This document shows positions 1 to 64,000 of a stretch of 64,000 nt of DNA, piece after piece. Origin of the DNA: a virus. Made by a program: the position numbers and the translations under genes. The stretch lies in IMG/VR virus record IMGVR_UViG_3300026097_000015, positions 37,545 to 101,544 of that record; one strand, given 5' to 3'. Position 1 is the first letter of the stretch, and every line of letters begins with the position of its first letter. The notes beneath the pieces are model-generated. The model was not told where the DNA came from, ran no database searches, and was given only the letters and a program-made list of their open reading frames with translations.

Positions 1-1
1 C

Positions 2-2817
<2,816 letters not shown>

Positions 2818-2819
2818 CA

Positions 2820-2848
2820 TTGACATCTGAATTAATAAGTTGTACAAT
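2820..2848 (+). promoter_or_regulatory. Consensus-like promoter for the tRNA cluster
   Basis: TTGACA (2820-2825), 17-nt spacer, TACAAT (2843-2848), ending about 10 nt before the first tRNA. The -35 overlaps the nrdF stop region. Near-consensus for a host primary sigma factor. Confidence 0.7.
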
Positions 2849-2858
2849 GGTATAGTAG

Positions 2859-2930
2859 TCCCCCTTAGCTCAGCGGCAGAGCAGAGAGCTGTTAACTCTA
2901 AGGTCCGTGGTTCGAATCCACGAGGGGGAG
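2859..2930 (+). tRNA. tRNA-Asn (GTT)
   Basis: Cloverleaf: acceptor TCCCCCT/AGGGGGA, D-stem GCTC/GAGC, anticodon loop CTGTTAA with GTT at 2891-2893, T-stem CGTGG/CCACG with TTCGAAT loop. One mismatch at the base of the anticodon stem. CCA is not encoded. Confidence 0.92.
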
Positions 2931-3003
2931 CGGAGACTAAAATCTCCTCTGTACACACTAGCATGACTCATAAGAACCATTCACATAGTCACTGTACAGG
3001 TTT

Positions 3004-3074
3004 GCGACTATTGCATAAGGGTAGTGCGTAACCTTGCCAAGGTTAATGTGCGAGTTCGAGTCTCGCTAGTCGCT
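3004..3074 (+). tRNA. tRNA-Gly (GCC)
   Basis: Acceptor GCGACTA/TAGTCGC, anticodon stem TAACC/GGTTA with loop TTGCCAA (GCC), T-arm GCGAG-TTCGAGT-CTCGC. No encoded CCA. The D-arm is slightly irregular. Confidence 0.9.
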
Positions 3075-3078
3075 CAAA

Positions 3079-3152
3079 GGTCTCGTAGCTCAGTTGGTTA
3101 GAGTGCCGCCCTGTCACGGCGGAGGTCGCCAGTTCAAGTCTGGTCGGGATCG
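3079..3152 (+). tRNA. tRNA-Asp (GTC)
   Basis: Acceptor GGTCTCG/CGGGATC with two G-U pairs, D-arm GCTC...GAGT, anticodon stem CCGCC/GGCGG with GTC in loop CTGTCAC, T-arm with TTCAAGT. It starts 4 nt after tRNA-Gly, in the same transcript. Confidence 0.9.
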
Positions 3153-3156
3153 CAGT

Positions 3157-3228
3157 GCCCTCTTAGCTCAGTGGTAGAGCAACGCACTTGTAATGCGTAG
3201 GCCATCGGTTCAAATCCGATAGAGGGCT
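3157..3228 (+). tRNA. tRNA-Thr (TGT)
   Basis: Acceptor GCCCTCT/AGAGGGC, D-stem GCTC/GAGC, anticodon stem ACGCA/TGCGT with loop CTTGTAA (TGT), T-arm ATCGG-TTCAAAT-CCGAT. Last of the four-tRNA cluster. Confidence 0.93.
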
Positions 3229-3229
3229 C

Positions 3230-3238
3230 TGATATAAT
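3230..3238 (+). promoter_or_regulatory. Extended -10 promoter of the lysis cassette
   Basis: TG-A-TATAAT directly after tRNA-Thr, with no clear -35. It lies about 16 nt ahead of the lysis operon start, which has its own SD (TTAAGGAG). Confidence 0.6.
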
Positions 3239-3254
3239 AGTCTTAAGGAGAAAA

Positions 3255-4094
3255 ATGAGAAGAAGACTTGATTGGAAGCCAAATTTTGATGAGCGTTCCA
3301 AGGGATTTGGAGTAGGGAGCCTTGTCTCCCAACAGCCAGTAGACATTACTAAGCCAACAATTTGGCAACATGGCACGGTTTTAGATCAAGGTGCCGAGGG
3401 TGCCTGCGTGGGTTTTGCATGGACTGGTGCTACAATTGCTAAACCTATGCCCCCAGAAACACAGCCAGAGTTTGCACAAGGTAATTCATTCGCAATTAAT
3501 CTTTACAAAGAGGCACAAAAGATAGACCCATGGCCAGGGGAAAACTATAGCGGAACATCTGTTCTTGCAGGTGCAAAGATTGCTAAAGAAAAAGGAATCA
3601 TTGATGAATATCGATGGTGTTTTAGTATAGAAGAGTTAAGAGACGCAGTGATTAATGTCGGCCCAGTCGTAATTGGGGTCAATTGGTACAAAGATATGTA
3701 TTCCACTGATAACAACGGAATCGTTAAGGTTGCAGGAGATCACGTAGGTGGTCATGCAATTATGGTTACTGGCTTTATTCCAGATTATAATGTAAATAAC
3801 TTGTCTACACCAGTTTTTGAGTGGGTAAATTCCTGGGGACCTGGATATGGCAAGGGTGGTAGGGGATACATAACCTACAAGGATATGGAAAGACTAATAG
3901 AAGAACGTGCAGAGATGTGCGTTCCTATTAAAAAGAATACTCCAGTATTGTTTGGAACAAACCCAGAGCCAAAAAAGGAACCAAAAAAAGAAAAACAGGA
4001 TACAAAGCCAATCCAGGTAAATCCTAGCCAGATCAATCACTTGATTGCTGGTTTGATTAGAATCATTCAAAACATATTCAAAGGTAAGAGTTAA
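3255..4094 (+). CDS. Papain-like (C1 family) cysteine peptidase, lysis cassette
   Basis: 279-residue predicted peptidase. It has the papain-type catalytic order: oxyanion glutamine and nucleophile in DQGAEGACVGF (Q45, C51), histidine in GGHAIMVTGF (H167) and asparagine in VNSWGPGYG (N192). There is no signal peptide. A lysine/proline-rich linker (about 235-255) leads to a short hydrophobic-basic C-terminus. SD AAGGAG precedes the ATG. The stop overlaps the next gene (M23/LysM endolysin), so the two are translationally coupled. Context suggests cleavage of wall cross-bridges or of an envelope protein during lysis. A virion or host-target protease is the alternative. Fold is confident, substrate unknown. 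Confidence 0.8.
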   Translation: MRRRLDWKPNFDERSKGFGVGSLVSQQPVDITKPTIWQHGTVLDQGAEGACVGFAWTGATIAKPMPPETQPEFAQGNSFAINLYKEAQKIDPWPGENYSGTSVLAGAKIAKEKGIIDEYRWCFSIEELRDAVINVGPVVIGVNWYKDMYSTDNNGIVKVAGDHVGGHAIMVTGFIPDYNVNNLSTPVFEWVNSWGPGYGKGGRGYITYKDMERLIEERAEMCVPIKKNTPVLFGTNPEPKKEPKKEKQDTKPIQVNPSQINHLIAGLIRIIQNIFKGKS

Positions 4095-5071
4095 TGTCAA
4101 TTATTTATCCAATAAAGGGTAGTCTTAACCGAAGCTTTAAGATTACGTCCCCTTTCGGACCAAGAGTTCATCCCATTTCAGGAAAACGCAGTAATCATAA
4201 CGGCGTTGATCTAATCAGAAAAGACGGGAAACCTAACGAGCCTATCCTTGCACCAGAGGCTGGAAAAATTTTAACTGCACGTAAGTCAAACCACCCTACA
4301 GGCGGGTACGGATACTACGTAAAGATGCAGGGTAAGAGTGGGGTTGTTCATCTTATGGCACATCTGGTAAAAGGTAGCCTACGGATAAAGAGCGGAGATG
4401 TAGTAGAGCAGGGAGATGTCCTCGGATTGATGGGAACTACTGGCAATTCTACTGGAGTTCACTTGCATTGGGAAGTAAGGATAAACGGTAAGTTCGTAGA
4501 CCCAATTAAATGGATTCAAAATAATGGAGAGCCAGACCTTCCTAACGATTTTGCTGCCTGGACCAAAAAGCAGGGAGACAAGTCGGCATCTGTTCATATC
4601 AAAAATGCACCCAAAGGCTCTAAGGTTGTGGTCAAACATAATGAGGTTACCGTATTTCTTAAAACTGTTAGACTTAAAAAGCATTCTGGTTTGGGGACAA
4701 GCATTGATCTTCAACAAGGCAAGAACGTTATAGAAATTTTTGTAGATGGTTTTAGAGTAAAAAGAACTGCTTACACACGAAAATCAAATTCAGGGGGTAC
4801 TATCATACCACCTAAAGATGACAAAGGCTCCAAGGATGTAGTCTGGGAGCCTGCAACACCTGAATACAGGCACGATAAGATGGAAAGAGAGGGGCAGCTT
4901 CCTAAGGTTAGGAATAGGTCCGATAAAACTCATATCGTTAAGTCAGGAGAAAACTTAACATCTATTGCAAAACAATACAATTCTACTGTGCCTAAAATAA
5001 AAAAGCATAACAATATAAAGAATGCCAATTTAATTAGAATTGGTCAAATCATCAAGATACCACAGGAGTAA
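4094..5071 (+). CDS. Endolysin: M23 metallopeptidase with C-terminal LysM
   Basis: 325 residues. The N-terminal lysostaphin/M23 domain carries the zinc and catalytic residues of the family: H35 and D39 in NHNGVDL, plus HLHWE (H123, H125). A middle basic, beta-rich region (150-260) of unknown function follows. The C-terminal LysM domain (about 280-324, HIVKSGENLTSIAKQYN...IRIGQIIKIP) should bind peptidoglycan glycan. M23 enzymes cut peptide cross-links. No signal peptide, so release should depend on the holin at 5448. It overlaps the C1 peptidase stop and sits 4 nt before the next membrane-protein gene. Confidence 0.92.
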   Translation: MSIIYPIKGSLNRSFKITSPFGPRVHPISGKRSNHNGVDLIRKDGKPNEPILAPEAGKILTARKSNHPTGGYGYYVKMQGKSGVVHLMAHLVKGSLRIKSGDVVEQGDVLGLMGTTGNSTGVHLHWEVRINGKFVDPIKWIQNNGEPDLPNDFAAWTKKQGDKSASVHIKNAPKGSKVVVKHNEVTVFLKTVRLKKHSGLGTSIDLQQGKNVIEIFVDGFRVKRTAYTRKSNSGGTIIPPKDDKGSKDVVWEPATPEYRHDKMEREGQLPKVRNRSDKTHIVKSGENLTSIAKQYNSTVPKIKKHNNIKNANLIRIGQIIKIPQE

Positions 5072-5074
5072 ACG

Positions 5075-5428
5075 ATGGCTAGAAAAAGAAAAAATGAACT
5101 ACAGAAATGGCTAGGCAAATTAAAGGTAGACATAAAGAAACCTTTTGACTGGCTTTTCTTTATGGGTGGCGAGAAGATCCCCGAGGATAGCCCAGGCCCT
5201 TCCTGGAAGTTCCGCAGAAAGCTAATCTTTGGTGCGTACAGACTAAGTGTAGCTATGATTATCTTTGGAGCTGTAACATTTTTCTACGATACTAATGTAT
5301 CAAACAACTTAGTAACTGGTGGAATTGCCATACTGACAATTATTATTGGTGCATACACCGCAACTGCCACATGGCAGGACATTAAGATGTATAATAGTAA
5401 TAAAGATTCATATGAAAATATGGAATAA
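5075..5428 (+). CDS. Small two-span membrane protein, lysis cassette
   Basis: 117 residues. A charged N-terminal 45 residues precedes two hydrophobic segments (about 50-68 and 76-96) and a short polar tail. Start ATG at 5075, 3 nt after the endolysin stop. Its place between endolysin and holin suggests a second holin, antiholin or lysis regulator, but no family is recognised. Confidence 0.7.
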   Translation: MARKRKNELQKWLGKLKVDIKKPFDWLFFMGGEKIPEDSPGPSWKFRRKLIFGAYRLSVAMIIFGAVTFFYDTNVSNNLVTGGIAILTIIIGAYTATATWQDIKMYNSNKDSYENME

Positions 5429-5447
5429 ATAAAATAAGGAGACATAT

Positions 5448-5693
5448 ATGTTATCAAGTCCGAAATGGTGGGGTCTGGCACTAGAGCGTGCAATCCGTAC
5501 CCTGGCACAAACAGCAATTGCTACCATTACAGCAGGAACAGCTGTAGGAGCTCTACAGGTAGATTGGGTTAATGTTGCTAGCGTAGCTGGTTTAGCAGGT
5601 ATCCTTTCTATCCTTACTTCAATTGCATTCCCCTCAAAGGAAATGAAAGAAGTCAAGATTGAAGCAGCAAAGCTGGAGGCTGAAAAGAAGTAA
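5448..5693 (+). CDS. Holin, r1t-like
   Basis: 81 residues. The N-terminal amphipathic stretch with RAIRTLAQTAIAT, the central GTAVGALQVDWVNVASVAGLAG and a second hydrophobic stretch ending in ILTSIAFPS match the layout of phage r1t-type holins, common in actinobacteriophages. Two membrane segments are followed by a lysine/glutamate-rich coiled tail. SD AAGGAG precedes ATG. It forms membrane lesions that let the endolysin reach the wall. The stop overlaps the start of the FmdB-like gene. Confidence 0.85.
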   Translation: MLSSPKWWGLALERAIRTLAQTAIATITAGTAVGALQVDWVNVASVAGLAGILSILTSIAFPSKEMKEVKIEAAKLEAEKK

Positions 5694-5872
5694 TGCCCAC
5701 TTATGAATATAAGTGTTCTACCTGCGATACCCCGTACAACAAAGTACGGGGTATTTCAGAAGCAGAGCCAGAGTACTACTGTGAGACTTGCAATAAACAA
5801 CTTTTGCGTGTATACTCGAAACCTGTTGTTAGTTTTTCAGGCAGCGGATTTTACAGCACAGATAAAAAATAG
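5693..5872 (+). CDS. FmdB-type zinc-ribbon protein
   Basis: 59 residues starting at an ATG that overlaps the holin stop (TAATG). The sequence begins MPTYEYKCSTC, has a second knuckle CETC, and ends VSFSGSGFYSTD. These are the hallmarks of the FmdB regulatory zinc-ribbon family, which is also common as a bacterial housekeeping protein. Four cysteines (C8, C11 and the C-x2-C near 30-33) can bind one zinc. Role in the phage unknown. Confidence 0.85.
   Translation: MPTYEYKCSTCDTPYNKVRGISEAEPEYYCETCNKQLLRVYSKPVVSFSGSGFYSTDKK
5727..5754 (+). repeat. Perfect 11-bp inverted repeat inside the FmdB-like gene
   Basis: ATACCCCGTAC, 6-nt loop, GTACGGGGTAT. Strong G+C-rich mRNA hairpin inside a coding sequence, without a following T-run. 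Confidence 0.75.
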
Positions 5873-5880
5873 GAGATACC

Positions 5881-6138
5881 TTGGCAAGACCTTTAGCAGG
5901 TAATAAACCAGAAGTAGAGGAGTGGACCCCCAATGCTCTCGATAGATGTGACTATGAGTGTCCAGCTCAGGCCATGGTTAAGGCTACAGGAATGTATGGA
6001 GAGCTAATGTTTTGCCATCATCATTACAATCAAATCTCTAACAGCAACTCTAAAAGCAATAAGCTTAAAGCATTTGCATTTGATGTGCAAGATAAGAGTA
6101 GCGTTCTAGAAGTTAATCGGCTGAAAGAAGATTCATGA
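5881..6138 (+). CDS. Cys/His-rich small protein (DUF7455-like)
   Basis: 85 residues from a TTG start with SD AGGAGA. The block DRCDYECPAQAMVKATGMYGE followed by LMFCHHHYNQ resembles the small actinobacterial/actinophage zinc-knuckle family usually annotated DUF7455 (DRCD..C.AQA...GEL.FC.HH). The C-terminal 35 residues are polar. Likely binds zinc; function unknown. The stop overlaps the next start. Confidence 0.7.
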   Translation: MARPLAGNKPEVEEWTPNALDRCDYECPAQAMVKATGMYGELMFCHHHYNQISNSNSKSNKLKAFAFDVQDKSSVLEVNRLKEDS

Positions 6139-6476
6139 TGAGCGAAAAAGATCCCAAAGAAGAGTGGTTCGAGAACATGATTCTTGAAGGTGTAGTTGAG
6201 TTTTCGGGTATTGACGAAGAAACTGGAGAGATGCTGTATAACTTTTCTCCAGACGTAATAGAGAAGCATCCAGATGTTTTTGAAAGGATGGTAGCTGAAA
6301 TTCAAAAAGAAATATACGTGCTTTGGGAGAAGGGCTTTTTATCCATGAACATAGCGGATGAAAATCCTTTGGTACAAATTACCCCCAAGGCTTTAGACGC
6401 AGATGCAATTAAGATAGAGCTTACACGTGATGAGCAAAGAAGTCTAGAGCTCATAATGATGTACATGTCTACCTAA
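6135..6476 (+). CDS. Hypothetical acidic protein
   Basis: 113 residues, acidic, predicted soluble and helical. ATG 6135 (or 6138) overlaps the preceding stop, suggesting coupling. Residues 10-35 (ILEGVVEFSGIDEETGEML) followed by a helical region and a C-terminal ALDADAIKIELTRDEQ segment have no motif I can assign. Followed at once by an extended -10 element, so it ends its transcription unit. Confidence 0.7.
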   Translation: MMSEKDPKEEWFENMILEGVVEFSGIDEETGEMLYNFSPDVIEKHPDVFERMVAEIQKEIYVLWEKGFLSMNIADENPLVQITPKALDADAIKIELTRDEQRSLELIMMYMST

Positions 6477-6485
6477 TGATATAAT
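6477..6485 (+). promoter_or_regulatory. Extended -10 promoter
   Basis: TG-A-TATAAT at the 3' end of the previous gene, 17 nt before ATG 6503, which has SD GGAGGAGG. Confidence 0.55.
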
Positions 6486-6502
6486 TGTAGGAGGAGGGCT
6501 TT

Positions 6503-6940
6503 ATGGACTTTTTTGCAGGATCTTTAATAACTTTGTTAGTCTCTGCCGTTGTGTACAGGCTAATAGTTAAAGAACGTAAAAGTCTAAGCTTCTTCGCACC
6601 TAAGTATACCCAAAGTTATAATTATATACTTTTAAAACCCATTCTTGGAGATCACCCTGTCTATGACGTGATTAATGAAAAAATGCGGACACAGGCAACA
6701 GATCATTTTGATTCAAAGCATATCAGGATGGTAATTATGGACGATTACGCTTACTGGATTAGGAACAATGTTTTGGTGTGTGCGGAGCTGAATGAAGAAG
6801 GCTTTGATGAAAAAACTACAAAAGAGGTTGACATAATGGGTATGGATAAGGTAGAATTGAACAAGATGATTACGGTTGTCGATAAGCTGACGGAGGGAAA
6901 CAAACATGATGGTGGGAGTCCAGGGGACAAAAAGTTTTGA
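6503..6940 (+). CDS. Hypothetical protein with N-terminal membrane anchor
   Basis: 145 residues. One hydrophobic helix at 4-20 (GSLITLLVSAVVYRLIV) is followed by a basic stop-transfer and a soluble domain. Strong SD GGAGGAGGGC. The 3' end overlaps the next gene by 35 nt. Family not recognised. Resembles in outline the anchored protein at 8269. Confidence 0.7.
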   Translation: MDFFAGSLITLLVSAVVYRLIVKERKSLSFFAPKYTQSYNYILLKPILGDHPVYDVINEKMRTQATDHFDSKHIRMVIMDDYAYWIRNNVLVCAELNEEGFDEKTTKEVDIMGMDKVELNKMITVVDKLTEGNKHDGGSPGDKKF

Positions 6941-7256
6941 TGACTATCAAATAGTCTTAAGAGCAATGCACACCGCCTTATCTGACAAACCAGAAAGCGA
7001 TTCAGAGTTTTTTGTGTATTCTGCAGGTCCAGCAAACATTAATCAAATGGTAAAAGAATTTGTTAATGTTACGGAGAGAAGTATGAAGGGGTATGGCATT
7101 AAATCCAAGTATACTCTAGTTCCCCCTAGCTGGATAGAAGAAAACATAGTAGATTTTTCTTATATTGTATACCTTTCTAAGCCTGGCGAGAGAACGTCTA
7201 GCTTGGTAGAGGTTGCAGAAGAAAATAACATAGACGTGGGTATATACAGATACTAG
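6906..7256 (+). CDS. Hypothetical protein, possible Rossmann/SLOG-like fold
   Basis: 116 residues. The N-terminus MVGVQGTKSFDDY, then a strand-helix region with VYSAGP and a C-terminal YIVYLSKPGERTSSLVEVAEE look like a nucleotide-binding Rossmann arrangement of the SLOG/YspA kind (GTR.F.D at the start, SLVE.AE near the end). Inference from pattern only. Starts at ATG 6906 or 6909 inside the preceding gene. Confidence 0.65.
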   Translation: MMVGVQGTKSFDDYQIVLRAMHTALSDKPESDSEFFVYSAGPANINQMVKEFVNVTERSMKGYGIKSKYTLVPPSWIEENIVDFSYIVYLSKPGERTSSLVEVAEENNIDVGIYRY

Positions 7257-7265
7257 GAGTTAAAG

Positions 7266-7475
7266 ATGCTAATTAAATCTTTAAACAGCATGGAAAAAAT
7301 AGTTAGTCAAAACAAAGCCCTAGGCTGGGATGGATGGAGTGTTACAGACAGCAAGCCCTCCCCAACAGCTTGGAGATCTAAAGACGGAGTATACGTTAAT
7401 GGTCAGTGGTTCCTCCAGAGAAGGTACGAAATCACTCCTGATGGATGGCATATCCCTCGAAAATTTGTGAGGTAG
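7266..7475 (+). CDS. Hypothetical tryptophan-rich small protein
   Basis: 69 residues, SD AGGAG, basic. Six tryptophans spread over WDGWS, AWRS, GQWFLQRRYEI and DGWHIP give a beta-rich look. No family recognised. Sits immediately upstream of the WhiB-like gene. Confidence 0.65.
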   Translation: MLIKSLNSMEKIVSQNKALGWDGWSVTDSKPSPTAWRSKDGVYVNGQWFLQRRYEITPDGWHIPRKFVR

Positions 7476-7479
7476 CACA

Positions 7480-7767
7480 TTGGAAAACGAAGACTGGAAG
7501 AGGTCTGCGTCTTGCTTAAACTACGAAACAAATCTATTTTTTGATGAATATGAAGAAAATGAAAACCTTAGACCTGCCATCGATAAGATATGTTCGGACT
7601 GTCCCGTAGCAAGGCAATGCTTTGCTGTAGGGGTTTCCCAAAAAGAGTGGGGAGTTTGGGGAGGAATATTTCTTGAAAATGGCAAAATTAACAGAGAGTT
7701 TAATAGGCACAAAGCAAAGCAAGACTGGGCAAAAACATGGCAGTATTTAACAATTGATAAGAAGTAG
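7480..7767 (+). CDS. WhiB-like Fe-S transcriptional regulator
   Basis: 95 residues from a TTG start. The four iron-sulfur cysteines are in the WhiB arrangement: C12, then C38-x2-C41-x5-C47 (CSDCPVARQC). They are followed by the family's beta-turn motif GVWGG (58-62) and a basic C-terminal DNA-binding tail. WhiB proteins are confined to Actinobacteria and their phages, and they bind the primary sigma factor to change promoter choice. A phage copy probably redirects host transcription or triggers one of the phage promoter classes. Best host marker in the window. Confidence 0.93.
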   Translation: MENEDWKRSASCLNYETNLFFDEYEENENLRPAIDKICSDCPVARQCFAVGVSQKEWGVWGGIFLENGKINREFNRHKAKQDWAKTWQYLTIDKK

Positions 7768-7770
7768 GGT

Positions 7771-7869
7771 ATGAACGAGATATTTTTTCAGATAGCGGTT
7801 CTAGCAGGTGTTTGGAGTAACGTCACCTTGGGAGTAATTGCTTTGCGTGATAGGAGAAAAAAGAAATAA
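7771..7869 (+). CDS. Tiny single-span membrane protein
   Basis: 32 residues beginning MNEIFFQIAVLAG, one hydrophobic helix (4-24) then RDRRKKK. SD GTAGGG lies just before the ATG. The stop overlaps the next start (TAATG). Possibly a small membrane effector; unrecognised. Confidence 0.6.
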   Translation: MNEIFFQIAVLAGVWSNVTLGVIALRDRRKKK

Positions 7870-8111
7870 TGTACAATCTTGAAATGAAAAAAGCAGTCCA
7901 TTCTTTGGACACGTACAAGCCAAAAAACTTTGGAGTTGTCATTGTAGATAATGATCAGTTCCTTACCGTAAAAGCACCTGAGAAAAACTTTAATCAGTTG
8001 CTTGACGAAGACAAGCGTCGTGCGGTAGAATATATGGTAAGGGTAAAGTCTGCCCTGGAAGATCTAGGAGCAATAGTTTTGCTCGTAAGGGAAGGTGGCG
8101 AAGATGTCTGA
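7869..8111 (+). CDS. Hypothetical small protein
   Basis: 80 residues, coupled to the preceding micro-gene by TAATG overlap. Strand-rich middle (FGVVIVDNDQFLTVKAP) then a helix (DEDKRRAVEYMVRVKSALEDLG) and strand AIVLLVREGG. No family assigned. Its 3' end overlaps the next start. Confidence 0.65.
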   Translation: MYNLEMKKAVHSLDTYKPKNFGVVIVDNDQFLTVKAPEKNFNQLLDEDKRRAVEYMVRVKSALEDLGAIVLLVREGGEDV

Positions 8112-8268
8112 TAGCTTTGAGATTACAGAAGATCAGCGAAAAGTTGCTAACGCATTGATAACCGAGGGTATGAGGATTGAGCGTGAAAGAATTCTTAACG
8201 TTATTAATGCCAACAAAACAAAAACAATATCAATTAGCAAGCTAAACAAACTTATTTCGGAGAACTAA
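8104..8268 (+). CDS. Hypothetical helical micro-protein
   Basis: 54 residues (MSDSFEITEDQRKV...), containing ALITEGMRIERERILNVINAN. This resembles the G-x(n)-ERERIL helices of other small proteins here (16390, 18286). Overlaps the previous gene by 8 nt; the next gene starts on the following base. Confidence 0.6.
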   Translation: MSDSFEITEDQRKVANALITEGMRIERERILNVINANKTKTISISKLNKLISEN

Positions 8269-8670
8269 TTGTCATTTTTAGAAATACTAGTAGCTGCCCT
8301 AATCGTAATTGCATTTGGGGGCATAGTATCCTATACCGTACATTTAAAGTATAAAAATGTAAAGCTTGCAAGCGGCATGGTCCAAGCCGTTGTGGACAAA
8401 AACACTATTAAGAAACAGCTGGAAGATCTAGTATCTAATAAAACTGTTAAAGATATAGAAGAGACAGATGGGTTCTTAAAGTTTTTGTCAGAGTCAAGAG
8501 ACTCTGCCTTTGAATATATTGAAGACGTACAGAAAACACTCTATTTGTTTAAAGATAATATGGAGCCTATTGTAGAAGCGTATAGAGACTCTGGTACTGC
8601 CCCAGAGCATATGAGGCAGGTCGTAAAGGCTTATGATGAGGTTGTAAGCCTGTTGCCAGCAGACGAATAA
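8269..8670 (+). CDS. Membrane-anchored coiled-coil protein
   Basis: 133 residues from a TTG directly abutting the previous stop. One N-terminal membrane helix (4-24), then a long helical domain (EDLVSNKTVKDIEETDGFLKF...). Similar small anchored proteins are common beside whiB-type genes in actinobacteriophages. Function unknown. Confidence 0.65.
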   Translation: MSFLEILVAALIVIAFGGIVSYTVHLKYKNVKLASGMVQAVVDKNTIKKQLEDLVSNKTVKDIEETDGFLKFLSESRDSAFEYIEDVQKTLYLFKDNMEPIVEAYRDSGTAPEHMRQVVKAYDEVVSLLPADE

Positions 8671-8672
8671 TC

Positions 8673-8681
8673 TGCTATAAT
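8673..8681 (+). promoter_or_regulatory. Extended -10 promoter of hsp20
   Basis: TG-C-TATAAT 55 nt ahead of the Hsp20 ATG, starting at the preceding stop. The leader between them contains AAGGAGG. Confidence 0.55.
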
Positions 8682-8736
8682 ATATTTGCTCGCCTAAATA
8701 GGGGGCATGAAACTCGCTTAACACAAGGAGGAAAAT

Positions 8737-9144
8737 ATGATGATGTCTATTGTAGACCCATTCGAAACATTTGGTCGGGAATTCGACAGAATGTTTCCAA
8801 GTAAAGTAACAGCAACAGCTAAGCCTAGCTACCCACCATACAATCTAATTGAGTGGAGTCCAGAGCAGTTTACCCTGGAATTTGCGGTAGCTGGATTTGA
8901 TCAAGAACAAATTGATATCTCTGTAGAAAAGGGTATCCTAATCGTCAAAGGCGAACAGGAAGAAGAGGCAGGGGAAATCAACTATCTACATAAGGGTATT
9001 GCAGCTCGAAAGTTCGTAAGGAAGTTTGAGCTACCTGAATATGTGGAGGTATCAGAGGCTAGTCTCACTAACGGAATTTTGTCTATTGAATTAGTTAAAG
9101 AAATTCCAGAGGAAGAGAAGCCGAAGAAAATTACAATTAAATAA
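8737..9144 (+). CDS. Hsp20/alpha-crystallin small heat-shock protein
   Basis: 135 residues. The alpha-crystallin domain spans about 28-125, with PYNLIEW, FAVAGFDQEQIDISVEKGILIVKGE and the terminal ASLTNGILSIELVKEIP block of the family. The C-terminal KKITIK carries the I-x-I tail used for oligomer assembly. An ATP-independent holdase; such genes occur in T4-like and cyanophages. SD AAGGAGG. With the phage GroES at 12.9 kb it suggests a chaperone demand during virion assembly. Confidence 0.93.
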   Translation: MMMSIVDPFETFGREFDRMFPSKVTATAKPSYPPYNLIEWSPEQFTLEFAVAGFDQEQIDISVEKGILIVKGEQEEEAGEINYLHKGIAARKFVRKFELPEYVEVSEASLTNGILSIELVKEIPEEEKPKKITIK

Positions 9145-9159
9145 GTTATAATATAGTTA

Positions 9160-9250
9160 GGTCCCCACACGGACTTTAGGATGGAATTAGTTACTCTTTC
9201 TATATACGGCCATCGTGCGGTATTTCGTTGTGTGGGGATCTTTCTTTTTA
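9160..9250 (+). ncRNA. Candidate structured small RNA with own promoter and terminator
   Basis: A -10 TATAAT lies at 9147-9152, placing a start near 9160. The transcript would begin with GTCCCCACAC (9161-9170) and end with its complement GTGTGGGGAT (9230-9239), then CTTTCTTTTTA. A closing stem that starts at the TSS and ends at a U-tract is what a stand-alone small RNA looks like. Inner part can fold but not as a tRNA. No ORF of note inside. The next promoter starts right after. Confidence 0.5.
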
Positions 9251-9259
9251 TGATAGAAT
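9251..9259 (+). promoter_or_regulatory. Extended -10 promoter, leaderless layout
   Basis: TG-A-TAGAAT with exactly 6 nt to ATG 9266 and no SD, so transcription should start at the A of the ATG. Confidence 0.55.
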
Positions 9260-9265
9260 AGTATT

Positions 9266-10540
9266 ATGCCATATTCAATAGGAGAGCGTGGAAGCTACGG
9301 ATGTAGTGGATACCCAGTAATCAAAGATGATGACAACACCGTGATGGGATGTCACCCAACAATGGCTGAAGCTCGGAATCAAATTACAGCAATCAACATG
9401 AGCGAATCTGAGCAAGGCAAGAAAAGAATTCCGTCAGGAGTAGAAGGTTTTGAATCTGCATCTGCGGAGCCATCAGTGCTTGATAGACAAGCCTACGAGG
9501 AAAAAGAAGTTCTCACGTCAGGCGGAGGGGTAGGAATTAAGAATCCACAAGCCTGGCCAGGAACAGAAATAGAATACAGAAAGCCAAATCTAGTGCATAA
9601 AAATCATATAAAAGAAGGTGACTTCGTAATGGGAATGACCGTAGAGGGAATTGCTCACGGTCGTGTAGAGCATATCATGTGGGAAGGTGGAGTTTTGGGT
9701 GAGCCAGGAACAGAATACGCCTTAGAATCAATGCCTCCAGAAAACCCAGCTATGTCCGTAAGGGTCTATGAGTATGACGAAGACGGATCTTGGGAGGCAA
9801 CCCCATACAGTATTGGAATGATGTTCCAGGATGCACAGATACTAGATAGCTTAGATAATCATGAAATGCCAGAAAGTATGCAAGATGATATGATCGAAAT
9901 GTCTAAGGCAGAAACTTACTCTCCTAACGATGGCATGAAGGCCGCAGCTAGAAGAGCACTAAAGTGGAAAGAAGAAGGAAAGGCCACTGGGGCAGGGACA
10001 CCCGTCGGATGGGGTAGGGCCACAGATATCGTAGCAGGGAGATCCATGTCACTTAGTGTTGTGAAAAGGATGTTTTCGTTTTTTTCTAGACACGAGAAGG
10101 CTTCTAAAGGTGCAGAAGGATTCCGTTCAGGGGAAGAAGGATACCCATCTAATGGTAGAATTATGTGGGACGCATGGGGAGGGGACGCAGGATTTTCTTG
10201 GTCCCGTGCAATAGTAAACAGAGAAAAGGATAAGGCATTGTTCGGAGATATATTTAAAGGGCCTATTGGAAAAATGCCCAGTAGAAATTACGCAGACTGG
10301 TTTATGAAAGCAGAAGAGCCAAAGGTTGGAGACATGGTCTCATGGAATAGTTCTGGGGGTAGAGCTAAGGGAAAGATTACCAGAATCCTTCGCAGTGGAT
10401 CTTACAGCCCTCCAGGGACCGATGTAACCATTACAGCTAGTGAGGAAGAGCCAGCAGCAGTTATTAGATTGTACAATGGGGATGAGCCTACTGATCAAAT
10501 GGTAGGGCACAAGCTTAAGACGCTTCGCCGTCTTCCATAA
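9266..10540 (+). CDS. Multidomain phage protein with Hva1/TUDOR-like C-terminus
   Basis: 424 residues. Four blocks are visible. (1) An N-terminal SYGCSGYPVIKDDD...MGCHPTMAEA motif (9-36) seen in many actinophage structural/maturation proteins. (2) A beta-rich 110-200 block (EGDFVMGMTVEGIAHGRV). (3) A helical block 225-330 (AAARRALKWKEEGKATGAG...MFSFFSRHE...AWGGDAGFSWS). (4) A C-terminal 350-420 SH3-like block (GDMVSWNSSGGRAKGKITRI, VGHKLKTL) typical of the Hva1/TUDOR (DUF2945-like) fold. Probably a virion or DNA-handling protein. Its last 26 nt overlap a convergent minus-strand gene. Confidence 0.75.
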   Translation: MPYSIGERGSYGCSGYPVIKDDDNTVMGCHPTMAEARNQITAINMSESEQGKKRIPSGVEGFESASAEPSVLDRQAYEEKEVLTSGGGVGIKNPQAWPGTEIEYRKPNLVHKNHIKEGDFVMGMTVEGIAHGRVEHIMWEGGVLGEPGTEYALESMPPENPAMSVRVYEYDEDGSWEATPYSIGMMFQDAQILDSLDNHEMPESMQDDMIEMSKAETYSPNDGMKAAARRALKWKEEGKATGAGTPVGWGRATDIVAGRSMSLSVVKRMFSFFSRHEKASKGAEGFRSGEEGYPSNGRIMWDAWGGDAGFSWSRAIVNREKDKALFGDIFKGPIGKMPSRNYADWFMKAEEPKVGDMVSWNSSGGRAKGKITRILRSGSYSPPGTDVTITASEEEPAAVIRLYNGDEPTDQMVGHKLKTLRRLP

Positions 10541-10676
10541 TAAGAGCTACAATCTCTTCAGTATACTTTTCATAGTCTATTTCTAAGATAAAGTTTTCTT
10601 TATCTATTTTATGTAGCTTAGACTCTTGACCTATAGCAAACAGTATTTCTCGAATGCTGTCTTTTAATTCTTTCAA
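10515..10676 (-). CDS. Hypothetical 53-residue acidic protein
   Basis: TTG start at 10676 overlapping the HNH stop (TTGA), reading MKELKDSIREILFAIG and ending MEDGEAS. Helical, acidic. Overlaps convergently with the plus-strand gene ending at 10540. Translational coupling to the HNH gene supports it; weak otherwise. Confidence 0.5.
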   Translation of the reverse strand: MKELKDSIREILFAIGQESKLHKIDKENFILEIDYEKYTEEIVALIMEDGEAS

Positions 10677-10951
10677 GCTGCTTCTTGTTCCCTTTGATAT
10701 GTTCTAATTTTATGACAATTGGCACAAACGACGTCGCACTTTGCAACCTCGGCCCATGCCATCTGCTCTCCGTAATTTCTTAATACCCTGTAGACACCAT
10801 CAAGCTTTTTGAATTCTGGCTTGTGATCAAACTCTAAAACATAATGAGGAAATTTATTTCTGCAGTCTTTGCAGCCAGATTTTTCTTTATAGAAATGTAG
10901 GTCACGCAACACCGCAGCCATGGCTTTACGATGTTTCGCTGTTTTGACCAT
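10673..10951 (-). CDS. HNH endonuclease-like zinc protein
   Basis: 92 residues. CKDC (27-30) and CANCH (76-80) form the zinc ribbon around a VLEFDHKPEF motif (the DH of HNH), giving a minimal HNH nuclease fold. The N-terminus is basic and helical. The start overlaps the previous stop by one base. Either a homing-type nuclease or a packaging/recombination HNH protein. It sits far from the morphogenesis genes, so a mobile origin is plausible. Confidence 0.75.
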   Translation of the reverse strand: MVKTAKHRKAMAAVLRDLHFYKEKSGCKDCRNKFPHYVLEFDHKPEFKKLDGVYRVLRNYGEQMAWAEVAKCDVVCANCHKIRTYQREQEAA

Positions 10952-11580
10952 TATTCTGCAATAACCTCTTCAGGCTTAACTGCTTTAGCAAACACAACAC
11001 GGCTTGCCATTTTACTAGATGCAATGATAGCCAGAGGAGCTGCTACTCCAAGGATGGTTCCAGCCCACATGCGTGGCTCTGTCCATGCCCAGTTCCAATA
11101 ATCAAAGGTGTGAAACGCATTTGCAACAACTGCTAGGCCACCGAAGGCAATCATTCCTACTAAAGATCCCATAGTTTTTTCGGGCATACCATTTTCAGAA
11201 ACTCTTGAGGCAAGAACGAGGTATGCCACCAAGAAAAGAAGATACATTAATTCAATAAAGAAAAAGAATAGCCCTGCCATCCAGTCTTGAGAAAGCCCTA
11301 CAAAGACAGCAACAGATGTGATGCCATTAAAAGATACAATGGCAGAAGCTACGAAGGCTAGGGCAATTCCTATTAGCCATGACCAAAGAACTATCTTCTG
11401 GTCTACCTGAATCTTAGGAGCTCTCTTTAGCTCTTGAGCCTCATACTTTTCTCTGTTGCTCTTCTCAAGCCTTAGCTTAGACTCCTGCTTCTCAACTTCA
11501 TTGTTTTTAGAAGCATTCTGCTTTTGCCTCTGCTCAATTATTCTCTGTCTGTTAGGGCTAAGCCCTCCTGGATTACTCAT
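10951..11580 (-). CDS. Four-span membrane protein
   Basis: 209 residues. The first 60 are charged and coiled (KSNREKYEAQELKRAPK). Four hydrophobic segments follow (about 65-87, 98-122, 136-155, 168-188) and a short tail. The layout recalls the membrane proteins of the DUF2637/Spd type in actinobacterial mobile elements, but I cannot confirm that. Preceded by an 11608-11868 gene in the same direction and coupled to the HNH gene downstream. Confidence 0.7.
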   Translation of the reverse strand: MSNPGGLSPNRQRIIEQRQKQNASKNNEVEKQESKLRLEKSNREKYEAQELKRAPKIQVDQKIVLWSWLIGIALAFVASAIVSFNGITSVAVFVGLSQDWMAGLFFFFIELMYLLFLVAYLVLASRVSENGMPEKTMGSLVGMIAFGGLAVVANAFHTFDYWNWAWTEPRMWAGTILGVAAPLAIIASSKMASRVVFAKAVKPEEVIAE

Positions 11581-11607
11581 ATTAAATAATTATACCATAA
11601 TTAGGGG

Positions 11608-11868
11608 TTAAGAAGCTGCTTCGTAATGCTCTGCATCTAGCTCTTCTTTTAAAATTGATATGATCTCTTTGATTGTTCTGCGAATAACCGTCTTGTCAGT
11701 TCTACCATCACCAATTTTCCAGGGAATAGAATTAAGTTTATTTTCTAAAAGCTTAACTATTCTTTCTTTTTCTCGTATAGATCCTTCATTCAGAATGTCG
11801 TTTATATCAATTACTTGTTCGTCAATATCTGAGTTACTATGTAGGTCAAGAATATCGTAGTCTTTCAT
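11608..11868 (-). CDS. Hypothetical acidic protein
   Basis: 86 residues, helical and acidic (DLHSNSDIDEQVIDINDILNE then an ERIVKLLENKLNSI helix). SD GGGAG. The upstream A+T-rich stretch on this strand holds two TATAAT-like hexamers (TATAATTGTTC and TAATATAAT), so a promoter for the leftward unit probably sits at 11880-11915. No family recognised. Confidence 0.65.
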   Translation of the reverse strand: MKDYDILDLHSNSDIDEQVIDINDILNEGSIREKERIVKLLENKLNSIPWKIGDGRTDKTVIRRTIKEIISILKEELDAEHYEAAS

Positions 11869-11931
11869 AACTACTCCCTTCGTATTGAATTATATTAGAA
11901 CAATTATACGCCATAATTGATATCAATGTAT

Positions 11932-11963
11932 AAAAAAGAGCTAGACATATAATGCCTAGCCCT
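11932..11963 (-). terminator. Rho-independent terminator of the nrdH-groES-thyX operon
   Basis: On the minus strand: GGGCTAGGCA, loop TTATA, TGTCTAGCTC, then TTTTTT. A 10-bp stem with two G-U pairs, 18 nt beyond the thyX stop. Confidence 0.85.
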
Positions 11964-11980
11964 TTAATAATAAAACTATT

Positions 11981-12700
11981 TTAACAGTCTTCGTAAAGCA
12001 AATCAATTGTTTCTGGAAATGCTTGCCTAGTTAGATTAAGAACAGCCTCAGCATATTCTCTAATTTCGCTTTGTGCATCATGAGGCATTCTTTGGTCCAG
12101 AAATGTAAGGACACCTTGCAGAGACACTGTCCACCTGTATCTTACGTACATGCCATACGCAGGTAAGAACAGCCTGGCAATTTCTGGTGCTACACCTTGC
12201 TCCATAGCACTTTGATACGCCTCTTCTCCAAGCCTTACGACCTCTTCTAGTCTGTCTGTAAGCCTCTGGCCAGCACTAGAATCTAATGGTGCTCCAGAAC
12301 CCTGCTTACTATTTTCAGGCTTAGAACGCCACTCAGAGGCTTGTGGGATGTAGAACTCTTCATCTTCTGTAATGTAACGCCTAGATGATTCGTTCCATCC
12401 ATTTTGATCATCAATGTGGGACGAGGCTACAGCATACTTCCACCATTGCCTAGCTACAAAAAGCGGAGCATAAACTTCAAAAGTAAGTGCAGCATGTCTA
12501 AAAGGACTAGTATGCTTTTCACGTAGCAAGAACTTCAACAGCTTTGCATCTTTTTCATCAAATTCATTCTTTTCTTTATCGTAAGATACCCTAGCAGCAT
12601 TCACTACGGCCAAGTCATCGCCTAGCATGTCTACTAGTCTTACGTAGCCCTTGTCTAAGACCTTGATTGGCTCTGGACTTTCCCTAATATAAACTGTCAT
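11981..12700 (-). CDS. thyX: Flavin-dependent thymidylate synthase
   Basis: Makes dTMP from dUMP using FAD, NAD(P)H and methylene-tetrahydrofolate. 239 residues with the family block FVARQWWKYAVASS (81-94) and NESSRRY (103-109), plus HTSPFRH upstream (63-69). The canonical RHRX7S motif appears as RQWWKYAVASS, i.e. W-K replaces H-R, a variant that also seems common in phage ThyX; activity is still likely because NESSRRY and flanks are intact. Start overlaps the preceding stop by 4 nt. Last gene before the terminator. Confidence 0.95.
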   Translation of the reverse strand: MTVYIRESPEPIKVLDKGYVRLVDMLGDDLAVVNAARVSYDKEKNEFDEKDAKLLKFLLREKHTSPFRHAALTFEVYAPLFVARQWWKYAVASSHIDDQNGWNESSRRYITEDEEFYIPQASEWRSKPENSKQGSGAPLDSSAGQRLTDRLEEVVRLGEEAYQSAMEQGVAPEIARLFLPAYGMYVRYRWTVSLQGVLTFLDQRMPHDAQSEIREYAEAVLNLTRQAFPETIDLLYEDC

Positions 12701-12891
12701 TTGTGTTTGTCCCTATTCCCTGCACCTCTATTTAAGCCATAGATATATCCTGCCTGCCAGACTTTTAGGTCATGCTCTCCAGGAGGGGATTGCAGTCCAG
12801 ACATCCAGTCTTCCATATCCTGCTTTGCTTTTCGAATGGTTGCAGCAGTCTCTTTGTTGTATTTTCTTTGTTGCATTCTACGATTACTCAA
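12697..12891 (-). CDS. Small W-x-x-GY-I-x-G family protein
   Basis: 64 residues ending VWQAGYIYGLNRGAG. The pattern (a basic helix, DMEDWM, then K-W-Q-x-GYI-x-G-x-x-RG) is shared with the 60-residue gene at 15102, so the two look like paralogues. Overlaps groES and thyX at its ends by 8 and 4 nt. Function unknown. Confidence 0.7.
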   Translation of the reverse strand: MSNRRMQQRKYNKETAATIRKAKQDMEDWMSGLQSPPGEHDLKVWQAGYIYGLNRGAGNRDKHK

Positions 12892-13165
12892 CGTCCAACA
12901 CCGCCAATATGTCCTTGTACGGGATTAGAACATAGTCTTCGTAATCTACCCCAGAAAACTTGGAGTACGTCACCTTGTCTCCTGGTTTGAGATCTATCTC
13001 TAGCTTGCTACCATTAGGAAACACCAAGCCAGGACCAACAGCCTCCACAATCGCCTCTGACGGCTTTTCGTCATTCATACCAGTTAGCACTAGGCCAGAG
13101 CTTGAAAGCTGCTCCTCATCCTTAACAGGTTTTAGCAAAACCTTGTCTTCAAATGGCTTAATCAT
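12884..13165 (-). CDS. groES: GroES/Cpn10 co-chaperonin
   Basis: 93 residues. The N-terminal IKPFEDKVLLKPV and C-terminal VDYEDYVLIPYKDILAVLD blocks are those of Cpn10. The mobile loop sits at about 17-33 (EEQLSSSGLVLTGM) and would contact GroEL. No groEL is in the window, so it probably acts with host GroEL, in the way T4 Gp31 does for capsid folding. SD AAGGTGG. Between nrdH and a small unknown gene. Confidence 0.93.
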   Translation of the reverse strand: MIKPFEDKVLLKPVKDEEQLSSSGLVLTGMNDEKPSEAIVEAVGPGLVFPNGSKLEIDLKPGDKVTYSKFSGVDYEDYVLIPYKDILAVLDVE

Positions 13166-13189
13166 TTTTACCCACCTTATATTGTTTAT

Positions 13190-13411
13190 TTAATTAGCTA
13201 GACCATCTAGCCTATCTGGCTGGAATCCAGACCAGGAATCGTTATCTGTAATGACAACAGGAGCAGCCATAAAACCTAAATTAAGAATCTTATCTAATGC
13301 ATCTGGATTCTTTGATATATCTATCGTATCGTACTCCAGGCCAGCTTTATCTAAATGTCTTTTTGTAGCGTCGCACTGGACGCAGGCAGGCTTTGTGTAT
13401 ACCGTTATCAT
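13190..13411 (-). CDS. nrdH: NrdH glutaredoxin-like redoxin
   Basis: 73 residues, thioredoxin fold. Active site CVQC at 10-13 followed by ATK, and the NrdH signature WSGFQPD near the C-terminus, which separates it from glutaredoxins. Supplies electrons to NrdEF, encoded at 0-2.8 kb on the other strand. SD AAGGAG. First gene of the operon behind a perfect promoter. Confidence 0.95.
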   Translation of the reverse strand: MITVYTKPACVQCDATKRHLDKAGLEYDTIDISKNPDALDKILNLGFMAAPVVITDNDSWSGFQPDRLDGLAN

Positions 13412-13441
13412 TTATCTCCTTGTTAAAATATATTAGGGTCA

Positions 13442-13470
13442 ATTATACCGTTTATTGCCTCGGTTGTCAA
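13442..13470 (-). promoter_or_regulatory. Perfect consensus promoter of the nrdH operon
   Basis: Minus strand: TTGACA (13470-13465), 17-nt spacer, TATAAT (13447-13442), 30 nt ahead of the nrdH start. Drives nrdH, groES, the 12697 gene and thyX. Confidence 0.85.
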
Positions 13471-13472
13471 AA

Positions 13473-14189
13473 CTATATACGCCAACCCATACCAATTAGC
13501 TCTAGCAACAGGTCTGTCTTGTCGTAGCTACCAGCTTTTACACTCTTGAACAGTGCTACCCTATCGGAGCCACCTATAACTACATCAGGGGTCTCCATGT
13601 ACTTCAGCTTCCAGCCTTTTCTTTTAAGCTTATGATCAACATAATAAGACATCCACAAATCTTCTATTTTTAACGCACCTGCGGGGTAGTTGTAAACAAG
13701 ATCATCCTCAAGAAAAAGCTTTGCATCAACCATAGAAATACCAGTTCCACAATACTTAATTTTGTATTTATTGGACCAGACTCTTTCACGATCTCTATAG
13801 TAATTTTTACCGTATAGTCTCCAGGCAAATCCAGATTTATACGTTTTGGGCTCCCATTGAGACAAAACCTTTTCTACGTAGGTTTCGGGGAAGCTAATGT
13901 CATCATCAATAAATAAAATAGCCTTATATTTATGTTTAGCAAGATAACGCCCTATAAATAATCTTCGAAAAGCAAAGTAATCATTGCCATCATGGCTCAC
14001 CCAGATGTTTAACTGACCATTAAAAGATCTAGCCGTTTCTTCAACCTTATTTTTATACTTGTCATTTGAGTTTGAGATATATACATCAAAATTCTGATAA
14101 GTTTGTCTAGAAAGCTTATTCAGGGTATTCCTAAGAGCTGGTATTCTTTGCCAGGTAAGTAAAACCACTGCCACATCTTTCCCCATCAA
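13473..14189 (-). CDS. Family 2-type glycosyltransferase (GT-A fold)
   Basis: 238 residues. VAVVLLTWQRIPALRNTL at the N-terminus, the nucleotide-sugar motif LFIDDDISFP (about 97-106) and a later LKIEDLWMSYY with the likely catalytic acidic residues fit a GT2-like GT-A fold. TTG 14189 or ATG 14186 are both possible starts, overlapping the stop of the upstream zinc-ribbon gene. Cytoplasmic; may modify phage DNA, a virion protein or host surface glycans. Substrate unknown. Confidence 0.85.
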   Translation of the reverse strand: MMGKDVAVVLLTWQRIPALRNTLNKLSRQTYQNFDVYISNSNDKYKNKVEETARSFNGQLNIWVSHDGNDYFAFRRLFIGRYLAKHKYKAILFIDDDISFPETYVEKVLSQWEPKTYKSGFAWRLYGKNYYRDRERVWSNKYKIKYCGTGISMVDAKLFLEDDLVYNYPAGALKIEDLWMSYYVDHKLKRKGWKLKYMETPDVVIGGSDRVALFKSVKAGSYDKTDLLLELIGMGWRI

Positions 14190-14338
14190 AACAGATCTTC
14201 CTCTATATCTTCATTAAACTGTATTACCGATATCCTGTATTCACAGGCTGTGCATTTTTCTATAAAGTTTGTAATGTCTTTGCCAGCTATCTTTGTAACA
14301 AGATCAAAGACTAGCTCAGATTTGCAAACAGGACACAT
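14186..14338 (-). CDS. Small zinc-ribbon protein
   Basis: 50 residues (MCPVCKSELVFD...), CPVC near the start and CTAC at 29-32, a two-knuckle ribbon. The stop overlaps the glycosyltransferase start (TTTTGATGG), so the two are coupled. SD AAAGG is weak. Function unknown. Confidence 0.65.
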   Translation of the reverse strand: MCPVCKSELVFDLVTKIAGKDITNFIEKCTACEYRISVIQFNEDIEEDLF

Positions 14339-14359
14339 CCTTTAATTATAGCATTAACC

Positions 14360-15094
14360 TTAAGCTATGCGTTTGACATCTTTAACATTACCTTCAAAGT
14401 TTTCGTAAAGATCATTGACGCCAGATATCTTGGCCAGCTTTTTACGAGTATTCTTAATATATCTTGCCCTAGCTGCCGAACGCTCAGGTATTTGGACAGT
14501 TAAATTATTCTCATGGATATAGGAAATGCCAAGAACTGTCTTACAATTGCGTGTAGTTAAATCATTTAGTTTATTAAACTCTCGTAATCTTGTCCAGTAC
14601 TCCCAGTCTCCCCCAAACCTCACTTGCTCAAAATATCCTATGCCATCAAACACCTCTTTTTTAAAAAGTGCATGAGCCATTGTGGTTATGTCTGTAATCT
14701 CTTTGCTGTCCGAGAGCCTGGTCCTGGTAAAGGTATCTCCCACACCCACAACGTTTTTATCTAAATACTTTATTAAGGTTGCATAGCGATGTTCGAAAGA
14801 AACATCATCAGCATCGTGTGTTGTGAAGTAGCTCCAACGTTCTTTGCTGCCAATTAAAAGCCCCATGTTCCTGGAGTAATACGCTCCTTGATTTTTTTTA
14901 TTAGAATAAACAGAAACCCTTGAGTCTTTTTTCGCATAACTCTTTGCTATCTTGACGGTCTTGTCCGCAGAGCAATCATCAATAACTATAAGCTTAAGAT
15001 GCCTATAGGTTTGATTTAAGATACTTTCAATAGCCCGTCCAATAGTTTCCTCAGAGTTATATGCTGGCATCACAACAAGGATTGTTTTCTTCAT
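14360..15094 (-). CDS. Glycosyltransferase family 2
   Basis: 244 residues. Typical GT2 start VVMPAYNSEETIGRAIESIL, then LIVIDDCSADKT, NQGAYYSRN and the metal-binding D-x-D in THDADDVS (about 92-99). Further residues GGDWEYWTRL place a likely catalytic aspartate. Complete by family length for the catalytic domain; no membrane segment. Same direction as the glycosyltransferase at 13473, with only the zinc-ribbon gene between. Together they suggest a two-step glycan addition. Confidence 0.92.
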   Translation of the reverse strand: MKKTILVVMPAYNSEETIGRAIESILNQTYRHLKLIVIDDCSADKTVKIAKSYAKKDSRVSVYSNKKNQGAYYSRNMGLLIGSKERWSYFTTHDADDVSFEHRYATLIKYLDKNVVGVGDTFTRTRLSDSKEITDITTMAHALFKKEVFDGIGYFEQVRFGGDWEYWTRLREFNKLNDLTTRNCKTVLGISYIHENNLTVQIPERSAARARYIKNTRKKLAKISGVNDLYENFEGNVKDVKRIA

Positions 15095-15101
15095 TAAATA
15101 A

Positions 15102-15284
15102 TTAGACTTCTTCTACTTCTGTTACTACCTTAGACTCGGAGATACCACGCTGAACCCCAGCGATGTATCCTTCTTGCCAGGCCTTGATAGCTTGCTCGTT
15201 AGTGTCACGAGATGCCTGTGCCATCCAAGATTGGAGATCTTGTTGAGCGTGCTCCATTACTCTCTGTGTTTCTTTGTCATGCAT
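15102..15284 (-). CDS. Small W-Q-x-GYI-x-G family protein, paralogue of 12697
   Basis: 60 residues: a helix DLQSWMAQASRDTNEQ then KAWQEGYIAGVQRGISE. Same layout as the 64-residue gene at 12697. SD weak. Function unknown; a possible protein-interaction helix. Confidence 0.65.
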   Translation of the reverse strand: MHDKETQRVMEHAQQDLQSWMAQASRDTNEQAIKAWQEGYIAGVQRGISESKVVTEVEEV

Positions 15285-15298
15285 TTTCTCATACCCTT

Positions 15299-15967
15299 CT
15301 AGTATCTTACGTATACTACATTACTATCTTCTATGTTAGCAAACTCTTGTATAGAACGCAACTCTGTGTTTTTCTCAACATTGGCGGTATGCACCATCAG
15401 ACCTCCGCCAACATAAACTCCAATGTGAAAATAGCTAGAGGCACCAAGCTTTTGAAAACCTACTAAGTCTCCTGCAATAGGAGTCTTAACCCTTGTACCA
15501 TTAACAACTTGAGAAGTTGCAGAGTGCTCCACTTCAATTCCCTGTCCCTGCAGATACCACTTAGTAAGTCCAGAGCAATCCCAAATCTCAGGCGTGGCCC
15601 CAAATCCATAGGGAGCAACGCCTACCTGGGCTATTAGTTTTGAAATCTCTCTATCTCTAATTTCCTGTTTAGATATAAACAGATTACTTTCTGCCCATTC
15701 ATTCATCCTGATAGTATTCTGCTTTTCTGCCTCCAAGCGAATTTCCGCTTCTCTAACCTTACGCTCGCCTTCTTTTTCTAGAATAATCTTGTCTAGATCA
15801 TCTAGCTGAGTCCTAATTTCGGGGGATGTAGGCTCAACAAATTCTTTAACATAAACAATGTTTAAGTTATTAGAGTTACCCTGGATTGCATCTGCATTAA
15901 CAGATGACCCAGTAAGCACAAATATGCTGAGCACAGCGGTAAAGTTAAGTATATTTTCTTTAATCAT
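15299..15967 (-). CDS. Exported NlpC/P60-family peptidase
   Basis: 222 residues. An N-terminal hydrophobic segment (7-25, ILNFTAVLSIFVLTGSSVNA) looks like a signal peptide. A coiled-coil stretch (about 50-110) precedes an NlpC/P60-type domain with the catalytic cysteine in IWDCSGLTKWYL and histidine in YFHIGVYVGG. NlpC/P60 enzymes cut the stem peptide of peptidoglycan. Export separates it from the endolysin at 4094; it could act on the wall during infection or limit superinfection. Confidence 0.87.
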   Translation of the reverse strand: MIKENILNFTAVLSIFVLTGSSVNADAIQGNSNNLNIVYVKEFVEPTSPEIRTQLDDLDKIILEKEGERKVREAEIRLEAEKQNTIRMNEWAESNLFISKQEIRDREISKLIAQVGVAPYGFGATPEIWDCSGLTKWYLQGQGIEVEHSATSQVVNGTRVKTPIAGDLVGFQKLGASSYFHIGVYVGGGLMVHTANVEKNTELRSIQEFANIEDSNVVYVRY

Positions 15968-15973
15968 AATAAA

Positions 15974-16087
15974 TTATTTCTGAGTAAACCTGTGTCCAGA
16001 TTGGTGAAGATGAAAGGCTATCCTGGCATCTAGTTCCTGAAAGTTAATCCCTCGAAGAACTTCTCCACAAATACAGGTAACTGACAA
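15974..16087 (-). CDS. Micro-protein with a C2H2-like zinc motif
   Basis: 37 residues from TTG with SD AAGGAGA: MSVTCICGEVLRG... then AFHLHQSGHRF. C-x-C...H-x-H-x3-H could bind zinc. Placed just upstream of the NlpC/P60 gene in the same direction. Confidence 0.55.
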   Translation of the reverse strand: MSVTCICGEVLRGINFQELDARIAFHLHQSGHRFTQK

Positions 16088-16124
16088 TGAAAATCTCCTT
16101 AGACTTTATATTTTTTATATTGTA

Positions 16125-16328
16125 CTACAGCTCACGAAGGTCGTCAAGCAAATTATCGTGAGTATTTTCATCAGTGATCTTATTAATAAGGCTTTCTAGA
16201 AATGACTCTCTTCTAAACTGTGCCATAATTTCTTTGCCAGTTACTTTATATTCAAGCTTGCCGTTTTCATCGTCATAAGATAAGGTGTAGACCCTGTCCT
16301 CAAAAATAGGATATTCTTCATTAAACAT
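16125..16328 (-). CDS. Hypothetical acidic protein
   Basis: 67 residues, start ATG 16328 in the divergent promoter region (TATAAT on this strand 9 nt ahead). Strand-rich VYTLSYDDENGKLEYKVTG then a helix RRESFLESLINKI. Family unknown. First gene of the leftward unit facing the early operon. Confidence 0.6.
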   Translation of the reverse strand: MFNEEYPIFEDRVYTLSYDDENGKLEYKVTGKEIMAQFRRESFLESLINKITDENTHDNLLDDLREL

Positions 16329-16354
16329 AGACTACTATTATACATCAAAAACGT

Positions 16355-16383
16355 TTGACAATGTGTACAAAATAACATATAAT
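16355..16383 (+). promoter_or_regulatory. Perfect consensus early promoter
   Basis: TTGACA (16355-16360), 17 nt, TATAAT (16378-16383). ATG 16390 follows after 6 nt with no SD, so the first gene is predicted leaderless. Starts the rightward small-gene operon and lies back-to-back with the leftward 16328 gene. Confidence 0.88.
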
Positions 16384-16389
16384 ATTATT

Positions 16390-16533
16390 ATGCATTCAAC
16401 AGACGATATGGAATCTGCCTATTACGAAGGCGTACAGGCAGAAAGAGAACGTATCCTAGAGCTAATTGAGCTATGGCTTGGAGACGACGGCCTAGAGTTT
16501 GATGACATTCACCCAGAGATATTGAACGGTTAG
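16390..16533 (+). CDS. Leaderless small protein, first gene of early operon
   Basis: 47 residues: MHSTDDMESAYYEGVQAERERILELIELWL then an acidic tail. The Y-x-GV-x-A-ERERIL helix recurs in other small genes (8104, 18286). Placed 6 nt behind a perfect -10. Function unknown; its position recalls early host-takeover genes. Confidence 0.65.
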   Translation: MHSTDDMESAYYEGVQAERERILELIELWLGDDGLEFDDIHPEILNG

Positions 16534-16538
16534 AAGAT

Positions 16539-16706
16539 ATGGAAAAAGATACTAGCTACCTGGACGAACAGTTGGCAGAAATAAATAAAATTTTAGACGA
16601 AGTAGATAAAGAGCTACAGTTTGTCAGCAGGGGTATCGAAGAAGTAGAGATGAGTACCAAACTACTTAGCGTAGAGATTGATTACAATTTAGACTTTTTA
16701 GAATAA
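16539..16706 (+). CDS. Small acidic coiled-coil protein
   Basis: 55 residues, nearly all helix: DEQLAEINKILDEVDKELQ...EVEMSTKLLSVEIDYN with heptad spacing of L/I/V. Starts 5 nt after the previous stop. Could dimerise with a host target; no family. Confidence 0.6.
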   Translation: MEKDTSYLDEQLAEINKILDEVDKELQFVSRGIEEVEMSTKLLSVEIDYNLDFLE

Positions 16707-16710
16707 AGAC

Positions 16711-16739
16711 TTGCAATTAGGCTTTGACTTCGATATACT
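16711..16739 (+). promoter_or_regulatory. Promoter of the second early unit
   Basis: TTGCAA (16711-16716), 17 nt, TATACT (16734-16739). A further TATAAA lies at about 16741. 24 nt ahead of ATG 16764. Confidence 0.6.
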
Positions 16740-16763
16740 GTATAAAGGTATAGAGAGGCGTAG

Positions 16764-17009
16764 ATGCAGGTGGATTTATTCAACTATTACGGATTAGACT
16801 GGCTGTCCATGCTATTTGGATTTTATGGTATGTGGCTGTTAGGCAAAAAGCGTAAAGTTAGTTTTATTTTTACGGGTATCGGAATGGCTCTAGCACTTAC
16901 TGTTGCTGTGATGGCAAGTCAGTATGGCTTTATGGTTGCCAACTCCATTATGATCGGACTCTCTACAAGAAACTATATACTTTGGTATAAAGAAGACAAG
17001 GTTAACTAG
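16764..17009 (+). CDS. Small three-span membrane protein
   Basis: 81 residues. Hydrophobic segments at about 10-27, 32-51 and 55-72 with positive residues GKKRKV between the first two. Topology outline is reminiscent of half of a PnuC/SWEET-type unit but too short to name. Start ATG behind GAGAGG. Confidence 0.65.
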   Translation: MQVDLFNYYGLDWLSMLFGFYGMWLLGKKRKVSFIFTGIGMALALTVAVMASQYGFMVANSIMIGLSTRNYILWYKEDKVN

Positions 17010-17021
17010 AAGAGGAGCGTA

Positions 17022-17126
17022 ATGTTTCCAGAAATGCAAGCATTGTTAGGAACCGCCTGGGCATATTGGTTGTCCTTTGGGGCACTACTTATTTGGTGGG
17101 GAGCGTATAAATGGCTAAGGAAATAG
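17022..17126 (+). CDS. Micro membrane protein
   Basis: 34 residues: MFPEMQALLGTAWAYW then LSFGALLIWWGAYKWLRK. One tryptophan-rich membrane helix with basic end. SD AGAGGAG. Overlaps the next gene by 16 nt. Confidence 0.6.
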   Translation: MFPEMQALLGTAWAYWLSFGALLIWWGAYKWLRK

Positions 17127-17359
17127 ATTTTGACGAGTGGCTACAGACTGGCTACGACCAAGGCTGGATAGGCCCACCAGTTTGTGAAACTCATGATGGT
17201 CTGCCGATGTCTATAGCAGAGGATTATGCGTTTGAAGAGGGTGAAGACCCTTGCATTCATATCCTGAGGCTATACGAAGACAAAATAGATAAGCAACAAG
17301 TAGAAGATGGCCACTCGCCTTCACAGTGGAGGGCATCCAACATGGGGCTTAAAAAATGA
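17111..17359 (+). CDS. Conserved actinophage-type protein (GWIGPPVC-x-x-H)
   Basis: 82 residues. FDEWLQTGYDQGWIGPPVC followed by ETHDGLPMS and DPCIHILRLYED is a pattern I associate with a widespread small actinobacteriophage family of unknown function. Cys/His spacing (C-x2-H...C-x-H) may bind metal. Stop overlaps next start by 4 nt. Confidence 0.7.
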   Translation: MAKEIDFDEWLQTGYDQGWIGPPVCETHDGLPMSIAEDYAFEEGEDPCIHILRLYEDKIDKQQVEDGHSPSQWRASNMGLKK

Positions 17360-17571
17360 CATTCTTAATGGCCAACAAAGATACATACATAACAAGTATG
17401 AAGGACGATGACCACGATCTCTTGATTGAAGAGGGTGGCTTCCTATTTCATATTACATCAGATAGGCAAACAAAATATTTAGAGCCTAGAGAGGTAGCTT
17501 TGTACTCTCCTGAGAATAACCTGGGGGTAAGCTACGGTTACGAGGGGGACTGGGATGAGTTTAATCTATAA
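17356..17571 (+). CDS. Hypothetical small protein
   Basis: 71 residues, ATG overlapping the previous stop. Strand-rich (YITSMKDDDHDLLIEEGGFLF...) ending VSYGYEGDWDEFNL. Unrecognised. Its 3' end contains the start of the next small gene. Confidence 0.6.
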   Translation: MTFLMANKDTYITSMKDDDHDLLIEEGGFLFHITSDRQTKYLEPREVALYSPENNLGVSYGYEGDWDEFNL

Positions 17572-17677
17572 GATAGAAAGAACTCTATGTCCTAAATGTC
17601 ATAGGCTCATGATAGCCTATGTTGACAGAGAAAATGTAGAATATGAATGCATATACAAGGAGTGCAAAGATGAATGA
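17555..17677 (+). CDS. Zinc-ribbon micro-protein
   Basis: 40 residues: MSLIYKIERTLCPKCHRLMIA then CIYKEC, a C-x2-C...C-x4-C ribbon. ATG lies inside the previous gene (17-nt overlap) and the stop overlaps the next start. Function unknown. Confidence 0.6.
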   Translation: MSLIYKIERTLCPKCHRLMIAYVDRENVEYECIYKECKDE

Positions 17678-17861
17678 ACAGCCAATAAACATACATAGAT
17701 ATATTAATTTAGGGTTTAGGTGGTTGCATTATATCCACTATACCCCCAAGTCTTACAGCACGTCTCACTGGGGATGGATGACAACGACGTTCAAAGATCC
17801 ATCAATTGATTTTTATTTTGGTAAGCATGTGTTTGTGTTTACCCTAAGGAAGAAAGATTAG
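17670..17861 (+). CDS. Hypothetical small aromatic-rich protein
   Basis: 63 residues from ATG 17670, chosen over an upstream in-frame ATG because AAGGAG sits 7 nt before it. Rich in Tyr/His/Trp (FRWLHYIHYTPKSYSTSHWGW). Unrecognised. Followed by a 54-nt gap with a TTACAT/ATGTAA hairpin and two copies of TATAGGT(T/G)ACAT. Confidence 0.6.
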   Translation: MNEQPINIHRYINLGFRWLHYIHYTPKSYSTSHWGWMTTTFKDPSIDFYFGKHVFVFTLRKKD

Positions 17862-17864
17862 TAA

Positions 17865-17905
17865 CTTATAGGTTACATCTGTTAATGTAACGTATAGGTG
17901 ACATA
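17865..17905 (+). promoter_or_regulatory. Small repeat and hairpin between early genes
   Basis: TATAGGTTACAT and TATAGGTGACAT flank a GTTACAT-CTGTTA-ATGTAAC hairpin. Looks like an operator or mRNA regulatory site ahead of 17916. Confidence 0.35.
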
Positions 17906-17915
17906 AAGGACGATA

Positions 17916-18284
17916 ATGCCATTACATGTAGACATTAAGATTAATGAACGCCTAATCAACACAATATATATTGGTCGTATGCGTGGGGGAACAAGGCCAG
18001 ACGATGTCAATGACTACCTTGTTGTTGAAGGGGATAAGCCACTAAGCCTAGAAGACTGGCATAAGAATGGATTCTCATACACTCATCGGTATGGTGATGG
18101 AGCAGAGACATGCGTTCTTAAAGGTTTGCAAGCTTTGGGGTACGATAGTGCTGTCCCAGCGGCCACTGTCCAGGAACACGAACCTACCGACAAAACAGCA
18201 GGGGGATTTTTAAATATCTGCACATGTGGAGAACCTGTAGATGATTACAGAGAACATCTAGCTGAAAAAATTGGGGAGGTCTAG
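17916..18284 (+). CDS. Hypothetical protein with C-terminal C-x-C...H motif
   Basis: 122 residues. An N-terminal beta-rich part (VDIKINERLINTIYIGRMRGG) and a C-terminal ICTCGEPVDDYREHLAEKI, a minimal zinc motif of the kind seen also at 15974. SD AAAGGACG. Function unknown. Confidence 0.65.
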   Translation: MPLHVDIKINERLINTIYIGRMRGGTRPDDVNDYLVVEGDKPLSLEDWHKNGFSYTHRYGDGAETCVLKGLQALGYDSAVPAATVQEHEPTDKTAGGFLNICTCGEPVDDYREHLAEKIGEV

Positions 18285-18285
18285 G

Positions 18286-18465
18286 ATGAGCATTGAACAA
18301 AAATTATATTGGACCAAGGGGTACGAAGCTGGTGTTAAAGATACAGAAGAAAGAACTATAAAACTGTTAGAGGATGAACTTGAACATGATTGGGATGATA
18401 TTACAGTCACAAGAGATGCAATCATCAGGTCACTAATCGCACTAATCAAAGGAGGGCAGAAGTGA
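18286..18465 (+). CDS. Small GY-x-x-G helix protein
   Basis: 59 residues. Start ATG 18286 chosen over TTG 18271 because GGGGAGG precedes it. WTKGYEAGVKDTEERTIKLLEDEL shares the G-[YF]-x-x-[GA] plus ER-x-x-I helix with other short genes. Overlaps the next start by 4 nt. Confidence 0.65.
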   Translation: MSIEQKLYWTKGYEAGVKDTEERTIKLLEDELEHDWDDITVTRDAIIRSLIALIKGGQK

Positions 18466-18800
18466 GCTTTGCAAGATTCAGTAATTCAGATATTTATATG
18501 TTTGAGCATGTAGGTGGCTTTATTGAGTGCTGTGGTTGTTGGTTTGTAGATTGGGATACAGAAATTTATCCTCAGCTAAAAACACCACGGGAAGCTTTGA
18601 CACATCTAGACTCTCACGAAAAAGCAGGGCATGACATAGGGAATGCTCGTAATAGAATTATAGACACGTATGATGATTTAGATATTAAAATAGATCCTTA
18701 CGTGACACCACCAGAAGTTATAGAAAGAGTTAGGCAAAAAATGAGGGCATCTCAAGAACATCCTCCACAACATTTTAGAGATAGGAGCAACGGTGAATGA
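18462..18800 (+). CDS. Hypothetical zinc-binding protein
   Basis: 112 residues from GTG. FIECCGCWFVD then THLDSHEKAGHDI gives a C-C-x-C...H-x3-H-x4-H set, a pattern seen in actinophage proteins that read 'CCGC...HL..H..AGH'. The C-terminus is helical and polar. SD GGAGGG. Function unknown. Confidence 0.7.
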   Translation: MSFARFSNSDIYMFEHVGGFIECCGCWFVDWDTEIYPQLKTPREALTHLDSHEKAGHDIGNARNRIIDTYDDLDIKIDPYVTPPEVIERVRQKMRASQEHPPQHFRDRSNGE

Positions 18801-18945
18801 AAAAGAAAAGTCAATCAAAATACTAGAATCGTATTTTAAATTAATTAAAGAGTCTGAAGATAAGTCTGAAAATCCTGAATGGGATAGAGGATTCCAGGCA
18901 GCAATAGCATTAATAAAGTCGGAATATAATTGGAAGGATTCGTAA
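18793..18945 (+). CDS. Small G-F-x-x-A-I helix protein
   Basis: 50 residues from GTG 18793 (SD AGGAG), overlapping the previous stop. Helical: MNEKEKSIKILESYF... then WDRGFQAAIALIKSEYNW. Another member of the short W-x-x-G-[YF] group. Unrecognised. Confidence 0.6.
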   Translation: MNEKEKSIKILESYFKLIKESEDKSENPEWDRGFQAAIALIKSEYNWKDS

Positions 18946-19019
18946 TGGAGATATTGGCAGTATTGTCTTTAGTTGCCATGCTTTGGATAGCAGTTTGGTT
19001 TACAACTAATGACAGATGA
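18945..19019 (+). CDS. Micro membrane protein
   Basis: 24 residues, MEILAVLSLVAMLWIAVWF plus a 5-residue tail, one membrane helix. ATG overlaps the previous stop and its end overlaps the next gene start. Too short to name. Confidence 0.5.
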   Translation: MEILAVLSLVAMLWIAVWFTTNDR

Positions 19020-19722
19020 TCTTTCAAACGTAGTAGCAGAAGAAGACTTTCAAACTTGGAGGATTTTTCCTAAGTATCGTAATCTTTTTAATAAGATGGA
19101 GATTGCGTTACAACAAGGCTTGAAGGCAGGACCTGCAGCGGTCAACCCTTTGCATGATGGCTACTATATTTCAAGACCTATTTATAATTTATACGGGATG
19201 GGCATAGGTGCCAAAAGGTTTTGGTACAGTGATGACATGTACAACCAATTACTTAACAATGATGTAGTTCCGCCTGGGCACTTCTGGTGTGAGTGGGTTG
19301 AAGGAGATCACCTGAGTATAGACTTTCATCGTGACCCCAAGACTAAGATATTCTACACACGCAGTGTCTGGCAGGGTAAGCATTACACAAGCGATAACCT
19401 AACACAGTTCTCGTCATGGACTAGATTAGATAGTGATATTCATCCTTACGACATTAAACTTAAACTACCCTGGAATGATGAAAAGATTACAGCAATAAAC
19501 TTAGAGTACAAAGGTAAATACGTAATAGAGGCACACCTTAGATTAGGTAATGACCCTTGGGATGACCTAGAGACTGGAACAGTAGTTACACCAGTATGGG
19601 ATGATGCAGAAATAGATCCATCCAAAGAGTTTCGGGGTAACCTTCATCAAGACATGGAAGCTTACAGTGCAAGTGGACACATATCAAATGTAAGAAAAGG
19701 ATACTACATAGATAGACCTTAA
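19009..19722 (+). CDS. Hypothetical 237-residue protein
   Basis: Soluble, aromatic-rich. Segments DGYYISRPIYNLYGMGIGAKRF (45-66), HFWCEWVEGDHLSIDF (about 93-108) and WRIFPKYRNLFNK give it a distinct signature that I cannot match to a family. The WCEW...D...D arrangement might suit a small enzyme. Starts inside the preceding micro-gene; tRNA-Met follows 8 nt after the stop. Confidence 0.65.
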   Translation: MTDDLSNVVAEEDFQTWRIFPKYRNLFNKMEIALQQGLKAGPAAVNPLHDGYYISRPIYNLYGMGIGAKRFWYSDDMYNQLLNNDVVPPGHFWCEWVEGDHLSIDFHRDPKTKIFYTRSVWQGKHYTSDNLTQFSSWTRLDSDIHPYDIKLKLPWNDEKITAINLEYKGKYVIEAHLRLGNDPWDDLETGTVVTPVWDDAEIDPSKEFRGNLHQDMEAYSASGHISNVRKGYYIDRP

Positions 19723-19730
19723 TTAAACAA

Positions 19731-19804
19731 GGGGTGGTAGCTCAGCTGGTTAGAGCAAACGACTCATAATCGTTCGGTCATGGGTTCAAGTTCCATCCAC
19801 CCCA
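19731..19804 (+). tRNA. tRNA-Met (CAT anticodon)
   Basis: Acceptor GGGGTGG/CCACCCC, D-arm GCTC...GAGC with AGCTGGTTA loop, anticodon stem AACGA/TCGTT with loop CTCATAA (CAT at 19765-19767), T-arm with TTCAAGT. Elongator type by its paired first base. A tRNA-Ile decoding ATA after lysidine modification is the alternative. CCA is not encoded. Confidence 0.9.
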
Positions 19805-19837
19805 CTAAAACTGTAAAAGTGATACAATAGATAACTA

Positions 19838-20392
19838 ATGTATGAAATATCAATGCCAAGGTTTGAGGCAATCGTAATAAAAGATCTCATTTCAACAGCA
19901 ACAAACATTTTAGAGTATGGTTCTGGCGGTACAACTTATTACGCTTATCAAAATAATAAAACAGTAACTACAGTTGAAACAGACAAAAACTATTTAAATA
20001 ATCTTTTAGATACATGCAATCATTCAGATCTGATTAAGCCTATCCATGTAGACGTGGGGGAAACGACTGACTGGGGGTACTCTTTGGGATTGCCAGAAGG
20101 CTTCAACACAATCAGGCAATACATAAGAGTACCATGGGACATAGATGATTTTAATCTTGTCATTGTTGACGGTAGGTTTAGGGCAGCAACATTTATGTAT
20201 AGCTGGAACATGGCCAAGCCAGGGACTACCTTCTTCTGGGACGACTTCGTAAACAGAAACCACTACAAAGAAGTGCTACAGCATATTAACCCTGATGCAT
20301 ATGTTGGCAGGGCAGCTATATTCGTAAAAGAAGATAATTACTTTAAGTTCAGCGACGAAATGATTCATAAATACGTTAGTGATCAGCGTTAA
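19838..20392 (+). CDS. SAM-dependent methyltransferase-like protein
   Basis: 184 residues. ILEYGSGGTTYY (about 22-33) is a good class I motif I (E-x-G-x-G-x-T). TVTTVETDKNY fits motif II with its acidic ribose contact, and FNLVIVDGRFRA fits the motif IV region. FFWDDFVNR follows. Resembles the small class I folds often near glycan and virion modification genes. Start ATG 9 nt after TG-A-TACAAT. No target recognition domain, so the substrate is open. Confidence 0.75.
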   Translation: MYEISMPRFEAIVIKDLISTATNILEYGSGGTTYYAYQNNKTVTTVETDKNYLNNLLDTCNHSDLIKPIHVDVGETTDWGYSLGLPEGFNTIRQYIRVPWDIDDFNLVIVDGRFRAATFMYSWNMAKPGTTFFWDDFVNRNHYKEVLQHINPDAYVGRAAIFVKEDNYFKFSDEMIHKYVSDQR

Positions 20393-20443
20393 AGCGAAGC
20401 GATAAAGTTCGGCGGTAAATAGAGTGCAATACAATCGAAACGA

Positions 20444-20472
20444 TTGACAAACTCTAATATCAGATGTATAAT
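20444..20472 (+). promoter_or_regulatory. Perfect consensus promoter before a structured leader
   Basis: TTGACA (20444-20449), 17 nt, TATAAT (20467-20472). Expected start near 20479. Confidence 0.85.
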
Positions 20473-20478
20473 ATATTC

Positions 20479-20560
20479 AGCATAGGCAATAGCTGAGCTA
20501 GAGGCCCTAGGGGAGTTTCGGACGAAGCTCTTCTAGGGTTCTCGTTATTTAGATTTAGAA
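20479..20560 (+). ncRNA. Structured leader or small RNA
   Basis: Two stems follow the promoter: TCAGC/GCTGA, then a long bulged hairpin GAGGCCCTAG...CTAGGGTTCTC (20501-20543) with inner GAGTTTC-GGAC-GAAGCTC. No poly-T follows, so it may be the 5' leader of the 20571 gene or a processed RNA. Confidence 0.45.
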
Positions 20561-20570
20561 ACGGTATAAA

Positions 20571-20765
20571 ATGGAAACAGCAATAACCACAGATGTAGAC
20601 ACAACAGTCTTCTATACAAAAGAAGATGTACAAGGATGGACTGTAGTAAAGAAATGTACAGAATGTAAGTTTGCAGTTTTCACTGGCAAGTCACAAGATG
20701 TAGATAAGTCTACTAAAACTATCAATGATATATTTGATAAAGGTCACAACTGCATAATTTTTTGA
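20571..20765 (+). CDS. Small Cys-containing protein behind structured leader
   Basis: 64 residues. GWTVVKKCTECKFAVFTG and the terminal KGHNCIIF give a C-x2-C...H-x-C set suited to zinc. Second TATAAA-like box 2 nt before the ATG, no SD, so it may also be made leaderless. Last plus-strand gene before the 1-kb gap. Confidence 0.6.
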   Translation: METAITTDVDTTVFYTKEDVQGWTVVKKCTECKFAVFTGKSQDVDKSTKTINDIFDKGHNCIIF

Positions 20766-20769
20766 GGGT

Positions 20770-20946
20770 CTACAACATAAGCATAGACAAATTCATACTC
20801 AATTGATGTATAGCAAGAATACCTATAAGAACACCAACTAATCTAAACCAAAAAAGAAATACGGGATTGGCCCTAATCTTTTCTTCTAGGTTTATATAGG
20901 AATATAGAAAACCTAAGATCAAACCTAATAGTGCAAATTCTGTCAT
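20770..20946 (-). CDS. Small two-span membrane protein
   Basis: 58 residues starting MTEFALLGLILGFLYSYI, then a polar loop LEEKIRANP and a second span VFLFWFRLVGVLIGILAIHQL. Convergent with 20571, 4 nt apart. Its promoter may be the TACACT box 5 nt before the ATG on this strand. Confidence 0.55.
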   Translation of the reverse strand: MTEFALLGLILGFLYSYINLEEKIRANPVFLFWFRLVGVLIGILAIHQLSMNLSMLML

Positions 20947-21738
20947 ATTCTAGTGTAACACACATAAATCTTTTGAAGGCTACGCCTTTATACCAAGATG
21001 ATTTGTTACCCTCGCAGAATTGATTCTATGGCTTCTGAGAGCTATTTTATAGCCATCGTAATGAAATAATATCTTACTGATTATAAAGCTATGTGGAGGG
21101 AAGTGGAGTTATGTGGAGATATATGGATAATGGAACACATAGTTATAAAACCGTAATCAAAATTTTATATCTCCATAGCCCCATATCCTATATAATGCTA
21201 AAACAGTCTGGGATTTCAAAAGCTTCATCGTAATGTCTTTTTGGGAGATAGTGTTTATATATAGGGGGATAATTACCAAGATAGGTAAATTTTATACCCT
21301 CAAAAAATATAAATAAATCTAATAAAATAAACAAAAATAAATAAAAATAGATCAAAATGTTTTAAAAATAAAGAAAATGTTTTATTCTCTTATAGGGGGT
21401 ATTAACGTATAATGGTTAACCAATATATGATATACATACCTAGTGTAAGTACTATACCTTCCAGCATTTTATACCCTCCTTCGTAATAAATAATAAATTA
21501 ATTAATAATGCCTACGGCATCTGTTATAAAATTTGGGGTATACCAACAGATAACCCATTAAGTGTTAATATACCTATACATATAATACATATACTAGATT
21601 AAGATCATATACCCTGGATGTTACATACATGTTAAATAGTTTTATTATAGATATACTAAAACAACCAGCGATTTCAAAAGGTCCATCGTAATACTTTTTA
21701 AACTAAATAGTTTTTAATATAGGTCATGCTCGATGCAT

Positions 21739-21814
21739 AAAAAAAAGAAGCTGGATAGCTAGTTCATAGCCACATCGCAATGACGTTAGCTAGCTTGCAC
21801 CTATCCAACTTCTA
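21739..21814 (-). terminator. Large stem-loop terminator
   Basis: Minus strand: AGAAGTTGGATAG, a long loop with an inner CTAGC/GCTAG stem, CTATCCAGCTTCT, then eight T. Second terminator after the leftward operon ending at 21993. Confidence 0.7.
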
Positions 21815-21959
21815 TACATAATTATATCCTATATAGCCCAGGATGTCAAGTTGATCATCGTAATACCCTCAAAACAACCCACGATTTTATATGATCCATC
21901 GTAAAGGTTTTTATATATGGGATATGGTAACATTTTGATAACTTTGGGTCGATCACAGA

Positions 21960-21984
21960 ATACCCCCTTTTGTCAAGGGGGTAT
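21960..21984 (-). terminator. Perfect 10-bp hairpin after the leftward operon
   Basis: ATACCCCCTT-N5-AAGGGGGTAT, 8 nt past the stop of the 21993 gene. No long T-run, so either a weak terminator or a 3' stabiliser. Confidence 0.55.
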
Positions 21985-21992
21985 AAACTTTA

Positions 21993-22271
21993 CTAGTCTG
22001 TGTCAGTGATATCTAGATACTTGTTGTGAAGATTGAGAATACCTGATAACTCGTTATCTGTTAGAGAGTCTAATGTCATTTTCTCTAGGGCAATAAAAAA
22101 GCATAGGCTAGTGTATAGGTTGTTCTCATAGAGAAATGTCCTATACACATCTGGCGTATAAACAACTTCCTCGTCACCCCAAAACTGTTCTTCAAGGTCA
22201 AGTGTAAATCTGTTTAGAGTGTCTGCTATATCGTATAACTCGGACATTTCTTCTTCGGTGTATTTTGTCAT
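21993..22271 (-). CDS. Hypothetical acidic protein, leaderless
   Basis: 92 residues from ATG 22271 (MTKYTEEEMSELYD...). The in-frame ATG at 22301 lies inside the promoter element (the ATG of AAATGTCC), so it is rejected. ATG 22271 is 7 nt from the -10 with no SD. Acidic, helical, unrecognised. Downstream of a promoter of its own although genes upstream run in the same direction. Confidence 0.65.
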   Translation of the reverse strand: MTKYTEEEMSELYDIADTLNRFTLDLEEQFWGDEEVVYTPDVYRTFLYENNLYTSLCFFIALEKMTLDSLTDNELSGILNLHNKYLDITDTD

Positions 22272-22278
22272 ATCTAAA

Positions 22279-22303
22279 ACCCTATCATATCCTATGGACA
22301 TTT
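22279..22303 (-). promoter_or_regulatory. 25-bp promoter element, copy 1
   Basis: AAATGTCC-N8-TGATAGGGT, 7 nt before ATG 22271. Overlaps the 3' end of the 22302 gene. Confidence 0.75.
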
Positions 22304-22586
22304 ATTCCATACTCCTAGCTAGTAGGTCATCAAGCACATCATACCCTTCATCCTCTAGACCTAATGCAGCCAACAGCAGGTCAAAGGTTTCATCAATAAA
22401 GGTATTTGCTTCTTTGTTTCCTGAAACAATCTTTTCACTTAGTAAATATGCAAGGGGTAGCCCTAAGTCATTGTATTCAATAAAGTCTGAAAAATCAGCG
22501 TCTGCCCGATAATTCATCCATAGGTCTGCTAGGATGCCGCACTTGTCATTGAAAGTCGTCTGTCCTGTATTGTCTGAACCGCTCAT
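22302..22586 (-). CDS. Conserved actinophage-type acidic protein
   Basis: 94 residues. ILADLWMNYR, DFIEYNDLGLPLAYL and the terminal LGLEDEGYDVLDDLL form a pattern I associate with a common actinobacteriophage family of unknown function. Starts inside the upstream gene (41-nt overlap). Confidence 0.7.
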   Translation of the reverse strand: MSGSDNTGQTTFNDKCGILADLWMNYRADADFSDFIEYNDLGLPLAYLLSEKIVSGNKEANTFIDETFDLLLAALGLEDEGYDVLDDLLARSME

Positions 22587-22791
22587 CTATATCATCACTC
22601 AATTCTTCTCTTGCTGTTTCTTGGTTTGTCTTTGCGTAGTAGGCACTATCCGCTATTTCCTGTAACCTGTTGTAGTTTATAGTTGGCTTATGCCTAGCTA
22701 TATAAACTCCTACTTGGTCTAGGTCTAATCGCAAATCAGAAAGCATATCAGCCATTTTGCCTGCTACCTGTTCTTCTCTGCTTTTTCTCAT
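22546..22791 (-). CDS. Hypothetical helical protein
   Basis: 81 residues, charged, helical throughout (MADMLSDLRLDLDQVGVYIA...). SD GGAGG before ATG. Ends within the next gene. No family recognised. Confidence 0.6.
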   Translation of the reverse strand: MRKSREEQVAGKMADMLSDLRLDLDQVGVYIARHKPTINYNRLQEIADSAYYAKTNQETAREELSDDIDERFRQYRTDDFQ

Positions 22792-22869
22792 ATACCTCCG
22801 TATTCTATTATCTCATAAAAAGGTGATGGGGGCAAGGGGAAAGTAGGAATACCCTCAACCCCACCAACT

Positions 22870-23301
22870 CTAATAGACCATTCTGGGGTCTAAATCTTCA
22901 ATGTACTTGGGAAGCGTCTCTAGGAATTCTAGTATCCTAAGTGACAAACGGTCTTTATAATTTGCCATGAACGTATCTAAATCAATAAAGCCATCTAGTC
23001 CAAAGTCAAGCCAACCGTCCATGCTTATTTGTTCTAACATACTGTGGTTCTTGGGGTCCTGTGTTTTCTTTGCCCAGTCAACTAGGCCAATTGCCTCAGC
23101 TTCCTTTGTAAGAAGAGTAATTGTATAATCAGTATCCATTATAGGAAGAGGTGACTGTTGCCATACACGTGCATTAATCATCCACAGGTCCTGGTCCCAG
23201 AATGTATCCTCACCATACCATTGCTCAGGACACCATACATTAAGGTCCCAGTCAATCTTTGTTTTAGTTTTGTTCTTGTTACGAATCATTGTTGCTGTCA
23301 T
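22870..23301 (-). CDS. Hypothetical tryptophan-rich protein
   Basis: 143 residues from ATG 23301, chosen because it overlaps the upstream stop (AAATGA) and has GGAGGG ahead, while the longer ORF runs into the upstream gene. WDLNVWCPEQWYGEDTFWDQDLW near the N-terminus is striking. The C-terminus is helical (KDRLSLRILEFLETLPKYIED). Unrecognised. Confidence 0.65.
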   Translation of the reverse strand: MTATMIRNKNKTKTKIDWDLNVWCPEQWYGEDTFWDQDLWMINARVWQQSPLPIMDTDYTITLLTKEAEAIGLVDWAKKTQDPKNHSMLEQISMDGWLDFGLDGFIDLDTFMANYKDRLSLRILEFLETLPKYIEDLDPRMVY

Positions 23302-23489
23302 TTCTTTCCCTCCAAGGTAGGCTCTTCTTCTTCTGGTAGCCAGAAAACTTCTTCTGTCCATCCCCACTTCACTATGCCATCTATATATACAGCATCATAT
23401 GCTTTGGCCTTAGCTTCTTCGGGGGAGTCTGCTTCAACCTCAGTCATCCCCCACTCAATACGTTTTACATATACTTCATATGTACTCAT
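23298..23489 (-). CDS. DpnD/PcfM-like small protein
   Basis: 63 residues. YEVYVKRIEWGMTEVEADSPEEAKAKAYD follows the short DpnD/PcfM-type pattern (beta strands then V-x-A-x-S-x-EEA-x-x-x-A). Related genes occur at 27186, 30405 and 35506. SD AGGAGA. Function unknown. Confidence 0.65.
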   Translation of the reverse strand: MSTYEVYVKRIEWGMTEVEADSPEEAKAKAYDAVYIDGIVKWGWTEEVFWLPEEEEPTLEGKK

Positions 23490-23641
23490 GATGTCTCCTT
23501 TGCATATTCAAGCAACAACCTGATGTGATGCACTATTTGTTCTGGGGATAGGTCTTCTCTCTCAATGTATTCGTATACACGGTCAAGCACCTCTCCATCT
23601 GTCGTTTCGCTATTCATTGTAAAAATATCTGCGTAATTCAT
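23486..23641 (-). CDS. Hypothetical 51-residue acidic protein
   Basis: ATG 23641 overlaps the upstream stop (TAATG). Reads MNYADIFTMNSETTDGEVLD then a helix SPEQIVHHIRLLLEYAKE. Overlaps the next start by 4 nt. Coding context is good; family unknown. Confidence 0.6.
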   Translation of the reverse strand: MNYADIFTMNSETTDGEVLDRVYEYIEREDLSPEQIVHHIRLLLEYAKETS

Positions 23642-24087
23642 TATGCATTCTCCTCTGCATATAGTTTTGCTTCAGGGTCTTCTGGTGATACAGGTCGCAA
23701 CCCATACCCCTCACAATCTGAACAGTCAGGGTCACCTTCGTCATTGCTTTCATCAAAGCAGTGGCACTCAATGTCTAATGACAATACCACAACCTCGCTA
23801 GAATCTTTCCACGGTATCTCACAGACATAGTAACCTAGTCTATCTACAATACCAATACCTGGAACCAATAGCAAGGACATCTCTCCCTGAACCATTGTCC
23901 AAACATAGTGGTTGTCTTTAGATAAGACATAGTCTAATTCTTCACCATAGGTTTCAAACATTAGTTCATTGCCTGTAACAAGGTGGTTCTCTTGTGGCTT
24001 GAACCGCTCTTCCCATTCGCTCTGAGTCATCTCATATGCATCTAGATTGATGACATCGTCCATATCCCAATTGCCATTGTCATTCAT
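23641..24087 (-). CDS. Hypothetical protein with C-terminal zinc knuckles
   Basis: 148 residues. The C-terminal ECHCFDESNDEGDPDCSDCEGYG has C-x-C...C-x2-C spacing like a DnaJ-type zinc site. The N-terminal 100 residues are acidic and beta-rich. No SD beyond the AGAAAGTAGG start-associated sequence at 24094-24103. Function unknown. Confidence 0.65.
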   Translation of the reverse strand: MNDNGNWDMDDVINLDAYEMTQSEWEERFKPQENHLVTGNELMFETYGEELDYVLSKDNHYVWTMVQGEMSLLLVPGIGIVDRLGYYVCEIPWKDSSEVVVLSLDIECHCFDESNDEGDPDCSDCEGYGLRPVSPEDPEAKLYAEENA

Positions 24088-24090
24088 TAT

Positions 24091-24195
24091 TTACCTACTT
24101 TCTTCTTTACATACTTCACAATGATAGTTATCTGTTTGGGGGTAGTAGTCTAACACTCTATCCTCCATACAGCAATCACAAACATCTAATATCAT
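24091..24195 (-). CDS. Zinc-ribbon micro-protein
   Basis: 34 residues (MILDVCDCCMEDRVLDYY... then CEVC). C-x-C-C and C-x2-C pairs. The 3' end carries the start-associated sequence of the next gene. Function unknown. Confidence 0.55.
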   Translation of the reverse strand: MILDVCDCCMEDRVLDYYPQTDNYHCEVCKEESR

Positions 24196-24203
24196 ACCCA
24201 CTC

Positions 24204-24734
24204 CTAGTGATGAAAGTCTACAGGAACAATGTACCAGTTGTCAACACCAGCCTCAATGCTTTCACGAACAACTGAGGGGTAAGTTATCTCATTGATGATA
24301 TCAAAGAAAAAACTGTGATAGTTCCAGCTAGCTCCTGCTATGTTTGCTAATTTAGTTAGGGGGTATAAAGCAATACTAGAATGGTAATCAGGATACAATC
24401 CTTCTTTATTATTCTCTATATTATCTAATATCTGAGGTAAGTCTATCTCCCTAGATTGGTCTAATGCTCGTCCCAGCTCTGCTAAGTGATACTCATGAGC
24501 CTTGATTAGATACTCATGAAACTTGGGGTCGTCTTGATGTGCTACATCACCAACATACTTACTGTCGTAAGGCTTATCACTACTACTCCAGCGTCCACCA
24601 CCTGTAACAAACCAGTCATACCATGTATTGATGATTTCACTGTCGCCCATTTGCATATTGAGAAATGCTTCAACATCTCCATGTGCCTCCTCTGCACTGT
24701 CAGCCTGTGTGGCTACATATTGAATTACGTGCAT
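24204..24734 (-). CDS. Conserved phage GGGRW protein
   Basis: 176 residues. An N-terminal VIQYVATQADSAEEAHGDVE block (similar to the DpnD-type motif) and WYDWFVTGGGRWSSS, a motif seen in many phage proteins of unknown function. Start-associated sequence AGAAAGTAGG at 24741-24750. No enzymatic motif seen. Confidence 0.7.
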   Translation of the reverse strand: MHVIQYVATQADSAEEAHGDVEAFLNMQMGDSEIINTWYDWFVTGGGRWSSSDKPYDSKYVGDVAHQDDPKFHEYLIKAHEYHLAELGRALDQSREIDLPQILDNIENNKEGLYPDYHSSIALYPLTKLANIAGASWNYHSFFFDIINEITYPSVVRESIEAGVDNWYIVPVDFHH

Positions 24735-24774
24735 AGATTTCCTACTTTCTATTTGTTGTCAGCCTACCAGTTAT

Positions 24775-25119
24775 TTATACGTTTGTCAAGCTGTTTGCGT
24801 ATTCTTCTACAAAATGCTCAAAGTCAAAAACGATACTGTGATATGTAACAGTATTATTAGTGAAGTCAGCTGACAAGGTGTCATAGCTTTCTTCTCCAGC
24901 CTGATAGCTGGTTAGTCCAAAACCTGTTTCACTAGTCCACTCATTACCAATCAGCTGCGAGACTACGATACGGATTGCATAGGGAACATCTCCCCAACGT
25001 GGCTCTGCTTTTTGCAGGGCATATGCAAAGTCTCTAACCTTACTATCCCCACCCCAGTGTGAGTATAGCCATACGCTACCTTTTTCATCTTTCAATTCAA
25101 AATTAGTTCTTGCTCCCAT
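24775..25119 (-). CDS. Conserved actinophage protein (ARTNF...YSHWGG)
   Basis: 114 residues. GARTNFELKDEKGSVWLYSHWGG, IRIVVSQLIGNEWTSETGFGL and DFEHFVEEYAN match a family I know only as a frequent hypothetical of actinobacteriophages. AGAAAGTAGG lies at 25124-25133. Function unknown. Confidence 0.75.
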   Translation of the reverse strand: MGARTNFELKDEKGSVWLYSHWGGDSKVRDFAYALQKAEPRWGDVPYAIRIVVSQLIGNEWTSETGFGLTSYQAGEESYDTLSADFTNNTVTYHSIVFDFEHFVEEYANSLTNV

Positions 25120-25131
25120 GATTCCTACTTT

Positions 25132-25314
25132 CTATTTGTCTTCTACATATCCTAGTGCAACTCCACAGGAATTGCAAGTCTCAGGGGTATAAAGTTCAAC
25201 AGCTCCATACCATCCATTATAGTAATCAGAGTCCTTCGCACAAAAATCTGAACAATAGTATTCATAGTCTAATACGTCACCCTGTTTATCTTCAATCAAT
25301 GCTATATGAGCCAT
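25132..25314 (-). CDS. Small zinc-binding protein
   Basis: 60 residues. YYCSDFCAKDS and CNSCGVALGY give C-x3-C...C-x2-C. First gene of its unit. SD GGTAGAGG. Function unknown. Confidence 0.65.
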   Translation of the reverse strand: MAHIALIEDKQGDVLDYEYYCSDFCAKDSDYYNGWYGAVELYTPETCNSCGVALGYVEDK

Positions 25315-25339
25315 ACCTCTACCTTTCTCTGATACTCAG

Positions 25340-25364
25340 AGCCTATCACATGGTATGGACATTT
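25340..25364 (-). promoter_or_regulatory. 25-bp promoter element, copy 2
   Basis: AAATGTCC-N8-TGATAGGCT, upstream of 25314. Confidence 0.75.
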
Positions 25365-25462
25365 ACAAGTAGAAGTCCAGGATTTTCCAGGATTTTTCTT
25401 AATGCTTCGTAAATGTTTATTTATCTTTATATATATATGAATAAATTTGGGGTCGATCCCAG

Positions 25463-25497
25463 AAAAAGAAAAAGGAGGCCGAAGCCTCCCCTTTCCC
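25463..25497 (-). terminator. Rho-independent terminator
   Basis: Minus strand: GGGGAGGC-TTCG-GCCTCCTTTTTCTTTTTC. A tetraloop hairpin with T-run, just past the 25509 stop; ends the 27350-25509 operon. Confidence 0.88.
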
Positions 25498-25508
25498 ATC
25501 AACCAACC

Positions 25509-25664
25509 TTATTTATCCTTATACTTCTCATACTGCCTTTTACGCAATTCGTTTTGAATTTTGATATCCCTGAATGTTTCAGATGCCTTGGCAAATTGAG
25601 ATGCCCCAATCGCAAACATTATCAAAGGTGCAAATATAAATAGCAATATAATTAGAAACTCCAT
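25509..25664 (-). CDS. Small membrane-anchored protein
   Basis: 51 residues: MEFLIILLFIFAPLIMFAIG then a basic helix (FRDIKIQNELRKRQYEKYK). One span with a charged cytoplasmic tail. Similar layout to the 48-residue gene at 31428. Last gene before the terminator. Confidence 0.6.
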   Translation of the reverse strand: MEFLIILLFIFAPLIMFAIGASQFAKASETFRDIKIQNELRKRQYEKYKDK

Positions 25665-25665
25665 A

Positions 25666-25887
25666 TTACGCCTCTACCCTATCCAAAATCTCAACTTCTA
25701 GGGTAGGTCTAATATCACTAACCATATAGTCAAGAATGTCATCAACAGCTTTGTCTAGGAAGTATTCTTCCAACATAGACCTAGTTAGTTCATGACCATT
25801 AGCTAATACAGTTTTGATATGCTCATCATCATCTATGTAGTATTCTAATGCTAGGTTTACCTTTGCTACCCTTTCGGTTCTAAACAT
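25666..25887 (-). CDS. Hypothetical acidic protein
   Basis: 73 residues from ATG 25887, chosen because it overlaps the upstream stop and has GGAGGA/GGAG ahead; the longer ORF would overlap by 80 nt. FRTERVAKVNLALEYYIDDDE then a helix. Unrecognised. Confidence 0.6.
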   Translation of the reverse strand: MFRTERVAKVNLALEYYIDDDEHIKTVLANGHELTRSMLEEYFLDKAVDDILDYMVSDIRPTLEVEILDRVEA

Positions 25888-26212
25888 CTCCAAAAGATTC
25901 CTCCCTAATGTTGCTTGCGGTTTTGGTATCGCCATCAAGGATAGCTGATACATAGTCATATCTATTGTTTTCGTGCATATTTACAATATCATCCCATTGG
26001 TCAGCTGTCAAGTTATCAGGCTCAAATTGTCTGACATCCCCTTGACCATAGTCACCATCAGCGGTAACCCAAGCATTGCTTTTGATAGCAACTTCTAGCA
26101 AATGTTCGTGAGCGTCTATGATACCCTCCAGATAATTCTCGTGAGAAGCGTCTGTTGTGTTATCAAGCTCATTCTTGAAATCTCTTAGTCTGTTGTTTAT
26201 ATATTGAATCAT
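25880..26212 (-). CDS. Hypothetical acidic helical protein
   Basis: 110 residues from ATG 26212, overlapping the previous stop (AAATGA); the longer start at 26230 is less likely. Helical N-terminus with NENYLEGIIDAHEHLLE-like composition, then GDVRQFEPDNLTADQWDDIV. Unrecognised. Confidence 0.6.
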   Translation of the reverse strand: MIQYINNRLRDFKNELDNTTDASHENYLEGIIDAHEHLLEVAIKSNAWVTADGDYGQGDVRQFEPDNLTADQWDDIVNMHENNRYDYVSAILDGDTKTASNIREESFGDV

Positions 26213-26349
26213 TTGTGTGCCTCTTTCCATACATCTGTCTTTTGGACTGCCTCTTCTCCAAATACCTCTGATAGCTCTCTCAGGGCATCTTGGAATCCGT
26301 GGAAGTATCCTCTGTCATATAGTTCTTCTAGTATTTCAAGCTTAGTCAT
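26209..26349 (-). CDS. Small GY-x-x-GF helix protein
   Basis: 46 residues: MTKLEILEELYDRGYFHGFQ then DALRELSEVFGE. Stop and start overlap neighbours by 4 nt on both sides. Part of the short G-[YF]-x-x-G group. Function unknown. Confidence 0.6.
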   Translation of the reverse strand: MTKLEILEELYDRGYFHGFQDALRELSEVFGEEAVQKTDVWKEAHK

Positions 26350-26513
26350 CTTGCGTTCACTCCATATTTCTGTGTAAGCGTTGTCTTTATTTGTTCCATC
26401 CTACCAGTTAGCACGGACACTGAATGCATACTTAGGTCTTTGATACAACTTACATCATTGTGCAAGGTTATGTATTCAAGCCTTAGACTTTTGATTGCTT
26501 CTTCTTTAGTCAC
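26346..26513 (-). CDS. Hypothetical basic helical protein
   Basis: 55 residues from GTG 26513 (VTKEEAIKSLRLEYITL...), preferred to TTG 26534 because it overlaps the upstream stop. Ends TTLTQKYGVNAR. Unrecognised. Confidence 0.55.
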   Translation of the reverse strand: MTKEEAIKSLRLEYITLHNDVSCIKDLSMHSVSVLTGRMEQIKTTLTQKYGVNAR

Positions 26514-26616
26514 AGTCAAACCCCTCTGCCTCAAAGATAGCCTCTATCTCTGTTAGTTGTTCTTCTGTCAAGTGGTCTACCTGAACGGCATCTGCAAACA
26601 TCTTTCCAAAATCCAT
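26506..26616 (-). CDS. Micro-protein, acidic
   Basis: 36 residues: MDFGKMFADAVQVDHLTEEQ then LTEIEAIFEAEGFDCD. Coupled to both neighbours by overlapping stop/start codons. Unknown. Confidence 0.5.
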   Translation of the reverse strand: MDFGKMFADAVQVDHLTEEQLTEIEAIFEAEGFDCD

Positions 26617-26924
26617 TACAATACCTCACATATACTTTCACCTTGTGCAACGAGGGAATAGAACTCATCTGACCCCTCGTCATTTGTATATACTACATCA
26701 ATAAACTTTAGATAGCAACTATTTTCGTACCAACTTCTTGCGGTATTTAGTAAGTCATATGGATTGCTATCTTTAGCTTTAATTAAATAATCATACTCAT
26801 AGTCAATCATTTGTTGGGTTTGCTTTTCATCCATCAGGATATAAACCTTGTGGCAACCCTCCCAAGCGATTGAGTCAGCTTCGTTGATTATGTTTTCCAT
26901 ACCCCACATCTCGTACTTACTCAT
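26616..26924 (-). CDS. Hypothetical protein
   Basis: 102 residues from ATG 26924 (MSKYEMWGMENIINEAD...), with GAGGAAG ahead; upstream in-frame starts lie in the preceding gene. Sequence KVYILMDEKQTQQMIDYEYDYLI suggests a strand-helix fold. Unrecognised. Confidence 0.6.
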   Translation of the reverse strand: MSKYEMWGMENIINEADSIAWEGCHKVYILMDEKQTQQMIDYEYDYLIKAKDSNPYDLLNTARSWYENSCYLKFIDVVYTNDEGSDEFYSLVAQGESICEVL

Positions 26925-27030
26925 CTTCTTCCTCCTCATACATGTCATAACAGCGTTTACATTCACCAAACCAAATGTCTGGTATTTGGGTTACCCCACA
27001 GGTTTTACAGGTAGTTAGAAGACTGCTCAT
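26917..27030 (-). CDS. Zinc-ribbon micro-protein
   Basis: 37 residues with CKTC (8-11) and CKRC, then an acidic EEEEDE tail. Overlaps the next start. A recurrent type in this region. Confidence 0.55.
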   Translation of the reverse strand: MSSLLTTCKTCGVTQIPDIWFGECKRCYDMYEEEEDE

Positions 27031-27202
27031 CTTCTTCGTCCTTTAGCATTTCATCGTGTTCTGCATTTTGGTATGTTTCAAAACTAAATAAGTCTTCATC
27101 ACATTCAGGGCATTGAGCATAGTATCCCTCTGATACATCCTCAAAGGAAGTGGGAGCTCCACAACGAGCGTGTCTAAGCTTAGGTTCAGTCTTCATCATC
27201 AT
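27005..27202 (-). CDS. Small zinc-ribbon protein
   Basis: 65 residues from one of three adjacent ATGs (27202 used). RHARCGAPTSF and YYAQCPECDEDLF supply C...C-x2-C, and a long acidic tail follows. Overlaps the previous gene's end by 17 nt. Unknown function. Confidence 0.6.
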   Translation of the reverse strand: MMMKTEPKLRHARCGAPTSFEDVSEGYYAQCPECDEDLFSFETYQNAEHDEMLKDEEDEQSSNYL

Positions 27203-27350
27203 CTGATTCAATCTCCTCTACCTGAATGTCGTCAACACCTACATACATACAGTTCTGGTCATAGATTGCCAACTGCTCTGCTTCTTCTGCGGAATCAGCC
27301 TCAATCTCTCCAGAGAACTCTACCGTCATATTCACTATAAATCTAGCCAT
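27186..27350 (-). CDS. DpnD/PcfM-like small protein
   Basis: 54 residues: ARFIVNMTVEFSGEIEADSA then EEAEQLAIYD...VEEIESDDDED. Same strands-plus-S-x-EEA pattern as 23298. Start-associated AGAAAGTAGG at 27358-27367 and 25-bp promoter upstream. Confidence 0.65.
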   Translation of the reverse strand: MARFIVNMTVEFSGEIEADSAEEAEQLAIYDQNCMYVGVDDIQVEEIESDDDED

Positions 27351-27381
27351 TAGACTTCCTACTTTCTTGTTGGTTGATTGT

Positions 27382-27406
27382 AGCCTAGCACTAAGCTAGG
27401 ACATTT
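27382..27406 (-). promoter_or_regulatory. 25-bp promoter element, copy 3
   Basis: AAATGTCC-N8-TGCTAGGCT. It overlaps the stop of the upstream gene (27391), so the element is partly coding. Confidence 0.75.
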
Positions 27407-27747
27407 TGTTCAATACCCTCTACCTGATTTTGCCATAGTGACAAGTTTGCACGGTAACGGTCATTGTAAGTACCAATAAGGTTTTCAAGTGTAATAGTAT
27501 TCTCAGAGATACAACGCTTTGCTTGTTCTAGTGTGATATCTCTTGAAAGATATGTAAACCCATTGTCTAGCATTACATTAGACTTATTCTCGTATTCATC
27601 TTCATCAAAGAACCAGCCTACACCCTCATCCATAACAAGGGCAGGGCCTCTGCCTGTGATAAGAAAAGCGGTAGGGACAAGAGTCAACTCATCATCTAAC
27701 CCTAGTTCAATCTTTACAAGCTCTGAATCTAACATTGGAAATTCCAT
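27391..27747 (-). CDS. Hypothetical protein
   Basis: 118 residues, acidic. LTLVPTAFLITGRGPALVMDEGVGWFF then helices (ITLEQAKRCISENTITLENLIG). Perfect SD AAGGAGG. Its final codons form part of the next promoter. No family recognised. Confidence 0.65.
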   Translation of the reverse strand: MEFPMLDSELVKIELGLDDELTLVPTAFLITGRGPALVMDEGVGWFFDEDEYENKSNVMLDNGFTYLSRDITLEQAKRCISENTITLENLIGTYNDRYRANLSLWQNQVEGIEQNVLA

Positions 27748-27772
27748 TTATTCCTCCTTGGTTGATATGATT

Positions 27773-27797
27773 ACACTACCATAGGGCATGGACATTT
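27773..27797 (-). promoter_or_regulatory. 25-bp promoter element, copy 4
   Basis: AAATGTCC-N8-TGGTAGTGT, upstream of 27747. Confidence 0.75.
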
Positions 27798-27937
27798 AAG
27801 TTCAAAACTCCAGGATTTCAAAATCTTCTTCGTAAAGAACAAATAATGTTTAACTAACTAAAAAGTTTGGTCGACCCCAGTATTCCAGATCAGGAATATG
27901 GGAAGGGCAGTTTATTCTCATGCCCAGGAGAAGTAGG

Positions 27938-28945
27938 TTATACGCCTACTGTTTCCCTAACAATCGCCATTAGACGATTCTTTTCTGCATTCACCATTGG
28001 GTCAAACCCTGATGCTGATGCATAGATTGATTCGCTGTTACCACCACGTGCTTTGCGGTACCAGTCTAGACGCTCAGTCATACCGTTCAACGCACCCCAA
28101 GCTGTTCCAGCAATGGTGTTGTTATATTCTCCAGTATAGATAGACTGTAGCATGTCAACTTTGGTTGTGTGCTTTTTGATGGACCCCTTGGAGTCTTTCT
28201 CTGGAGCAGGGTATGCCTTAGCTACAATCTGGTCAAAGGTATTCTTGCTAATCTCAGTTTCAATTAGTTTCTGAGCAAGCAATTGGAATTCGTCAATGTA
28301 GGCATTGGCTAGGCCTAGGGCTTCACGAGCTGCTTGCACCTTACCCTGAGCGGTTTGAGTGTGACGAATCTTGAATGACTGCTTGACACCTTTACGACCT
28401 TTACCAAGTACCAAGTTCAAAGTGTTAGCACAAACAACACGTACAGGAGTAACGGATGCCTGAATAGCAACTGAGCCATCGTGGCTAGTGTTTACTAGTA
28501 GATAGTTGTTGACCTTGTCAGATACGCCATTAGGGTCCAGAACCGTTTCACGCTCTAGGGCTAGTGAACCAAACACCTGACGTCCGCCCTTGATGGAGCC
28601 AGCAGTTTCCCAACGTCCTCCATCCAGCATGGCATCGCCAAATTCAAACAGGTCTTCATTCTGCAATGGAACATAACGCTCACCAACAACACCTAGGATG
28701 TCGTTCTGGCTACGGTCAAATGGGTTAGTACGTGTAACAAAGGAGTAACCCTTGTCAGATGAAAAGTTTTCGGGTACAGGAACTTCTTCCAAGCGGACGT
28801 TCCAGTCATTTAGGTTAGCAAGCTTTAGCATCTCTGCTGTAGACACTTCTTCATTGAACACTGTACCAAGCTTGTGCCAGGCAGGCTCTCTGAATGATGC
28901 AAAGGTAGCTTCGCCAGTTTCTGATAATTCTAATTCGTGGGCCAT
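27938..28945 (-). CDS. DUF932 phage/plasmid-like protein
   Basis: 335 residues. FASFREPAWHKLGTVFNEEV at the N-terminus, YVPLQNEDLFEFGDAML, RVVCANTLNLVLGKG and the C-terminal NTIAGTAWGALNGMTERLDW are the blocks of the DUF932/TIGR03299 family, present in many phages and plasmids near replication and recombination genes. Role not established, though a DNA-repair/recombination link is often suggested. SD AAGGAC. Single-gene unit behind a 25-bp promoter. Confidence 0.92.
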   Translation of the reverse strand: MAHELELSETGEATFASFREPAWHKLGTVFNEEVSTAEMLKLANLNDWNVRLEEVPVPENFSSDKGYSFVTRTNPFDRSQNDILGVVGERYVPLQNEDLFEFGDAMLDGGRWETAGSIKGGRQVFGSLALERETVLDPNGVSDKVNNYLLVNTSHDGSVAIQASVTPVRVVCANTLNLVLGKGRKGVKQSFKIRHTQTAQGKVQAAREALGLANAYIDEFQLLAQKLIETEISKNTFDQIVAKAYPAPEKDSKGSIKKHTTKVDMLQSIYTGEYNNTIAGTAWGALNGMTERLDWYRKARGGNSESIYASASGFDPMVNAEKNRLMAIVRETVGV

Positions 28946-28982
28946 GAGGTCCTTCTTTCTGCTAGGGGATGTTTACATGTAT

Positions 28983-29007
28983 AATCTAACACAGGGGTAG
29001 GACATTT
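28983..29007 (-). promoter_or_regulatory. 25-bp promoter element, copy 5
   Basis: AAATGTCC-N8-TGTTAGATT, preceded by TTGCAA as a -35 candidate. Drives the DUF932 gene. Confidence 0.8.
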
Positions 29008-29099
29008 TGCAAGGTCTTCGTAAGACTTTCTTAAAGTATTTTATTACAAATTGGTAACAGCGGGTCGACCCTAGATTGATCCAAATGTCAAGGATAAAG

Positions 29100-29170
29100 C
29101 AAACCCCCTAGACTACACTTGGTCAGAAAAGCTTTCCATAGCTTCCCTTTTTCATCTAGGGGGTAGGCGG
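29100..29170 (-). terminator. Hairpin between operons
   Basis: CCCCCTAG at 29103 pairs with CTAGGGGG at 29156 around a 45-nt loop; an inner GAAAAGCTTTCC-type stem is also visible. Probable terminator of the 29650 unit. Confidence 0.45.
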
Positions 29171-29200
29171 GTAGTTTAGAGAGATACCCAGCTCCAGTCA

Positions 29201-29650
29201 TTACAGAATTTCCATAATTGCCCCATAGGTGGAGGCACTTACTTCTTCCTGTGAAGTCATTTTGAGAATGTTTAGGTTCTTCTCAAGCAGTGACTTTCTA
29301 GTAGTGTAGTCACGACCAAAATGAGATTTCTGGTTTGGTCGCTCTGGCTCGTTTGGCTCTCTAGGAAAGTCCTCAATGTAATCAACATCAAAGGATACCT
29401 CAAACCTGTTGCCATAGTGACGGGACAAACGAATTGGGTCAGTATATTCATAGCCAATGCCGTTGCTGTTTGTCTTTAGATAGTTAGACACAAACGCAAT
29501 TACATCTTTCTTGTATTGCTCTTTCTCTGCCTCATACTGCTTACGCTTGGCAGGGTATTCAGCCTCTGCCTTTTCAATCTCAGCAATCTTGCTTTCAATC
29601 TCAGCAATTAGTTTTGCTACTGGAACTTTTACGCTAATGTTTCTTGCCAT
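29201..29650 (-). CDS. Coiled-coil protein
   Basis: 149 residues. N-terminal strand VKVPVAKLIAEIESKIAEIEKAEAEY followed by a long charged helix, then a beta region with SRHYGNRFEVSFDVDYIEDF. Frequent actinophage hypothetical near DUF932 genes. Start-associated GAAAGTAGG at about 29660. Function unknown. Confidence 0.65.
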   Translation of the reverse strand: MARNISVKVPVAKLIAEIESKIAEIEKAEAEYPAKRKQYEAEKEQYKKDVIAFVSNYLKTNSNGIGYEYTDPIRLSRHYGNRFEVSFDVDYIEDFPREPNEPERPNQKSHFGRDYTTRKSLLEKNLNILKMTSQEEVSASTYGAIMEIL

Positions 29651-29812
29651 TATGAAATCCTACTTTCATTATTAGTTTTGTTTTTGATTGTTAGGGGGTG
29701 AACTAGGGGAAAGCGTTCATTTCGGCTACCTCTACTATGGGCTTTCATTAAGGATAGCGAACCTAGTTCTAGTGGGGCAGTTTTGTGTGATACCCCAGCA
29801 CAATAGGTTAGA

Positions 29813-29968
29813 CTACTTTTTGATAACAGTAGTCCAGCGAGGCTCGCCATTTACATCTAGGCGAACTCTGAATGTTCCATTTTTGTTGGCAACTACTTCT
29901 TGAATAGTGCCTGTAACACCACTCTTAGCGGTGGTGAACTGTGAGCCAACAGTTAGTGTGTTTTCCAT
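29813..29968 (-). CDS. Small beta-rich protein
   Basis: 51 residues: MENTLTVGSQFTTAKSGVTG then TFRVRLDVNGEPRWTTVIKK. SD GGAAG. Compact beta-strand pattern like an SH3-type fold. Behind promoter copy 6. Confidence 0.6.
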   Translation of the reverse strand: MENTLTVGSQFTTAKSGVTGTIQEVVANKNGTFRVRLDVNGEPRWTTVIKK

Positions 29969-30042
29969 TTTGCTTCCTTACACCTGCTCTACGACAGGAT
30001 TTGTTTCTGGTTTATCTTGTAGTCGTTTTTGCTACAAGAGTT

Positions 30043-30067
30043 ATCTTAGCACAGGCTATGGACATTT
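30043..30067 (-). promoter_or_regulatory. 25-bp promoter element, copy 6
   Basis: AAATGTCC-N8-TGCTAAGAT with TTGATA directly upstream as -35. Confidence 0.8.
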
Positions 30068-30089
30068 ATCAAGCCTGTTTAGTAACAAA

Positions 30090-30353
30090 TTAGTAACGCT
30101 CTATAAACGCTTCTAAGTTGTATGCGTCAATTATTTCTAGGACAGTAGCATAGCCTCTGCCTCTAAAAGATACGCCATCAGGCAAGCCAATTTTGCTTTC
30201 CTCGTCATAGGCGTTGCAAAGTTCAATAGCTCTCTTTATACTATCAAACATCATATCTGGAATTGGGGGGTAGGAATTTGCTTTCATATGCCACTGAATA
30301 GCATTGTCAATATCTGTATGCTCCAACATATCTACTGCTGATAGGTATCCCAT
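30090..30353 (-). CDS. Conserved actinophage protein (LEHTDIDNAIQWH)
   Basis: 87 residues. AVDMLEHTDIDNAIQWHMKANSYPPIP is a pattern recurring in actinobacteriophage proteins of unknown function. A second part ends TVLEIIDAYNLEAFI. SD GGGAAG. Confidence 0.75.
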   Translation of the reverse strand: MGYLSAVDMLEHTDIDNAIQWHMKANSYPPIPDMMFDSIKRAIELCNAYDEESKIGLPDGVSFRGRGYATVLEIIDAYNLEAFIERY

Positions 30354-30380
30354 TACTTCCCGCTTTCGTTTGTTGTGATT

Positions 30381-30405
30381 AGCTTAGCATATGGTATGGA
30401 CATTT
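30381..30405 (-). promoter_or_regulatory. 25-bp promoter element, copy 7
   Basis: AAATGTCC-N8-TGCTAAGCT. Its first base is in the stop codon of the 30405 gene. Drives 30353. Confidence 0.75.
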
Positions 30406-30563
30406 TAGGCTTCTTCTGCCTCGCCAATATACCATTCGCCTTCTTCGCCATCATTGATTAGATTAGCTCTGCTTAGATATTTATTGGCTTTGGCATATGC
30501 CTCTTCCTCGTTGTTTGCTAAAATGCTAACGAATCCGTCATAGTTGATGGTATATCTAGTCAT
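30405..30563 (-). CDS. DpnD/PcfM-like small protein
   Basis: 52 residues: TRYTINYDGFVSILANNEEEAYAKANKYL then an acidic EEGEWYIGEAEE tail. Same layout as 23298 and 27186. AGAAAGTAGG at 30568-30577. Confidence 0.6.
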   Translation of the reverse strand: MTRYTINYDGFVSILANNEEEAYAKANKYLSRANLINDGEEGEWYIGEAEEA

Positions 30564-30584
30564 TACTCCTACTTTCTTTTTTGT

Positions 30585-30609
30585 AGCCTATCATATGGGG
30601 TGGACATTT
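30585..30609 (-). promoter_or_regulatory. 25-bp promoter element, copy 8
   Basis: AAATGTCC-N8-TGATAGGCT, overlapping the stop of the 30608 gene; drives 30563. Confidence 0.75.
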
Positions 30610-30733
30610 ATAGAAACTCAAAAGGGTCTCTATCTTGAAAAATTTCTTCCCACGCCTCTAGGTTATAGTTTTGTGGATTCTGATAGTATTCGCCAAGTGC
30701 TTCTTTGATTTCTTCTGCTTGCTCATCCATCAT
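30608..30733 (-). CDS. Micro-protein, acidic
   Basis: 41 residues from ATG 30733 (MMDEQAEEIKEALGEYYQNP...), chosen because AGAAAGTAGA precedes it and longer frames read through the gene upstream. Ends FQDRDPFEFL. Unknown. Confidence 0.55.
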   Translation of the reverse strand: MMDEQAEEIKEALGEYYQNPQNYNLEAWEEIFQDRDPFEFL

Positions 30734-30884
30734 TTCTACTTTCTCTAATAGCCTTATTATTGTTAGACTGCCTTGTGCCTTTATACTTCTTGGGAGTTTC
30801 AACCTTATGCTTGGCTTTCAACATATTATGGAATAGCTCTTTGGCTTCCGCTTTTCTTCTAGCTTCGTTTCGCTTGCCTAGCAT
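30723..30884 (-). CDS. Small basic protein
   Basis: 53 residues: MLGKRNEARRKAEAKELFHN then MLKAKHKVETPKKYKGTRQS. Very basic, helical; may bind nucleic acid. GGGAG SD. Overlaps the next start by 11 nt. Confidence 0.6.
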   Translation of the reverse strand: MLGKRNEARRKAEAKELFHNMLKAKHKVETPKKYKGTRQSNNNKAIRESRNDG

Positions 30885-30913
30885 TTGGTTTCTCCCTTCT
30901 TGTTTATACTGTT

Positions 30914-30938
30914 ACCCTATCACACCCTATGGACATTT
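30914..30938 (-). promoter_or_regulatory. 25-bp promoter element, copy 9
   Basis: AAATGTCC-N8-TGATAGGGT, overlapping the stop of the 30937 gene; drives 30884. Confidence 0.75.
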
Positions 30939-31032
30939 ATGAGGGCATCCAAGCAAAATCTTCTAACATTATTTCTGCCATATATATTGTTTCTTCTAAT
31001 TCTATTTCATCCATTGCTGACTCATAAGACAT
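30937..31032 (-). CDS. Acidic micro-protein
   Basis: 31 residues (MSYESAMDEIELEETIYMAE...), starting inside the end of the 31022 gene. No clear SD. Weakly supported by tiling between gene and promoter. Confidence 0.4.
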   Translation of the reverse strand: MSYESAMDEIELEETIYMAEIMLEDFAWMPS

Positions 31033-31294
31033 TTATTGCCTCTTGCCTCTCGTTATCCCAAATTGCTATTTGGTTGTGCAGCTTAGCAAAAGATAAAGCC
31101 TTTGTCAAGTCAGCGAATAAAATTGACTTATCATAATAGGTTTTATTTGTCTTAGGGTCAGTCCATACTCCTAAATATTCACCTTCCCCAATTTCTTGAG
31201 GGGTAGTTTCCTCAAAAGCAACCCAATACCCTTTACTAGTCTGAACAGGAAAAAACCCTGCCTCTGCGTCTGCTTTATATGTTCCATCTCTCAT
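31022..31294 (-). CDS. Hypothetical protein, leaderless
   Basis: 90 residues: MRDGTYKADAEAGFFPVQTS then WVAFEETTPQEIGEGEYLGVW. ATG lies 6 nt from the -10 of copy 10 and has no SD, so a leaderless start is likely. Beta-rich. Unrecognised. Confidence 0.65.
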   Translation of the reverse strand: MRDGTYKADAEAGFFPVQTSKGYWVAFEETTPQEIGEGEYLGVWTDPKTNKTYYDKSILFADLTKALSFAKLHNQIAIWDNERQEAINVL

Positions 31295-31300
31295 AGGTAT

Positions 31301-31325
31301 AACCTATCACATACCTAGGACATTT
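31301..31325 (-). promoter_or_regulatory. 25-bp promoter element, copy 10
   Basis: AAATGTCC-N8-TGATAGGTT with TTGCAA upstream. 6 nt to ATG 31294. Confidence 0.8.
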
Positions 31326-31415
31326 TGCAAGATTTTTCCACGATTTCGTAAAACGTTTCGTAAAAGATATACATGGGCCGATATGGATCGACCCCCACAT
31401 TCCAGATCTGGCATA

Positions 31416-31437
31416 GACAGCCCCTCCCTAAAAGGGA
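31416..31437 (-). terminator. Terminator hairpin containing a stop codon
   Basis: Minus strand CCTCCC-TTTTA-GGGAGG: the TAG stop of the 31428 gene lies in the loop/stem. No clear T-run beyond. Confidence 0.45.
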
Positions 31438-31574
31438 GGAGTGTCACCAGGGCTATACATCTTCAGCCTATCATTCTCATCTTGGAGTTTTAGATTCCAA
31501 AAAGCTAATACCATAGTTGTGAAGCTCATTATGCCAAGGGCAATAAAGGCAAACATCAAAAGGTTCTCAAGCAT
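31428..31574 (-). CDS. Small membrane protein
   Basis: 48 residues: MLENLLMFAFIALGIMSFTT then MVLAFWNLKLQDENDRLKMY. One span plus short helix and a proline-rich end. Overlaps the upstream stop by 8 nt. Confidence 0.6.
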   Translation of the reverse strand: MLENLLMFAFIALGIMSFTTMVLAFWNLKLQDENDRLKMYSPGDTPPF

Positions 31575-31752
31575 CTACATTCTCCTCTGCGAATACTGCT
31601 TTCCAAAAGCGTGACTTGTCAAAGCGTGGGTTATCTTTCAACATCATATCCTGAAAGTCCATAACCATAAACGCCGCTTTTTCGTGGGGTAGCTCACTCT
31701 TGTATTGTCTCAAAATACTAGCTACTTCAATATAGTCTTTTCTTGTCATCAT
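31567..31752 (-). CDS. Conserved small phage protein (KDY-x-E...DNPRFD)
   Basis: 61 residues. TRKDYIEVASILRQYKS, MVMDFQDMMLKDNPRFDKSRF. This layout is frequent in mycobacteriophage and actinophage early regions and has no known function. Overlaps the upstream stop by one base. Confidence 0.7.
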   Translation of the reverse strand: MMTRKDYIEVASILRQYKSELPHEKAAFMVMDFQDMMLKDNPRFDKSRFWKAVFAEENVDA

Positions 31753-32039
31753 TAGATTAGTTCCTGTTCTTTAGCTTCGGTTGTATCCATCATTCCATCA
31801 TATTCAAAACACTCAGGGCATACAGTGGTTCCCTTTGGGTAGTATCCATAGCAATATACGCATACAGCCCCGTTCTCCTCATCTTCCCTGATTTTCTCAA
31901 GGGCTTCAAAATAAAACCTGCTTAGGGTTTCATCAGGAACGTGAGCATAGAGCTTGCCTAGTAGGTGATGAATACCCATATTCCCATAGGCTTCCTCATA
32001 GATTTTACGAGCCTCGGTTACTGTTGGAATTGTTGACAT
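31752..32039 (-). CDS. Small protein with zinc ribbon
   Basis: 95 residues. Helical first half, then CVYCYGYYPKGTTVCPECFE, a C-x2-C...C-x2-C ribbon. GGAAAAC SD is weak. Behind promoter copy 11. Confidence 0.65.
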   Translation of the reverse strand: MSTIPTVTEARKIYEEAYGNMGIHHLLGKLYAHVPDETLSRFYFEALEKIREDEENGAVCVYCYGYYPKGTTVCPECFEYDGMMDTTEAKEQELI

Positions 32040-32068
32040 ATTAGTTTTCCTTTCTTGTTTATATAGTT

Positions 32069-32093
32069 AGACTAGCATAGGGGGTGGACATTT
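32069..32093 (-). promoter_or_regulatory. 25-bp promoter element, copy 11
   Basis: AAATGTCC-N8-TGCTAGTCT. Overlaps by one base the stop of the 32093 gene. Drives 32039. Confidence 0.75.
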
Positions 32094-32242
32094 TAGTCCG
32101 ATAAAATCCAGTTCATATAGTCCATTGGTGACAGACTTTCCAGGTAGCACTTACGGCAAGCTGGATTAGAGCCAATAACTCTCATTGAAGCAATAGAGAC
32201 GCTGACACGGCAGACTGAGCAAGAGGTGTAGTGTTTGGTCAT
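32093..32242 (-). CDS. Zinc-ribbon protein
   Basis: 49 residues from ATG 32242 (MTKHYTSCSVCRVSVSI...). The longer ORF begins with the ATG inside AAATGTCC and is rejected. CSVC and CRKC make the ribbon. SD AAAGG. Confidence 0.65.
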   Translation of the reverse strand: MTKHYTSCSVCRVSVSIASMRVIGSNPACRKCYLESLSPMDYMNWILSD

Positions 32243-32270
32243 TAGTTGGCCTTTCTTGGTTGATGGCTTT

Positions 32271-32295
32271 AGCCTAACACAGGGGTAGGACATTT
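32271..32295 (-). promoter_or_regulatory. 25-bp promoter element, copy 12
   Basis: AAATGTCC-N8-TGTTAGGCT with TGGATA upstream. Confidence 0.75.
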
Positions 32296-32399
32296 ATCCA
32301 GGATTTCGTAAACCACTTCGTAAATAAAATGTAACGGTTTGATAACAGCGGGTCGACCACAGAACCTCACCCCTGTCAAGGGGTGGGGCTGCTAAGGGG

Positions 32400-32648
32400 C
32401 TATGCCCTAATCTCGTCTAGGATTTGCTGGATAGCCTTCTCCCTAGGGGTGTAGAAAGGGACCTCACTTTTGCCATCTGCTGACCAGATGACCTCCTCAG
32501 TGTCATCTTGAACAATGAACTTGGGGTCCTCGTTGAAGTGGCGGAACACGTTGATAATCTCAGTGGTAAGCTCGTTGCCATCAAAGGTCCTGGTGTCAAT
32601 GGTGTCGCCATATAGGTCCAAAGCTCTAAAAGTGTAATCGTTGTTCAT
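32400..32648 (-). CDS. Hypothetical acidic protein
   Basis: 82 residues: YTFRALDLYGDTIDTRTFDGNE then VFRHFNEDPKFIVQDDTEEV. Good SD GGGAAAAC. Beta-rich; unrecognised. Behind copy 13, followed by a CACCCCT-TGAC-AGGGGTG hairpin at about 32368-32387. Confidence 0.6.
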   Translation of the reverse strand: MNNDYTFRALDLYGDTIDTRTFDGNELTTEIINVFRHFNEDPKFIVQDDTEEVIWSADGKSEVPFYTPREKAIQQILDEIRA

Positions 32649-32677
32649 AGGTTTTCCCTCCGTTGGTTGACAGCTTC

Positions 32678-32702
32678 AGCTTAGCATATACCCTGGACAT
32701 TT
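32678..32702 (-). promoter_or_regulatory. 25-bp promoter element, copy 13
   Basis: AAATGTCC-N8-TGCTAAGCT with TGGATA upstream; the adjacent TTATCCACG resembles a DnaA box. Confidence 0.75.
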
Positions 32703-32814
32703 ATCCACGATTTCATAAACTTCTTCGTAAATTGTTTGTTGTGATCCAAATGTTATATTCGGGAGTCGATGCATATTCCAGGGAGGGAATACAAGCCCCC
32801 TCCCCAAGAATACA

Positions 32815-33333
32815 TCAGTAGGCAGAACCCCTGAACACTATCCAGATAAGGGCTTGAGCTACTCTAGGTGTTAGACCGTGTTCATTGCCTGCTTCGGTTA
32901 CGGCGTTAGCCATCTGAGCATACTGAGACTGAGTAGGTGTTTTACCTTCTATGCCTAATGCTCTCATCATCCAAACATCTATCACAACCGCATTAGCGTC
33001 ACCAGCAATAGCTTTAGCAAAGGCATTAGTCTTCAATCCCTTGAGGGCGTCAAACCCTAGCTCTAGGGAGTTGTTAGCCATTCGCAAGTTGTTACCTAGA
33101 CCCCTGACCTCTTTGCCTAGTGAGAATGCGATAGACTTCTCAACGTTAGTTGACCAACGCTCTCTAGGTGAGAATGAGGAGACTACGCTTGCCCCAACTT
33201 CCAGGGTAGTGTCTAGGTTGTCTGCCACCTTGTTAGCAATCTTCTCAGCGTCAAGATACCAAGTAGCTGCTTGCTCCACTTGACCAAGGGTAGCCCTAGC
33301 AATTATCTCTGAGTAAGTTTCTTTATAGTTCAT
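32815..33333 (-). CDS. Conserved phage protein (SPRERW...GLKTNAFA), DUF7178-like
   Basis: 172 residues from ATG 33333 (MNYKETYSEII...), preceded by AAAGG; the longer ORF starts inside the promoter. VVSSFSPRERWSTNVEKSIAF, GLKTNAFAKAIAGDANAVVIDVW and the terminal TPRVAQALIWIVFRG fit a conserved actinophage family I know as DUF7178. The layout (helix-rich with an aspartate-containing AVVIDVW) hints at a HhH-glycosylase-like fold, but that is a guess. Confidence 0.75.
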   Translation of the reverse strand: MNYKETYSEIIARATLGQVEQAATWYLDAEKIANKVADNLDTTLEVGASVVSSFSPRERWSTNVEKSIAFSLGKEVRGLGNNLRMANNSLELGFDALKGLKTNAFAKAIAGDANAVVIDVWMMRALGIEGKTPTQSQYAQMANAVTEAGNEHGLTPRVAQALIWIVFRGSAY

Positions 33334-33356
33334 TAGTTGACCTTTCTTATTTATAC

Positions 33357-33381
33357 AATCTAACATATGCTATGGACATTT
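33357..33381 (-). promoter_or_regulatory. 25-bp promoter element, copy 14
   Basis: AAATGTCC-N8-TGTTAGATT, upstream of 33333. Confidence 0.75.
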
Positions 33382-33482
33382 ATCGTAAAAAGTCCACGAT
33401 TTTTTCCACGATTTCTTAATTATCATCGTAACGTTTTATGATCGTTGCCACCGACTTTTGATAGTCTGAAGTCGGTAGCCAG

Positions 33483-33515
33483 TTATCCACAGGCTGTGTA
33501 TAACCTTGTGGATAA
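33483..33515. promoter_or_regulatory. Cluster of three DnaA boxes
   Basis: TTATCCACA at 33483-33491 (+), TTATACACA on the minus strand at 33503-33495, and TTATCCACA on the minus strand at 33515-33507. All match TTWTNCACA, with two perfect consensus boxes, inside 33 bp. A CCGACTT...AAGTCGG hairpin lies just left (about 33451-33475). Confidence 0.75.
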
Positions 33516-33523
33516 CTAGGTAG

Positions 33524-33637
33524 CTACTTGATGAGTAGCCAAAAGGAATAGGCAAGTATTCCAAACATTCCAAATACCAAAACAACATCTGGCAAACCTG
33601 GAATTATGTATTGAGCGTTTTCTGGAATGATGGTCAT
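33524..33637 (-). CDS. Micro membrane protein
   Basis: 37 residues (MTIIPENAQYIIPGLPDVVL...), one span to the end (VLVFGMFGILAYSFWLLIK). AGAAAGTAGG at 33646-33655 and promoter copy 15 upstream. Unknown. Confidence 0.6.
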   Translation of the reverse strand: MTIIPENAQYIIPGLPDVVLVFGMFGILAYSFWLLIK

Positions 33638-33668
33638 TAGTGATACCTACTTTCTACTTGATACAAGA

Positions 33669-33693
33669 ACACTATCACAACCCCTAGACATTA
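33669..33693 (-). promoter_or_regulatory. 25-bp promoter element, copy 15 (degenerate)
   Basis: TAATGTCT-N8-TGATAGTGT, two mismatches in the first block. Divergent to copy 16. Confidence 0.65.
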
Positions 33694-33754
33694 TGGCAGA
33701 CACGCCCGCAAAAAAAAATAAAAAAAGTTTATTTATTTTAGTAAAAATGCCGTT

Positions 33755-33779
33755 AAATGTCCTACCCCTATGCTAGTAT
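33755..33779 (+). promoter_or_regulatory. 25-bp promoter element, copy 16 (plus strand)
   Basis: AAATGTCC-N8-TGCTAGTAT. Same spacing as the minus copies, now pointing right; drives 33809. Confidence 0.8.
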
Positions 33780-33808
33780 CTAAGTATAGATAAAAGAAAG
33801 GAGTTCAA

Positions 33809-33937
33809 ATGATGAACTTACTAATTGGAAATGATTACGGATACTGCGAGATTTGTGATAACCACACGCCTCGCACAACAGCAGAAGGTGAAATCTGCTG
33901 TGAGTATTGCTGGGATGCTTATGGTGAAATAAACTAA
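33809..33937 (+). CDS. Zinc-ribbon micro-protein
   Basis: 42 residues: MMNLLIGNDYGYCEICDNHT then CCEYC. C-x2-C...C-C-x2-C ribbon. SD AAAGGAG. First gene of the rightward branch. Confidence 0.65.
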   Translation: MMNLLIGNDYGYCEICDNHTPRTTAEGEICCEYCWDAYGEIN

Positions 33938-34027
33938 GCGTTACCATTCCGTTATAAAAATCGGGAATAAAAATAACTAAAAATTTGTTGTACTAAGTAA
34001 GAACTAAAAAAGAAAGTAGGTATAAAT

Positions 34028-34126
34028 ATGAAATTCAATTTCAGTTGTAGAATTTGCGGTTTAGGATACAGCCAAGTATCTGAAACTGGCTATAAAGCTA
34101 ATTGCCAATGTAGGCGTGTTAGCTAA
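34028..34126 (+). CDS. Zinc-ribbon micro-protein
   Basis: 32 residues: MKFNFSCRICGLGYSQVSET then CQCRRVS. Preceded by AGAAAGTAGG (34011-34020). The stop abuts promoter copy 17. Confidence 0.55.
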   Translation: MKFNFSCRICGLGYSQVSETGYKANCQCRRVS

Positions 34127-34128
34127 AT

Positions 34129-34153
34129 AAATGTCCAGGGTATGTGTTAGTAT
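34129..34153 (+). promoter_or_regulatory. 25-bp promoter element, copy 17 (plus strand)
   Basis: AAATGTCC-N8-TGTTAGTAT, starting 3 nt after the 34126 stop; drives 34180. Confidence 0.8.
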
Positions 34154-34179
34154 CTAATTAGAAATAGAAAGTAGGAATT

Positions 34180-34329
34180 ATGACAATCGCATTCATCAAG
34201 ACTTCAGACAAGACAGTAACTCACTACGCCTCTTTTGACGCTGAAACGCCAATTGAAGCTAAGAAGATTACTGATTACTATTGGGCAGAAGTTCGCAAGG
34301 GTAACATCTATGGTTTCTCAGTTATCTGA
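34180..34329 (+). CDS. Small protein of the strand-E-A-K type
   Basis: 49 residues: MTIAFIKTSDKTVTHYASFD then AETPIEAKKITDYYW. Loosely like the DpnD-type genes. AGAAAGTAGG at 34166-34175. Confidence 0.6.
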   Translation: MTIAFIKTSDKTVTHYASFDAETPIEAKKITDYYWAEVRKGNIYGFSVI

Positions 34330-34374
34330 GAATTCCATAACACGAATAGCTAATAAATAGAAAGTAGGAAATAT

Positions 34375-34629
34375 ATGAGAAAAATTGAGTTCAAAGTTAC
34401 TGAGAATGGTTGGATTACTAGCAACGCTGAGCGAGCTAGGTCAATACCAGCCTCAAGAACTGAATGTAAAAAGTGTGGCTATGTTCTAAAAGCTATACTT
34501 CCATCAGACTTATGGAATAGATACTGGAAAGAAAATCACAATTGCCAAAGTAGGCAAGCTAGCCGTCAGGCATTTGACGGTATGCTAGGTAGCCCTATGG
34601 ATACCCTAGCTAACCTAAGTATTCGCTAA
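34375..34629 (+). CDS. Small zinc-binding protein
   Basis: 84 residues. TECKKCGYVLKAILPSD and ENHNCQS give C-x2-C...H-x-C. AGAAAGTAGG at 34359-34368 serves as start signal. Ends 6 nt before a strong terminator. Unknown. Confidence 0.65.
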   Translation: MRKIEFKVTENGWITSNAERARSIPASRTECKKCGYVLKAILPSDLWNRYWKENHNCQSRQASRQAFDGMLGSPMDTLANLSIR

Positions 34630-34634
34630 TAGGA

Positions 34635-34662
34635 ATGCCACCCACTAGGGTGGCATTTTTTT
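34635..34662 (+). terminator. Rho-independent terminator
   Basis: ATGCCACCC-ACTA-GGGTGGCAT followed by TTTTTTT. Perfect 9-bp stem. Confidence 0.93.
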
Positions 34663-34917
34663 AGCGGTATGGCGTACGGGTAACTAGTAAAAACAAATAG
34701 ACTTTGGGCATACGGGTTAGGCGGTATATTCCAAAAAGATGCCACTATGCCATAGGGTCATCATAAACATATATCAGACCTGGCATACGTGCTCACTGAT
34801 TTTTTCTTTTTATATTCTATATTTAGTGCATCATACACGATCAAACATTTCTGTAATTATGTCAAAACTGTATCTGAATTTTTTATAGTATCTGAAATTT
34901 TATGTTAAAATAGTTTT
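34663..34917. other. Intergenic gap with direct repeats
   Basis: 255 nt without a gene. Holds GGCGTACGGGTAA and GGGCATACGGGTTAGGCGG, a partial direct repeat, then A+T-rich DNA with a possible -10 (GTTAAAAT) 8 nt before ATG 34918. Confidence 0.5.
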
Positions 34918-35445
34918 ATGAAATATTGCACAAAATGTGAAGTCACAAAAGAATATTCAGAGTTTCATAAATTATCAAAGTCTCCTGATGGATATAAAAC
35001 ATATTGTAAAAATTGTGTGAAAGAATATGACACAAAAAGATATGATGAAAATCGGGTATATCCTAAAAAACAACAAGACGGACTAATCCATTGTCGTAAA
35101 TGTGAGAAATATCTAGATAAGTCAAAATTTTGGGGTCACTTGTCATACTGTAGAGAATGTTCTAAGTTAGTCGGACACTCGCACAATATTAAAAAATTTG
35201 GGCTTTCTATAGAAGACTACATAGATCTTGAAAAGTCGCAAAACGGTCTATGTGCTATCTGTAATAATCCAGAAACTAAGAAAAGACGATTGTCAGTAGA
35301 TCATGACCATTCTTGTTGCTCAGGAGCATATTCGTGTGGCAAATGCATTAGAGGTCTTTTATGTTCAGGGTGCAACACTTTTCTTGGTAATGCAAAAGAC
35401 GACATTAATATTTTGCAATCTGCAATAGCTTACTTACAAAAATAA
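34918..35445 (+). CDS. Endonuclease VII-like HNH protein
   Basis: 175 residues. Two N-terminal zinc pairs (CTKCEVTK, CKNC; CRKC, CREC). The C-terminal endonuclease VII/HNH core then reads CAICNN (112-117), LSVDHDH, CGKCIRGLLCSGCN and FLGNAKDD, as in the Endonuclease_7 family. Such proteins resolve branched DNA in T4 but also serve as free-standing homing nucleases. Its weak promoter (GTTAAAAT, 8 nt ahead) and isolation between A+T-rich gaps suggest a mobile element. Paralogue at 59573. Confidence 0.87.
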   Translation: MKYCTKCEVTKEYSEFHKLSKSPDGYKTYCKNCVKEYDTKRYDENRVYPKKQQDGLIHCRKCEKYLDKSKFWGHLSYCRECSKLVGHSHNIKKFGLSIEDYIDLEKSQNGLCAICNNPETKKRRLSVDHDHSCCSGAYSCGKCIRGLLCSGCNTFLGNAKDDINILQSAIAYLQK

Positions 35446-35505
35446 TTTTTCAGATCAGCAAGATATATAGCTGAACATCATTTTCAATAGTGATTTATGG
35501 GCAAT

Positions 35506-35679
35506 TTAGGTATTATCACTTTGCAATGCTACAGAATCTAGCAAGGTAACTTCTCTATCACTAATAAATCCACCTTTTTCATCTAATTTTGCTCTAGCCT
35601 CTTCTTCGCTGGTAGCTAGAACTTGCAAAACCATACTTACTTGGTATGTATATGCATGTGTAGTTGGTTTTTCTGACAT
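35506..35679 (-). CDS. DpnD/PcfM-like small protein
   Basis: 57 residues from ATG 35679 (MSEKPTTHAYTYQVSM...), with SD AAGGAGA; upstream in-frame ATG is unsupported. VLQVLATSEEEARAKLDEKGG has the family pattern. TATGCTAT lies 17 nt after TTGCTT upstream on this strand. Confidence 0.65.
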   Translation of the reverse strand: MSEKPTTHAYTYQVSMVLQVLATSEEEARAKLDEKGGFISDREVTLLDSVALQSDNT

Positions 35680-36179
35680 GTCTCTCCTTATGTTAGCAAA
35701 TAGCATACTACAAAACCAAGAAATAAGCAAATTCGGATCCTGAATTGCTTGTCTTAATAAATTTTCGAGGGAATAACAAGATTTCTCTTGGTTCGTGTAT
35801 AAAAACTATTAATTACATAGTATCACACGTACACTAATAAAGCAAATACATTCTTTGGGAAATATCCAGATATCTTTCTTGGTCATATACTGTAACAAAA
35901 ACGTTATATATTTGTTATTAAATTGTTATTTTTATGTGCTATTATGCAAAAGCCGATATCTATTTGTAAATATTTACAATTATATATGAATAAACTGTAA
36001 TATCTTACAATTTGCTATATTTACATCTATTGCACATGTTAACCAAGATTGTTAGGTTGTTATTGTGCATATGTGTAGGGGGATCTCTATATCACCGACG
36101 AACTTTACCGCCTTGCTTAAAAGTGTACTTTATCTCGAAACTTTACCCCGCCAAAAGGCCTTAATTTAATAAATTTTAA
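35680..36179. other. A+T-rich gene-free region
   Basis: About 500 nt, no gene. TGTTATTAAATTGTTATTT-type runs, several TTTACAAT words, and a related pair CGAACTTTACCGCC (36099-36112) and CGAAACTTTACCCCGCC (36136-36152). A reverse copy AAAGTTCGGCGGTAAA lies at 20404-20419. Confidence 0.5.
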
Positions 36180-36185
36180 TATAAT
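36180..36185 (+). promoter_or_regulatory. -10 box, leaderless layout
   Basis: TATAAT with 7 nt to ATG 36193 and no SD. Confidence 0.45.
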
Positions 36186-36192
36186 TATATAT

Positions 36193-36483
36193 ATGACTTT
36201 TACTGAGTGGTTGCAAACCTATGTCCCGATTATTTTAGGTATTCTCTCAATTTTGGGAATCGTATTTGGCTTTATTAGACACATATCCAAGAAAGCTGAA
36301 GGCTTCGTTAAAAATGAAGTACAAGAAGTTATCAAAGAGCTTCGACCAAATGGTGGAGGAAGTTTACGTGATCAAGTAAATCGCTTAGAGGCTTCTCATT
36401 CAAAATTAGAAGAAGGTCATGAAAAGCTCGATAGCAAAGTAGACACTTTAATAAATTTTATTATTAATAAAGATAATAAGTAA
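36193..36483 (+). CDS. Membrane protein with coiled coil (DUF2746-like)
   Basis: 96 residues. One span (11-28, YVPIILGILSILGIVFGFI), then EVQEVIKELRPNGGGSLRDQVN and a coiled coil (RLEASHSKLEEGHEKLDSKVD). LRPNGGGSLRD is typical of DUF2746-type actinophage proteins, often near lysis genes. Here it stands alone. Confidence 0.75.
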   Translation: MTFTEWLQTYVPIILGILSILGIVFGFIRHISKKAEGFVKNEVQEVIKELRPNGGGSLRDQVNRLEASHSKLEEGHEKLDSKVDTLINFIINKDNK

Positions 36484-36744
36484 TATATATAGTATATTAA
36501 TATATAAGATATATATAAGTATATTCAATAAACTCTATAAGAGTTAATATGAATAATATATATAATAATCAATCAACCCTTTTATATAGTACAGCATTTC
36601 TTGGTCTTGTCAAGTACTTTTTTGATAACGTTTTTATAACTTTAATATATATAAGTATTTTTTCTTGGTTAATAAAACTTGTTAATATAACATCAATTTA
36701 TCGTAAAGTCAATATTCGTTACAATTCTGTGATAAAATTGTATA

Positions 36745-36808
36745 CAGGCTGGTGTCTAGTCCGTCTCTCATACCCACCGCAGCTAGGCATCAGCCCCTTT
36801 TTTATTTT
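36745..36808 (+). ncRNA. Candidate short RNA with promoter and terminator
   Basis: TG-A-TAAAAT at 36730-36738. The transcript would start near 36745 with GGCTGGTG (36747-36754), close with CATCAGCC (36788-36795), then CCTTTTTTATTTTT. About 62 nt; no start codon with SD inside. Same architecture as 9160-9250. The gap 36484-36744 otherwise holds only A+T-rich TATATA runs. Confidence 0.45.
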
Positions 36809-36812
36809 TCAA

Positions 36813-36821
36813 TGGTATAAT
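36813..36821 (+). promoter_or_regulatory. Extended -10 promoter, leaderless layout
   Basis: TG-G-TATAAT with exactly 6 nt to ATG 36828. First promoter of the tail-fibre region. Confidence 0.65.
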
Positions 36822-36827
36822 TTTTAC

Positions 36828-37211
36828 ATGAATCTATGCGGTCCCGAATCCTTTGGTGCTGACCCTGTTAACGTACAATGGCAGGTTGTCAGAGGTGATA
36901 CAGCTACCATGCGTGTTGAGTTTTTAGACGATGACGGAGAGACAGCTTTTGATGTTTCTAACTGGACATTCTCTGCAAGCAGCTATGACCCAAGAAGCGA
37001 TGTAATTGATGAGCTACAGGTTATTGCGGGAAACGGCTATGTAGACATTACAGCACCCACAGAAATTACATCCTTGTGGGGTGGGGGATACCGCTCAGTG
37101 AGTGCAGAACTTACTTTTGACGTGCAGGCAGTTATTGACTCCAGCACTACATGGACACCAGTTATTGGAACTATTAAAGTATTATCAGACGTTAGTGGGA
37201 GTACGCTTTAA
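36828..37211 (+). CDS. BppU-N-like tail protein A
   Basis: 127 residues from ATG 36828; the long upstream in-frame extension spans the terminator and is rejected. VNVQWQVVRGDTATMRVEFLDDDG...FDVSNWTFSA is an N-terminal baseplate/BppU-like beta-sandwich pattern shared with 38068 and 41263. Predicted small baseplate or fibre-attachment protein. Stop overlaps the next ATG. Confidence 0.65.
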   Translation: MNLCGPESFGADPVNVQWQVVRGDTATMRVEFLDDDGETAFDVSNWTFSASSYDPRSDVIDELQVIAGNGYVDITAPTEITSLWGGGYRSVSAELTFDVQAVIDSSTTWTPVIGTIKVLSDVSGSTL

Positions 37212-37297
37212 TGGCAGTTATTAAAGTTTCTACCCCTGCTCCACAAATTTCGCCAAAGATTAAGGTTAATGGCAAAGTTTATAAAACTTACAAGTAA
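37211..37297 (+). CDS. 28-residue proline/lysine-rich peptide
   Basis: MAVIKVSTPAPQISPKIKVN plus GKVYKTYK. ATG overlaps the preceding stop (TAATGG). Short but coupled between two structural genes. Confidence 0.5.
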   Translation: MAVIKVSTPAPQISPKIKVNGKVYKTYK

Positions 37298-37305
37298 GGT
37301 TCGTA

Positions 37306-38037
37306 ATGGCAATTAGCAAAAATATGGATTTTCCTAAAAGAAAGGCTAATTATGCAGACAAGGTTGCTCAGCAATCCATTACAAACACAGAAGCAGACTC
37401 TGGCAACTTTTTGCCAGTACCAGGTCCCCAGGGGCCAATGGGTCCAAAAGGAGACCGTGGACCAAAGGGTGAGCCAGGACAAAAAGGTCCAAAAGGTGAC
37501 AGCGGTGCTCCAGGTAAAAACGGTAAAGATGGCAAAGACGCAGATGACTTTGCACCTGTTTACGGACAGAAACCAGGCTGGGCAAAATACGTAAACGCTG
37601 CTCCAGATGACATTAAGCTAGGTGCCTCTCAAGGTGAAGACGGCTGGGTAAGTTTTTATATTGACCAACTTGATAAAAAAGAGACAACTGAAGAGTTCTT
37701 GCCAGAAAATGCAAATAGTTTGTACGGCACAAGTATTCGTAAGATTAACTTGCGAGAACTCAAGGTCGGTAGCCAGATTAGAATTAGCTATAATTTTGAA
37801 ATAACAACATTTGCAAACAATACCGAGATTTGGGCAAGATCTTTTTTTAAACAAACTGATAAAGAAATTGTAAGCTTTGTCGCAAATCTTAAATATCAAC
37901 ACACATACGACCTAACAGTTACACAAGATATTTATCTTGAAAGTGAAAAAGATCGGGGCACAGGATTAGTACCCCAGCTTCGTTCAGACATGGACGCATA
38001 TGCAAATCTTAAATCTATTACAATTTCAATTGTGTAA
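37306..38037 (+). CDS. Collagen-like tail fibre protein
   Basis: 243 residues. A G-x-y tract of about 14 triplets at 43-84 (GPQGPMGPKGDRGPKGEPG... GAPGKNGKDGKD) forms a predicted trimeric collagen rod. A basic N-terminal 40 residues (attachment) and a C-terminal beta-domain of 150 residues (VSFYIDQLDKK...LKYQHTYDLTV) flank it. Collagen-like repeats are common in phage fibres. No cysteine pattern. Predicted host-contact fibre. Confidence 0.85.
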   Translation: MAISKNMDFPKRKANYADKVAQQSITNTEADSGNFLPVPGPQGPMGPKGDRGPKGEPGQKGPKGDSGAPGKNGKDGKDADDFAPVYGQKPGWAKYVNAAPDDIKLGASQGEDGWVSFYIDQLDKKETTEEFLPENANSLYGTSIRKINLRELKVGSQIRISYNFEITTFANNTEIWARSFFKQTDKEIVSFVANLKYQHTYDLTVTQDIYLESEKDRGTGLVPQLRSDMDAYANLKSITISIV

Positions 38038-38039
38038 CG

Positions 38040-38048
38040 TGCTATAAT
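38040..38048 (+). promoter_or_regulatory. Extended -10 promoter
   Basis: TG-C-TATAAT with SD GGAGG before ATG 38068. Confidence 0.55.
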
Positions 38049-38067
38049 AATAGACGGAGGATAAAAA

Positions 38068-38430
38068 ATGAGCTTCCCAGCTACTTATAACTTTTCATAC
38101 TACAAGGGAGATACCTATAGCTTTTTGATCTATCCCAAAGATGCTAGTGGTGCGGCGTTTATTCTTTCGGGATATACCGCTGAATTTACGATTGCAGAAT
38201 CAAGGGGTAGTGACGGCGTTTCTTCCCAAATAGAAGCTTATTCAAACATTCCTACTGGAGAAAATTACATTGAATGCGTGATTAGGCCAACTGATGGTGC
38301 CCAGCTAGACCCTGACAAAGATTACGTATATGACGTAGAGATATTAAAAACTGGAGACAGCTTTAATTCTGTTTATACAGTGTTAACAGGAAATATCTCA
38401 ATTACCGATCAGGTGACAGGAGCCACATAA
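38068..38430 (+). CDS. BppU-N-like tail protein B
   Basis: 120 residues. FSYYKGDTYSFLIYPKDASGAAFILSGYTAEFTI is the same kind of GDT-x-x-F-x-V...D...L-x-G-x-T sandwich pattern as in baseplate upper proteins. One-domain protein. Stop overlaps next ATG. Confidence 0.65.
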   Translation: MSFPATYNFSYYKGDTYSFLIYPKDASGAAFILSGYTAEFTIAESRGSDGVSSQIEAYSNIPTGENYIECVIRPTDGAQLDPDKDYVYDVEILKTGDSFNSVYTVLTGNISITDQVTGAT

Positions 38431-39035
38431 TGGCTGATGTTCTTTTATCTACCGATGAAGTAACAGTTCTTGGCTCCCCCGCCTCACGAGATGTTGTTGA
38501 TAATAATGGGGTAATCCAAAATGCAGCAGAGCTAACCGTCGGTCCCCCAGGAAATAGGGGAAGTCGTATATTTGTTGGAGAAGGAAATCCAAACTTAGTA
38601 GATGTTGGTCAGGAGATTCTTCCATTTGATTTATACATTAATCTGCTTGCATCTGATTTAGAATACCTATACTTATATCAGTATTTTAATAGTGACGGTC
38701 AGCTTCAATGGAATAGAATTCTAAGACTAATCCCAAACACTTTTTTAACAACTCAGACCAAAGAATTTACTAACGGTCAGACTGTATTTTTTGTTCCTGT
38801 CGTAAATGTTGTACCGCTTTCAGAAATCGGCAATATCACAGAACAAAACTTTAATATTCAGCATACGGTTTTAAATGACAAACCAGTTGCATCTTCTATC
38901 ACAGCAGGAACACTTATAGTCCAAGAGGATCAGCTTGTATTGCCAATAACAATTAATGCTGCAGAGTTTGACGGCACTAGTTGGGCCTATTTATCATCTT
39001 TTAAAGCTGTTCAGCTATTCGTTACGATTGCATAG
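38430..39035 (+). CDS. Tail-fibre associated protein, paralogue pair member 1
   Basis: 201 residues, same length as its neighbour at 39043. Shared block GPPGNRGSRIFVGEGNPN then LDLYINL-type segment, a repeated RLIPNTF and a C-terminal F.AVQLFVTI. Beta-rich, likely fibre or collar part. Starts where the previous stop ends. Confidence 0.6.
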   Translation: MADVLLSTDEVTVLGSPASRDVVDNNGVIQNAAELTVGPPGNRGSRIFVGEGNPNLVDVGQEILPFDLYINLLASDLEYLYLYQYFNSDGQLQWNRILRLIPNTFLTTQTKEFTNGQTVFFVPVVNVVPLSEIGNITEQNFNIQHTVLNDKPVASSITAGTLIVQEDQLVLPITINAAEFDGTSWAYLSSFKAVQLFVTIA

Positions 39036-39042
39036 GTAAAAC

Positions 39043-39648
39043 ATGACTACTCCAGAATTTTATGGACCCAGCTCCACCTCTGTGGTGGTGGATAAGGGAA
39101 TAAGCGGAGTAAGAGGGAATAACGTTTTTGTCTCCCAGGGAGAACCAAACTCAAACCTATCAGGAGATTTTGTAGAAGGCGACTTGGCAATTGATATCTC
39201 CACTTCTAGTCCAACGTATCTGTTTGTATATAGATATGAAACTAGAATTGTAAATGAAAATGCCCTAACGGCATGGTACCTAAATTTGATAGATGATTCT
39301 GCCCAATCTATTGTAAGATTGATTCCTAATTCTGCAAGTCGCAATGCCAACACAACTTTCGTACAGGGACAGGCGTCGGTAACCGTGCAGATTGCTATAC
39401 CAGCAGCTTTTAGCAACGGTGGAAGTTTGACTGAAAGTTTAGATATTCAATACAGCATTGTAAATAATACAACTCAGTCTACAGATATTCAAAATCCTAT
39501 ATCTTCATTCTTTGCAGTTACAAACTCTACTATCGTAAATAACGTAGCAACTCTTGAGCTAGCCTTTTCTGCGGTAGAGCTAGATAGCGGACTTTGGATA
39601 CCATTGCAGGGACAAAAAACTATCCATTTAGTAATTACTGTGGTATAA
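39043..39648 (+). CDS. Tail-fibre associated protein, paralogue pair member 2
   Basis: 201 residues. GISGVRGNNVFVSQGEPNSN, IVRLIPNSASRN and the terminal KTIHLVITVV align with member 1. Tandem duplication. No catalytic motif. Confidence 0.6.
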   Translation: MTTPEFYGPSSTSVVVDKGISGVRGNNVFVSQGEPNSNLSGDFVEGDLAIDISTSSPTYLFVYRYETRIVNENALTAWYLNLIDDSAQSIVRLIPNSASRNANTTFVQGQASVTVQIAIPAAFSNGGSLTESLDIQYSIVNNTTQSTDIQNPISSFFAVTNSTIVNNVATLELAFSAVELDSGLWIPLQGQKTIHLVITVV

Positions 39649-39649
39649 T
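39641..39649 (+). promoter_or_regulatory. Extended -10 promoter
   Basis: TG-G-TATAAT overlapping the 39648 stop; 18 nt to ATG 39668. Confidence 0.55.
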
Positions 39650-39667
39650 CGAACTTGGTGATATTTT

Positions 39668-40294
39668 ATGGCTGCAGATGACATTGGTACGATTTATAAT
39701 ACGAAGATTCCAGGATTAGAGGATGTTGCTGATATTCAAGAGGCTCTGACCCTATATCATTATGGCTCCCTGACCTATAATACTGCTAATTCGGATGTAA
39801 ATCAGCTTCCAAACCCATCTCTTGCAAGACATATTAGCAATATACAGAGTCAAATAAACACTCTCGATCAAAAAAGAACGGCAGGGGATTTTTTACCCAC
39901 AGAGCCATCTGGAGTAGACGACGGGTACGTCTGGGTAGATTCTGACTCTGCTGGACCAGCAAACATAGTTTACTCAACAGCAGTTTATTCGAACACCCAG
40001 CCAACTGAAAATCTGGTAGACGGAGTTATTTGGATAGATAAATCCGAAACAGACAAAAAAAGTTATGTTTGGGATGCTGGATTAAATGATTGGGTAAGGA
40101 TTGATAGTTTTAACTCTGTAGTAACCACAAAGGGAGACCTTATAGCTACTGATGCCAATGGAGAACTCCAAAGGCTACCAGTTGGACAAGACGGGTTAGT
40201 TTTAACCGCAGATAGTACTGCAACAGATGGGATCTCCTGGTCTCAGCCATCAGGGGAAGCTCAGGAAATTTTAAATATTATGGGAGTATACTGA
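39668..40294 (+). CDS. Tail protein
   Basis: 208 residues. N-terminal DIGTIYNTKIPGLEDVADIQEALTLYHYG, which resembles the phage fibre-module start (attachment to baseplate), then acidic beta domains with VWVDSDSAGPANIVY and VIWIDKSETDKKSYVWD repeats. Ends SGEAQEILNIMGVY. Fibre assembly role inferred. Confidence 0.65.
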   Translation: MAADDIGTIYNTKIPGLEDVADIQEALTLYHYGSLTYNTANSDVNQLPNPSLARHISNIQSQINTLDQKRTAGDFLPTEPSGVDDGYVWVDSDSAGPANIVYSTAVYSNTQPTENLVDGVIWIDKSETDKKSYVWDAGLNDWVRIDSFNSVVTTKGDLIATDANGELQRLPVGQDGLVLTADSTATDGISWSQPSGEAQEILNIMGVY

Positions 40295-40312
40295 ACCGAG
40301 GTGAATAAATAA

Positions 40313-40615
40313 TTGGCTACTCAACAAAAGGTTTTATTTAGAGGAAATGTTCCACAAACTAACACCTCCGTATACTCTGTACCATCTTCAACTTCTGCAG
40401 TCGTAACACAAATAGTTATTTCCAATGGTACATCTGCAAGTGTTGCAGCTACCGTAAAATTAGGTGGATTTTCAGTTATTGATGGAACAGATTTAACATC
40501 AAACGATGCCTTTATATTAAATTTAAAACAGGTCATGAACGAGTTTGATGCAATTGAAATATCCGCAGCTCAAGCAGGACTTGAAATACACATAAGCGGT
40601 GTGGAGATTTCTTAA
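40313..40615 (+). CDS. Small beta-sandwich tail protein
   Basis: 100 residues from a TTG. SVYSVPSSTSAVVTQIVISNGTSASVAATVKL is closely like the C-terminal domains of the propeller proteins at 46074 and 47309 (YTVPSS...I-x-I-x-NN-T-S). It could be a stand-alone version of their C-terminal module. Stop overlaps next ATG. Confidence 0.65.
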   Translation: MATQQKVLFRGNVPQTNTSVYSVPSSTSAVVTQIVISNGTSASVAATVKLGGFSVIDGTDLTSNDAFILNLKQVMNEFDAIEISAAQAGLEIHISGVEIS

Positions 40616-41244
40616 TGGCTACCATCGACAACACGGGCAAGGTTGCCTATATGTATGATGAGCAAACGGATACATGGTACAGTTTGGCGGGTGTAGCAAA
40701 TCCTGCTGTTTCATACACATGGACTGGAACCAACACTTTTTCCAATACAGTTATATTTGAAGATGTTGTTAGATCCGAGGCGGGCATTAATAATTTTCAA
40801 AACCCATCCGCCAGAGATACGGCACTGCCCTCTCCAATTAATGGAATAGTTTGTTTTGTAAGACAAGATGCTCAGGGCTCTCAAATAAATCAGCTTCAAT
40901 ATTATTTTAACGGAGCGTGGAGGAATGCTTTTAGCAACATAGGGCTGTCGACTCAAACTTCAAACTATACGCTAGCTCAAAAAGATGCTGGAAGATCAGT
41001 AGTTATGAATATGTCGGTTCCAAATACAGTGACTATTCCTAACTTTACAGATGTACCCTTTTCCATAGGAGAGACCATAAATATAATTCAGCAGGGAATT
41101 GGACAAACAGAAATTGTAGCGGCGTCAGGAGTAACATTAAATAGTAGAAATGACAACAAAAAGCTTAACGCACAGTATAGTGCGGCAACTGTCGTAAATG
41201 TAGCTCAAAATAACTGGATTCTGATTGGGGACATCACTTTTTAG
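40615..41244 (+). CDS. Tail fibre protein
   Basis: 209 residues. TGKVAYMYDEQTDTWYSLAG at the N-terminus, then beta segments and ending in NYTLAQKDAGRSVVMNMSVP... NNKKLNAQYSAATVVNVAQNNW, typical of tail-fibre tip domains. No enzymatic motif. Confidence 0.65.
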   Translation: MATIDNTGKVAYMYDEQTDTWYSLAGVANPAVSYTWTGTNTFSNTVIFEDVVRSEAGINNFQNPSARDTALPSPINGIVCFVRQDAQGSQINQLQYYFNGAWRNAFSNIGLSTQTSNYTLAQKDAGRSVVMNMSVPNTVTIPNFTDVPFSIGETINIIQQGIGQTEIVAASGVTLNSRNDNKKLNAQYSAATVVNVAQNNWILIGDITF

Positions 41245-41247
41245 TTG

Positions 41248-41256
41248 TGATATAAT
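41248..41256 (+). promoter_or_regulatory. Extended -10 promoter, leaderless layout
   Basis: TG-A-TATAAT with exactly 6 nt to ATG 41263. Confidence 0.65.
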
Positions 41257-41262
41257 TTTAAT

Positions 41263-41673
41263 ATGGCAACCCTAAGAGGAAATTCTAGTTCTTATGATAT
41301 AGGAAATAATCCACCAGAGGTAAGATGGACCTTTGTTCGTGGAGATACCGCTGCATTCAGGGTATATGTGACAGACGACGAGCGTCAACCACTTACAATT
41401 TCTGATTGGAATATCCAGATGAAAATTAAACGTCCAATTATTGCTCAGGAAGACTTTACAATTACAGATGCTGCAACAACAATTTTAACTCTTAATCCAG
41501 AAGCAGATGAAAATGACGAAGCTGGAGAGTTTACGGTAAAAATTTCAGCAACTCAGTCAAAAATATTAGAAACTGGGGATATTTTTGATATTGAGCTGTC
41601 TTTGCCACAAGATCAGATTGTTTGGACAGTTGCCCAGGGTAGGGTGAGCGTTCTTGAGGACGTAACTGACTAA
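41263..41673 (+). CDS. BppU-N-like tail protein C
   Basis: 136 residues. VRWTFVRGDTAAFRVYVTDDERQPLTISDWNIQMKI is nearly the same signature as protein A (VQWQVVRGDTATMRV). Third of three paralogues. Stop overlaps next ATG. Leaderless by position. Confidence 0.65.
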   Translation: MATLRGNSSSYDIGNNPPEVRWTFVRGDTAAFRVYVTDDERQPLTISDWNIQMKIKRPIIAQEDFTITDAATTILTLNPEADENDEAGEFTVKISATQSKILETGDIFDIELSLPQDQIVWTVAQGRVSVLEDVTD

Positions 41674-41897
41674 TGGCAAGTGTAAGACTATCTAATAAAA
41701 ATCTTGTACAAACATCTTTAATTGCCAACAAAGCCTTTTCAATTACAAGGATTGAAGACAAATCTCCCAGGGTAGCTATTGAAGAAACAATACCCTTTAG
41801 AATTAAATTAACGAACATCACCGTTCCAGGCTATAGCTCCGCAAACATTCCAGGTATAGGCATACAGGTAATTGGCTTCAGCAATTATATTTTATAA
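41673..41897 (+). CDS. Small conserved tail protein (NYIL terminus)
   Basis: 74 residues. PFRIKLTNITVPGYSSANIPGIG and the terminal IQVIGFSNYIL match a small actinophage/cyanophage tail-region pattern (IGYSP.N.PPIGIAVIG.NNYIL). Function unknown. Confidence 0.65.
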   Translation: MASVRLSNKNLVQTSLIANKAFSITRIEDKSPRVAIEETIPFRIKLTNITVPGYSSANIPGIGIQVIGFSNYIL

Positions 41898-41916
41898 ATT
41901 TATTTAAAACTATCTT

Positions 41917-41922
41917 TATAAT
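41917..41922 (+). promoter_or_regulatory. -10 box, leaderless layout
   Basis: TATAAT with 6 nt to ATG 41929; no TG extension. Confidence 0.5.
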
Positions 41923-41928
41923 AGATAT

Positions 41929-42375
41929 ATGGCTAGAACAACTATACCTCTCGTAAAATCTTATTTTGAAACTGGTGATCGTCCTACTCAGGATGAATAC
42001 GCAGAACTCATTGACACTACCGCCGCTCAGTCTACAGACCTAGGCACCTTTGGTAATAATGAGAATACAATCACTGGCATTGAAAATGCCACGGTAGTTG
42101 ACAACTTCTCCGCTTCAGACTGGAGAATGGTTAAATACATTGTATCCCTATCTAAAACAAGCAATGGAGATAACAAATTCTACGCTACAGAGTTAACCAT
42201 ACTGGTTGATGGAACAGACATTTCTGTTTCTGAGTATGGAACAATAGACAACGATGGGAATATGGGCACCATTAGCGTCTCAGAGGCTGGAGGAACTGTT
42301 GCTTTGACAGTTACCCCAGATTCATTGATTAAGCCAATTACCGTGCGATACGCTCGCATCGGTTTGAAGGCCTAG
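41929..42375 (+). CDS. Tail fibre/tail protein
   Basis: 148 residues. ARTTIPLVKSYFETGDRPTQDEYAELIDT is a frequent N-terminus of phage tail-fibre assembly proteins. The second half (DWRMVKYIVSLSKTSNGDNK) is echoed in the C-terminal end of the 42399 protein (AEYIVKVDDGTHTEVSKIL). Probably shares its fold and works with it. Confidence 0.7.
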   Translation: MARTTIPLVKSYFETGDRPTQDEYAELIDTTAAQSTDLGTFGNNENTITGIENATVVDNFSASDWRMVKYIVSLSKTSNGDNKFYATELTILVDGTDISVSEYGTIDNDGNMGTISVSEAGGTVALTVTPDSLIKPITVRYARIGLKA

Positions 42376-42398
42376 ATATCTATAAGGAGATGAAATAA

Positions 42399-44054
42399 AT
42401 GGCAACAGTCAATAAAGACTTTAAGGTCAAGAATGGTCTAGTCGTTGAGGGTGCAAACGCATCTGTTAACGGATTTGACATTCTAACCAAAGCCACAGAT
42501 GACCAGAACTACATCATTGGATTGATTGGTGGTTCTGCTACATCTGCAAACACAGCTGACTCAGTTGTGCTTCGTGATGCAAATGGAGACTTTGCTGGTG
42601 GGACCATTACCGCAGAAACAGGCTTCACAGGAGACCTGACAGGAAACGTAACTGGTAACGTAACAGGAAACGTAACAGGCGACTTGACAGGTGATGTTAC
42701 AGGCAATGTAACAGGTAACCTAACAGGCAATGTAACTGGAAATGTGACTGGAGATGTTACAGGTGACGTAACAGGTAATCTAACTGGAAATCTTACAGGT
42801 GATGTTACAGGAGATGTAACTGGAACAGTTTCAGACATTTCTAATCACGACACAGGTGACCTGGCAGAAGGCACTAACCTTTACTTTACAGATCAAAGGG
42901 CTCTAGACGCTACTAACGCCGCTTATGACGCAGCTGGTTCAGCATCTACCGCAGAATCAAACGCTAACACCTACACCGATAACCTAATTGGTGACGGTAC
43001 AGTAGATGGAACAGCTGGAAACACTGTTAAGGATCGTATTGACACAGCAGTAGCTAATCTGGTTGACACAGCACCAACTGCTCTTGATACCCTTAACGAA
43101 TTAGCCGCAGCTCTAGGCGATGACGCAGACTTTGCCACTACCGTGTCTAACAACATTGGAACTAAGGTAAGTAAGGATGGCGATACCATGACTGGTTTGT
43201 TGACCCTGTCAGGTGCTCCATCAGATGATCTACACGCTGCAACTAAAAAGTATGTAGATGATGCAGTTTCGGGAGGAGTTGGAAGCATTGATTCAGATGA
43301 TGTGCCAGAAGGTACCAATAATCTTTACTTCACTGACGAGCGTGCACAGGATGCTCTAGCAGCCGCCATTGCAGCAGGTACACACGAGAACATCGTAATT
43401 ACCTATGATGACAATGCAAACTCAATTAGCTTTGTTGCTGAAAACGGTGTAGACGACTCAACCACTACAGATCTTGCTGAAGGAACAAACTTGTACTTCA
43501 CAGACGAAAGAGCACAGGATGCTATTGCAGCTGCTATTTCAGCGGGTACACAGACAAACATTGTAATTACATACAATGACGCAACCAACTCATTTGACTT
43601 TGTTGCTGAAAATGGTGTAGATGATTCAGACACTGACGATCTAACCGAAGGTAGCTCAAACCTATACTTCACAGACGCTCGTGCAGTATCTGCTCTTGAG
43701 GCTGTAGTTCCTAACTTTACCGAGGTAGACATCAATTCAGTTGCAACTCAGGTTGCTGCTACAGTTAACGTACCTACCGCTGGTATTGCAAACGCACACC
43801 AATTCACTCGTGCAGACTACGATTCAGCAGAGTACATCGTAAAGGTTGATGATGGAACACACACAGAGGTTTCGAAGATTCTTTTGACTCTTGACTCTTC
43901 AGACAACATCTCAATCACAGAGTACGGTATCGTAGGAACCAACGGTACATTAGGTACAGTTTCAGCTACTACAGATGGAACTAATGTAACTCTACAGGTA
44001 ACAACTGCAAACAATAACTCAGATGTTACTGTTGCAGGAACACTAATTAAATAA
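42399..44054 (+). CDS. Long tail fibre with GNVTG repeats
   Basis: 551 residues. NKDFKVKNGLVVEGANASVNG starts a fibre-attachment motif (also at 44083). From about 72-145 the chain is built from tandem 4-residue G-[ND]-[VL]-T steps, predicted to form a triple-stranded beta rod. Then come NLYFTD-x-RA-DAL-type repeats (four), a chaperone-like APSDDLHAATKKYVDDA motif and a C-terminal domain shared with 41929. Such architecture is that of elongated trimeric fibres. SD AAGGAG. Confidence 0.85.
   Translation: MATVNKDFKVKNGLVVEGANASVNGFDILTKATDDQNYIIGLIGGSATSANTADSVVLRDANGDFAGGTITAETGFTGDLTGNVTGNVTGNVTGDLTGDVTGNVTGNLTGNVTGNVTGDVTGDVTGNLTGNLTGDVTGDVTGTVSDISNHDTGDLAEGTNLYFTDQRALDATNAAYDAAGSASTAESNANTYTDNLIGDGTVDGTAGNTVKDRIDTAVANLVDTAPTALDTLNELAAALGDDADFATTVSNNIGTKVSKDGDTMTGLLTLSGAPSDDLHAATKKYVDDAVSGGVGSIDSDDVPEGTNNLYFTDERAQDALAAAIAAGTHENIVITYDDNANSISFVAENGVDDSTTTDLAEGTNLYFTDERAQDAIAAAISAGTQTNIVITYNDATNSFDFVAENGVDDSDTDDLTEGSSNLYFTDARAVSALEAVVPNFTEVDINSVATQVAATVNVPTAGIANAHQFTRADYDSAEYIVKVDDGTHTEVSKILLTLDSSDNISITEYGIVGTNGTLGTVSATTDGTNVTLQVTTANNNSDVTVAGTLIK
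42630..42832 (+). repeat. GNVTG coding tandem repeat
   Basis: About 17 copies of a 12-nt unit (GGNNANGTNACN) encoding G-[ND]-[VL]-T. Prone to slippage and in-frame length change. Confidence 0.85.
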
Positions 44055-44082
44055 GACTATCAAGAAGAAGGAGCAGTAAGTA

Positions 44083-44541
44083 ATGGCAACATCAAACAAA
44101 GACTTTAAAGTCAAGAACGGGATACAGGTAGCTGGGGACGGTTCATTTGGAGGAACCCTTACCGCTGCTGCTCCTACTTCTGATAATCACTTAACAACTA
44201 AATCTTACGTCGACAACATCCTGGGCAGCCTGACTGTTCCAGTTGGCACAGCACCAGAAAGTCCAGAAGAGGGTCAGATATATTTTGATATATCAAGCGG
44301 CAGGCTTGCAGTATATTACAACTCCGCATGGATCGCAATTGCCACCGTAGCAGATGCAGAAGAGCTTCCAGATCACATTCACGATACCTCAATTGACGGC
44401 AACGGTCTGATAGTAACACGCTTTTATGATGCGGGCACAGCAGGAGATACTATAGCCGATTACGCAGACGCTGGCCTTGTATCAACTACCACCTGGGAAG
44501 CCACCTGGGATGGCGGAATAGCTACAGATAACTTTAACTAA
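44083..44541 (+). CDS. Tail fibre protein with attachment motif
   Basis: 152 residues. ATSNKDFKVKNGIQVAGDGSFGG repeats the N-terminus of 42399, and APTSDNHLTTKSYVDN repeats its ATKKYVDD motif. The rest (SGRLAVYYNSAWIAI, HDTSIDGNGLIVTRF) is a fibre-tip-like beta domain. Probably a second fibre or adaptor that docks with the first. SD AAGGAG. Confidence 0.75.
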   Translation: MATSNKDFKVKNGIQVAGDGSFGGTLTAAAPTSDNHLTTKSYVDNILGSLTVPVGTAPESPEEGQIYFDISSGRLAVYYNSAWIAIATVADAEELPDHIHDTSIDGNGLIVTRFYDAGTAGDTIADYADAGLVSTTTWEATWDGGIATDNFN

Positions 44542-44605
44542 AAGTATTTTTACAAAAATAATAAAAAACATAAAATTGTATCTCGCACTAACTAAAGCGA
44601 TCAAG

Positions 44606-44614
44606 TGTTATAAT
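44606..44614 (+). promoter_or_regulatory. Extended -10 promoter with structured leader
   Basis: TG-T-TATAAT, then a leader with an imperfect hairpin AGTCTAAATCC-GAGGCA-GGATTAGTCT (44622-44649) ahead of GTG 44689. Confidence 0.55.
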
Positions 44615-44688
44615 GTATTTATAGTCTAAATCCGAGGCAGGATTAGTCTGTTTATATTTATAAGTTTTTTGATTGGAGAGATTAGTCA

Positions 44689-45486
44689 GTGACACCATCT
44701 ATTAATTTGGGGATTTTATCTTCAGGTGCAAGATTTTTATTTACACCTCCAGAATACCAGTACACCAATCATATCTATACGACTGGAGCCAATTCGTCAG
44801 CTCAAACATTTTTGAGCAATCAAGGTTTAAACGGTGAAGATGCGGTAGTTAGATTAAATGAAACACCATACGTTGATGAAAGTCAGTCGCCGACAATAAA
44901 TCAATACAGTGAATTTTCTTTATCTGAAAATCAAGATGCATTGTTTCCATTACGTGATGATCATATAGCAAGTTGGACAATGTCTATTTGGGCCTCTAGG
45001 CCAGAAGTTGTTACAGATCCACTTTTCGACAAAGCAAGCTATGCATTTTATGCGACAGACCCTCACCCAGACTTTTCAGATTACATGCATGTCGGCCTGT
45101 TGTCAGCTTTAGATTCAAGCGGTCGTCACGTAGTTGGATTTGCACAGTTTAATACTCTTATCCCCTCAAATCCTTCATTTTGGCTCCCCCGAGGGCCCTA
45201 CTCAGCTAGCCTTTCATTTATACCTCAAGAACTTGACCGTTTATTCCAGCACCTTGTTATAACTTTTGATGAATCGTCTCTAGAACTGAAATTTTACCTT
45301 AACGGCCAACTTAGAACAACCCGTTCTGGAACTAATATAAGAATTAGTCAGGACGCAGACATAATTATAAACTCTGCCAACGGTCAAAGATCTGTAAAGG
45401 ATGCCAGACTATATCAAACCGTTTTAGATCAAGCTGAGATTGAAGCAATATATAATGACGGATACATCTCTCCACGCTATGATTGA
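44689..45486 (+). CDS. LamG/concanavalin-type adhesin
   Basis: 265 residues from GTG with SD GGAGAG. WTMSIWASRP, DRLFQHLVITFDESSLELKFYLNG and SVKDARLYQTVLDQAEIEAIYN form the C-terminal half of a LamG (Laminin_G_3) sandwich. The first 75 residues are an N-terminal anchor. Sugar binding on the host surface is likely but inferred. Confidence 0.8.
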   Translation: MTPSINLGILSSGARFLFTPPEYQYTNHIYTTGANSSAQTFLSNQGLNGEDAVVRLNETPYVDESQSPTINQYSEFSLSENQDALFPLRDDHIASWTMSIWASRPEVVTDPLFDKASYAFYATDPHPDFSDYMHVGLLSALDSSGRHVVGFAQFNTLIPSNPSFWLPRGPYSASLSFIPQELDRLFQHLVITFDESSLELKFYLNGQLRTTRSGTNIRISQDADIIINSANGQRSVKDARLYQTVLDQAEIEAIYNDGYISPRYD

Positions 45487-45637
45487 TGAATCATAAAAGC
45501 AAGAATATGCTCACGTCCAAAAATATTCTTTTGTAATAGATTGTGGCAACAAAAAATAATTTAATGCCAGAGTTTCATTAAAAACCTTATAGTAAAAAAA
45601 CCAGTTATAATATATTAAACACTTTTCAAGGAGCACA
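45487..45637. other. Intergenic region with hairpin and -10 box
   Basis: AAGAATAT-N14-ATATTCTTTTG (about 45502-45532) may be a weak terminator. TATAAT at 45606-45611 and SD AAGGAG precede ATG 45638. Confidence 0.4.
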
Positions 45638-46072
45638 ATGGCAACCAGAATGCAACAAAGAAGGGGCACAGCCTCTCAATGGAATAACGCAGACCCAGTA
45701 TTAGCGGCTGGCGAAATTGGATTTGAAATTGATACCGTCAAATTTAAGATTGGTGACGGAATCAATGAGTGGTCATTGCTTGACTACTTCTCAGCTACCC
45801 CAGATTTGACAGGGTATGCTACCGAAACATACGTAGACAACGCTATAAATGGAGTGCTAGACAGTGCACCCGCCGCTCTTGATACCCTCAATGAGCTCGC
45901 TGCAGCACTGGGGGATGATGCAGATTTTAGCACTACTATTACTAATAGTATTGCAGCAAAAGCACCTCTAGATTCCCCCTCATTTACTGGAACAGTAAAT
46001 TTCTCAAATTCAACGGTACAGGGTATTGAAATCCCACAACCAATTCACCCATTCGTAATGTTAGGAGCATAA
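45638..46072 (+). CDS. Fibre protein with Mtd-N-like domain
   Basis: 144 residues. MQQRRGTASQWNNADPVLAAGEIGFEIDTVKFKIGDG is the N-terminal major-tropism-determinant-like module common in phage fibres. Then LDTLNELAAALGDDADF repeats a motif of 42399. The stop is 1 nt before the next start (GTG). Probably the adaptor that carries the propeller proteins. Confidence 0.8.
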   Translation: MATRMQQRRGTASQWNNADPVLAAGEIGFEIDTVKFKIGDGINEWSLLDYFSATPDLTGYATETYVDNAINGVLDSAPAALDTLNELAAALGDDADFSTTITNSIAAKAPLDSPSFTGTVNFSNSTVQGIEIPQPIHPFVMLGA

Positions 46073-46073
46073 G

Positions 46074-47309
46074 GTGGCAGATAGTTATAAAATTTTAGCA
46101 CAAGATGTTGCATTGGGTTCAGCAGCTCAAAATAGATACCTCGCATTTGTGGATCAGAGCTCTTTCCCAGTCGTTGCGTACTCAACAAATTTGATTGAAT
46201 GGTCTATTTCATCTCTACCAGTATCCGCACACTGGGACAATACACTTTTTGTAGAAGGAAATTTTTACGCAATAGGAATTCAGGGTAGTGGTCAAGGGCC
46301 TGCCTCAATATATTCAACAGACGGAGTCAATTGGACACAGGGCAATATACCTTCTTCATCAATAGGGCAAGGTCTTGCGTATGGAAGCGGAAAGTTTGTC
46401 ACAACAGGTTATTACAATACTAACTTTGCATACTCTACAGATTTTATTACTTGGACTACAGGCACCATGCCATCGGTCACAGGCTCCCCAAACTGGCCAA
46501 CGATAATCTATGGTGAGGATAAGTTTGTTGCTATAAAAGAAAGTCAGACTACCTATTCCACGGATGGAATAAGCTGGAGCTCTAATGCAAGCTTGCCAGC
46601 CAGCATGCTTGACGTTGTGTATGGAGCAAATAATTTTGTTGCAGTGGGATCCACAAATGCAGCTTATTCTACTGACGGAATAAGCTGGTCTAACTCAACA
46701 ATTCCCGTAAGTGTAAGTTCCGTTACTTATGGTAATGAAAGGTTTGTTGCGATTGGTTCGGGCACCCTAGCCGCCTACTCCACAGACGGAGCAACCTGGG
46801 TCTCATCCTCTATACCAAATCAATCATGGGAAGACATTTCTTTTGGAGATGGCAAGTTTTTTGCAGTTTCTGAGCCCAATTTTAATTTAGAATACGCTGT
46901 TATTGCCTACTCAACTGACGGAATTACATGGACAGAGCAAGCCTTGCCAGCAGAAGAAAGCTTCTTTTCCAATTACTATTATCGAAATGTGGCTTATGGA
47001 AATCCAGTACTGCCTACTGCACAAACACAATATACAGTTCCATCATCAAATCAAGCCGCAATTTCTGCAATCTCTGTTATTAATAATGATACTACTTCCC
47101 ACACTTATTCTGTAGGGATTGTAAAGGCGTCAGATACTGGAACGCTTGGCATCTCAAATACTCAAACAATTATCCCAACTAAAACAATAGCTGCTGGAGA
47201 AATTGATGAAATTGTCGGGGGTATTACATTATCAGCAGGAGATCAAATTAGAACAAATTCTGATTCTACTGACTTAACAGTACACATTTACGGAACGGAG
47301 ATATCATAA
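46074..47309 (+). CDS. Propeller adhesin 1 (7 repeats + C-terminal sandwich)
   Basis: 411 residues from GTG. Seven copies of a 40-44-residue unit centred on [AF]YSTDG-I-[ST]-W and V-x-YG-x-x-x-F-V-A fill residues 20-310, as expected for a seven-bladed beta-propeller (BNR/Ycf48-type). The last 90 residues (YTVPSSNQAAISAISV...YGTEIS) form a sandwich like 40313. This is the most diverged of four tandem paralogues. Predicted receptor-binding protein. Confidence 0.75.
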   Translation: MADSYKILAQDVALGSAAQNRYLAFVDQSSFPVVAYSTNLIEWSISSLPVSAHWDNTLFVEGNFYAIGIQGSGQGPASIYSTDGVNWTQGNIPSSSIGQGLAYGSGKFVTTGYYNTNFAYSTDFITWTTGTMPSVTGSPNWPTIIYGEDKFVAIKESQTTYSTDGISWSSNASLPASMLDVVYGANNFVAVGSTNAAYSTDGISWSNSTIPVSVSSVTYGNERFVAIGSGTLAAYSTDGATWVSSSIPNQSWEDISFGDGKFFAVSEPNFNLEYAVIAYSTDGITWTEQALPAEESFFSNYYYRNVAYGNPVLPTAQTQYTVPSSNQAAISAISVINNDTTSHTYSVGIVKASDTGTLGISNTQTIIPTKTIAAGEIDEIVGGITLSAGDQIRTNSDSTDLTVHIYGTEIS

Positions 47310-48559
47310 TGAGTTTAGATTATAAGAATTTGGGGCAAAGTGGTGTTGCTGGTGAAGGATTAGAGAATTATTATGTATCAGTAGCTGGAGGCCCTGGAGG
47401 CAACTCTACTACTACCGCCGCCTACTCCACAGACGGAATCACCTGGGCAGAGTCAACCATGCCAGTAAGTGCAAGGTGGACATCAGTAACCTATGGAGAA
47501 GGCAAATTTATAGCAGCACCCTACTACTCCGATAACGCATTTTACTCTACCGATGGCATAACCTGGACACAAGCTACTATAGGGTTAAACTTTTACCTGT
47601 CAGCTGTAGGCTATGGAGACGGCAAGTTTGTAGCCCTAAGCCCAGCAGCCTCAACCAACGCCGCCTACTCCACCGATGGCATCACTTGGATAGCCACCAC
47701 TAAGCCAGTCTCGTACTCTAATGAGTGGTACTCTATAACATATGGAAACGGAAAGTTTTTGTCAGTAAATCAGTCGAATATTAATGGGCAGCAGCTGGGT
47801 TTCACCCTTATTTCTACAGACGGAATAACATGGACAGAATCTTCAACTAATCTACCATCAGATTTTGTATGGATAGGCGAAGCAGCTTATGGAGATGGTA
47901 AGTTCGTAACAGTAGCTACCTTTTCCTCCACTGCCGCCTACTCCACAGACGGAATTACCTGGACACAGTCCACCATGCCTACAGGTTCAGGATGGTCCTC
48001 AGTAACCTACGGAGATGGAAAATTTGTAGCAGTGGCAGGCTCCTACACCACTGCCGCCTACTCAACCGACGGTATTACATGGACACAGTCCACCCTCCCA
48101 GCAAGCGACCCATGGAAATCAGTAACCTATGGAGGCGATAAATTTGTAACAGTAGCTGGAGGAAGCGGCACCTCCACCGCCGCCGCTTACTCAACCGACG
48201 GTATTACATGGACACAGTCCACCCTCCCAGCAACTGAAAATTGGTTTTCAGTAATCCACGGAGAAAACCTTTTTAAATTATCCGAAAACAATCAATACAC
48301 AGTACCATCTACAAAAGAAGCTATCATTTCATCTATTTACATAGCAAATAATGAAACAACTTCTCAGACCTATTCTGTGGCGGTAGTTCCAAATGGTGAA
48401 ACACTATCAAACATTCACTACATTAGAAAAGATATTTCAATTGATGGAAATGACTTCCATACTATTGGTACTAAGATTACCCTTGCAGAAGGGGATCAGA
48501 TAATTACCGAGGGTACATCACTAAATGTATCTGTCAACATCTTTGGATTGGAGAAATAG
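47309..48559 (+). CDS. Propeller adhesin 2 (7 repeats + C-terminal sandwich)
   Basis: 416 residues, start overlapping the preceding stop. Seven YSTDGITW units, many near-identical at the DNA level (TCCACCCTCCCAGCAA and similar). C-terminal YTVPSTKEAIISSIYIAN...NIFGLEK sandwich as in adhesin 1. Stop overlaps the next GTG. Confidence 0.75.
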   Translation: MSLDYKNLGQSGVAGEGLENYYVSVAGGPGGNSTTTAAYSTDGITWAESTMPVSARWTSVTYGEGKFIAAPYYSDNAFYSTDGITWTQATIGLNFYLSAVGYGDGKFVALSPAASTNAAYSTDGITWIATTKPVSYSNEWYSITYGNGKFLSVNQSNINGQQLGFTLISTDGITWTESSTNLPSDFVWIGEAAYGDGKFVTVATFSSTAAYSTDGITWTQSTMPTGSGWSSVTYGDGKFVAVAGSYTTAAYSTDGITWTQSTLPASDPWKSVTYGGDKFVTVAGGSGTSTAAAYSTDGITWTQSTLPATENWFSVIHGENLFKLSENNQYTVPSTKEAIISSIYIANNETTSQTYSVAVVPNGETLSNIHYIRKDISIDGNDFHTIGTKITLAEGDQIITEGTSLNVSVNIFGLEK

Positions 48560-49545
48560 TGGGTTTCAAAACTTATAAGAACGGTGAAGAGGTAGGTATT
48601 TTTGATACCGCTGATATTTCCAATGTAAGTGTAGATGACTTAGAGGTTAGGGATGTTGTTAGTAATATTTTTGTTGCAGTAGCTAATGCCTCCACCGACG
48701 CCGCTTACTCCACCGACGGAATCACCTGGACAGCCATCACCATGCCAACATCTCCAGATTGGTCCTCAGTAACCTATGGAAATGGAAAGTTTGTAGCAGT
48801 ATCTACTAACGATTTTGACATCGCCGCTTACTCCACCGACGGAATCACCTGGACACAGACCACTATGCCTACAAGCAACAACTGGCAATCAGTGACCTAC
48901 GGAGATGGAAAGTTTGTGGCAGTAGTCAACTCTTACCCTTCCTCCACCGCCGCTTACTCCACCGACGGAATTACCTGGGCACAAGCTACTTTGCCAACAA
49001 GCAATGGCTGGTACTCAGTAACCTATGGAGATGGCAAGTTTGTAGCAATAGCCACCTACGGCACCGCCGCCGCCTACTCAACCGATGGCATTACCTGGAC
49101 ACAGTCTACCCTCCCAGCAAATGGATTCTGGTATTCAGTAACCCACGGAGACAATAAGTTTGTAGCAGTAGCCGAAGGCACCGCCGCTTACTCCACAGAC
49201 GGAATAACTTGGACGGGGACTACAACTACAGCAGGGGTCTGGGATTCGATAACTCACGGAAATGATAGATTTTTAGCAGTTGGGTACAACTCTTCTGCCG
49301 CATCATACTCTGATGACGGCATTACTTGGACTCAGGCAACATTGCCAGCCTCTAGAACATGGCGAGTAACCTTTGGTAATGGAAGGTATATAGCAGTTTC
49401 AGACTCTTTTTCCAGCTCCACCACCGCAGCCTACTCCACAGACGGCATTACCTGGACACAGTCCACCTTGCCATCAGGTGCAAATTGGACATCAGTAACC
49501 CACGGAGCACCATTATTAACTAAATCAATCAGAAATCTGTTTTAA
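48559..49545 (+). CDS. Propeller adhesin 3 (7 repeats, short tail)
   Basis: 328 residues from GTG. The N-terminal GFKTYKNGEEVGIFDTADIS adaptor is shared with adhesin 4. Seven YSTDGITW/YSDDGITW units follow; the C-terminus is LLTKSIRNLF instead of a sandwich. Unit 6 has YSDDG. Confidence 0.75.
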   Translation: MGFKTYKNGEEVGIFDTADISNVSVDDLEVRDVVSNIFVAVANASTDAAYSTDGITWTAITMPTSPDWSSVTYGNGKFVAVSTNDFDIAAYSTDGITWTQTTMPTSNNWQSVTYGDGKFVAVVNSYPSSTAAYSTDGITWAQATLPTSNGWYSVTYGDGKFVAIATYGTAAAYSTDGITWTQSTLPANGFWYSVTHGDNKFVAVAEGTAAYSTDGITWTGTTTTAGVWDSITHGNDRFLAVGYNSSAASYSDDGITWTQATLPASRTWRVTFGNGRYIAVSDSFSSSTTAAYSTDGITWTQSTLPSGANWTSVTHGAPLLTKSIRNLF

Positions 49546-49556
49546 CTGGGGGAATA

Positions 49557-50564
49557 TTGGTATTTAGAACTTATAAAAACGGAACAAGGCTAGCAAACTT
49601 TGATTCTTTAGAAATTGAAGATAAGCTAAGCTTAGATGATTTGCAGGTTAATGATGTTGCTACTGATATTTTTGTTGCAGTAGCCGATGCCTCTTCCACC
49701 GCCGCCTACTCCACAGATGGTATCACCTGGACACAGTCCACCCTGCCAGCAAGTACTGCCTGGAACTCAGTAACTTATGGCGACGGAAAATTTGTAGCAG
49801 TAGCGGGAGACAACTATTCCTCCGACACAGCAGCCTACTCAACCGACGCCATAACCTGGACACAGTCCACCCTCCCAGCAAGCGATAGCTTGTTCAGACT
49901 AACTTATGGAGACGGTAAATTTGTAGCAATAGCTAATGCCTCCACCGACGCCGCCTACTCCACAGACGGCATTACCTGGACACAGTCTACTCTCCCAAAT
50001 AACGGGATCTGGCATTCAGTAACTTATGGCGACGGAAAATTTGTAGCAGTAGCTGATTATCCCGCCATTGCAGCCTACTCAACAGACGGAATCACCTGGA
50101 CACAGTCCACCTTGCCAAGTTTTGGTTTTACAGCAGTAACTTATGGAGACGGTAAATTTGCAGCATTGACTACTTTTGGTTCTACCAACACCGCAGCCTA
50201 CTCCACCGACGGTATTACTTGGACACAAACTACTCTGGCAGGGGAGGTGTGGGCTTCAGTAACCTATGGAGACGGTAAGTTTGTAGCAGTATCGGGATTA
50301 AGTAGCACCTCGTCCACCGCCGCCTACTCCACAGATGGTATCACCTGGACACAAACCACTCTACCAGCAAGTGAGAGCTGGTACTCAGTAATCTATGGAA
50401 CCGACAGGTTTGTAGCAGTAGCCAGTAACGCACTTTACGCCAACGCCGCCTACTCTACCGATGGCATCACTTGGACACAGTCTACTTCGACCCCAAGTGC
50501 TGCCTGGCGATCAGTAACTTACGGGTCATCACTATTCACTAAATCAATCAGAGAACTATTCTAA
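49557..50564 (+). CDS. Propeller adhesin 4 (7 repeats, short tail)
   Basis: 335 residues from TTG. FRTYKNGTRLANFDSLEIED adaptor, seven units (unit 2 reads YSTDAITW), and SLFTKSIRELF tail. Closest partner is adhesin 3, so 3 and 4 are a recent duplication. Units are about 125 bp apart in DNA. Confidence 0.75.
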   Translation: MVFRTYKNGTRLANFDSLEIEDKLSLDDLQVNDVATDIFVAVADASSTAAYSTDGITWTQSTLPASTAWNSVTYGDGKFVAVAGDNYSSDTAAYSTDAITWTQSTLPASDSLFRLTYGDGKFVAIANASTDAAYSTDGITWTQSTLPNNGIWHSVTYGDGKFVAVADYPAIAAYSTDGITWTQSTLPSFGFTAVTYGDGKFAALTTFGSTNTAAYSTDGITWTQTTLAGEVWASVTYGDGKFVAVSGLSSTSSTAAYSTDGITWTQTTLPASESWYSVIYGTDRFVAVASNALYANAAYSTDGITWTQSTSTPSAAWRSVTYGSSLFTKSIRELF

Positions 50565-50566
50565 TC

Positions 50567-50575
50567 TGATATAAT
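50567..50575 (+). promoter_or_regulatory. Extended -10 promoter
   Basis: TG-A-TATAAT right after the adhesin 4 stop, 18 nt before ATG 50594 with SD AGGAGAG. Confidence 0.6.
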
Positions 50576-50593
50576 TAAACAAAAGGAGAGAAT

Positions 50594-50920
50594 ATGTATA
50601 CATACACAGTAAATGATGCAAATACAGTAGAAGTATTTGCTGAAGGTCAGGAAGCACCAATGCTTCGTCAGCCACACTATCCAAACCAGGACGCTTTTGA
50701 CACAAAGGCAGAAGCAGAAGAATGGGCACAGCTATTCATTGCATCAATGGAAGATGAAGCTGCACCATATGCCCCAATTGGCAAGGGTATTGCTGGTGAG
50801 CCAAAGCCAACTAAAGAAGATATGCTTGCAAGGCTAAAAGAGCAAGCAGAGCAGTACGGAGATGACGTACCAGCTCGTCTATCAGAAAGAATTGCTGAAC
50901 TAGAAGCAGAGCTTTCTTAA
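50594..50920 (+). CDS. Hypothetical acidic protein, end of the fibre region
   Basis: 108 residues. MYTYTVNDANTVEVFAEGQ and a later EDMLARLKEQAEQYGDDVP then coiled coil. Small acidic proteins at the end of fibre arrays are sometimes chaperones for fibre folding; that role is speculative. Followed by a strong terminator. Confidence 0.6.
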   Translation: MYTYTVNDANTVEVFAEGQEAPMLRQPHYPNQDAFDTKAEAEEWAQLFIASMEDEAAPYAPIGKGIAGEPKPTKEDMLARLKEQAEQYGDDVPARLSERIAELEAELS

Positions 50921-50938
50921 TTTAATTAAATCAGTTTA

Positions 50939-50966
50939 CGGAGTCACTAGACAGTGACTCCGTTTT
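50939..50966 (+). terminator. Rho-independent terminator
   Basis: CGGAGTCACT-AGAC-AGTGACTCCG followed by TTTT. Perfect 10-bp stem. Separates the fibre array from the sulfation cassette. Confidence 0.93.
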
Positions 50967-50967
50967 C

Positions 50968-50976
50968 TGTTATAAT
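50968..50976 (+). promoter_or_regulatory. Extended -10 promoter of the sulfation cassette
   Basis: TG-T-TATAAT immediately after the terminator; ATG 50999 follows 22 nt later. Confidence 0.65.
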
Positions 50977-50998
50977 AAATGTAAAAGATTGGCAGGGT

Positions 50999-51658
50999 AT
51001 GGAACATTACGATGTATTAATAGCTACCCCTGGGCACAGCCTAGAGGCACAGTATGTACAAAGTTTATTAGAAACAACAGCAGAATTAAATAATCAAGGT
51101 ATATCTTATAAATGGCTAAACGCCTATTCTTCTCTAGTTCATAATGCAAGAGAAATGACAGCTACTGGCGGTATTGATAGAAATCTTAATCCCCTAGATG
51201 CAGGACCCCTAGGAGATAAAGTAACATACAATAAAATATTTTGGATTGATTCAGATATTTCCTGGACCCCAGAAGATTTTATAAAGCTGTATGAATCAGA
51301 ATATGATGTCGTAACAGGTGCATACCTTTTGGCTGATGGAACTACTACATCAGTTCATGAATGGGGTGTTGTTGGCGGTATGCCAAAAGAAAGAATCATG
51401 TCCTTAGAAGAGCCTCTTAAAATTCAAAGTATGGGATTTGGATTTGCCGCCATAAAAGCAGGGGTATTTGAAAAGCTAGAAAGACCATGGTTTGGTCACT
51501 ATACACAACAAATACAATTGCCAAATGGCAAAATTATGGACACATATCTAGGAGAAGACATCTCTTGGTGTGTCAATGCATATAAAGCGGGTATTGAAAT
51601 TTATCTAGACCCAACAGTATTAGTAGGACATATGAAGAAGGTAAAAATCGAATGGTAG
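50999..51658 (+). CDS. GT-A-fold glycosyltransferase-like protein
   Basis: 219 residues from ATG 50999. The GTG at 50954 lies inside the terminator and is rejected. YDVLIATPGHSLEAQYVQSL, the D-x-D of IFWIDSDISWTPEDF and LGEDISWCVNAYKAG fit a GT-A fold glycosyltransferase. It is the first gene of a four-gene cluster with sulfotransferase and APS kinase and so may build the acceptor glycan. Overlaps the next gene by 7 nt. Confidence 0.75.
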   Translation: MEHYDVLIATPGHSLEAQYVQSLLETTAELNNQGISYKWLNAYSSLVHNAREMTATGGIDRNLNPLDAGPLGDKVTYNKIFWIDSDISWTPEDFIKLYESEYDVVTGAYLLADGTTTSVHEWGVVGGMPKERIMSLEEPLKIQSMGFGFAAIKAGVFEKLERPWFGHYTQQIQLPNGKIMDTYLGEDISWCVNAYKAGIEIYLDPTVLVGHMKKVKIEW

Positions 51659-52473
51659 ACAAAAAATATTATTTTATGGGAGGATTGCCAAGATCTGGTA
51701 GCACTCTTTTGGCATCAATCTTAAATCAAAATCCAGATATTTATGTATCTGCTCAATCACCTCTGCCCAATATGTTGGGGGCAGCGTATAATCAATATCA
51801 AAGTAAAGAAAATCTAGACTCAAGTAGATTTGATGATATCTATAATGTAGTAGATAACGTTATACCGCTTTTCTATGAGAAGCACCCAGAGAAATACATT
51901 ATTGACAAAAACTTTTCTTGGCTAGAGCCACACCCATATGTAATTCTAGAGAATCATCTTAAAAATGATATTCGTGTTATCTGTCCAGTTCGTAATGTGA
52001 TGGATATTCTAGCTTCTTGGAATAGGCTTTGTGAGGCAGACCCAAATAATGAATATGACAAAATTATCATAAAGGGAGATAAGAGTAAAAGAGCAATTGC
52101 TGATAAAAGGGCAGACTTTTTTATGAATATGAATAATGAAGAAATGACGGGTATTCTAAACGGCATTGAAAATCTTAAAAGAATTCTATACCCACAATTT
52201 AAAGACAACATCATGCTTGTAGATTATGATGACTTAATGTCAGACACCCCAGGTACAATCAAAAAGGTATACGACTTTTTAGGCATTGAACACTTTGACC
52301 ACACCTTTGAAAACATGAAAACAACTCACGAATATAAAGATATCTGGGGTGTAAAAGGTCACCACGAAATTAAGCCCACTATTCAAAAAGAAGAATATGA
52401 CCTAGAGTCAATCTTCTCTAAGCAAACAATTGAAAAGTATTCAGGTCTAGAATTTTGGAAGGGTATTAAATGA
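51652..52473 (+). CDS. Sulfotransferase (PAPS-dependent)
   Basis: 273 residues. MGGLPRSGSTLLASIL (10-24) is the 5'-phosphosulfate loop. CPVRNVMDILASWNRL carries the 3'-phosphate-binding arginine/serine pair, and VDYDDLMSDTPGTIKKVYDFLG the C-terminal helix of the family. Transfers sulfate from PAPS to a hydroxyl or amine. Stop overlaps the next ATG, so it is coupled to the PAPS-forming enzyme. Confidence 0.9.
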   Translation: MVDKKYYFMGGLPRSGSTLLASILNQNPDIYVSAQSPLPNMLGAAYNQYQSKENLDSSRFDDIYNVVDNVIPLFYEKHPEKYIIDKNFSWLEPHPYVILENHLKNDIRVICPVRNVMDILASWNRLCEADPNNEYDKIIIKGDKSKRAIADKRADFFMNMNNEEMTGILNGIENLKRILYPQFKDNIMLVDYDDLMSDTPGTIKKVYDFLGIEHFDHTFENMKTTHEYKDIWGVKGHHEIKPTIQKEEYDLESIFSKQTIEKYSGLEFWKGIK

Positions 52474-53219
52474 TTATCCAAATCATAGGACTACCAGGTA
52501 CAGGTAAGACTGCCTTAGCAAAAGAGCTATGCAGAAGAACAGATGCTATTCATTTGAATGCAGATGATGTGCGTGCTGATTTAAATAAAGACCTTGGATT
52601 TTCTGTAGAGGACAGGGTAGAGCAGGCTAGAAGAATGGGGGCATTATCTAGACTTCTATCTAATCAAGGGAAGCTTGTGGTTGTAGACTTTGTAAATCCA
52701 ACACAAGAAACCAGGGAAGCCTTTGGTAATGCAGATAGAATTATCTGGGTTAACAGAATTGAAAGCGGTAGGTTTGAAGATACAAACAATCTATGGGAAG
52801 ACCCAAAGCGTCACGACCTTCAAATCTTTGCTGGTTTAACTATTGAAGAAGAAGCAATGGAAGTCTTAAAAGCTTTTAACATTCATGATTGGACTGAGCC
52901 AACTACCTTGCAATTAGGCAGGTATCAGCCATGGCATGAGGGTCATAGTGCACTGTATGATGCAGGACTAGAAAGAACTTCACAGGTTTTAGTAGGTGTA
53001 CGTAATACCGAGGGCACATCAGAAAAGGACCCAATGGGATATTCAGAAGTAGAGTCTTACATTCGTAAAGATAGGCCAAATGCTCTAATTATGAAACTAC
53101 CAAATATCACAAATATTATCTATGGACGTGATGTGGGATATAAGATTGAAAAGGTAGAACTATCTCAAGAACTACAATCTATTTCAGCTACACAAAAGCG
53201 TAAAGAGATGGGTATTTAG
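52470..53219 (+). CDS. APS kinase fused to HxGH nucleotidylyltransferase domain
   Basis: 249 residues. The N-terminal P-loop kinase has GLPGTGKTALAKEL (7-20), LNADDVRADLN and VVDFVNPTQE, as in adenylylsulfate kinases (CysC). The C-terminal 110 residues contain RYQPWHEGHSALYDAG (HEGH at 156-159) and ISATQKRKEM (238-247), which match HxGH/ISxTxxR nucleotidylyltransferases (ATP sulfurylase- or cytidylyltransferase-like). It could make PAPS from ATP and sulfate or APS. Coupled at both ends. Confidence 0.82.
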   Translation: MIIQIIGLPGTGKTALAKELCRRTDAIHLNADDVRADLNKDLGFSVEDRVEQARRMGALSRLLSNQGKLVVVDFVNPTQETREAFGNADRIIWVNRIESGRFEDTNNLWEDPKRHDLQIFAGLTIEEEAMEVLKAFNIHDWTEPTTLQLGRYQPWHEGHSALYDAGLERTSQVLVGVRNTEGTSEKDPMGYSEVESYIRKDRPNALIMKLPNITNIIYGRDVGYKIEKVELSQELQSISATQKRKEMGI

Positions 53220-53425
53220 TGGAAGCGACAAAATCTAGAAGTGCTGCAAAAGCCATTACCTGGAGAATAACAGGAACCCTAGATACCTTTTTGATTGCTT
53301 GGCTAATTACCAGAGAACCATTAATTGCAAGTAGTATTGCTGTTTTAGAAGTAATAACTAAAACAGTTTTGTATTATTTGCACGAAAGAGGATGGAATAG
53401 AATTTCCTGGGGTAGGGAAAAATAA
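53219..53425 (+). CDS. DUF2061 small membrane protein
   Basis: 68 residues from GTG overlapping the preceding TAG. KSRSAAKAITWRITGTLDTFLIAWLI and SIAVLEVITKTVLYYLHERGWNRI match DUF2061, with two spans. DUF2061 is often linked to APS kinase genes, supporting a sulfur-handling role, perhaps sulfate transport or complex anchoring. Confidence 0.85.
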   Translation: MEATKSRSAAKAITWRITGTLDTFLIAWLITREPLIASSIAVLEVITKTVLYYLHERGWNRISWGREK

Positions 53426-53439
53426 AAAAGGAGAGACAA

Positions 53440-53826
53440 ATGAGCAACCCAAACATTACAATTACAGGTAGACTAGCTGCAGATCCAGAATATAGAGATT
53501 TTGGCTCAAACAATGTTGCTAAGTTTAGAGTTATAACATCAGACCGTCGTAGAAAAGACGATGGTACATGGGAAGATATCAATACATCTGGCTGGAAAAT
53601 TTCTGCATGGAATAATCTAGCAACATCTTGTAAAAATATTTTGCAAAAGGGACAAGAGGTTATCGTAACTGGGGTAATCAATGAAGATTCCTGGGAAGAC
53701 AAAGAGGGTAACTCTAGAAAATCGGTAGAAGTAAAGGCATCTATGATTGCTGTATCTACATATGCAATTCAAAAATCAGCTTCAAGAAGTCAAGACACCA
53801 CCTTTGACCCAGAAGAAGTTTTTTAA
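53440..53826 (+). CDS. ssb: Single-stranded DNA-binding protein
   Basis: 128 residues. OB-fold with ITITGRLAADPEYRDFGSNNVAKFRV, SGWKISAWNNLATSC and KGQEVIVTGVINEDSWEDKEG, in the order of bacterial-type SSB. A C-terminal DPEEVF tail is acidic but shorter than a typical DDDIPF tip. SD AAAGGAG. Also expected to help phage replication or recombination. It is placed in the structural arm. Confidence 0.9.
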   Translation: MSNPNITITGRLAADPEYRDFGSNNVAKFRVITSDRRRKDDGTWEDINTSGWKISAWNNLATSCKNILQKGQEVIVTGVINEDSWEDKEGNSRKSVEVKASMIAVSTYAIQKSASRSQDTTFDPEEVF

Positions 53827-53861
53827 AGCACTTATTATGCTAAAATAGACATGGAGAAACT

Positions 53862-56800
53862 ATGTCTAACCCTTCTAATCTATATGCAGAAAAAGTTTTT
53901 GCTGAACATCCTCTCGCCCTTTGGGCACTAGATGATCAGTCGGATTATATTTCCCTAATTTCTGAAGCCCAAAGAGATTACACAACCTGGTCTATTTCTG
54001 GCGGAACTATCTCCGAAGAAGTGCAGCCAGTCGATGCTCCCTTTACAGATAGTTTTGTGGCAAAGGCGTTGGGAGACGTAGAGCCATCTCCAGGGTATGG
54101 GCAGATAGTCTTAACTAGCCCAAACATAATAAATATTAACGAATTAAACTCAACCTATGAAACATTCTCGATAGGTGCATACTTTTATTCCGATAATGCT
54201 CTAATATCTTCTTTGCAAGTAGGTTATCAATATTATGACCCTGAGCTAGAGCAGTATGTGCTTATAGATGATACTGTGGAAAACAGGGCAGCTGGAATTG
54301 ACCCAACAATGAAGATTTCTAATATTTCTGTTGGAAACGCCTGGGTCTTTATTTCTGAAACGTTTACCGCACCAGTAGAATCTGGAAGCATACAACTTGT
54401 ACTCAAGATAGACTATTTGGGCGGAGCCTCGTCGTCAGAAGAAAATAGGTTCTACATTAACGGTGTCAGCTTTGGGCAATGGTCAGAGGAGTTTTCGGCC
54501 ACATCTTTAGGACAAGAGCCTATAGACTTGCCGTCAGATATTGCATTGCCAGAATCAAAGGTGGTAAAAGCCGATGCGTATGGACTTCAAGAAAATCCAG
54601 GCTACTACTTCGTAAAAGATAATTTCTTTATGGCAAGGAACGCAGGTATACCTCTTGTTTATGGTGCCCCTAGCGTAACAACCATATTTGACAATGACGA
54701 CCTTCCATCACTTATTATACCTGGGCTAGGCATGCTAAACGAGGTGGGTAGATTTAAAGAATACACCCTAGAGATGTGGCTAAGGGTAAACCCAGAAACA
54801 ACAGAGTATAGGCGTATTTTCGGCCCTATCGCATCTGAGGATGGTCTGTATGTAAACGGCCCCTTCTTAACATTAAAAGTGGGGGATAACATCGCATCTC
54901 ATTATGTGGGGGAATGGTTTAGACCAATGCTTTTGCATATTGAAGTAATCCAAGATTCTGTAAGTATGCTCGTAAATGGAGAGCAGGTATTTTCTACAGA
55001 AATTGATACAGCAAGTCTTGACTTACCCTCTGAGTTTAACGGCGAAGGCAAGAATCAGGACTGGCTAGGTTTCTACGGACATAGCGACGTATATCCAATA
55101 GACATTGAGTCTATAGCAATCTACCCATATCAAGTGCCCTCTATACTAGCAAAGAGAAGATGGGTGTTTGGACAAGGTGTAGAATTCCCAGAAAACATCA
55201 ACTCTTCTTATAGTGGAACATCTGTTTTGATAGACTATCCATTTGCTAATTATGCAAACAACTACAACTATCCAGATCTGGGTAGATGGGAACAGGGCGT
55301 GGTAGAAAACTTAGATACAGATGGCGATAGACTATCATCTCCAGAATATGATTTACCAGAAATTGTTTTTGACAATAAGATATCAGAAGAATGGTTTTCT
55401 GATATTGAAGCAGTTCAAGATGAAAATGATGCCTTCATAACATTATTTCCAAATAATGGCTGGGACAATACAAACGGATACCTATTTCTTAATAATTTTA
55501 ACTTTTTGCTTAATGGAACTAGAGCATTTTACTCTACTTTTAAAGAAGAAAGTGTTGCTGAATGGGAAAGTCAAAATCCAGAATCAGGAGAATATCCCTA
55601 TAACCTACAAACATTAATATATATACAGGATAAGCTCACAAATAACTTTTTTGAAACAAGGATAAATATATCCACAAATAGCATTGAGTATTGCATTGGG
55701 TATGATGGAGAGATCGAGGTGATTCATACAACCCCCAGACAAACTGCTGAAGAAGATTTTGTTACAGGTTTAGATGTAAGAAAAGCTTCAGATTTTTTTG
55801 GAGGAAGGCTGGCCGCTCTTTTTGGAAAAGTATCTTCACTTTCTATGTATCTTGGAGGTAGGCCAGATTTTACTCAAACATTTAGAGGTAAGATATATAA
55901 TTTGGGGCTTGCAACTGAGAAAAACATTCAGACAATTCTAAATATTTTTGACGAGTCTGGAATTCCTCTAAACTCCGAAGATGTTTTTGAGCTGTTCCAG
56001 CAACAAGATACTGTTGAGTATGACGGAGGAGATAGCTATTTCGGGAATAACCCTTCATTCTTTGATGTCATTATTGACGGGGGAGACCCACAAACCTTAA
56101 CAGCCTCTACCCCAGTCTCAAAGATCTCAGCTCATCTAGCAAGTTATTTGTTTATGCCAAGATTCCACTTTGGAAAATATAAATTTGATGTCAATATACA
56201 GTCTTCTTGGGAAGATTATGTGCCACTCTCTTATTTTGGGAAGTATGTTGTAGATGAGCAAGGGTTAAGCTATTATGATCTTGACTTTATCCAATTCAAC
56301 GTAGACTATCCATTTTTTGAGATAGTTTCTGGAGACAATTATGATACTTCTAATAATAATGTGCGAACATATATCTCTTTTCAATACCTTGCAAATGGAG
56401 CGAATGCAACTCTAGGTAGCCTTAAAAATTTTTATGGTGCCCCTGAAAGCGGAATTATACAGCCAGGACCAGATTGGATGAACGCCAGATACGAGGTTGT
56501 TGACGGAACAGTTCTATACCTTCCCAAGGGCGTATCCTTTGATGATCTAGCACTTGTAGTTTACTTAGAAATGGGTGTAGAGGGTGCGTCTAACACGCCA
56601 ATATCAATTAGATCATTAAAACTTAGCTCTCAGTCTCTAAGCACATCTTCTCCAACACCAATAGGAAGCAGGTTCGGAGTTCCCATCTACCCCTTTAAAA
56701 AATCGGGAGTATACTTTAATTACAAGTCTCAAAACCCATACGCTATTTATAAAGATAGCACTCCATACTTGTATTTAACTCGGAATAGTGGAATTCAGGT

Positions 56801-57518
56801 CAAGGGTGATTTTGATGAAAATATTAGTCGTGGATTATCAATTCCAGTAAATCAGGGTCTTTCTGGAGATTATAGGGTGATTGCTGCACAAATGTCTATG
56901 AGATATGATAAGGATCAGTTTCCATCAGAAAAAACCGAATTATTTGAAATACAAAGTAATAACCAGTATATTAAATTTTATATTGAGCCAGTTGGGTCAA
57001 GCAGAAAAAGAGCAAAAATAATTGCCTTTAATGCAACTACAAACTCTCTAGAAAGAGGAATATCCTTTTACTGGAACGGAAAACTTGTTCGTAATCCAGT
57101 ATTAACCGCAAAGGAGTGGGGAATGCTAGGTATAGGATTTGCTAAAACTCTTAACTTTGATAATTTTGCAGGAGCAATTAGACTAACTGGGCCAGTAGTG
57201 TTTAATAATATATCTCACTACCAATCAACAAATTTGCAAGAAGTTCAAAATATTGCCACTAGATCATGGCTAAGAGTAAAATATCTAGGAGTTTCAGAAT
57301 TAGACTGGGGATTCTGGGAATCAGCTTATACATGGGAGGATGTCTTAGTCGTTGCATCTACGAGCTACTATGGCGTAGATCCTGGAGATATTTATGAAAC
57401 ATATACAGGCACAAACAAGTTTATAATTGATGATTCTAGAAAATTTAGACTAAGCGAGTACGAATATACATATAGAAACGACATTGTTGTACAGAGCCGT
57501 ACCATAACACCAGTTTGA
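53862..57518 (+). CDS. Large LamG-containing virion protein
   Basis: 1218 residues. No signal peptide. Contains jelly-roll/LamG segments, e.g. LEMWLRVNPETTEYRRIFGP and LHIEVIQDSVSMLVNGEQVFS (about 300-400), and further beta-rich blocks to the end (RSWLRVKYLGVSELDWGFW near 1130). Size, beta content and neighbours point to a minor tail or baseplate protein. The C-terminal 80 residues repeat-free. Preceded by -10 TAAAAT and SD GGAGA. Confidence 0.75.
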   Translation: MSNPSNLYAEKVFAEHPLALWALDDQSDYISLISEAQRDYTTWSISGGTISEEVQPVDAPFTDSFVAKALGDVEPSPGYGQIVLTSPNIININELNSTYETFSIGAYFYSDNALISSLQVGYQYYDPELEQYVLIDDTVENRAAGIDPTMKISNISVGNAWVFISETFTAPVESGSIQLVLKIDYLGGASSSEENRFYINGVSFGQWSEEFSATSLGQEPIDLPSDIALPESKVVKADAYGLQENPGYYFVKDNFFMARNAGIPLVYGAPSVTTIFDNDDLPSLIIPGLGMLNEVGRFKEYTLEMWLRVNPETTEYRRIFGPIASEDGLYVNGPFLTLKVGDNIASHYVGEWFRPMLLHIEVIQDSVSMLVNGEQVFSTEIDTASLDLPSEFNGEGKNQDWLGFYGHSDVYPIDIESIAIYPYQVPSILAKRRWVFGQGVEFPENINSSYSGTSVLIDYPFANYANNYNYPDLGRWEQGVVENLDTDGDRLSSPEYDLPEIVFDNKISEEWFSDIEAVQDENDAFITLFPNNGWDNTNGYLFLNNFNFLLNGTRAFYSTFKEESVAEWESQNPESGEYPYNLQTLIYIQDKLTNNFFETRINISTNSIEYCIGYDGEIEVIHTTPRQTAEEDFVTGLDVRKASDFFGGRLAALFGKVSSLSMYLGGRPDFTQTFRGKIYNLGLATEKNIQTILNIFDESGIPLNSEDVFELFQQQDTVEYDGGDSYFGNNPSFFDVIIDGGDPQTLTASTPVSKISAHLASYLFMPRFHFGKYKFDVNIQSSWEDYVPLSYFGKYVVDEQGLSYYDLDFIQFNVDYPFFEIVSGDNYDTSNNNVRTYISFQYLANGANATLGSLKNFYGAPESGIIQPGPDWMNARYEVVDGTVLYLPKGVSFDDLALVVYLEMGVEGASNTPISIRSLKLSSQSLSTSSPTPIGSRFGVPIYPFKKSGVYFNYKSQNPYAIYKDSTPYLYLTRNSGIQVKGDFDENISRGLSIPVNQGLSGDYRVIAAQMSMRYDKDQFPSEKTELFEIQSNNQYIKFYIEPVGSSRKRAKIIAFNATTNSLERGISFYWNGKLVRNPVLTAKEWGMLGIGFAKTLNFDNFAGAIRLTGPVVFNNISHYQSTNLQEVQNIATRSWLRVKYLGVSELDWGFWESAYTWEDVLVVASTSYYGVDPGDIYETYTGTNKFIIDDSRKFRLSEYEYTYRNDIVVQSRTITPV

Positions 57519-57520
57519 TG

Positions 57521-57529
57521 TGGTATAAT
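57521..57529 (+). promoter_or_regulatory. Extended -10 promoter, leaderless layout
   Basis: TG-G-TATAAT right after the previous stop, 7 nt to ATG 57537. Confidence 0.6.
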
Positions 57530-57536
57530 GGTTACC

Positions 57537-57926
57537 ATGAGTAACAAATCCAAAAAACTAAAAGGTCAAAGAATGCCTGGACAGGTTGGCGATGCCACCA
57601 TAACTATGATGGATAAGCAGTACACATGGGGTGTATATGTTTGGATTAAGTCAAATGGCAAACCATTTACAGACGGGAATCAGAACGTACTGAACATCCC
57701 CTCGCACAGAGGTGACCAAGTTCAGATTGAGAAACTCCGCAAAGAGGCAGAGTATTTAGGAGAAGGCGACGGTAGGGCAGAATTCTATGCTGGTGTCGCA
57801 AGAGTAAGTGATGAAGAATACTCAGAGCAGGTAGACAGAATGAAAAATGGAGAATTGCTCCTTAACGACCTCGGTGCAGTAATTGATGCAAAGAAAACTT
57901 TTGACAAATATGGGAGCGATGAGTAA
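57537..57926 (+). CDS. Hypothetical protein upstream of portal
   Basis: 129 residues from ATG 57537; the ATG at 57528 is inside the -10 box. KYTW-type beta-rich middle (MDKQYTWGVYVWIKSNGKPF) followed by a helix (QVQIEKLRKEAEYLGEGDG). Stop overlaps the portal start. Frequently present before portal genes in actinophages; role unknown. Confidence 0.65.
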   Translation: MSNKSKKLKGQRMPGQVGDATITMMDKQYTWGVYVWIKSNGKPFTDGNQNVLNIPSHRGDQVQIEKLRKEAEYLGEGDGRAEFYAGVARVSDEEYSEQVDRMKNGELLLNDLGAVIDAKKTFDKYGSDE

Positions 57927-59551
57927 TGTCAGATAATCAAAGAATATTCGTAAAGACGGATGACCTGCTGCCAGAAGATACAACGTTTAAACAGCAAGAT
58001 CCATTTAATAAAAGCTGGGACAACCTTAAAGTTTTGTCTGGCCTAGATTCAAATTTTAAACGTAGAACAACTCGCATGATTAAAAATTATAACGAGTCAA
58101 CCACTACAGCGGCTGGCGTAGACACCAATAATAGACAGTACCTAGAAAGTGCTTCTGCAGTAAGCACTGGTCGTGACGGAACACATTCTAAAGAAATTAA
58201 TCCAGGAGATGTATATCGTAATGGGTATGGCTTGTTTGACGTAATCACCCCTCCTTGGAATCTTTACGAGTTGGCTAATTTTTACGACACCTCGTTTGCA
58301 AATCACGCAGCCATTGACGCAAAGGTAGAAAACATTGTAGGTCTTGGTTATGACTTTGAAACAGCTCAGAGCACAATGCTTAGGCTGGAAACGGCAATGA
58401 ATGCAGATCAACAAGACAGGGCTCGTAATAGGATTGAAAGAGCAAGAATTGAGCTTAGGTCCTGGTTAGAAAGTCTTAATGACGACGACTCTTTTACAAA
58501 TACAATGATGAAGTTTTATACTGATGTGCAGGCAACTGGAAACGGATACCTTGAAATAGGAAGAACTACTAGCGGAGAAATTGGGTATGTAGGACACATT
58601 CCTTCAACCACAATGCGTGTCAGAAGAAAACGAGATGGTTATGTACAGATTATAGGAAACAAGGTAGTTTACTTCCGTAACTTTGGGGCAAAGAATCAGA
58701 ACCCAGTTACAACTGACCCCAGACCAAACGAAATTATTCATTTTAAAGAGTATTCTCCTCTGAACACTTTTTATGGTATTCCAGACATTATGTCAGCCAT
58801 TACCTCTTTGCAGGGAGACCAGCTGGCCTCTCAATACAACATTGACTACTTTGGAAATAAAGCAGTTCCAAGGTATGTCGTGACGGTAAAGGGTGCAAAG
58901 CTTACAGAAGAGGCTGAGGACAAGCTATTTAGGTTCTTGCAGACTAGCCTTAAAGGACAGTCACACAGAACTCTCTACATTCCTCTGCCTGGAGATACTG
59001 AAAATAATAAAGTTGAATTTAAGATGGAGCCTATTGAAAGCGGCATTCAAGAGGCATCTTTTAAAGAGTATCGTAAGCAGAACCGTGATGATATTCTTAT
59101 TGCACACCAGGTACCCTTGTCAAAGATCGGTGGTGGAGACTCTTCCAATATTGCCTCTGCACTTGCTCAAGACCGTACCTTTAAAGAGCAGGTAGCTAGA
59201 CCATCTCAAAAGAATCTAGAAAAGATGATCAACAAGATCGTTACAGAAAAAACCGATATCTTGGAATTTAAGTTTAAAGAGCTAACACTTACAGATGAGA
59301 TAGCACAGTCTCAGATACTTGAGCGTTATGTTAAGAATCAAATTATGGTTCCTAATGAAGCAAGACAAGCTCTTGGCCTGCCTCAAAGAAATGATGGAGA
59401 TACTCCTTTTACAATGGGTGCTCGACAGGCAGCAGACTCCAGGGCAAATGGAAACAGGCAGCGAGATGCCGAAAGAAATAATTCTCAGTCAGATGGGTCC
59501 GCAACTTTGAGTGGTAGGAATCCACAAGGAGAGGGCAGGTCTTCAGAGTAA
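57926..59551 (+). CDS. Portal protein
   Basis: 541 residues. Family blocks are GNGYLEIGRTTSGEIGYVGHIP, IIHFKEYSPLNTFYGIPDIM, QYNIDYFGNKAVPRYVVTV and the C-terminal KNQIMVPNEARQALGLPQR. They match PBSX/HK97-type portal proteins, which form the dodecameric ring for DNA passage and connector docking. The Gln/Asn-rich 60-residue tail (RQRDAERNNSQSDGS) is likely disordered. Ends 22 nt before a homing-type gene with its own promoter, so the gene is intact. Confidence 0.93.
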   Translation: MSDNQRIFVKTDDLLPEDTTFKQQDPFNKSWDNLKVLSGLDSNFKRRTTRMIKNYNESTTTAAGVDTNNRQYLESASAVSTGRDGTHSKEINPGDVYRNGYGLFDVITPPWNLYELANFYDTSFANHAAIDAKVENIVGLGYDFETAQSTMLRLETAMNADQQDRARNRIERARIELRSWLESLNDDDSFTNTMMKFYTDVQATGNGYLEIGRTTSGEIGYVGHIPSTTMRVRRKRDGYVQIIGNKVVYFRNFGAKNQNPVTTDPRPNEIIHFKEYSPLNTFYGIPDIMSAITSLQGDQLASQYNIDYFGNKAVPRYVVTVKGAKLTEEAEDKLFRFLQTSLKGQSHRTLYIPLPGDTENNKVEFKMEPIESGIQEASFKEYRKQNRDDILIAHQVPLSKIGGGDSSNIASALAQDRTFKEQVARPSQKNLEKMINKIVTEKTDILEFKFKELTLTDEIAQSQILERYVKNQIMVPNEARQALGLPQRNDGDTPFTMGARQAADSRANGNRQRDAERNNSQSDGSATLSGRNPQGEGRSSE

Positions 59552-59555
59552 AACA

Positions 59556-59564
59556 TGGTATAAT
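59556..59564 (+). promoter_or_regulatory. Extended -10 promoter of the homing gene
   Basis: TG-G-TATAAT with 8 nt to ATG 59573. Confidence 0.6.
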
Positions 59565-59572
59565 TAAACATT

Positions 59573-60145
59573 ATGTCATGTATTGTAGAGGGTTGCGAAA
59601 GTAATAAGATTGTAGCAAAATCTCTATGCTCTAAGCATTATCATAGACAGCATCGATACGGCAGTACGGCCTTTGTTAAACAAAACAAAACTCCACCAAA
59701 ATTTTGTACGGTAGATAACTGCGAAAGAAAGCCAAAAGCTAGATCACTATGCGAAGCACATTATGCCAGGTTTAAAAGGCAGGGGGACAGTTTTGACAAA
59801 ACACCCATCAGATCTAATAGCTACTATACAGCTACCGATGTGTGCATGATTCCCAGATGTCAAGAGCAGCCTCATTCTAAAAAAATGTGCAGAAGTCATT
59901 ATGCCCAACAAAATAAACACAAAATAAACTTTGAGGATATTCTAGATCTTTTTTCAGAAGGCTGTCAGACTTGCGGTAGTTTTGATGCCCTTACCATCGA
60001 TCACGACTACAAGGTATGCTCTGAATCCTTTGCTTGTGAAAAATGCTTTAGGGGAGTTATTTGTGGTCCATGTAACAGGGTGCTAGGCCTCGTAAAAGAT
60101 AATTCAACAATTTTAAAAAATATGATAAATTACATTCAAAAATGA
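59573..60145 (+). CDS. Free-standing endonuclease VII-like HNH gene
   Basis: 190 residues. Three N-terminal copies of a C-x4-C...C-x2-H zinc unit (CIVEGCES...SLCSKHYH; CTVDNCER...SLCEAHYA; CMIPRCQE...KMCRSHYA) precede an endonuclease VII/HNH core (CQTCGS, ALTIDHDYK, CEKCFRGVICGPCNRVLG). Paralogous core to 34918. Inserted between portal and prohead protease, typical of homing endonuclease genes. Not inside an intron since both neighbours are complete. Confidence 0.87.
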   Translation: MSCIVEGCESNKIVAKSLCSKHYHRQHRYGSTAFVKQNKTPPKFCTVDNCERKPKARSLCEAHYARFKRQGDSFDKTPIRSNSYYTATDVCMIPRCQEQPHSKKMCRSHYAQQNKHKINFEDILDLFSEGCQTCGSFDALTIDHDYKVCSESFACEKCFRGVICGPCNRVLGLVKDNSTILKNMINYIQK

Positions 60146-60161
60146 AATTGTAATAAAACTG

Positions 60162-60170
60162 TGATATAAT
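60162..60170 (+). promoter_or_regulatory. Extended -10 promoter of protease-scaffold gene
   Basis: TG-A-TATAAT with 9 nt to ATG 60180, which has no SD. Confidence 0.55.
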
Positions 60171-60179
60171 TAATTTGCT

Positions 60180-61556
60180 ATGAATATTTCTAAGGCTGCT
60201 CTGACCACCGAAGGCTCTTCGATCCACTTCGCTTTGCCTATCTCAAAGGTTGACAAAGAGCGAAGGATTGTTTCTGGATTCGCAACAACAGATGCACTAG
60301 ATAAGCAAGGGGACGTGGTTACCCAAGAAGCTTCCATGCAAGCATTTTCTAAATTTAACAAAAACATCAGAGAAATGCATCAGCCAGTAGCAGTTGGCAA
60401 AATGATAGATTTTAAAGAAGATAAGTATTTTGATGCAGAAACAAAAAAGTTTTATAGCGGAGTTTACGTATCAGCCTACATATCAAAAGGTGCCCAGAAC
60501 ACCTGGGAAAAGGTTTTAGATGGAACTCTTTCAGGTTTTTCCATCGGGGGTAGGATGAATAAGTGGGATGATGCCTACGATGAGAAGTCAGATGCTCAGG
60601 TTCGTATTATTAAGGACTACGATCTCGTAGAGTTGTCTTTGGTAGACAACCCTGCAAATCAGTTTGCTAGCATTATGTCTATAGAAAAAAATGCAGACGG
60701 TCAAGATGTCATCACAGGCGATGTAGCAGAAACCACACTAGAAAATGTTTTCTGGGATAAAGATTCAGGCATCGTAATTCTTTCAGAGGAAAGCTCTGCA
60801 GAAAGCCCAGTAAGTGGCAAGCAGATGGAAAATATAGGTTTCGTTGAAAAACTAGATGACGAAAAGACAGAAATGATAAAATTCTTAGTTGATAGTGCTA
60901 AGGGCATTGACACTAAGATTAACAAGGAGGTAAGTCCTATGACTGAAAACACAGAAGCAGTAGTTGAAGAGACCGCTGTAGAAAAATCAGAAGAGGTCGC
61001 TCCAGAGGCAGATACCACCATCGAAGCCAATACCGAAAAGGCCGAGCACATGGACGAAGAGAAAAAGTCTATGAACGAGGATGAGGAAAAAATGGAGAAC
61101 GGTGAAGAGGAAGAAGAGATGAAGGGCTACAAAGACAAGGCAAAGGCAGAAAAAGCTGACGCCGACATCGATGAGCCAGTCGCTGAGAAGTCCGATGAGC
61201 CAGAGGTATCTAAGTCAGATGAGGTTGCTGCACAGGTAGCAGATATTAAAGACAGCCTCACCACAGCCTTTAGCGATCTTTCAGTTGTTGTTAAATCCCT
61301 TAATGAGGAGATTGCAGAGCTGAAGAAGTCACTTGGAGACGCAACTAATAATTTGACAGAGCAGCTAGAAACTGTTAAGTCAGATGTTGCAGAAACTAAG
61401 AACGAGTTTGGAAAGAGGGTTGATGCTGTAGAGGCAGACACCGCTTTCCGTAAATCTGGCGATCTTGGCGAGATCGTTCAGGAAGCTCAGATAGAAAAAT
61501 CTGAGCAATCCCTATGGGGCGGTCGTTTCCTCAAAACTGCCGACTTATTTAAGTAA
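60180..61556 (+). CDS. Prohead protease fused with scaffold domain (XkdF/S78-like)
   Basis: 458 residues. The N-terminal ~165 residues hold a prohead-protease-like fold: IVSGFATTDALDKQGDVV, catalytic histidine in REMHQPV (H67), serine in TLSGFSIGG (118-121) and LVELSLVDNPANQF. From about 245 on the chain is a highly acidic coiled coil (EEKKSMNEDEEKMENGEEEEE and later KKSLGDATNNL), as expected of scaffold. An internal start at residue 254 has a perfect SD. Cleaves scaffold and capsid arms during maturation. Confidence 0.88.
   Translation: MNISKAALTTEGSSIHFALPISKVDKERRIVSGFATTDALDKQGDVVTQEASMQAFSKFNKNIREMHQPVAVGKMIDFKEDKYFDAETKKFYSGVYVSAYISKGAQNTWEKVLDGTLSGFSIGGRMNKWDDAYDEKSDAQVRIIKDYDLVELSLVDNPANQFASIMSIEKNADGQDVITGDVAETTLENVFWDKDSGIVILSEESSAESPVSGKQMENIGFVEKLDDEKTEMIKFLVDSAKGIDTKINKEVSPMTENTEAVVEETAVEKSEEVAPEADTTIEANTEKAEHMDEEKKSMNEDEEKMENGEEEEEMKGYKDKAKAEKADADIDEPVAEKSDEPEVSKSDEVAAQVADIKDSLTTAFSDLSVVVKSLNEEIAELKKSLGDATNNLTEQLETVKSDVAETKNEFGKRVDAVEADTAFRKSGDLGEIVQEAQIEKSEQSLWGGRFLKTADLFK
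60939..61556 (+). CDS. Nested in-frame scaffold protein
   Basis: 205 residues. ATG 60939 (residue 254 of the long product) lies 7 nt after AAGGAGGT, a full Shine-Dalgarno inside the protease gene. The product (MTENTEAVVEETAVEKSEE...) starts exactly where the acidic scaffold begins and carries no protease residues. This mirrors the lambda C/Nu3 arrangement, where protease-scaffold and free scaffold share a C-terminus. Inference from SD strength and domain boundary. Confidence 0.7.
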   Translation: MTENTEAVVEETAVEKSEEVAPEADTTIEANTEKAEHMDEEKKSMNEDEEKMENGEEEEEMKGYKDKAKAEKADADIDEPVAEKSDEPEVSKSDEVAAQVADIKDSLTTAFSDLSVVVKSLNEEIAELKKSLGDATNNLTEQLETVKSDVAETKNEFGKRVDAVEADTAFRKSGDLGEIVQEAQIEKSEQSLWGGRFLKTADLFK

Positions 61557-61578
61557 ACAATCACTTAGGAGGTGAAAA

Positions 61579-62694
61579 ATGTCGGAAGAGATTAATAAAA
61601 ACTATCCAGGAGCAGGTTCTAACGAGGTTAACTCGGAAGGTGCCTTTGCATCTGGTGGAATTGGCGGAGTAACAGATCCAGGTGCAGACACACTTGGAAA
61701 TATTCCTACCGCTGAATTTGGCGTTACAAGTGGTCCTAATGCCGTAAATCCTTCGGGTGATGCTGGCAGCGGTATTCTCCGTCCAGAGCAAGCACGTCGT
61801 TTTATCGACTATGTTTGGGACGGTACAGTTCTCGCCAAGGATGGTCGTAGAGTTACCATGCGTGCAAACACAATGGAGCTTGAGAAGGTTAACGTTGGAG
61901 AGCGTGTTATTCGTGCTGCTAGTCAGGGCGATGCTACCTACACCAACGCAGGAGCTCAGTTCACAAAGGTAGAGTTAACAACCAAAAAGATCCGTTTGGA
62001 CTGGGAGGTTTCAGCTGAGGCACTCGAAGATAACATCGAAGGTGCAGCACTAGAAGATCACCTAGTTCGACTAATGACTAACGCATTCGCAAATGACATT
62101 GAGGACCTGGCCATTAATGGTACAGCGGACTCAGGTGATGGCGACTTCTTGAGCATCATGAAAGGTTTCGTTCCTAACGTAACCACTAACGGTGATGCAC
62201 ACGAAGCTGTTGTAACAGTCACAGACGATGCCTGGACTCCAGAGGTAATGCAGGAAATTATTCTTGCAATGCCACGTAAGTACCGTGCACTAAAGAACAA
62301 CCTAAAGTTCTATGCAGGTACAGACGCATTCCAGGGAATCGTAAAGAACAATGGAACCCTTGCTGACGCAATTGCTGAGGCATTTGCAGGTACCCCAGCT
62401 GGTACCGAGCAGAACCGCCAGCAGTATCTAGACGGTGTAGGCCAGACCTTTGGTGCTACACGCACAACACGTGTTCTAGGTATCGACGTAATGGAGGTTC
62501 CTTACTACCCATCAGGTTACGTTGACCTAACATTCCCAAGCAACCGCATCTGGGGATTCCAGCGTGACATCACTGTAAACCGTGAGTATGTGCCCAAGAA
62601 GGACACAGTCGAGTACACCGTATTCGTTCGCTTCGGTATTCAGTGGGAGGAAGAGGATGCAGTAGCATATGCAGACGCAGCTGCTGACAGCTAA
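61579..62694 (+). CDS. Major capsid protein (HK97 fold)
   Basis: 371 residues. SD TTAGGAGGTG before ATG, immediately after the scaffold. LEKVNVGERVIRAASQGDATYTN and TTKKIRLDWEVSAEALEDNIEG are typical of PBSX/XkdG-type HK97-fold coat proteins, and the C-terminal FGIQWEEEDAVAYADAAADS forms the P-domain end. The first ~70 glycine-rich residues are a likely N-arm; cleavage by the protease would fall after them. Followed by a terminator. Confidence 0.92.
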   Translation: MSEEINKNYPGAGSNEVNSEGAFASGGIGGVTDPGADTLGNIPTAEFGVTSGPNAVNPSGDAGSGILRPEQARRFIDYVWDGTVLAKDGRRVTMRANTMELEKVNVGERVIRAASQGDATYTNAGAQFTKVELTTKKIRLDWEVSAEALEDNIEGAALEDHLVRLMTNAFANDIEDLAINGTADSGDGDFLSIMKGFVPNVTTNGDAHEAVVTVTDDAWTPEVMQEIILAMPRKYRALKNNLKFYAGTDAFQGIVKNNGTLADAIAEAFAGTPAGTEQNRQQYLDGVGQTFGATRTTRVLGIDVMEVPYYPSGYVDLTFPSNRIWGFQRDITVNREYVPKKDTVEYTVFVRFGIQWEEEDAVAYADAAADS

Positions 62695-62712
62695 TCCCTG
62701 ATCACATGTATT

Positions 62713-62746
62713 AGAGGGGCAGGGCATCTTAGCCCTGTCCCTCTTT
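62713..62746 (+). terminator. Rho-independent terminator after the capsid gene
   Basis: AGAGGGGCAGGGC-ATCTTA-GCCCTGTCCCTCT, 13-bp stem with one G-U, then TT. Would limit read-through into the next genes. Confidence 0.75.
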
Positions 62747-62753
62747 ACATATC

Positions 62754-62762
62754 TGGTATAAT
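62754..62762 (+). promoter_or_regulatory. Extended -10 promoter
   Basis: TG-G-TATAAT, 18 nt to ATG 62781 with SD AAGGAGG. Confidence 0.65.
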
Positions 62763-62780
62763 TTAATAAGGAGGATTACT

Positions 62781-63194
62781 ATGGCAGAAACAAGCAAAAG
62801 CAAAAAGACAAGCAATAGCAAAAAGGCTAAGCCTGCGGAGACAAAGACTACTGAGTCACAGCCAGAAGATAGCTTAATTACAGCCGCTTCAAAAAGAAAA
62901 ACGCCTAAGACACAAAGAGAAGTAATTGGACAAACAAAAAATGGGGCAATTGGAGTTGAATCGGTATCCATAAAGCCAAAGAAAGTTGCATCTAGCGAAG
63001 GAAAGTCAGTTGCAAAAAAGAAAAAAGAAACTGTAGCTATTTATTCTAATAGAAATGTTAGCTGGAGTGCAGTAGGAAAAGTTTATAGGGGTTACAATAT
63101 AGTGACTCAAGAGCAAGCAGACAAGTGGTTGACTAGAAGTCACTGTCGCTTGGCTACCCCAGAAGAGGTGGCACAGGAGTTTGGAAAAGGTTAA
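62781..63194 (+). CDS. Lysine-rich head protein
   Basis: 137 residues. Lysine/serine-rich first 85 residues, then SNRNVSWSAVGKVYRGYNIVTQEQADKWLTRSHCRLATPEEVAQEFGKG, a small domain common downstream of capsid genes in actinophages. The basic half may contact DNA. SD AAGGAGG. 4 nt before the next gene. Confidence 0.7.
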   Translation: MAETSKSKKTSNSKKAKPAETKTTESQPEDSLITAASKRKTPKTQREVIGQTKNGAIGVESVSIKPKKVASSEGKSVAKKKKETVAIYSNRNVSWSAVGKVYRGYNIVTQEQADKWLTRSHCRLATPEEVAQEFGKG

Positions 63195-63198
63195 TTAA

Positions 63199-64000
63199 AT
63201 GCAGCTACTTAGAGTCGCACCTTATGATTTATCTGTAACTTTAGAAGTAACATCTCCAGTTACAGAGTATGAGTATATTATTACTGACTTGTCTGATCAG
63301 TCAAGTCTGGTTTTAAATGTTACATCAAATGCAGACTCTCAAGTTGAGATACCGCTTTCAGCAGAGTTTGACACAAGCTATCTTATTGAAATTGACGGGG
63401 AAGATGCAGAGGTAGAGGTTGTTAGGCCTTATGTAAACCCCAACAATATGGCGACTTCTATTGAAGATATAAATCTATACGCAAAACATGAAGAGCTTGC
63501 AAGAGCTGTAATTGACTCTATTATTACAGAGGGCTTTTACTATAAAAAGCACGTATTGCAGACCTCTGGGCTAGGGGCTGACTATCTACCTCTTTGGTCG
63601 AATGCTAAAAAAGTTCTAAGGGTATACGAAAACAATATTCTTATATTTGACGCAACTGATCCAGATAATTATGAAAGATCTTTTGAAATTACCAAGGATA
63701 AGAGCGCTATTACCGAATCTGCTCCAGGACTTAAGAATAGGCTAGAAGGTGCAGCCGTCCAGTTGCCCTCAGCAGGATCTGACTGGCTGGACGTAAAGTA
63801 TGAATTTAAAGGATTTCCTAAAACTTTTGATTACACCATCATCTTTGAAGAAGGTTACAGAAATGTTCCATCAGATATTAAAAGAGCAGCAGAGCTTCTA
63901 GTCGAGGACATATCGTGTGGCAAACTTGATTATTTTAAAAGATATGTCACTCAATATGATAATGATCAATTTAAAATTAAGTTTGACGACAAAACTTTTG
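63199..64000 (+). CDS. Head-tail connector-like protein (3' partial)
   Basis: 267 residues visible from ATG 63199 (MQLLRVAPYDLSVTLEVTSP...), open to the window end. Beta-rich N-terminal domain (VTSPVTEYEYIITDLS...), then a helical region with NVPSDIKRAAELLVEDISCGKLDYFKRYVTQYDND, as in gp6-type head-tail adaptors. Its place after capsid and head protein fits a connector. The family call is tentative. Confidence 0.65.
   Translation, partial: MQLLRVAPYDLSVTLEVTSPVTEYEYIITDLSDQSSLVLNVTSNADSQVEIPLSAEFDTSYLIEIDGEDAEVEVVRPYVNPNNMATSIEDINLYAKHEELARAVIDSIITEGFYYKKHVLQTSGLGADYLPLWSNAKKVLRVYENNILIFDATDPDNYERSFEITKDKSAITESAPGLKNRLEGAAVQLPSAGSDWLDVKYEFKGFPKTFDYTIIFEEGYRNVPSDIKRAAELLVEDISCGKLDYFKRYVTQYDNDQFKIKFDDKTF

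What the first reader, a model, noticed from the sequence alone, without database searches (positions are those of the whole stretch)
46074..50564. Four tandem adhesin genes each with exactly seven propeller repeats
Seen: 46074, 47309, 48559 and 49557 each carry seven [AF]YST(D/N)-x-I-x-W units of about 42 residues. Two share a C-terminal sandwich, also found alone at 40313. The other two share an N-terminal TYKNG adaptor and a KSIR-x-LF tail. Known: seven-unit BNR/Ycf48-like repeats form seven-bladed propellers. Inference: duplicated receptor-binding or displayed adhesins with interchangeable caps. Near-identical DNA blocks allow recombination to swap blades.
Basis: partly seen in the sequence, partly recalled or inferred. 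Interest (0 to 1): 0.78.

Follow-up and report, generated by a model that had tools for sequence, protein, structure and literature searches.

The report
Phage seven-bladed propeller adhesin gene cluster
Four neighbouring genes of an uncultured phage each encode a wheel of exactly seven near-identical blades, probably a host-surface-binding head with one variable face; relatives keep the number seven while exchanging blades and plugging the wheel into different loops of the same anchor domain.

Summary
Genes at 46074, 47309, 48559 and 49557 each carry exactly seven YSTDGITW-type units. AlphaFold2 of gene 2 gives 28 ring strands (7 x 4), and its best fold match is seven-bladed. The repeat unit is split between the ends of the domain, as a closed ring requires. 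Of 33 complete genes at the same locus in related phages, 23 have seven units; 12, 13 and 14 look like double rings. Another family cuts the ring at a different loop and also adds up to seven. (1) The 'C-terminal sandwich' is one domain interrupted by the ring: relatives carry its halves before and after (spliced E down to 1e-30), and window genes 1 and 2 probably use another loop. (2) Blades have no positional ancestry across phages, and close relatives show blade-by-blade mosaics at synonymous sites, so blade exchange is real, though shared DNA blocks here are only 24-46 bp. Variability sits in two loop sets of one face. Best reading: virion adhesins; binding and virion location untested. 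New variant of a known kind.

The parts
46074..47309 (+). gene 1 (411 aa): sandwich strand 1 (SYKILAQ) - seven-blade ring - rest of sandwich
   Evidence: ring about 46131-47003, sandwich C part about 47004-47306; strand-1 assignment moderate (p about 0.01)
47309..48559 (+). gene 2 (416 aa): same architecture; structure predicted here
   Evidence: AlphaFold2 pLDDT 87.5, pTM 0.77; Foldseek best match seven-bladed 7bid, TMt 0.75; ring about 47366-48265, sandwich C part about 48284-48556
48559..49545 (+). gene 3 (328 aa): TYKNG adaptor - seven-blade ring - KSIRNLF tail
   Evidence: ring about 48664-49512
49557..50564 (+). gene 4 (335 aa): TYKNG adaptor - seven-blade ring - KSIRELF tail
   Evidence: ring about 49665-50531
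40313..40615 (+). stand-alone sandwich domain without a ring (100 aa, phrog_1276-like)
   Evidence: about 42% identical to a tail-operon protein of Arquatrovirinae Streptomyces phages
45638..46072 (+). Mtd_N adaptor protein (144 aa) directly upstream; marks the left edge of the slot in several relatives
   Evidence: Pfam PF18454 E 5e-13; phage tail PHROGs; conserved order
50594..50920 (+). small protein (108 aa) that follows the ring genes in most relatives
   Evidence: conserved order; only a weak PHROG match
50954..51658 (+). phrog_1574 / glycosyltransferase-like gene, right edge of the slot

Best explanation
The four genes encode virion host-surface-binding proteins (adhesins). The head of each is a closed seven-bladed beta-propeller built from a 37-48-residue unit with a short Asp-box (S-x-D-x-x-x-W). 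The ring is closed by the two ends of the domain: the N-terminal segment supplies strands 2-4 of one blade and the C-terminal segment its strand 1. In genes 1 and 2 the ring sits inside a loop of a small beta-sandwich that serves as the anchor; in genes 3 and 4 a short TYKNG adaptor takes that role. Loops 2-3 and 4-1, which form one face, are hypervariable and would carry the binding surface. The opposite face holds the conserved turns and Asp-boxes, and the chain enters and leaves there. Ring size stays at seven because closure demands it, while single blades are duplicated and exchanged between rings. Shown here: seven units, predicted fold, split sandwich in relatives, variability in two loops of the unit, blade exchange in relatives. 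Inferred: presence on the virion, ligand binding, and which face points outward.
For: Seven units in all four genes. 23 of 33 complete genes in the same slot of relatives have seven; 12, 13 and 14 look like double rings. AlphaFold2 of gene 2 and of L177:4177-5343, each with 28 propeller strands plus sandwich strands. Foldseek: 7bid (7 blades) TMt 0.75 against Tako8 (8 blades) 0.53-0.57; Vgb lyase (7 blades) 0.70-0.74 against designed or Kelch six-blade proteins 0.58-0.67. Halves of the repeat unit at both ends. A second class closes the ring at the Asp-box loop and also adds up to seven. Split sandwich: stand-alone model positions 1 to about 55 before and about 61-109 after the ring, spliced E 1e-17 to 1e-30 in 13 relatives. 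Entropy peaks only in loops 4-1 and 2-3; in Asp-box propellers loop 2-3 is on the functional top face (PMC2716378). Neighbourhood: Mtd_N adaptor, collagen-like and lectin-like tail genes upstream, portal/protease/capsid downstream. Ring fused to tail-fibre modules in L180 and L019. Same sandwich next to a minor tail protein gene in a Streptomyces phage.
Against: No experiment and no virion proteomics. Coordinates of the models could not be inspected; the top Foldseek hits by E-value for L177 are six-bladed, and seven is favoured by TM-score and strand count. The first-loop nesting in genes 1 and 2 rests on weak statistics (p 0.01 and 0.03) and on a low-confidence strand. The N-terminal half-unit of gene 1 does not score. 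Face assignment relies on general propeller topology. Unit counts depend on a score threshold; distant cellular relatives scored only about five motifs.
Confidence: 0.7

Rival explanations
1. The rings are glycan-processing enzymes (tail depolymerases or glycosidases) of the Asp-box type rather than binders.
For: Most structurally known Asp-box propellers are glycosidases (PMC2716378); tail-associated enzymes are common (general knowledge).
Against: Invariant or nearly invariant columns of the nested family are mostly structural (Trp, Gly, Ser, Thr of the motif and hydrophobic core); the variable-face loops hold no conserved residue of catalytic type. The seven blades are nearly equivalent. 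No glycosidase family hit.
Confidence: 0.1
2. The rings are head or tail decoration proteins that bind environmental glycans or stabilise the particle, and do not choose the host.
For: One relative fusion matches a PHROG labelled head decoration (L019); several different rings in one phage would suit unspecific sticking.
Against: Position next to an Mtd_N tail adaptor and tail-fibre-like genes; fusions in L180 match tail-fibre PHROGs; the sandwich lies in a tail operon in Streptomyces phage Aaronocolus.
Confidence: 0.15
3. Ordinary repeat proteins in which seven is an accident of recent gene duplication from one seven-unit ancestor.
For: The four genes are tandem paralogues; genes 3 and 4 are 63% identical.
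Against: Blades of related phages show no positional ancestry (same index 0.415, different index 0.415), so seven has been kept through blade turnover; a differently cut family reaches seven as well.
Confidence: 0.05

Closest known systems
PhiKZ gp131 C-terminal domain (4GBF, cited in PMC4901313)
   Same: seven-bladed propeller in a phage, at the baseplate periphery, proposed as receptor binding or cell-degrading
   Different: one domain of one protein; no nested sandwich or tandem gene family described there; not compared directly here
Staphylococcus phage phi11 RBP Gp45 (PMC4901313)
   Same: propeller as receptor-binding platform in a phage, ring closed by the N-terminal strand
   Different: five blades, trimeric stem-platform-tower protein
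[quoted passage not shown] PMC2716378)
   Same: motif in the loop between strands 3 and 4; conserved bottom face, variable functional top face
   Different: here the short form occurs in all seven blades; in 2009 the short form was known mainly from five-bladed GH32/GH43 enzymes with one or two copies
YCF48 (2xbg, 5ojr)
   Same: seven-bladed, among the best structural matches of L177:4177-5343 (TMt 0.62-0.64)
   Different: no sequence-family match; photosystem assembly factor
WRAP / recently amplified WD40 propellers (PMC6805158)
   Same: continuing birth of propellers from single blades
   Different: WD40 blades; here turnover goes on within a phage gene family at fixed ring size
DUF6242-named or unnamed propeller proteins of uncultured Caudovirales (BFVD)
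   Same: same fold, up to 39% identity
   Different: unannotated; nesting, alternative ring cuts and blade exchange not found described in the papers searched

Membership tests
Asp-box (BNR) propeller | consensus S-x-D-x-G-x-T-W / Pfam BNR match | tested here: not met
   motif is STDGITW, one residue shorter; no BNR family in Pfam at E up to 1 nor at E up to 0.01 in 14 relatives
s-Asp-box propeller | S/T-x-D/N-x-x-x-W/F/Y, between strands 3 and 4 | tested here: met
   all 28 motifs fit; strand pattern of the model; definition from PMC2716378
Seven-bladed beta-propeller | 28 strands, ring closure, fold match | tested here: met
   prediction, not experiment
EPTP repeat family (PF03736) | curated Pfam score | tested here: inconclusive
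   genes 2, 3 and 4 pass the cut-off (21.1, 32.9 and 30.7 bits against 21), but with no or one stretch significant on its own; gene 1 has no hit
DUF6242 (PF19755) | curated Pfam score | tested here: not met
   19.7-26.3 bits against cut-off 29
phrog_1276 (sandwich) | profile match | tested here: inconclusive
   gene 1 E 1.7e-6 and 40313 E 1.8e-6, covering only about one third of the profile
Diversity-generating retroelement target (Mtd type) | reverse transcriptase nearby | tested here: not met
   no RVT_1 in the 101,544-base record; the record may be incomplete
Phage receptor-binding protein | binds host receptor, present at tail tip | not testable with these tools
   only gene neighbourhood and fusions

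The most novel reading that the evidence does not exclude
A retroelement-free diversity system: phages keep a fixed seven-seat wheel and recombine blades through short conserved core sequences, so that each ring is a new combination of seven variable loop pairs presented on one face, while the same anchor domain accepts the wheel at alternative loops.
Probability: 0.35. Interest if true: 0.78.

Novelty: new variant of a known kind. Interest (0 to 1): 0.55.

Why it matters
Propellers are known as phage receptor binders, but a multigene family with one to five ring genes per phage, fixed ring size, two alternative ring cuts, alternative insertion loops in the same anchor, and mosaic blades would be a natural experiment in combinatorial binding surfaces without a retroelement. 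It would make the question of how phages diversify adhesins by repeat recombination testable in sequence data alone, and gives a functional lead for many unnamed phage proteins with this fold.

Tried and rejected
Pfam, PHROGs and PDB sequence searches for the rings gave no informative family. A diversity-generating retroelement was looked for and not found. Blade-to-blade orthology between genes 3 and 4 and between genes 1 and 2 was tested and is weak (p 0.09 and 0.04), so the genes are not simple copies blade by blade. The strand-1 splice test was not significant for the ring proteins of L040 and, with the richer model, of L186, so only window genes 1 and 2 are claimed for the first-loop class, and with caution. 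An automatic classification of the ring cut by strand scores was too noisy to use as a count. The annotated phage collection gave only five distant ring matches. Literature searches found no description of this nesting or of blade exchange in phages, but the library holds open-licence papers only. A phage tail protein hit for the nested-family profile in the PDB (2l04, E 0.02) was judged too weak. One search was a failed script, repeated; a wrong coordinate, repeated.

Full report
What is there. Four ORFs on the + strand at 46074-47309, 47309-48559, 48559-49545 and 49557-50564 carry exactly seven copies each of a YSTDGITW-type motif at 37-48 residue spacing. The window is the last 64,000 bases of a 101,544-base viral contig. 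Downstream lie a portal, an endonuclease, a head maturation protease and a capsid protein; the protease is about 40% identical to that of Stanwilliamsviridae phages of Streptomyces, with the same portal-protease-capsid order. Upstream lies a run of tail-type genes: collagen-like, phrog_1084 copies, a ConA/laminin-G lectin domain and an Mtd_N adaptor protein.

The repeat is a propeller blade. The unit reads as four strands: (1) SVTYG, (2) KFVAVA, (3) AAYST, (4) GITWTQST. The motif S-T-D-G-I-T-W fits the short Asp-box S-x-D-x-x-x-W and not the full Asp-box S-x-D-x-G-x-T-W (PMC2716378). AlphaFold2 predicts gene 2 with pLDDT 87.5 and pTM 0.77 and a relative, L177:4177-5343, with pLDDT 91.6 and pTM 0.78. 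In both I count 28 strands in the ring (my count from the DSSP output, splitting strands that run together), plus sandwich strands. Foldseek finds propellers: for gene 2 the best match is a seven-bladed designer protein (7bid, TM 0.75 by target length; eight-bladed Tako8 0.53-0.57). For the relative the highest TM scores go to streptogramin/virginiamycin B lyases, which are seven-bladed (0.70-0.74), though six-bladed designs rank first by E-value (0.58-0.67); YCF48 scores 0.62-0.64.

The ring is closed by its ends. In genes 2 to 4 the N-terminal end supplies the second half of the strand 1-2 hairpin (for example NIFVAVA) and the C-terminal end the first half (for example WTSVTHG), so the seventh blade is assembled from both ends. 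Half-unit scores support this for genes 2 to 4, and only at the C-terminal end for gene 1. A second class of relatives has six complete motifs with complete strand 1-2 cores at both ends (33 non-redundant arrays); there the seventh Asp-box hairpin is itself split, for example L029 starts PWTQRTLP and ends AATAP. Both classes add up to seven from different cuts, and both cuts lie in loops of the face that carries the Asp-boxes.

Seven is conserved in relatives. A neighbouring gene (50954, phrog_1574) was used to fetch phages with the same locus. Beside the pair 50594-like/phrog_1574, often with an Mtd_N gene on the other side, these phages carry one to five ring genes. Of 33 complete genes (near-identical contigs counted once), 23 have exactly seven motifs; 12, 13 and 14 occur in proteins of 606-726 residues, as expected of two rings; most of the remaining low counts show gaps of 83-97 residues, that is, an unrecognised motif. 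Over all non-redundant arrays six and seven dominate (48 and 52); of the 21 arrays counted as five, all but one come from distant cellular genomes, where the scoring is less sensitive.

The sandwich is split by the ring. A model of eleven stand-alone sandwiches, including the window's own 40313-40615, has 109 positions. In thirteen relatives the residues before the ring match positions 1 to about 55 and those after it about 61 to 109; joining the two gives E values from 1e-17 to 1e-30. AlphaFold2 places four sandwich strands before and four after the ring in L177. In window genes 1 and 2 the part after the ring matches positions 17-109 and 20-107. The first strand (SYKILAQ, DYKNLGQ) would be contributed by the N-terminus, with p about 0.01 and 0.03 against 1500 unrelated N-termini and a low-confidence strand at residues 6-12 of the gene 2 model. 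So the same anchor accepts a ring in its central loop (well supported) and probably in its first loop (moderately supported). The stand-alone form has relatives of about 42% identity in Arquatrovirinae Streptomyces phages, in the tail operon directly after a minor tail protein gene.

Where it varies. Among 24 blades of the four genes, columns of the motif, the turn and the strand cores are nearly constant, while entropy rises to about 2.5-3.6 bits in two places: the residues around the conserved Trp between strands 4 and 1, and the loop between strands 2 and 3. By propeller topology these loops share one face. In Asp-box propellers that face is the variable, functional one and the opposite face is structural (PMC2716378). 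The chain ends, hence the anchor, leave from the other face. This gives a simple working model: anchored below, binding above. The face assignment is inference.

Blades move. Exact DNA blocks of 24-46 bp are shared within and between the four genes far more than codon choice would give (12 observed, 0.47 expected, 0 of 400 shuffles). In 27 seven-motif genes at this locus, blades of the same gene are most alike (0.479), then blades of other genes of the same phage (0.43-0.44), then of other phages (0.415); for other phages the same position is no more alike than a different position (0.415 and 0.415). Closely related contigs of another phage group show mosaics: L016 against L020 has synonymous divergence 0.66, 0.51, 0.30, 0.22, 0.16, 0.00 along blades 1-6 with flanks at 0.21 and 0.04, and blade 2 of L020 is closest to blade 3 of L014/L008. 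This is exchange without change of ring size. It was seen in relatives, not within the window phage's own population.

Function. No catalytic-type conservation is visible, no glycosidase family matches, and the neighbours and some fusions are of tail type. A host-surface-binding head is the best-supported role; its ligand, its place on the particle and the host are unknown. An actinobacterial host is suggested by the Streptomyces-phage relatives of the head genes and of the sandwich, which is inference only.

Verdict.

Noticed in passing
50954-53219: Directly downstream of the rings: a glycosyltransferase-like gene (phrog_1574), a sulfotransferase (PF00685/PF13469) and a protein with an APS-kinase-like domain plus a weak cytidylyltransferase-like match. 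Together they could make a sulfated glycan; the sulfotransferase and APS-kinase-like genes recur beside this locus in several relatives (L167, L174, L176, L184, L200).
   Followed up: partly
53862-57518: A 1218-residue protein without any Pfam match and only chance-level PHROG matches sits just before the portal region and is conserved in most relatives with the same protease.
   Followed up: partly
42399-44054: Tail-type protein with a 12-base tandem repeat array (42627-42825) and a 168-base tandem repeat (43326-43628); it shares a TAPTALDTLNELAAALGDDADF-like module with the Mtd_N gene at 45638.
   Followed up: no
36549-37211, 38068-38430, 41263-41673: Three copies of the same small family (phrog_1084, unknown function) scattered among the tail-type genes.
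   Followed up: no
L177:6548-6877: A stand-alone sandwich gene lies inside a row of four ring genes, as if one ring had been lost or had not yet been inserted.
   Followed up: partly
L040:6758-9089: Two ring proteins of the other cut class (split Asp-box) also carry the sandwich after the ring, so the anchor is used with both ring cuts.
   Followed up: partly
38430-39035 and 39043-39648: Two adjacent genes of identical length (201 aa) that look like paralogues; no family match for the first.
   Followed up: no

What the first reader, a model, noticed from the sequence alone, without database searches (positions are those of the whole stretch)
50939..53425. Phage-encoded sulfation cassette
Seen: a terminator, a dedicated promoter, then four overlapping genes: GT-A glycosyltransferase-like, PAPS-type sulfotransferase (GLPRSGSTLL and CPVRN...S motifs), an APS kinase fused to an HxGH...ISATQKR nucleotidylyltransferase domain, and DUF2061. 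Known: APS kinase makes PAPS, the sulfate donor for sulfotransferases, and DUF2061 is often found with APS kinases. Inference: the module builds and sulfates a glycan, on a virion fibre, host surface or nucleoside. It lies next to the fibre array. A phage carrying donor synthesis and transfer together is unusual.
Basis: partly seen in the sequence, partly recalled or inferred. Interest (0 to 1): 0.85.

Follow-up and report, generated by a model that had tools for sequence, protein, structure and literature searches.

The report
Phage cassette for sulfating a glycan
A bacterial virus carries, beside its tail-fibre genes, a small operon that probably makes the activated sulfate donor PAPS and transfers sulfate onto a sugar or fibre; hundreds of relatives of its key enzyme occur in environmental phage sequences, and that enzyme is an unusual, trimmed-down version of the cellular one.

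Summary
The four overlapping genes are real (50999-53425), with a terminator hairpin and an overlapping strong promoter upstream. The sulfotransferase is a genuine PAPS-type enzyme; its PAPS-binding Arg and Ser are invariant in 127 relatives. The third protein joins an APS-kinase-like domain (phosphosulfate-binding residues kept, catalytic lid deleted) to a NadM-like nucleotidylyltransferase domain, not an ATP sulfurylase by sequence or fold. DUF2061 is tied to sulfate activation in bacteria: it lies between a sulfotransferase and cysD/cysN in rhizobial nod clusters and beside CysD/CysC in 13 of 21 Bacteroidota genomes. The kinase family has more than 580 viral relatives. Sulfotransferases sit near it far more often than in a control set (50/81 versus 0/80 loci). 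Some sulfotransferase genes are followed directly by a kinase lacking the second domain. Syntenic relatives replace kinase and DUF2061 with a second glycosyltransferase, or insert a TauE transporter. So a sulfation module is well supported. The fibre-glycan target, and whether the second domain makes APS, are inferred. Counter-evidence: some Stenotrophomonas/Xanthomonas phages carry the fusion without a nearby sulfotransferase. New variant of a known kind.

The parts
50938..50963 (+). intrinsic-terminator-like hairpin (11-bp stem) closing the upstream fibre operon
50948..50976 (+). sigma-70-type promoter TAGACA-17-TATAAT with extended -10, overlapping the hairpin; a similar TTGATC-17-TACAAT is visible at the orthologous place in L082/L169
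   Evidence: 11 of 12 match; chance about 3e-4 in the 78-base gap; L082/L169 box read by eye
50999..51658 (+). GT-A-type glycosyltransferase-like protein (219 aa; invariant D84-S-D86 and G185-E186-D187)
   Evidence: phrog_1574 1.7e-52; profile matches STIV glycosyltransferase A197 (2c0n) at 5.5e-4; conserved columns
51652..52473 (+). PAPS-dependent sulfotransferase (273 aa); 5'-phosphosulfate loop P13-R-S-G-S-T18, 3'-phosphate site R114 and S122
   Evidence: Pfam PF00685/PF13469; PDB profile hits polyketide-synthase and CurM sulfotransferases and TPST; R14, R114, S122, H238 100% conserved in about 127 relatives
52470..52877 (+). N-terminal lid-less APS-kinase-like domain of the 249-aa fusion protein
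   Evidence: PF01583; 50 best Foldseek hits all APS kinase entries; D32, R35, F44, R49 conserved, lid missing
52884..53219 (+). C-terminal HxGH nucleotidylyltransferase domain (NadM-like) of the fusion protein
   Evidence: PDB profile 2qjt 2.5e-6; Foldseek NMNAT/PPAT/CTP:glycerol-3-phosphate cytidylyltransferase
53219..53425 (+). DUF2061 small membrane protein
   Evidence: PF09834 81.7 bits; linked to sulfate activation in bacteria
46074..50564 (+). context: four fibre-like paralogues with YSTDGITWTQSTLP repeats, the candidate modification targets
   Evidence: the same gene order (fibre repeats, GT, ST) in L170 and L175
50594..50920 (+). context: small FI-like gene between the fibres and the cassette; relatives lie near the sulfotransferase in L003, L005, L082, L170, L175
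53440..53826 (+). context: SSB gene directly downstream (an SSB-like gene also follows the cassette in L175)

Best explanation
This is a phage sulfation operon. The glycosyltransferase-like protein puts or extends a sugar on an acceptor, most likely one of the repeat-rich tail fibres encoded next to it. The sulfotransferase moves sulfate from PAPS to that glycan. The fusion protein supplies PAPS: its APS-kinase-like domain phosphorylates the 3'-OH of APS, and its NadM-like domain most likely makes the APS (AMP transferred from ATP to sulfate), so that the protein would be a miniature PAPS synthase. DUF2061 is a membrane partner of sulfate activation, perhaps helping sulfate supply. Shown: the genes, their families, the conserved binding residues and the genomic associations. 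Inferred: PAPS production, APS production by the second domain, the glycan/fibre target and the role of DUF2061.
For: Sulfotransferase family and invariant PAPS-site residues. The kinase domain keeps the residues that bind APS in M. tuberculosis CysC (PMC4373884): Arg483/Arg497 = R35/R49, Phe492 = F44, Asp480 = D32, 99-100% conserved in 136 sequences. Sulfotransferase profile within the flanks in 50/81 loci of one kinase subfamily versus 0/80 NrdB-centred control loci; nearest sulfotransferase closer than chance in 24 records (combined p about 4e-6, records not independent). Sulfotransferase genes followed directly by a mini-kinase without the second domain in L216, L221 and similar loci. DUF2061 in 80/82 loci of the window's kinase subfamily, between sulfotransferase and cysD/cysN in Mesorhizobium nod clusters, beside CysD/CysC in 13 of 21 Bacteroidota genomes and in one ORF with CysC. 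Syntenic relatives L170/L175: fibre repeats, GT, sulfotransferase, then GT-B and (L170) sugar epimerase. L180: kinase-NTase, TauE/SafE transporter (5.7e-36), DUF2061, GT.
Against: The kinase lacks the lid that carries Lys562 and Arg559 in CysC and falls far below the NCBIfam apsK cut-off. The second domain resembles NMN adenylyltransferase, with no ATP sulfurylase hit. In Casjensviridae phages of Stenotrophomonas/Xanthomonas the fusion protein sits beside MazG (NADAR in Bhz60) with no sulfotransferase or DUF2061 found there. 49 of 82 loci of the window's own subfamily show no sulfotransferase by the three profiles used, though many are fragments. No biochemical data.
Confidence: 0.6

Rival explanations
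1. The kinase makes PAPS from APS supplied by the host's CysDN; the fused NadM-like domain does something else, such as activating a phosphorylated sugar or alditol to an NDP- or CDP-donor for the glycosyltransferase. The cassette is still a sulfated-glycan module.
For: Mini-kinases without the second domain pair with sulfotransferases, so the second domain is dispensable for the pairing; it also resembles cytidylyltransferases (CTP:glycerol-3-phosphate, HEP cytidylyltransferase) by fold.
Against: Fusion to the kinase and near-complete co-conservation suggest sequential steps. If the host is of the acI type, which lacks assimilatory sulfate reduction (PMC5301498), no host APS would be available; the host is only inferred from portal and capsid similarity to Streptomyces phages.
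Confidence: 0.25
2. The fusion protein is not a sulfate enzyme but a kinase/adenylyltransferase of nucleotide or NAD metabolism (NadR- or CoA-synthase-like logic); its nearness to sulfotransferases reflects a shared hot spot of accessory genes.
For: C-domain is NadM-like; in Casjensviridae it lies beside MazG and, in Bhz60, NADAR; the kinase scores below the apsK cut-off and lacks the lid.
Against: The APS phosphosulfate contacts are conserved; DUF2061 is independently tied to CysD/CysC and nod-cluster sulfation operons; direct stop-start overlap with sulfotransferases; association far above control.
Confidence: 0.12
3. The module sulfates a host surface glycan (for example to block superinfection) and not the virion. 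(This concerns the target only and can hold together with either account of the donor.)
For: Known sulfated bacterial glycans such as Nod factors are made by the same gene set (sulfotransferase, DUF2061, cysD/cysN), and DUF2061 is predicted by Pfam to be a membrane protein.
Against: The cassette is embedded between fibre genes and structural genes, and related cassettes lie beside fibre-like repeat genes in many relatives.
Confidence: 0.22

Closest known systems
Rhizobial Nod-factor sulfation genes (sulfotransferase in the NodH position, DUF2061, cysD/cysN = nodP/nodQ)
   Same: same logic: PAPS production, sulfotransferase and glycan synthesis in one cluster, with DUF2061 in between
   Different: rhizobia use CysD and CysN-CysC; the phage uses a lid-less kinase fused to a NadM-like domain, and no CysD-type or ATP sulfurylase gene was found in the records searched
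Human PAPS synthase PAPSS1 (APS kinase then ATP sulfurylase in one chain)
   Same: domain order kinase then HxGH-type nucleotidylyltransferase; kinase fold match
   Different: 249 aa versus a chain of about 600 aa; second domain not homologous to ATP sulfurylase at detectable level; kinase lid missing
APS kinase CysC (4rfv, M. tuberculosis)
   Same: fold (TM-score 0.79 by target), P-loop, both phosphosulfate arginines, adenine-stacking Phe
   Different: lid 552-581 deleted, DGD changed to NAD, Asn of the DRxxN motif changed to Gln
NadM nicotinamide-nucleotide adenylyltransferase (2qjt, 1f9a)
   Same: GRxQPxHxGH and ISxTxxR motifs
   Different: 111 aa against about 165 aa; far below NCBIfam cut-offs
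Sulfotransferases of cyanophages and OM43 phages (S-SKS1, S-SRM01; PMC10580990)
   Same: same sulfotransferase family
   Different: no kinase-NTase relative was found in those cyanophage records; that paper calls the function of phage sulfotransferases unclear

Membership tests
PAPS-dependent sulfotransferase (PF00685/PF13469) | score above the curated Pfam cut-off | tested here: met
   55.8 vs 22 and 56.1 vs 27 bits
PAPS-dependent sulfotransferase (PF00685/PF13469) | 5'-phosphosulfate loop and 3'-phosphate Arg/Ser pair | tested here: met
   R14 100%, R114 100%, S122 100% in 124-127 relatives
PAPS-dependent sulfotransferase (PF00685/PF13469) | transfers sulfate from PAPS | not testable with these tools
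   needs enzyme assay
APS kinase (apsK, TIGR00455 / PF01583) | Pfam cut-off | tested here: met
   62.3 vs 21.1 bits, but only residues 2-85
APS kinase (apsK, TIGR00455 / PF01583) | NCBIfam equivalog cut-off | tested here: not met
   62.1 vs 138.7 bits
APS kinase (apsK, TIGR00455 / PF01583) | APS contacts: two Arg, adenine-stacking Phe, Asp of LDGD | tested here: met
   R35, R49, F44 100%, D32 99%
APS kinase (apsK, TIGR00455 / PF01583) | substrate lid with catalytic Lys and ATP-stacking Arg | tested here: not met
   segment RDPKGLYKKARAGEL absent
ATP sulfurylase / bifunctional PAPS synthase | ATP sulfurylase domain (PF01747) | tested here: not met
   no hit in 22 records; no ATP sulfurylase among PDB profile hits to the C-domain up to E=1
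NMN adenylyltransferase, NadM type | GRxQPxHxGH and ISxTxxR ATP motifs | tested here: met
   invariant or nearly so
NMN adenylyltransferase, NadM type | full-length family score | tested here: not met
   18-24 vs 127-409 bits
DUF2061 (PF09834) | Pfam cut-off | tested here: met
   81.7 vs 23.1 bits
GT-A glycosyltransferase | DxD and ED motifs, GT-A similarity | tested here: inconclusive
   D84-S-D86 and E186-D187 invariant; STIV A197 at 5.5e-4; no Pfam cut-off reached

The most novel reading that the evidence does not exclude
The fusion protein is a miniature PAPS synthase whose NadM-like domain is a new, independently evolved sulfate adenylyltransferase, letting phages sulfate their fibres in hosts that have lost sulfate assimilation.
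Probability: 0.33. Interest if true: 0.82.

Novelty: new variant of a known kind. Interest (0 to 1): 0.62.

Why it matters
Sulfotransferases in phage genomes have been noted but their function is called unclear (PMC10580990). Here the donor-making kinase, DUF2061, sulfotransferase and glycosyltransferase lie in one operon next to fibre genes, and the kinase family is widespread in environmental phages. This makes sulfation of phage virions or host glycans directly testable, points to DUF2061 as a sulfate-activation partner, and offers a candidate new ATP sulfurylase type.

Tried and rejected
Scan with the Stenotrophomonas kinase found no viral relatives by pattern. Searches for CysD-type (PF01507), ATP sulfurylase (PF01747) and PAP phosphatase (PF00459) in kinase-bearing records were all negative. 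No paper in the library holds DUF2061 with phage or with nodPQ, nor sulfotransferase, cyanophage and adenylylsulfate kinase together. The GT-B identity of the sulfotransferase fusions (about 590 aa) rests only on weak Glyco_transf_9 matches (0.09 and 0.27) and is not used. A NoeE match of the sulfotransferase covers only 26 residues and is not used. The idea that DNA or a nucleoside is the target was set aside: no base-modifying gene was seen beside the window cassette, though this was not searched exhaustively.

Full report
What is there. A hairpin terminator closes the upstream fibre-like genes, and a strong promoter-like site (11 of 12, extended -10) starts inside that hairpin. The window is part of a 101,544-bp IMG/VR virus record. 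Its portal (45%) and major capsid (42%) proteins are nearest to Streptomyces phages, so an actinobacterial host is likely but not shown.

Sulfotransferase. Pfam puts the 273-aa protein in Sulfotransfer_1/3 well above cut-off. An alignment profile finds polyketide-synthase, CurM and tyrosyl-protein sulfotransferase structures. The P-loop Arg, the 3'-phosphate Arg114 and Ser122, and His238 are 100% conserved in about 127 viral relatives.

Kinase-nucleotidylyltransferase fusion. The AlphaFold model is confident (pLDDT 92). The 50 best Foldseek hits are all APS kinase entries. Against the APS contacts described for M. tuberculosis CysC (PMC4373884), both phosphosulfate arginines, the adenine-stacking Phe and the LDGD Asp are kept. 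The lid carrying the 2'-OH-binding Lys and ATP-stacking Arg is deleted, and the score is less than half the NCBIfam apsK cut-off. It is therefore APS-kinase-like, not a member of the apsK equivalog. The C-terminal 111 aa, modelled alone (pLDDT 91), fall in the HxGH nucleotidylyltransferase superfamily: nearest NadM-type NMN adenylyltransferases by profile (2.5e-6) and NMNAT, PPAT and cytidylyltransferases by fold, at modest TM-scores of about 0.5. No ATP sulfurylase appears.

Does this protein belong to sulfation? Four lines say so for most members. (1) More than 580 viral relatives exist. In the second subfamily a sulfotransferase lies within the flanks of 50 of 81 loci; in 80 loci centred on the window's NrdB the same profiles found none. 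A whole-record Pfam search gives a softer contrast: Sulfotransfer_3 in 16 of 49 kinase records and in 3 of 25 NrdB records. Two further HIPKTAG-type sulfotransferase groups accompany the first subfamily; their profiles were built from those loci, so the 33/82 figure is partly circular. Collapsed at 90% identity, 10 of 26 and 6 of 16 kinase clusters have a sulfotransferase in some member. (2) Within records, the nearest sulfotransferase is closer than chance (combined p about 4e-6, records not independent). (3) Starting from sulfotransferases, the closest ones are followed directly by a mini-kinase lacking the second domain (L216, L221; in L213 with one gene between), once as part of a fusion (L223). 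More distant sulfotransferases have no kinase nearby. (4) DUF2061, present in 80 of 82 loci of the window's subfamily, sits between a sulfotransferase and cysD/cysN beside nodB, nodC and nodI in Mesorhizobium, beside CysD or CysC in 13 of 21 Bacteroidota genomes, and once in one ORF with CysC.

Glycan and fibre. The first gene is a GT-A-like protein related to the STIV glycosyltransferase A197. In syntenic relatives L170 and L175 the order is fibre repeats, this GT, sulfotransferase, then a GT-B enzyme and, in L170, a sugar epimerase in place of kinase and DUF2061. In L180 a TauE/SafE transporter lies between kinase and DUF2061, followed by the GT; this was seen in one locus only. Loci of the second subfamily often carry fibre-like repeat genes nearby. 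Fibre glycan is thus the most likely acceptor, but a host surface glycan is not excluded.

Mechanism. Most likely the fusion protein makes PAPS, the sulfotransferase uses it on a glycan laid down by the GT, and DUF2061 assists sulfate activation at the membrane. Whether the NadM-like domain makes APS is unproven. In favour: its fusion to the kinase in the domain order of human PAPS synthase, the absence of CysD-type or ATP sulfurylase genes from the records searched, and the report that acI freshwater Actinobacteria lack assimilatory sulfate reduction (PMC5301498), if such bacteria are hosts. Against: the mini-kinases manage without it, and its nearest characterised relatives act on NMN.

Counter-evidence. 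Casjensviridae phages of Stenotrophomonas and Xanthomonas carry the fusion beside MazG (and NADAR in Bhz60), with no sulfotransferase found in Bhz60 by two Pfam families and no DUF2061 hit among them. DLP6 has a Sulfotransfer_2 gene 90 kb away. No PAP phosphatase was found in 24 records, so the host would have to recycle PAP.

Judgement. New variant of a known kind; interest 0.62.

Noticed in passing
L060:9207-10757; L020 and about 20 further loci: A tryptophan-halogenase-like gene (PF04820, 4e-104) lies directly or nearly directly downstream of DUF2061 in about 23 kinase loci, with an Asp/Asn beta-hydroxylase-like gene upstream of the kinase in L067: a wider set of decoration enzymes.
   Followed up: partly
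L034:9701-10306; L223:2892-3806: 2OG-Fe(II) oxygenase-like gene near the kinase (L034, PF13640), and an oxygenase-like domain fused to the kinase in L223 (read by eye; no Pfam oxygenase hit there).
   Followed up: partly
L161, L162 (345-kb and 262-kb records): Very large phage records carry the kinase fusion next to a further P-loop protein (LTGPQGSGNHLW) and weak Sulfotransfer_3 matches; possibly another sulfotransferase family.
   Followed up: no
L086:7553-8729; L399: Casjensviridae phages carry the kinase-nucleotidylyltransferase directly after a NADAR gene (Bhz60) and near MazG, without a sulfotransferase found; its role there is unexplained.
   Followed up: partly
46074-50564: Four tandem fibre-like paralogues built of YSTDGITWTQSTLP..W.SVTYGDGKFVAV repeats, likely from duplication.
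   Followed up: no
L292 (E. coli K-12 cysDNC): E. coli has a different small inner-membrane protein (YgbE, DUF3561) next to cysDNC, perhaps an analogue of DUF2061.
   Followed up: no
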